Shown in pieces: positions 1 through 11,386 of a DNA stretch of 11,386 bases. The DNA comes from an uncultured Nitrososphaerales archaeon. GTDB lineage: Archaea; Thermoproteota; Nitrososphaeria; Nitrososphaerales; JAAOZN01. Within the stretch, counting starts at the first letter, position 1; every line of letters starts with the position of its first letter. The translations under genes were made by a program, and so were the position numbers. The stretch is taken from assembly GCA_938029515.1 (NCBI GenBank), contig CALJAQ010000183.1:1-11386 (forward strand), written 5' to 3'. Below the pieces are notes generated by a model, which saw only the letters and a program-made list of their open reading frames with translations, was not told the origin of the DNA and searched no databases.

Positions 1-293
1 TGGTTCTCCCAGAAGGCTTCTTGAATCGGGTGTAGCTTACCATCTTTAGCAAGCCCCTCTATAGTAAGTATATCTGCACCCTCAGCTTGATATGCTAACA
101 CCATACACGATTTGACCGACACACCATCCATTATTATAGTGCAGCATCCGCAGTGTCCTGTGTCACACCCTATGTGTGTGCCAGTTAGACCTAATGTGTC
201 TCGGATAAAGTGAACCAGCAGTGTTCTTGGCTCAACCTCTCCCTCCATCTCTACGCCGTTTACCGTTAACTTAATCTTCCTCTTTTCCACCAT
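1..293 (-). CDS. 2Fe-2S subunit of molybdenum hydroxylase (CoxS/XdhC type), 3' part cut off by window edge
   Basis: This is the small iron-sulfur subunit of a xanthine dehydrogenase/aerobic CO dehydrogenase-family enzyme, which passes electrons from the Mo cofactor subunit to the FAD subunit. The 97 visible residues begin [13 protein letters not shown] and form the plant-ferredoxin-like domain. The ligands of the first 2Fe-2S cluster fit C43-x4-C48-G-x-C51-x11-C63. The alpha-helical domain with the second cluster has just begun ([11 protein letters not shown]) when the window ends. An extra Cys, C50, sits where Ala is common (CGCC instead of CGAC). The ATG lies 3 nt after the stop of the upstream FAD-subunit gene, with a Shine-Dalgarno run of five G overlapping that stop, so the two are translated as one operon. 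The large Mo subunit is not in the window, so the substrate (CO, purine, aldehyde or other) cannot be told. Confidence 0.93.
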
Positions 294-296
294 TTT

Positions 297-1163
297 CTAA
301 CCCCCTATTCTACTCAGAGCCAGTCTGATAGCCCTCTTCGTGAACACCTTAGCCATTTCAGCGCGGTATTCAGCGCTTCCATGGATGTCTGAAGGTGGGC
401 TTATGCCTCTATCAGCTAACTCAGAGGCGGAGACTATTACTTCATCGGTAAGCTTCTTGCCTACCAGCGCTTTCTCGACCTCTACTGCTCTAAGCGGTGT
501 TGACCCTACTGAACCTAAGGATATTGAGGCTGACTTACATACACCGTTTGAGTCTAAGGTTATGATAGCTGCCACCGCAACTATAGCGAAGTCTCCTTCT
601 CTTCTGGCGTGCTTTATATACGCTGTGCCTGTCTTCGGGGGGAGAACGGGAACCCTAACTTCTCTGACCACCTCGTTTGGATTAAGGGCTGTTGTGAAGA
701 AGTCTTGGAAGAAGTCTGCAGCCTTTATCAACCTCTCACCATCCTTACCTAACGCTACAACTTCTCCATCAAGCGCCAGAAACGCTGTCGGCACATCTGC
801 TGAAGGATCTGCGTGGCACAGTGTGCCCGCTATTGTCCCTCTATTTCTGATCTGCTGGTCGCCTATTCTCCCAGCGGCTTCAGAGAGGATTGGGCACTTC
901 TGGCGTATGAGGGGTGAGTTCTCCACCATGTCGTGTGTTGTCAACGCACCTATGAGGATCTTGCCATCTTCCTCCCTCACATATGATAATCCGGGTATCC
1001 TTGTTATATCCACGATGTATTTTGGTGAGGCTAGTCTTAGCTTCATCAGGGCGATGAGGCTCTGTCCACCCGCTAATACCTTTGATTCCTCGTATCTGTC
1101 AAGCATTTGAACCGCTTCTTGTAGTGTTGATGGGCGTAGATAATCAAAACTTCTAGGAATCAT
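297..1163 (-). CDS. FAD-binding subunit of molybdenum hydroxylase (CoxM/XdhB type)
   Basis: This is the 288-residue medium subunit of a xanthine dehydrogenase/CO dehydrogenase-family complex, about the usual length. It binds FAD and hands electrons from the 2Fe-2S subunit to an acceptor. The two family signatures for FAD are visible: AGGQSLIALMKLRL at residues 31-44 and TIAGTLCHADPSADVP at 110-125. The C-terminal CO-dehydrogenase flavoprotein domain follows from about residue 175. The ATG at 1163 gives the standard family N-terminus (MIPRSFDYLRPSTLQEAV). A TATA-like element lies about 26-35 bp upstream, leaving a very short leader. The small-subunit gene follows after 3 nt. The family is secure. 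Which member it is depends on a large subunit outside the window. Confidence 0.95.
   Translation of the reverse strand: MIPRSFDYLRPSTLQEAVQMLDRYEESKVLAGGQSLIALMKLRLASPKYIVDITRIPGLSYVREEDGKILIGALTTHDMVENSPLIRQKCPILSEAAGRIGDQQIRNRGTIAGTLCHADPSADVPTAFLALDGEVVALGKDGERLIKAADFFQDFFTTALNPNEVVREVRVPVLPPKTGTAYIKHARREGDFAIVAVAAIITLDSNGVCKSASISLGSVGSTPLRAVEVEKALVGKKLTDEVIVSASELADRGISPPSDIHGSAEYRAEMAKVFTKRAIRLALSRIGG
301..305 (-). promoter_or_regulatory. Shine-Dalgarno site of the 2Fe-2S subunit gene
   Basis: Read on the minus strand, a run of five G (in AGGGGGT) ends 7 nt before the ATG at 293 and overlaps the last codons and stop of the FAD-subunit gene. It differs by one base from AGGAGGT. This supports the ATG at 293 and coupled translation of the two subunits. 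Confidence 0.6.
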
Positions 1164-1189
1164 CTACTCTTACACCCTGCAAAAAACAG

Positions 1190-1198
1190 TATACTAAA
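1190..1198 (-). promoter_or_regulatory. Possible TATA box for the FAD/2Fe-2S subunit operon
   Basis: On the minus strand TTTAGTATA is centred about 31 nt before the ATG at 1163. A start site 25-27 nt downstream of the box would leave a leader of only about 5 nt. The element is not a perfect consensus, but the spacing matches the other promoters in this window. Confidence 0.35.
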
Positions 1199-1202
1199 CT
1201 TG

Positions 1203-1210
1203 TTATTTAA
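1203..1210 (+). promoter_or_regulatory. Possible TATA box for the glycosyltransferase-arcadin-like-proC operon
   Basis: TTATTTAA on the plus strand predicts transcription from about 1233. That would place the TTG at 1200 upstream of the mRNA start, and it favours the TTG at 1248 or the GTG at 1254 as start codon of the downstream gene. It is an AT-rich match only, in a 36-bp divergent intergenic space shared with the FAD-subunit promoter. Confidence 0.3.
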
Positions 1211-1247
1211 GTTTATCAACATCTCTTCCTACTCCTTCCTAGCTGGT

Positions 1248-2444
1248 TTGAGCGTGTTGAAGGCAATTACGTGCCGCTACGTTAATCATTCGAAAGGTCT
1301 TCTCGTTGTTCTACTAATATCTGCCATAGTTAGGTTTGTAGCCGCTCAGTTTGCTTCAGCGGTTGAAGGGAACTACCCACCTCTGCCAGAGTATCTTGAA
1401 CCATACCAAGATTATAAGCACCTCTACCTTAACGATGTTAAACGCTTTCTAGAGGGGCAGATGCTTTACAAAGACTTTCACAGCGCCTATCCACCGCTAT
1501 GGATGTACACGCTATCAGCCTTTTTTAAGATGTATTCATCTTACTGGAGCGCCGCTGTCCCTTTACTACTATTTGATACACTCACCCCGCTTATGGTCTA
1601 CCTTATTGCGCGTAGAATAGTTGATGGAAAGTGGTCTACTGTGATAGGGTTGGCTACAGCGTTATCGCCAGCATCTATCTGGTATAATTCGGTGCTGTGG
1701 TTAAACCCCCCGCCTTCAACCTTCTTCCTTCTACTCTCTACTTACATGCTTATGTCAAAGAGGGTTAAGCTCTCAGCGCTCACCCTTGCTTTAGCTACAC
1801 TCTATAAGCAGACCACATTAGCCGCTCTTCCAATCTTAACTATAGGTGTATGTAGGTTGACGTCAAAAAGAGGCCTCATGTGGTTCATAGTGATCTATGC
1901 AACGATGGTTTCAGTAGGCTCTATGCCTTACCTAGCCCTATTCCCATCGCTCTACCTGTGGGCTCTAGGTTTTCCTGGGCTGCCTACCCCACCACCTTAT
2001 GTGCCTGAGGACCTTACTGTTTGGGAGTATAATATCGTTAAGCCTACTAACTTAGGCACAATCTTCGGTGTCCTCGGTGCGCCTTGGTTAGCCATCTTCT
2101 TGAGGCAGCATCTGATCTACTTCATATTGCTCGGCTTCGCCGCTTTGTCGCTTATTTTTCTAAGAATCAGAGATGTGGGCGGTGAGGCTCTTATACGCTA
2201 CCTCCTCTACTCCCAGCTCCTCTTTATACTGCTCTTCCCAAGAGGTACATACAAATACTTCTTCACCGCAGCTCTACCATTCTTCGCTTTAGGGTGTAGG
2301 AAGAAAGGAGACCTCTTAACCTTCTTAGCTGTGAATATAGGTCTTCTGCTGGTACCTAGGTTCTTTGAGCCTTGGTTTGCTTTGGTTGTAATGTTCTTTG
2401 CTTATGCTGTCGCTAGAGAAAACCTCGCTTTACGCACCCAATAA
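1248..2444 (+). CDS. Multi-spanning membrane glycosyltransferase, GT-C/mannosyltransferase-like
   Basis: This appears to be a polytopic membrane protein of the GT-C fold, which moves sugars from polyprenyl-phosphate donors onto glycans or lipids on the outer face of the membrane. No exact acceptor can be assigned. What is seen is a short basic N-terminus, a first helix (LLVVLLISAIVRFVAAQF), then a long first extracytoplasmic loop. That loop is rich in acidic residues and carries the hallmark pattern YLNDVKRFLEG...LYKDFHSAYPPL, like the Y-x-D...G-x-x-Y-x-D-F...YPPL block of DUF2029/PIG-M-type enzymes. A SPASIWYNSVLW segment and LYKQTTLAALPIL follow, with about ten hydrophobic helices in all. 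The frame is open from a TTG at 1200. TTG 1248 is preferred because a TATA-like element at 1203-1210 would start the mRNA near 1233; GTG 1254 and TTG 1257 are alternatives. It leads a three-gene run with the next small gene 34 bp downstream. Confidence 0.7.
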   Translation: MSVLKAITCRYVNHSKGLLVVLLISAIVRFVAAQFASAVEGNYPPLPEYLEPYQDYKHLYLNDVKRFLEGQMLYKDFHSAYPPLWMYTLSAFFKMYSSYWSAAVPLLLFDTLTPLMVYLIARRIVDGKWSTVIGLATALSPASIWYNSVLWLNPPPSTFFLLLSTYMLMSKRVKLSALTLALATLYKQTTLAALPILTIGVCRLTSKRGLMWFIVIYATMVSVGSMPYLALFPSLYLWALGFPGLPTPPPYVPEDLTVWEYNIVKPTNLGTIFGVLGAPWLAIFLRQHLIYFILLGFAALSLIFLRIRDVGGEALIRYLLYSQLLFILLFPRGTYKYFFTAALPFFALGCRKKGDLLTFLAVNIGLLLVPRFFEPWFALVVMFFAYAVARENLALRTQ

Positions 2445-2467
2445 GTTAATCTTGCAGCAGTTAACAT

Positions 2468-2473
2468 GGTGGG
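2468..2473 (+). promoter_or_regulatory. Shine-Dalgarno site deciding the start of the small arcadin-like gene
   Basis: GGTGGG ends 5 nt before the ATG at 2479; the GGTG core is 7 nt away. This favours that ATG over the one at 2398, which has no such site and lies inside the upstream gene. Confidence 0.55.
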
Positions 2474-2478
2474 CTGAT

Positions 2479-2826
2479 ATGCCGGAGTATCCGAAGGTTA
2501 GGGTGAATAAGATAATGTCGATAACAGATCCTGACACAGGGCAACCTGGGAAACAGATAGAGCTTGTTGAGGTCAGACCTAGGACTCAGTTTGGGCTATA
2601 CGGCGCTAGGGAGGATGAATCTAAGCTTATTATGAATGTTATCAGCCACTTTCAGTCTATGGGCTTATTCCCAGCTATGCCTCAGCTCGTTCTGCCTAAG
2701 CTTACACTCTTCCTCTCTGAGACTGAGTATGAGATGCTTGGTATAAGGTTTGAGGTTAACGAGATCTATGAGCTGCAGCTAAAGGATGGCGTTATATCGT
2801 TAAAGAGAAGTGTTGAGGGTGTTTAG
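2479..2826 (+). CDS. Small conserved-looking protein, possibly arcadin-1-like
   Basis: This 115-residue soluble protein has no signal peptide or membrane helix. The N-terminal part reads VRVNKIMSITDPDTGQPGKQ followed by IELVEVRP. The middle is Met/Pro/Leu-rich (residues 59-75), and the C-terminus alternates like a small beta domain (EIYELQLKDGVISLKR). The K-I-x-x-I-x-DP-x-TG-x-x-GK-x-IELVEVR pattern reminds me of the archaeal arcadin-1 family, whose members are encoded with the actin homologue crenactin in some Thermoproteales. I cannot verify this, and no actin gene is nearby. The frame is open further upstream from an ATG at 2398. The ATG at 2479 is chosen because GGTGGG lies 5 nt before it and it avoids overlapping the glycosyltransferase gene. 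The stop abuts the proC ATG with no gap, so the two are surely co-transcribed. Confidence 0.75.
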   Translation: MPEYPKVRVNKIMSITDPDTGQPGKQIELVEVRPRTQFGLYGAREDESKLIMNVISHFQSMGLFPAMPQLVLPKLTLFLSETEYEMLGIRFEVNEIYELQLKDGVISLKRSVEGV

Positions 2827-3621
2827 ATGAAGGTCGCTATAATAGGTGGAGGCACCATGGGGGAGGCGTTAGCGAAAGCCTTCTCCACAATAGAAGGCGT
2901 CGAGGTAGCTGTAGCTGAGGTCAGCCTTGAAAGAAGGGTTAGGCTTCAGGAGCAGGGCATCGAAACCTACGCAAGCGGTAAAGAAGCTATTCGTGGAGCA
3001 GATGTGGTGATAATCGCTGTCAAGCCCAGAGATGTAAAAGCAGCTTTAGACGATTTGAAGGAGTTGGTGAAGGATAAGCTCATAATCTCAGTAGCTGCGG
3101 GTGTGAAGATAAGATACCTTGAGAGCATAATACCAGAAGGAAGGTTCATCCGCACCATGCCTAACATCGCAGCAGCCGTCAGAGCCGCTATTACAACCAT
3201 AACACCAAGCGGGAAGGTGAGTGAAGAGGACGTTAAGTTGGCGCAGAGCCTCTTTAACAGCTTAGGTTCAACTATCCTCGTCGAAGAAGCGCTTATCGAC
3301 GCTGTGACAGGGTTAAGTGGTAGTGGCCCAGCGTACATCTTCTTGGCTATAGAGGCTTTGGCTGAGGGTGGTGTGAAGATGGGTATACCCTTCGATAAGG
3401 CTCTCCAGCTCGCTTCTTGGGTTGCGTTTGGGGCTGCTAAAATGGTCATCGACAGTAAACAGGATCCTTCTACTCTTAGGAGAAAGGTTACCACACCTGC
3501 AGGCACAACTATAGAGGGCTTGCTGAAGCTTGAGGAGGCTGGTGTTAGGGCTGCCTTCATTAAGGCTGTGGAGGCTGCTTCTAAGAGGGCATATGAGATC
3601 TCAAACGAGTTAAGTGGCTGA
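2827..3621 (+). CDS. proC: Pyrroline-5-carboxylate reductase
   Basis: It reduces 1-pyrroline-5-carboxylate to proline with NAD(P)H, the last step of proline synthesis, in the cytoplasm. The 264-residue length is normal for the family. The N-terminal Rossmann fold has the dinucleotide-binding turn IIGGGTMGEALA (G7, G9, G12). MPN is at 111-113. The C-terminal dimerisation/catalytic domain carries TGLSGSGPAYIFLAIEALAEG (from 161) and the family signature VTTPAGTTIEGL at 221-232. The ATG directly follows the TAG of the upstream small gene, and GAGGGTG ends 5 nt before it (2815-2821). The 3' end overlaps the convergent iscU-like gene by 12 bp. No glutamate-5-kinase or proA gene is in the window. 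Assignment is firm. Confidence 0.96.
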   Translation: MKVAIIGGGTMGEALAKAFSTIEGVEVAVAEVSLERRVRLQEQGIETYASGKEAIRGADVVIIAVKPRDVKAALDDLKELVKDKLIISVAAGVKIRYLESIIPEGRFIRTMPNIAAAVRAAITTITPSGKVSEEDVKLAQSLFNSLGSTILVEEALIDAVTGLSGSGPAYIFLAIEALAEGGVKMGIPFDKALQLASWVAFGAAKMVIDSKQDPSTLRRKVTTPAGTTIEGLLKLEEAGVRAAFIKAVEAASKRAYEISNELSG

Positions 3622-4281
3622 CTGCTGCGCCTCACCTTTCCCCTTGTAGAATATCTTTACCGCGACTGGAAGCCCTTCGAACGCTTCTATGATATCTCCC
3701 TCCAACTCTTCTGCTAGCTTACTACCTTCTTCCGCTCTTAAACCTATTGTTACTTCGCGGTCTTGAACCGCTATGCTTTCAACGATTCTACTGGATATTA
3801 TATCAACGCCTGTAATCGGATCTAAGACCCCTTTTAATAGAAGTTTTACGAGTGTGTCGTCTATCTTCGCCTTACCCTTCATAGCATAGTATTTTGAGAC
3901 CGCTGCGTCGAGTCCTGTCTTTGAGAGGACCGCGCAGTGCATCTTGATCTTTGGGAGACCGCCGAGCTCCTCCGCGATATCATTGAATGTTATCTTCTTC
4001 GCTTCCTCTAGGGTCTTCCCCTTCGCTAGCTCTGTGAGTATCGAGGATGTTGCGATGTTTGCTGCGCAACCGTAGGATTCGAAGGTTATCTTCTCTATAC
4101 GCTCCGTCTTCTCATCTATCTTCAAGTAGAGCTTGATGAGGTCTCCGCAAGCTACACTACCAACCTTTGCTGTAACGTCTGCGTCAGCAAGCCTCCCTAC
4201 ATTTCTTGGGTTGGTGAAGTGCTCAATGACTTTTTCACTGTAGCCTATCTTTCTCTGTATAGAGGCGTCTCGTTGAGCCAA
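3610..4281 (-). CDS. iscU: IscU/NifU-type Fe-S scaffold fused to a MIP18/DUF59-like domain
   Basis: This scaffold protein holds Fe-S clusters being built and receives sulfur from an IscS/NifS partner, whose homologue is encoded just upstream. The N-terminal domain (residues about 14-135) starts with the usual YSEKVIEHFTNPRNVG and has the three cluster Cys, C45 (ACGD, with the Asp at 47), C72 (GCAAN) and C116 (KMHC). It is followed, instead of the NifU CxxC domain, by residues 140-213, which resemble the MIP18/DUF59/PaaD family (VLDPITGVDII...EVTIGLRA...EALP-like ending). This domain lacks the CP Cys found in many members. IscU alone is normally about 130-150 residues; this is 223. The start is TTG at 4281: no ATG or GTG lies between it and the conserved block, and an upstream ATG at 4294 stops after one codon. 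It lies 48 bp downstream of the nifS-like gene, probably in one operon. Confidence 0.9.
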   Translation of the reverse strand: MAQRDASIQRKIGYSEKVIEHFTNPRNVGRLADADVTAKVGSVACGDLIKLYLKIDEKTERIEKITFESYGCAANIATSSILTELAKGKTLEEAKKITFNDIAEELGGLPKIKMHCAVLSKTGLDAAVSKYYAMKGKAKIDDTLVKLLLKGVLDPITGVDIISSRIVESIAVQDREVTIGLRAEEGSKLAEELEGDIIEAFEGLPVAVKIFYKGKGEAQQSAT

Positions 4282-4329
4282 ACCCTAAAACATTATGTAG
4301 ATGGTGACGTTCATAAGCCTTTCCCCTTT

Positions 4330-5481
4330 TTACAACCTTTTCGCCAGAGGGCTGAATGAGCGAAGCCTGTTAACAACTTTAGCCAATATCTCTGCTGCTA
4401 AATCTACTTCATTTTGTGTAGTCATCTTAGAGAGGCTGAGTCTCATAGAGCCGTGTGCATCCTCGTGTGTACCCCCTATGGCTGTTATGACGTGACTAGG
4501 TTCAAGCCTCTGGCTGTAGCAGGCTGAGCCTGTGTTGCATACTAAGCCGTGCATCTCAGCTTGCAGTAGAAGTGCCTCACCTTCAACGTATTTGAATGTG
4601 ACGTTCACGTTGTGGCATACCCTTCTTTCCCCTCTAGGGCCGTTGAGTTTTGAAGCCTCAATCTCCAGAAGCTTATTGATAAGCCTATCTCTTAATATGC
4701 GCATCCTTTCCGCGTCTTCTCGCGTAGCTCTCTTAACCGCTTCTGCGAAGCCTACTATACCTGGCACATTCTGGCTCCCAGCTCTCAGACCCTTCTCTCT
4801 ACCATCACCCTCTATTAGCGGCTGCAGAGCCACACCCTCCCTGACATAAAGCGCACCTACACCCTTCGGTCCGTGTATGAGGTGTGAAGTTATGGACATG
4901 AGGTCTATGTTCATGGCTTCCACATCTATACTTTCTTTAGTGAATGATTGCGCCGCATCTGTATGGAAGAGAACACCCTTTTCTCTGCAGAGTTCGCCTA
5001 TCACTTTAATATCTTGTATGGTTCCTATCTCTTGGTTAGCGTGCTGGATAGATGCTAGGCTCGCCCCATTTAGGCTGCTTTGAAGATTATCGAGCTTAAC
5101 GAAACCTTCAGAATCGACTGGTAAGACTTCAACTTCATAACCTAGCTTCCTTAGGTTGAGCGCGGTGTCTAAAACAGACTTATGCTCTATCGCTGATGTG
5201 ACGACCTTCTTTTTCTTGTATAACTGGTGTTGAACAACGCCTTTTAGTGCAAGGTTGTTGCTTTCTGTAGCGCCTGAGGTGAATACGATTTCGCTTGGTT
5301 CGGCGCCTATCTTCTCGGCTATAACCGCTCTAGCTTTTTCAACAGCCTCAGTAGCCTCTTCTTGCATACTGTGCCCGAACTCCCCTCCAGGTAAACCGAT
5401 CTTCTCAACCATATAATCTAAGACTATCTTCGCAACCTCTGGCTCGACCGCTGTAGTTTCGGCGTTATCTAAGTAGATCAT
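4330..5481 (-). CDS. NifS/IscS-family cysteine desulfurase homologue lacking the PLP-binding lysine
   Basis: By family this is a class V aminotransferase-fold cysteine desulfurase (383 residues, normal length), which in active members takes sulfur from cysteine for Fe-S assembly. Fold motifs are intact: YLDNAETT near the start, FTSGATESNN (67-76), SAIEHKSVLD (96-105), HTDAAQ (173-178), GPKGVGALYVREG (204-216), and the catalytic-loop Cys C321 in NTGSACYS. The Schiff-base Lys, expected right after the conserved His (H200) as in E. coli IscS H205-K206, is Leu (L201, codon CTC). The Asn that contacts PLP (IscS N155) is Gln (Q150). The protein is therefore unlikely to do normal PLP chemistry. The A. 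fulgidus IscS, also lacking this Lys, is a known parallel as I recall. The downstream gene encodes IscU, suggesting the pair still forms a complex. The ATG is preceded by a TATA-like element about 32 bp upstream. Confidence 0.93.
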   Translation of the reverse strand: MIYLDNAETTAVEPEVAKIVLDYMVEKIGLPGGEFGHSMQEEATEAVEKARAVIAEKIGAEPSEIVFTSGATESNNLALKGVVQHQLYKKKKVVTSAIEHKSVLDTALNLRKLGYEVEVLPVDSEGFVKLDNLQSSLNGASLASIQHANQEIGTIQDIKVIGELCREKGVLFHTDAAQSFTKESIDVEAMNIDLMSITSHLIHGPKGVGALYVREGVALQPLIEGDGREKGLRAGSQNVPGIVGFAEAVKRATREDAERMRILRDRLINKLLEIEASKLNGPRGERRVCHNVNVTFKYVEGEALLLQAEMHGLVCNTGSACYSQRLEPSHVITAIGGTHEDAHGSMRLSLSKMTTQNEVDLAAEILAKVVNRLRSFSPLAKRL

Positions 5482-5510
5482 CTCCCATCAAATAGTATAA
5501 TCTACTGAAC

Positions 5511-5517
5511 TTATAGG
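5511..5517 (-). promoter_or_regulatory. Probable TATA box for the nifS-like/iscU operon
   Basis: Read on the minus strand CCTATAA lies in the 41-bp gap after the iron-transporter gene, about 32 nt before the ATG at 5481. The expected start of the transcript is near 5487, giving a leader of about 6 nt. This suggests that the desulfurase/scaffold pair has its own promoter and does not rely only on read-through from osmC. Confidence 0.4.
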
Positions 5518-5522
5518 TTTGC

Positions 5523-6395
5523 CTAGAAGGCTGGGTGTATGCCAAAGAGCCTACCTATGAGGTCTCCGAAGAGGAAGGTCGCGAAGGCGGTGCCTAGGGT
5601 TAGTGCTACGCTTTCAGCAAACTCCTTTGGGAAGCTTCTTTCGCCAACTACAGAGCCGTAGAGTGTGAAGAAGAATATCAGCGCTATAGCTAAGGTTATT
5701 GAGCCGCTGAACGCGTAGATCATGGCTTCAGTTACGAAGTAAGGTGAAGCTAAAAGGGTGACCGCAGCTAGGTAAGCTACGCCTGTGCTTAACGCTGAAG
5801 GGACAGGGTTGCTTGATGTGTGCTGCTTAGCTTGTAGATACGCCGCGGAGCCCATCGAAATCGCTGCTGCGAACCCTACAACCAACCCAGCTATGCCTGC
5901 TATAAGTGTGGAGCTGGTTACACCTAAGAATCCTGCGTGCACACCAGTTATCTCAACTATTGCGTCAGCAAGCCCTAAGACTATGAAGCTGAAGTATCTG
6001 ACTATACGCTCGTCTATTTGGCTCATAAACGCCTTCTCATGCCGCTCTTCATCCTCTATTATTCGTATAAGAGTGGTTCTGTCTTCACCGGTGAGTTCTT
6101 CTACAGTCTTCTTGTATCCGTCGATGACCTTCTTTTCGTGTCTTTCAAGCAACTTTAGCGTGAACATAAGCCCAAATATGGATCTAAGTATGACCATTTT
6201 CGATACCGATGCTTTACTGACCTTAGGCTTATATCCTCCAGCCAGCCTGCTCCAAAATAGGTAATGTCCAAGCTCTGCTTTAGAGAGTTCTTCTAATACA
6301 CTCTTTCTACCAACGTGTTTTTCACGCTTAGCCAACTCTAGGTATAGTTGGTAATCTGCATATTCGTCTTCACAGAAACGCTTGAACTTCTCCGT
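5523..6395 (-). CDS. Ferritin-like/VIT1 membrane iron (or Mn) transporter, MbfA-like, with apparent ACG start
   Basis: The protein joins a rubrerythrin/ferritin-like domain to a CCC1/VIT1 transporter, the layout of bacterial MbfA iron exporters. It probably moves Fe2+ or Mn2+ across the membrane. From the ACG at 6395 it is 290 residues. The ferritin-like helices occupy about 1-125, with a Glu in EDEYADYQLY (9-11), E41-x2-H44, Glu around 84-87 and E116-x2-H119. The VIT1 part follows with about five helices, starting FIVLGLADAIVEITGV and including AISMGSAAYL. The first ATG/GTG/TTG in frame is the TTG at 6335, which would delete the first ferritin helix and its metal-binding Glu. Upstream of that, GAGGTG at 6403-6408 is a strong Shine-Dalgarno site, and the codon 7 nt after it is ACG. 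Only five other sense codons separate ACG from the osmC stop. Family assignment is firm; the start is inferred, and a base error for ATG is possible. Confidence 0.88.
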   Translation of the reverse strand, partial: TEKFKRFCEDEYADYQLYLELAKREKHVGRKSVLEELSKAELGHYLFWSRLAGGYKPKVSKASVSKMVILRSIFGLMFTLKLLERHEKKVIDGYKKTVEELTGEDRTTLIRIIEDEERHEKAFMSQIDERIVRYFSFIVLGLADAIVEITGVHAGFLGVTSSTLIAGIAGLVVGFAAAISMGSAAYLQAKQHTSSNPVPSALSTGVAYLAAVTLLASPYFVTEAMIYAFSGSITLAIALIFFFTLYGSVVGERSFPKEFAESVALTLGTAFATFLFGDLIGRLFGIHPAF

Positions 6396-6402
6396 AGATA
6401 AC

Positions 6403-6408
6403 CACCTC
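6403..6408 (-). promoter_or_regulatory. Strong Shine-Dalgarno site in front of an ACG codon
   Basis: GAGGTG on the minus strand matches six bases of the archaeal anti-Shine-Dalgarno. It lies between the osmC stop (6411-6413) and the ferritin-like/VIT1 frame. Its spacing of 7 nt points to ACG at 6393-6395; no ATG, GTG or TTG is in that frame nearby. Confidence 0.6.
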
Positions 6409-6410
6409 TG

Positions 6411-6830
6411 CTAAGCTTCTTTTACCTCGTAGCCTGTGGTTATCTTAGAGGCTCCTCTTAAATTTGCCATAACAGAGCAGTACCTTTCCTCAGATAAGCG
6501 TATGGCCCTTTTGACTGCTTCTTCGCTTAGGGCATTACCCTTCAAAAGATACTTTAATCTAATCTCGGTGTAATATCGTGGATGCTCGTCAGCCCTATCG
6601 CCTTCAGCGTAGACCTCAAGTGAGGATAGGTTCTGCCGCTGCCTTCTTAAGATGTTGATTATGTCTATGGCTGTGCAGCCTGCGAGAGCTATCAGAAGCA
6701 ACTTCATAGGTGTGAATCCTGCGCCTTCTCCTCCTAGATCTTTGGGGAGATCCATTACAACGCTATGTCCTTCACCATCTACCCCCTTAAGTCTAAAGCC
6801 TTCTATCATCTCCACTCTGATAGCTGGCAT
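6411..6830 (-). CDS. OsmC/Ohr-family peroxiredoxin-like protein
   Basis: OsmC/Ohr proteins are small dimeric thiol peroxidases that reduce organic or hydrogen peroxides through two Cys. This one has 139 residues, normal length. The first Cys, C52, lies in the central helix motif LAGCTAIDIINIL, and the second, C118, in SEERYCSVMANLRG; both are in the family positions. FTPMKLLLIALAGC corresponds to the common P-x-x-LL-x-AL-x-GC block. The ATG at 6830 sits almost exactly where transcription should begin from the CTTTTATA box at 6853-6860, so the mRNA is probably leaderless. The ferritin-like/VIT1 gene follows 15 nt downstream, linking peroxide removal to iron handling. Which peroxide it prefers cannot be read from sequence. 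Confidence 0.93.
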   Translation of the reverse strand: MPAIRVEMIEGFRLKGVDGEGHSVVMDLPKDLGGEGAGFTPMKLLLIALAGCTAIDIINILRRQRQNLSSLEVYAEGDRADEHPRYYTEIRLKYLLKGNALSEEAVKRAIRLSEERYCSVMANLRGASKITTGYEVKEA

Positions 6831-6852
6831 AACGCGGAGGTTTGTGGAAGTC

Positions 6853-6860
6853 TATAAAAG
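6853..6860 (-). promoter_or_regulatory. TATA box of the osmC operon
   Basis: CTTTTATA on the minus strand is centred 26 bp before the A of the osmC ATG, the standard archaeal distance between TATA box and transcription start. It is the best-looking promoter in the window and predicts a leaderless osmC transcript. Confidence 0.6.
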
Positions 6861-6875
6861 ACTATCGGAGACATC

Positions 6876-6883
6876 TTTAAAAG
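6876..6883 (+). promoter_or_regulatory. Possible TATA box for the reductase gene
   Basis: TTTAAAAG on the plus strand predicts a start near 6905, giving a leader of about 33 nt before the TTG at 6938. It is divergent from the osmC box. Confidence 0.4.
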
Positions 6884-6886
6884 TAG

Positions 6887-6902
6887 TTTAGGGTGCCCTA
6901 AA
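6887..6902. promoter_or_regulatory. Perfect palindrome, candidate operator between osmC and the reductase gene
   Basis: TTTAGGG-TG-CCCTAAA is an inverted repeat with two perfect 7-bp arms and a 2-bp centre. It lies between the plus-strand TATA-like box (6876-6883) and its predicted start (about 6905), where a bound repressor would block transcription. It is about 27 bp upstream of the osmC box, where an activator could also act. The binding protein is unknown. Confidence 0.45.
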
Positions 6903-6937
6903 GTGATACTATAGCATAATGTGTGTAGGCGAGTAGC

Positions 6938-7942
6938 TTGAGGGTTGCGATAGTGGGGATGGGTGTAGCAGGATCCTACCTCACAGCGCGGCTCAGGGAT
7001 GAGCATAAAGTTGTTGGGTTTGAACGTCTACCGAAGGATAAGTTCGATGCTGTATGCGCTTGGGGTACCTCTACTACAGGTATAGAGTCTTTCACAAAGA
7101 AGGTGGGTTTGAAGTTTGATGACTATATTCTTCATAAAGGTAGGGAGATGCGTGTAGACCTTTTTGGGCGCTCCCTCTACATAAAGCTATGTGGGCTATG
7201 CTCATTCGATAAGCTTAGATTAATTCAAGACATAGTGGAGGGAAGTGATGTTTACTACGGCAGACTCATTCCACGAAATTATACGCTAGAAGGGTATGAG
7301 CTAATTGTGGATGCGACTGGGTTAAGTAGACCCCTCCTACCGAAAGTTAAGCGTGATGTATTTATCCCCTGCCTCCAATATAAAGTGAAGTATAGGGAGA
7401 AGCCTTTTGACGACTTCTACATAAAGCCTTTCCCAGGATTAACAGGCTACTTATGGTATTTCCCACTCGGGGACGGCTATGCTCACGTAGGGGCTGGAGA
7501 CTTCAGAAAGAGGCATGTCGCTGAGCTTTCAACCTTTATCAGAAGGTATCCTTGTGAATTGGTTAAGAAGACAGGTAGAGCTGTTAGGATAACACCGCCG
7601 AGCCTCTGCAGACCATTCAGCGTGGGGAAAGTTGTTGGTGTAGGTGAATCTATAGGCACGGTCTACCCAATGCTCGGCGAAGGTATAATTCCGAGCCTAC
7701 AATGCGCTGAGCTTCTGATAGGGAATTTAAATGATTTGCCTTCGTATGAGAAGGCTGTTCTGAGAAAATTCTCCGTCTACAATAAGGTCTTCAGCTTCAT
7801 CTACTCTAAGATAAATAACACATTTAACCTAACCTCTCAACTCAAAAACATCCTTTTAATCTTTCTGCACATGAAGTTTAACGAAGCACGCTACGGTCTA
7901 CAAATTAGGCTTAAAGATGTTTTAAAGGTTGTCATCTCTTAA
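6938..7942 (+). CDS. Geranylgeranyl reductase-family FAD protein
   Basis: This flavoprotein belongs to the geranylgeranyl reductase family, whose archaeal members saturate the isoprenoid chains of membrane lipids. What is seen: the N-terminal FAD motif VAIVGMGVAGSYL (G7, G9, G12), a Cys in DAVCAWG (C40) near the usual active-site region, VDATGLSRPLLP at 124-135, the family block GLTGYLWYFPLGDGYAHVGAG (from 167), and VVGVGESIGTVYPMLGEGI at 232-250. In that last motif the usual GDAAG is GESIG, a D-to-E change at an FAD-contacting position. At 334 residues it is somewhat shorter than typical lipid reductases (near 390-450), so the substrate may differ. TTG 6938 is the only possible start for the Rossmann strand, since an in-frame TAG lies four codons upstream. 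It ends overlapping the convergent gene by 4 bp. Confidence 0.88.
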   Translation: MRVAIVGMGVAGSYLTARLRDEHKVVGFERLPKDKFDAVCAWGTSTTGIESFTKKVGLKFDDYILHKGREMRVDLFGRSLYIKLCGLCSFDKLRLIQDIVEGSDVYYGRLIPRNYTLEGYELIVDATGLSRPLLPKVKRDVFIPCLQYKVKYREKPFDDFYIKPFPGLTGYLWYFPLGDGYAHVGAGDFRKRHVAELSTFIRRYPCELVKKTGRAVRITPPSLCRPFSVGKVVGVGESIGTVYPMLGEGIIPSLQCAELLIGNLNDLPSYEKAVLRKFSVYNKVFSFIYSKINNTFNLTSQLKNILLIFLHMKFNEARYGLQIRLKDVLKVVIS

Positions 7943-8994
7943 ATGCCACTCAGACCTTTAGCGTATTTAAGAAAACGCTCTTCACCCACAGGAGCACCTA
8001 CAGATATATAGAATAACCCTCTTGAGACAACATCAGCAGAGAAGGATAAAGTGAATAAGAGTGTTGTGTATGCGAGCCAGGTGTATAAGCCAATAACGCT
8101 ACTTAACGGGATATATGCTACAGAGAGAGCTGCGGTAAATAGGCGGAGAGATACCTTCACCCCATATGCCGATTTTTTTGACTCGAGCCTCATCAGACAA
8201 GCCTTAGTCTCGTCTCCCTTTGCTTTGAGGTAAAACCTATACCTTTCATACATGATGATGTCAATTATTGAAAGCGATGCTGCCAATCCTACTACTGCCA
8301 AACCAAAAGGTGTGCTCTGAATCATACTGCTAGATGCTGCACCTACAGAAAGCAGCGCGAATATTGGTCCAGATATAACCGATGGTAATACAAATGAGAA
8401 GGGTGTGTAGAAGTGCCTCCAACAAGGTCGAGCTGGCATCAAATATATGCCAACCATAGAGGCTATCCCCAAGGCTCCTGCTACGATGCTTACGTAATCG
8501 TGGATGATTATGACGGTCTGCTGAGGAAGGATTAAGCTTCTGATAGGGTAGAGGAGAAGTAGAAGAGTAAAGAGCCCAAGCAGCACAACCTCCCTACTTA
8601 AATATGATGCTCTGACAGTTGTGACTATTCGGAGTAGAGACTTCAGGTTCTTACCGTGCTGAGCTGAAATGACTAACCCTAAGAGCGCCGGAGCCCACAG
8701 CACGCTGAGCGAAGCAGATGTAAACTCCTTAAGATCTGTAAAGCGGTTAACTAAGAGTGTAGTCAAGTATGCCCCAACGGTGAACTGCAGAAGCACAGTA
8801 AAGAGTGTCAAAGAAGGCTCCCAACTCATCTCCGTCTCTTTGGCTAATGCCATCCGCTCTATGCGACTAGCTGATTCAACCTTGCTTTTATCAACCTCAT
8901 AGCCACATTTTGGGCAGACTAAGATCTCAGCACCATAACCAGACCTTCTGACGGTTAAAGGTGCTGTACATCTTGGGCACGCGTCTCCACTCAA
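7939..8994 (-). CDS. DmsC-like membrane anchor with an N-terminal zinc ribbon
   Basis: This 351-residue protein has two parts. Residues 1-35 form a zinc ribbon (C6-x2-C9-x17-C27-x2-C30). After a short charged linker come about eight membrane helices (near 60-83, 95-113, 135-157, 165-187, 198-220, 228-248, 280-300, 302-324). The membrane part resembles DmsC, the quinol-oxidising anchor of DMSO/polysulfide-type molybdoenzymes: LLQFTVGAYL in helix 1, SAQHGKNLKSLLRI...ASYLSREVVL (compare HLG-x-P...SWLSREI) and DVVSRGLFYISVGAP after the last helix (compare E-x-x-GR-x-LFY). No DmsA or DmsB gene is adjacent, and DmsC proteins normally have no zinc ribbon. TTG 8994 is used because it precedes the ribbon directly and a TATA-like element lies about 30 bp upstream. 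The fold match is moderate; quinone binding is inferred. Confidence 0.75.
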   Translation of the reverse strand: MSGDACPRCTAPLTVRRSGYGAEILVCPKCGYEVDKSKVESASRIERMALAKETEMSWEPSLTLFTVLLQFTVGAYLTTLLVNRFTDLKEFTSASLSVLWAPALLGLVISAQHGKNLKSLLRIVTTVRASYLSREVVLLGLFTLLLLLYPIRSLILPQQTVIIIHDYVSIVAGALGIASMVGIYLMPARPCWRHFYTPFSFVLPSVISGPIFALLSVGAASSSMIQSTPFGLAVVGLAASLSIIDIIMYERYRFYLKAKGDETKACLMRLESKKSAYGVKVSLRLFTAALSVAYIPLSSVIGLYTWLAYTTLLFTLSFSADVVSRGLFYISVGAPVGEERFLKYAKGLSGI

Positions 8995-9021
8995 CCCAAA
9001 ATTATAGAGGCGACCGCAGAA

Positions 9022-9027
9022 TTAAAA
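9022..9027 (-). promoter_or_regulatory. Possible TATA box for the zinc-ribbon DmsC-like gene
   Basis: TTTTAA on the minus strand, within AAATTTTAAT, is centred about 30 nt before the TTG at 8994. It predicts a leader of about 4 nt. Confidence 0.35.
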
Positions 9028-9040
9028 TTTTGGCTTCTTC

Positions 9041-9046
9041 TTATAT
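9041..9046 (+). promoter_or_regulatory. Possible TATA box for the thymidylate kinase operon
   Basis: TTATAT on the plus strand predicts transcription from about 9070. That is downstream of the GTG at 9067 and 9 nt before the ATG at 9079, so it supports the ATG start. Confidence 0.45.
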
Positions 9047-9078
9047 CCATGTTCACCCTATAGGCTGTGTTTGGTTTG

Positions 9079-9669
9079 ATGCTGGTGTTTGAAGGTATAG
9101 ATAAGGCTGGTAAGACGACTCAGGCTAGACTGCTCACAGAGAGGCTTGGGAGGGATGGGTATAGATGTAAGATGATCTCCTTCCCAGTCTATACAACACC
9201 TATAGGTCGAGAGCTGAAACTTTCACTACAGGGTGGTAGGACATACCCCCTTCAGGTCAGATACCTCCTTATGTCTGCAAACAGATGGGAGATGAGAGAG
9301 GAGTTAGAGGGAAGAGGTTTCGACTTTCTAATACTAAACAGATACATTCATTCTAACATAGCATATGGAGTAGCGTCAGGCTTAGATCGGAATTGGCTCG
9401 AAACCCTAGATCAAGGTCTACCTGAACCAAACAAGGTGATCCTCCTCGACATTTCACCCTTAACGTCTCTGAAGAGGAAGGTCAGAGGCAGAGATTTGAA
9501 TGAAAAGGACCTTAAGTACCTTGAAAAAGTGAGAAAGGTATACTTCGAAATAGCAGAAGAAGACGGTTGGAGCGTAGTCAACGCCGAGCAAGGTGTAAAG
9601 CAGGTGCATAAAGAAGTTTGGAACGTGGTTGAACACGTGATACGTAAGCAGAGCGCTCCTAACCCTTAA
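9079..9669 (+). CDS. tmk: Thymidylate kinase (dTMP kinase)
   Basis: It phosphorylates dTMP to dTDP with ATP for DNA synthesis. From ATG 9079 it has 196 residues and begins MLVFEGIDKAGKTTQ, the standard family N-terminus, with the P-loop at 6-14; the Lys before AGK is like the Arg in human TMPK. Other family blocks are LLMSANRWE (64-71), ILNRYIHSNIAYG (85-97, the DRY/F-x-x-S-x-x-AY motif with Asp replaced by Asn, N87), and a lid region RGRDLNEKDLKYLEKVRKVY. GTG 9067 and TTG 9076 are open in frame but add residues not typical of the family, and the likely promoter starts the mRNA at about 9070. The HD-domain gene follows after 31 bp, so the two may share a transcript. The N87 change is worth noting, but the protein is otherwise well conserved. 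Confidence 0.93.
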   Translation: MLVFEGIDKAGKTTQARLLTERLGRDGYRCKMISFPVYTTPIGRELKLSLQGGRTYPLQVRYLLMSANRWEMREELEGRGFDFLILNRYIHSNIAYGVASGLDRNWLETLDQGLPEPNKVILLDISPLTSLKRKVRGRDLNEKDLKYLEKVRKVYFEIAEEDGWSVVNAEQGVKQVHKEVWNVVEHVIRKQSAPNP

Positions 9670-9672
9670 TAA
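9666..9672 (+). promoter_or_regulatory. Possible internal TATA box for the HD-domain gene
   Basis: TTAATAA overlaps the thymidylate kinase stop and is centred 32 nt before the ATG at 9701. No Shine-Dalgarno site precedes that ATG. A separate short-leader transcript starting near 9695 is plausible. Confidence 0.3.
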
Positions 9673-9700
9673 CCACTTCACCGAAAATACAGTCGACCAA

Positions 9701-10996
9701 ATGTTAGAGAGCGTAGCGGAGATAAGAGACCCTGTTCACGGATACATAAGTGTTACAGAAGTAGAGAAGGCTATAATCGACCTCCCAGTATTTCAGAGGC
9801 TGAGAAGGATAAGGCAGCTCGCCGGCGCCCATCTAACGTATCCTGGTGCGCAGCACAGCAGATTCGAACATTCACTAGGTACGCTACATCTAAGCGGGAT
9901 AGCGGTTAACACATTAGCTCAGAAGACTCCTATAACAGAGGAGGGTGCTCAGGAAGTTAGGCTCGCAGCTCTGCTTCACGACGTAGGGCACGGACCTTTT
10001 TCACACGTTATCGAGGAGGTTATGGTTGAGAAGAGAGGAGTTACGCACGAGGATGTTACTAAGCGTGTTATAAAGGAGACGGAGGTCAACGACGTGGTTA
10101 GAAGATATGGTTTTGATGCCGAGGTGTTACCAGAATTCTCTCTAGGACTCTCCGCTGCACGGCCTAAATTCCTTAACGAGATCGTAGGTGGGGGGCTTAG
10201 CGTTGATATAATGGATTATCTGCTGAGAGACTCCTACTTCACAGGGGTAGAGTATGGTAAAGTTGACGCGCATCGAATTATAAACTCGTTCGAGGTAGTT
10301 CAAGACCATCTTGCACTAGATCAAGCTGCGCTCTACGCGTTTGAAGCACTTATGGTTGCTAGGTATGAGATGTTCAGAGCAGTCTACTTCCACAGAACCG
10401 TTAGGGCGGCTGAGCTTATGCTAATAAGAGCGTTCACGCTAGCAGACGATTATCTAAACATAACAGACACAAGCGACTTAACAAACTACCTTTCTCAAGC
10501 TGATGAGCCTCTCCTAGAGGAGCTCGTAAAAGTCAATCCAGAGGGAAGGTCAGAGCTCAAGAAGGCAAAAGAGCTGGCATTAGCCTACAAAAAACGCAAC
10601 CTCGTGAAATGCGTCTTCGAAAAGCTTATACACAGAAAAGATCAGCTTATGGAGAGACTATTCAGCCAAAAGAGAATAAGGGAAGAAATAGCTTATAAGA
10701 TCGCTGATGAAGCAAACATCCTACCAGATGACGTATATATAGATGTTCCAACAACCCCCTCTGTACCCTACACCTCTGATAGAAAGGCTCTTACTTCAAT
10801 AATATTGGCTACTCGAACCCAATCTGGGCTTACTCATCACGACATTAGACTGGATCAACTACCGTTGGTCGGCGCAATATCCGGCTTCTTTGATATACTA
10901 AGAGTGTATACCTCTCACTATGAGCGTAGAAGAGTCCAGGAGGCTGCTGAGAGATTCTTCGGCAAAGAAGGGTATGCTACTAAGATCTCGATGTAG
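9701..10996 (+). CDS. HD-domain phosphohydrolase, SAMHD1/dGTPase-like (COG1078 type)
   Basis: This belongs to the HD-superfamily hydrolases that include SAMHD1, which cuts dNTPs to deoxynucleosides and triphosphate. The match in the active site is close. QRLRRIRQLAGAHLTYPGA is followed by RFEHSLG with metal His H57, then LLHDVGHGPFSH with H93-D94, H97 and H102, aligning with SAMHD1 H206-D207, H210 and H215. The fourth metal ligand D169 lies in SVDIMDYLLRDSYFTGVEYG. The C-terminal half (about 200-431) is mostly helical, as in COG1078 proteins. The 431-residue length fits the archaeal and bacterial members, which lack the SAM domain. Between thymidylate kinase and endonuclease III, a role in dNTP-pool control or cleaning is a fair inference; the actual substrate is unknown. 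No frameshift or missing catalytic residue is seen. Confidence 0.92.
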   Translation: MLESVAEIRDPVHGYISVTEVEKAIIDLPVFQRLRRIRQLAGAHLTYPGAQHSRFEHSLGTLHLSGIAVNTLAQKTPITEEGAQEVRLAALLHDVGHGPFSHVIEEVMVEKRGVTHEDVTKRVIKETEVNDVVRRYGFDAEVLPEFSLGLSAARPKFLNEIVGGGLSVDIMDYLLRDSYFTGVEYGKVDAHRIINSFEVVQDHLALDQAALYAFEALMVARYEMFRAVYFHRTVRAAELMLIRAFTLADDYLNITDTSDLTNYLSQADEPLLEELVKVNPEGRSELKKAKELALAYKKRNLVKCVFEKLIHRKDQLMERLFSQKRIREEIAYKIADEANILPDDVYIDVPTTPSVPYTSDRKALTSIILATRTQSGLTHHDIRLDQLPLVGAISGFFDILRVYTSHYERRRVQEAAERFFGKEGYATKISM

Positions 10997-11005
10997 GTGT
11001 GCGGA

Positions 11006-11386
11006 TTGCGTGAGCCGCGCTTGAACGCAGAGACCTTGGTAACAGAGGTTTCTAACATGCTAAAGCAGATACAACCTGAAGCTGCAACCGCCTTAAACAC
11101 GGTATCACGTAGAGCAGACCCCTTTAAAGTTCTCATCGCGACTATATTGTCCCATAGAACCAGAGACGAAGCGACAATAGCGGCTTCAGACAACCTTTTT
11201 AGAAGGTATAGCTCCGCAGAGGAGCTGGCTAAAGCAGATGCCAGTCAAATCGAAGCCCTAATAAAGCAAGTAGGGTTCTACCGAGTAAAGGCCAAGAGGA
11301 TAAAAGAGGTATCAAAAATAATATATGAGAAATATGGTGGTGCTGTGCCAGACGACTTCAACACACTACTGAGTCTACCATCAGTT
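11006..11386 (+). CDS. nth: Endonuclease III-like DNA glycosylase/AP lyase, 3' end cut off
   Basis: This is the N-terminal part of an endonuclease III-family enzyme, which removes oxidised pyrimidines and nicks abasic sites in base-excision repair. Visible blocks are DPFKVLIATILSHRTRDEAT (compare PFELLIAVLLSAQATD in E. coli Nth), LAKADASQIEALIKQVGFYR, KAKRIKEVSKIIYEKYGGAVP and DFNTLLSLPSV. The window ends just before the helix-hairpin-helix Lys and the Fe-S Cys, so catalytic completeness cannot be judged. TTG 11006 is chosen because AGGTG (10995-10999) ends 6 nt before it; GTG 10997, abutting the upstream stop, and TTG 11021 and ATG 11057 are also in frame. The short gap indicates co-transcription with the HD-domain gene. 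Confidence 0.88.
   Translation, partial: MREPRLNAETLVTEVSNMLKQIQPEAATALNTVSRRADPFKVLIATILSHRTRDEATIAASDNLFRRYSSAEELAKADASQIEALIKQVGFYRVKAKRIKEVSKIIYEKYGGAVPDDFNTLLSLPSV

Follow-up and report, generated by a model that had tools for sequence, protein, structure and literature searches.

The window analysed in this study, a stretch of 11,386 nucleotides (contig CALJAQ010000183.1) from an uncultured Nitrososphaerales archaeon, encodes a class I IscS/NifS homolog in which the lysine residue that forms the Schiff base with PLP is replaced by leucine. It lies in a clade of IscS homologs where the loss of this lysine is old and fixed. The protein can probably no longer form an internal aldimine with PLP and would hence be no normal desulfurase; its probable role is that of a docking partner of the IscU-PF01883 scaffold, with Cys321 serving as a cluster ligand or as a relay of sulfane sulfur. 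The genes and active-site residues are listed in Table 1.

Table 1. Genes and active-site residues of the window; fractions give the residue's occurrence among the best 120 of the 7791 proteins in the database set.
Feature	Positions	Strand	Remark
IscU scaffold with C-terminal PF01883 (FeS_assembly_P), 223 aa	3610..4281	-	Directly downstream of the IscS gene
Lys-less IscS/NifS homolog, 383 aa	4330..5481	-	Class I cysteine desulfurase fold
Arg347 (position of E. coli Arg354)	4441..4443	-	120/120; replaced in the A. fulgidus type
Cys321, mobile loop (NTGSACYSQ)	4519..4521	-	120/120
His203 (Tyr or Asn in many IscS)	4873..4875	-	120/120; also in Lys-bearing relatives
Codon 201, CTC = Leu (position of the PLP Schiff-base lysine)	4879..4881	-	Leu in 119, Met in 1
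Gln178 (position of E. coli Gln183)	4948..4950	-	119/120
Asp175 (position of E. coli Asp180, which pairs with the PLP pyridine N)	4957..4959	-	120/120
Gln150 (position of E. coli IscS Asn155)	5032..5034	-	118/120; also in Lys-bearing relatives
His100 (position of E. coli His104)	5182..5184	-	111/120
VIT1-family membrane protein, upstream neighbor	5523..6335	-	Also in G002; unit membership uncertain
OsmC-family protein	6411..6830	-	Same order in G002; unit membership uncertain

Active Site of the Window Protein

The window protein matched the aminotransferase class V fold over its full length. In the active-site motif S-x-x-HK-x-x-GPKG, the lysine was absent and Leu201 was found instead, confirming what an earlier sequence-only reading of the window had claimed for this codon. 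No lysine newly gained within the motif was found. The pocket residues His100, Asp175, Gln178 and Arg347, the last of which we take to be the arginine that binds the substrate carboxylate, were all present, as was the cysteine of the mobile loop. The same reading had described Cys321, Asp175, His100 and the overall fold as intact, which was borne out in the window protein and, for Cys321 and Asp175, in all of the best 120 of the 7791 database proteins; 9 of these 120 had lost His100 besides the lysine. Thr72 and His200 were also found in all 120.

The scores of the window protein were below the curated NCBIfam cut-offs for IscS/NifS, which were 530.75 for TIGR03402 (score 415.9), 643.2 for TIGR02006 (386.8) and 304 for NF002806 (283.8). 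These cut-offs are a weak test; L273, a Lys-bearing relative that is 56% identical to the window protein and has the same pocket, passes NF002806 only. An assignment to SufS (class II) was rejected, with 137.9 bits for TIGR01979 against a cut-off of 475.1. The AlphaFold model made from 89 rows was good, with pLDDT values below 50 in the loop 320–324, and the one made from 22 rows was poor (pLDDT 71.8).

The earlier reading had also regarded Gln150, which replaces a PLP-contacting asparagine, as part of the inactivation. This part had to be dropped, because Gln150 was found in 70 Lys-bearing proteins as well. Since Gln150 and His203 both occur together with the lysine in that family, neither is a consequence of the lysine loss.

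Conservation of the Lysine Loss

Leu201 was common to both other genomes of the window's genus, where the identities were 90 and 85%, and was also found in two genomes of another family, where the identities were about 64%. The database set comprised 7791 proteins with E ≤ 1e-60, and the PLP lysine was absent from all of the best 120, the window's own included, of which 119 had Leu and 1 had Met. Even without the lysine, purifying selection acts on the window gene, as shown by a dN/dS of 0.046 in the comparison with G001; the pair of the window and G002 was saturated. From the single window read alone, a decaying inactive gene or an error of sequencing or assembly would be conceivable. The lysine is likewise replaced in four other genomes and in 119 other listed database proteins (118 with Leu and 1 with Met), which, together with the low dN/dS, rules out both and leaves them a negligible probability, in agreement with the earlier view that this gene is not decaying.

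Phylogeny of the Lys-Less IscS Homologs

In the first tree, built from 103 rows with the trait columns masked, the Leu clade of the window contained 24 rows and was supported at 100/100. Its sister was the Thr clade (95/82); the Asp clade stood apart. A search based on L273 newly listed 119 proteins, L273's own included, of which 101 possessed the lysine and 18 lacked it. The 18 Lys-less proteins had Leu (13), Met (2), Val (1), Asn (1) or Arg (1) instead. All of these 18 and part of the 101 Lys-bearing proteins were taken into a second tree of 134 rows, which was built by a quick method. The Leu clade of the window was recovered with an SH-aLRT of 99. The sequence-only reading had raised the question of whether Leu201 is shared by a clade, and the lysine was absent from all 25 rows of this well supported one. 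The Thr clade joined Lys-bearing proteins (89) in the second tree, so that the sister relationship of the Leu and Thr clades was lost with the wider sampling of this quick tree. IscS of A. fulgidus was separate from the window's clade in both trees.

At least 11 changes between presence and absence of the lysine were needed on the second tree, and the starred branches force at least 3. A single origin of all Lys-less IscS was rejected by the AU test (p = 2e-46 for 57 Lys-less rows as one clade), in which this group was defined with knowledge of an earlier tree. Given the number of changes and this rejection, the PLP lysine was lost repeatedly; its regain would be unlikely. The AU test gave p = 0.0513 for the Leu, Thr and Asp types as one clade and p = 0.456 for one loss shared by the Leu clade and a small R100 L/M group (P0288, P0291, P0292 and P0294), so that neither grouping was formally rejected.

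The Thr type is characterized by Asp100, Gln150, His178 and Thr201 and includes P0214 of M. acetivorans. Among the 120 proteins listed for this type, Asp100 and His178 were found in all, and position 201 was Thr in 117, Ile in 2 and Asn in 1. The Asp type, to which A. fulgidus IscS belongs, has Asn200-Asp201, Ala or Val at position 178 and Leu, Val, Gln or Glu at position 347. The Gln type consisted of one protein, L237. Two proteins from Rokubacteria (L084 and L103) also have Leu at the position of the PLP lysine, together with Gln100 and Asn150. At a distance of about 5 kb from each is another IscS, which has the lysine. The first tree placed both Leu proteins with Lys-bearing IscS of bacteria and far from the clade of the window. 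Finally, an IscS type with the lysine but with His150, Asp178 and Leu347 was observed (L043 and L044, from G008 and G022, L031, L037 and L055), and this type is possibly not a normal desulfurase either.

IscU and the Gene Neighborhood

The iscU gene is 48 bp downstream of the window's iscS gene, provided that the called TTG start is right, and the three cysteines and the aspartate of the window's IscU, as read from the sequence, were present. An IscU ORF of 200–260 aa followed the iscS gene at 5 of 5 loci of the Leu clade and 19 of 19 loci of the Thr clade, at 1 of 25 Asp-type loci and at none of the 119 Lys-bearing loci with an intact pocket. PF01883 was found in all 9 IscU tested, which were the 5 of the Leu clade and 4 of the 19 of the Thr clade. 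The Lys-bearing exception was L273, which was fetched later and stands outside the count of 119; it has a long IscU with PF01883 downstream. The IscS-IscU island of this locus (L273:375-5847), whose IscS bears the lysine, also contains the genes for TusA and for sulfite/nitrite reductase-like, JAB-domain and ThiF-like proteins.

The gene for an iron transporter-like VIT1 protein adjoins iscS in the window as well as in G002 (L040:2896-3780). The longer copy of G002 also matched rubrerythrin, and in both cases the next gene encodes an OsmC-family protein. On a contig of ANME-2 (L083:7124-8509), an Asp-type IscS is accompanied by an IscU that forms one protein with a pyridine nucleotide-disulfide oxidoreductase (NifU_N + PF07992), and this fusion is perhaps a persulfide reductase.

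TusA and DsrE2 Near iscS Genes

The tusA gene was found within 1.5 kb of iscS at 14 of 19 Thr-type loci, 19 of 23 Asp-type loci and the one Gln-type locus, and was absent within this distance at the remaining 5 Thr-type and 4 Asp-type loci. It was found at none of 120 Lys-bearing loci with an intact pocket, or at 1 of 121 with the later-fetched L273, where tusA is on the opposite strand behind the sulfite-reductase-like gene. DsrE2 genes were near iscS at 14 of 19 Thr-type, 12 of 23 Asp-type, 0 of 1 Gln-type and 0 of 120 Lys-bearing intact-pocket loci. HMM searches found neither gene beside iscS at the 5 loci of the window's Leu clade, and neither was found beside the two Lys-less loci of Rokubacteria. 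Both genes were beside 4 of the 5 Lys-keeping genes with His150, Asp178 and Leu347.

The same comparison was made within the 7 genomes that provided both a Lys-less and a Lys-bearing locus. TusA and DsrE2 genes accompanied the Lys-less copy alone in 4 of them (G347, G348, G349 and G353). In the other 3, which were G005 and the Rokubacteria G351 and G352, they were beside neither copy; carriers beside the Lys-bearing copy only were seen in none of the 7.

The HMMs used for these counts were built in this study. The counts exclude duplicates, rows that covered fewer than 300 aligned residues and rows with less than 800 bp upstream; the last comprised 2 of the 25 rows of the Asp type, 6 of the 126 Lys-bearing rows with an intact pocket and 1 of the 8 with an altered one. 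In the Lys-bearing intact class, 47 of the 126 rows came from individual genomes and the rest from a mostly bacterial scan. The HMMs recovered TusA at 16 of 16 and DsrE2 at 12 of 12 control loci, with these controls included among the training loci; seed-only HMMs recovered the same 16 and 12, of which 3 and 2 were seed genes, and gave the same TusA counts. Fisher's exact test on the carrier counts gave 4e-27, which applies to loci that are not phylogenetically independent and is not a probability of origin.

The window's own genome contains two tusA-dsrE2 pairs elsewhere. The pair at L274:692-2380 is beside the gene for a PLP-dependent (PALP) enzyme, and that at L182:12-2185 is beside the gene for a sulfide-dehydrogenase-like flavoprotein. 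A small ORF near the latter appeared ArsR-like by eye.

Other Desulfurases and Scaffolds

The sequence-only reading had pointed to a second, Lys-containing NifS or SufS as something to look for in the genome. A Lys-bearing SufS-like gene was found in relatives; none was found in the genome of the window itself, whose completeness is 72%. The genomes G001, G002, G008 and G022 all contain a Lys-bearing SufS-like gene, and the SufS of G001 and G008 scored 581 and 589 bits, respectively, against an NCBIfam cut-off of 475. G008 and G022 also possess a second class I copy with the lysine (L043 and L044). In G001 (98% complete) and G002 (99%), which belong to the window's genus, the search at E ≤ 1e-20 found only the SufS-like gene besides the Lys-less one.

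Two matches to the SufB/D core (PF01458) were found in each of G000, G001 and G002, and none was found in G008, G022, G346 and G349. The completeness of G008 is 99% and that of G022 is 95%, so that IscU-type scaffolds may be all that these two have.

Proposed Function and Its Alternatives

The lysine of IscS forms the aldimine with PLP and is required for activity; in the accessible text of PMC9978102, the K206A variant of E. coli IscS has no desulfurase activity and retains some PLP, which agrees with the earlier statement that this lysine is essential for PLP catalysis. Its loss would thus prevent formation of the PLP internal aldimine and, with it, Schiff-base cysteine desulfuration. The Lys-less IscS would be kept as the protein with which the neighboring IscU-PF01883 scaffold docks. 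Its Cys321 may be a ligand of the [2Fe-2S] cluster during assembly, a role described for IscS-IscU of A. fulgidus, or may carry sulfane sulfur from TusA/DsrE2-type carriers, SufS or free sulfide. From the observations above we infer a window protein without desulfurase activity that binds IscU, as well as its route of sulfur. A flow of sulfur from TusA via IscS to IscU would be sterically thinkable, since TusA and IscU of E. coli dock around the same loop cysteine of IscS (accessible text of PMC2854127).

The sequence-only reading had proposed a Cys-supplying partner of IscU that receives its sulfur from elsewhere. The adjacent iscU gene and the TusA/DsrE2 genes beside other Lys-less clades fit this idea, but none of the 5 loci of the window's own clade has these carriers beside iscS, and its sulfur route is therefore borrowed from the related clades. 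Moreover, the long IscU and a nearby TusA do not require the lysine loss, because the Lys-bearing L273 has both. The pocket also counts against this reading. Most of it is nearly invariant, and a protein that provides only a cysteine ligand should not need Arg347; the near-invariance of Asp175, Gln178, His200 and Arg347 in the Leu clade is left unexplained by a role as ligand or relay. The pocket of this clade possibly holds PLP, cysteine or another ligand. A Cys-supplying IscU partner is the best explanation and probably the right one.

In one alternative, the protein would still hold PLP, either without a covalent bond or in the external aldimine that PLP forms with cysteine, and would perform slow or different PLP chemistry with another residue as base, or present PLP-cysteine to a partner. 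This would account for Thr72, Asp175, His200 and Arg347 in all of the best 120 of 7791 database proteins, Gln178 in 119 and His100 in 111. It would also be consistent with the bound PLP and the accumulated intermediates of E. coli K206A in the accessible text of PMC9978102 and with the accessible part of PMC9769115, where the legend of a figure mentions PLP for the A. fulgidus complex 4EB5. However, the same K206A variant had no desulfurase activity, His100 was also lost in 9 of these 120 proteins and no lysine was newly gained in the motif, which makes this alternative unlikely. The kept pocket, which a pure Cys-ligand role does not directly explain, would also suit another acceptor or chemistry, such as binding of sulfide or polysulfide in the old substrate pocket, with IscU as a mere genomic neighbor. 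Given that iscU is directly next to iscS at 5 of 5 Leu-clade loci and that a long IscU follows at 19 of 19 Thr-clade loci, this is quite improbable. The Lys-less protein could also be the silent subunit of a heterodimer with a Lys-bearing paralog, similar to serine palmitoyltransferase, in which a Lys-less subunit pairs with a Lys-bearing one. The second class I copies of G008 and G022 would provide such a paralog, but these copies themselves have His150, Asp178 and Leu347, and in the nearly complete G001 and G002 only a SufS-like gene was found at E ≤ 1e-20 besides the Lys-less one. A heterodimer is thus very unlikely.

A wider scheme, which we put forward tentatively as the less probable outcome, is a cysteine-independent ISC system that evolved several times, mainly in archaea. 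The Lys-less IscS would act as a relay in it, with sulfur passing from TusA/DsrE2 or another sulfane-sulfur source to the loop cysteine, opposite to the flow from IscS to TusA in E. coli, and then to IscU, and the Leu-clade site would still hold PLP, cysteine or polysulfide without catalysis, or serve a similar task.

Distribution and Significance

The Leu clade is rare among the sampled genomes, despite at least 119 other protein clusters of this clade in the protein database, where the names include two of Bathyarchaeia/Bathyarchaeota and two of Nitrososphaerales. A census by DNA pattern matched 2 of 299 genomes of the phylum (the window's own and G203), 0 of 201 genomes of the class of G350 and 6 of 250 genomes of the order (the five known ones and G203). 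The match in G203 (C1:1743912-1743934, L060), a genome of the same order, is to a HLIHGPKG-type DNA pattern and may be due to chance. When P0111 was used as a protein query, 2 of the 398 genomes of the phylum that were searched had a match at E ≤ 1e-115, namely the window's own and G284, which is the source of L273 and keeps the lysine. No member of the Leu clade was among the matches listed (80 loci) from a scan of genome contigs with generic motifs.

Lys-less IscS as such is already known from A. fulgidus (Asp199) and from IscS1 of M. acetivorans. What is new is a Leu clade of its own in which the pocket is almost complete apart from the lysine, the repeated loss of the lysine, the long IscU in the Leu and Thr clades and the TusA beside other Lys-less clades. 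A literature search of titles and the openings of abstracts, with most subscription papers outside its reach, found no Leu-type Lys-less IscS and no TusA/DsrE2 beside a Lys-less IscS.

These results bear on how anaerobic archaea bring sulfur into Fe-S clusters. The proteins of the Leu clade, where named, are called 'cysteine desulfurase', a name that can be taken to show that the sulfur comes from cysteine, which would be wrong for the whole clade. The repeated loss of the lysine with the loop cysteine and IscU kept, together with TusA/DsrE2 beside other Lys-less clades but at only 1 of 121 Lys-bearing loci with an intact pocket, provides a testable sequence rule for distinguishing cysteine-fed from sulfane-sulfur-fed ISC systems.

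Comparison with Known Systems

The minimal archaeal pair of IscS and IscU is also represented by the MIS system (MisS/MisU), as far as the accessible text of PMC12442378 describes it. Sulfide, not cysteine, is used by at least one methanogen (accessible text of PMC7585200). Different from the window protein, IscS of E. coli (1p3w; 3lvl with IscU; 3lvj with TusA) is active, has Lys206 and passes sulfur from IscS to TusA. The group of L273 and P0241, of which some members are named Bathyarchaeota, shares Gln150 and His203 with the window protein but keeps the lysine (HKIHGPKG); a long IscU with PF01883 was downstream in the one locus read.

IscS1/IscU1 of M. acetivorans (MA0808/MA0807) are similar to the window's pair in the Lys-less class I IscS, Gln150, His203 and the long IscU. 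IscS1 lacks the PLP lysine according to the accessible text of PMC7585200, and Table 1 of this source gives 24.2 kDa for IscU1 and about 14 kDa for IscU2 and IscU3, in line with the long IscU of the Thr clade. P0214 is probably this IscS1, judging from its name and the STGSACFS motif. Different from the window protein, the Thr type has Thr201 (117 of the 120 proteins listed) as well as Asp100 and His178 (all 120), and DsrE2 and TusA genes adjoin at 14 of 19 loci.

The best solved relatives by sequence were the A. fulgidus IscS structures 4r5f, titled as the D199K mutant, and 4eb5. This IscS (4eb5, 4eb7 and 4hvk; D199K in 4r5f) is about 45% identical to the window protein and was solved in complex with IscU. 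The earlier statement that it lacks the lysine and forms a complex with IscU was correct, with Asp in 4eb5, and in the accessible text of PMC7585200 the protein is inactive because its lysine is Asp, and supplies a cysteine ligand to the cluster of IscU. Similar to the window protein, it has the class I fold, a replaced lysine (Asp199), the loop cysteine and an adjacent IscU. The two differ in the replacing residue, which is Asp in SN-D of A. fulgidus and Leu in SH-L of the window. Moreover, the A. fulgidus type usually has a short IscU, with an ORF of 200–260 aa at only 1 of 25 loci, and has lost Gln178 and Arg347, whereas the window's clade keeps both.
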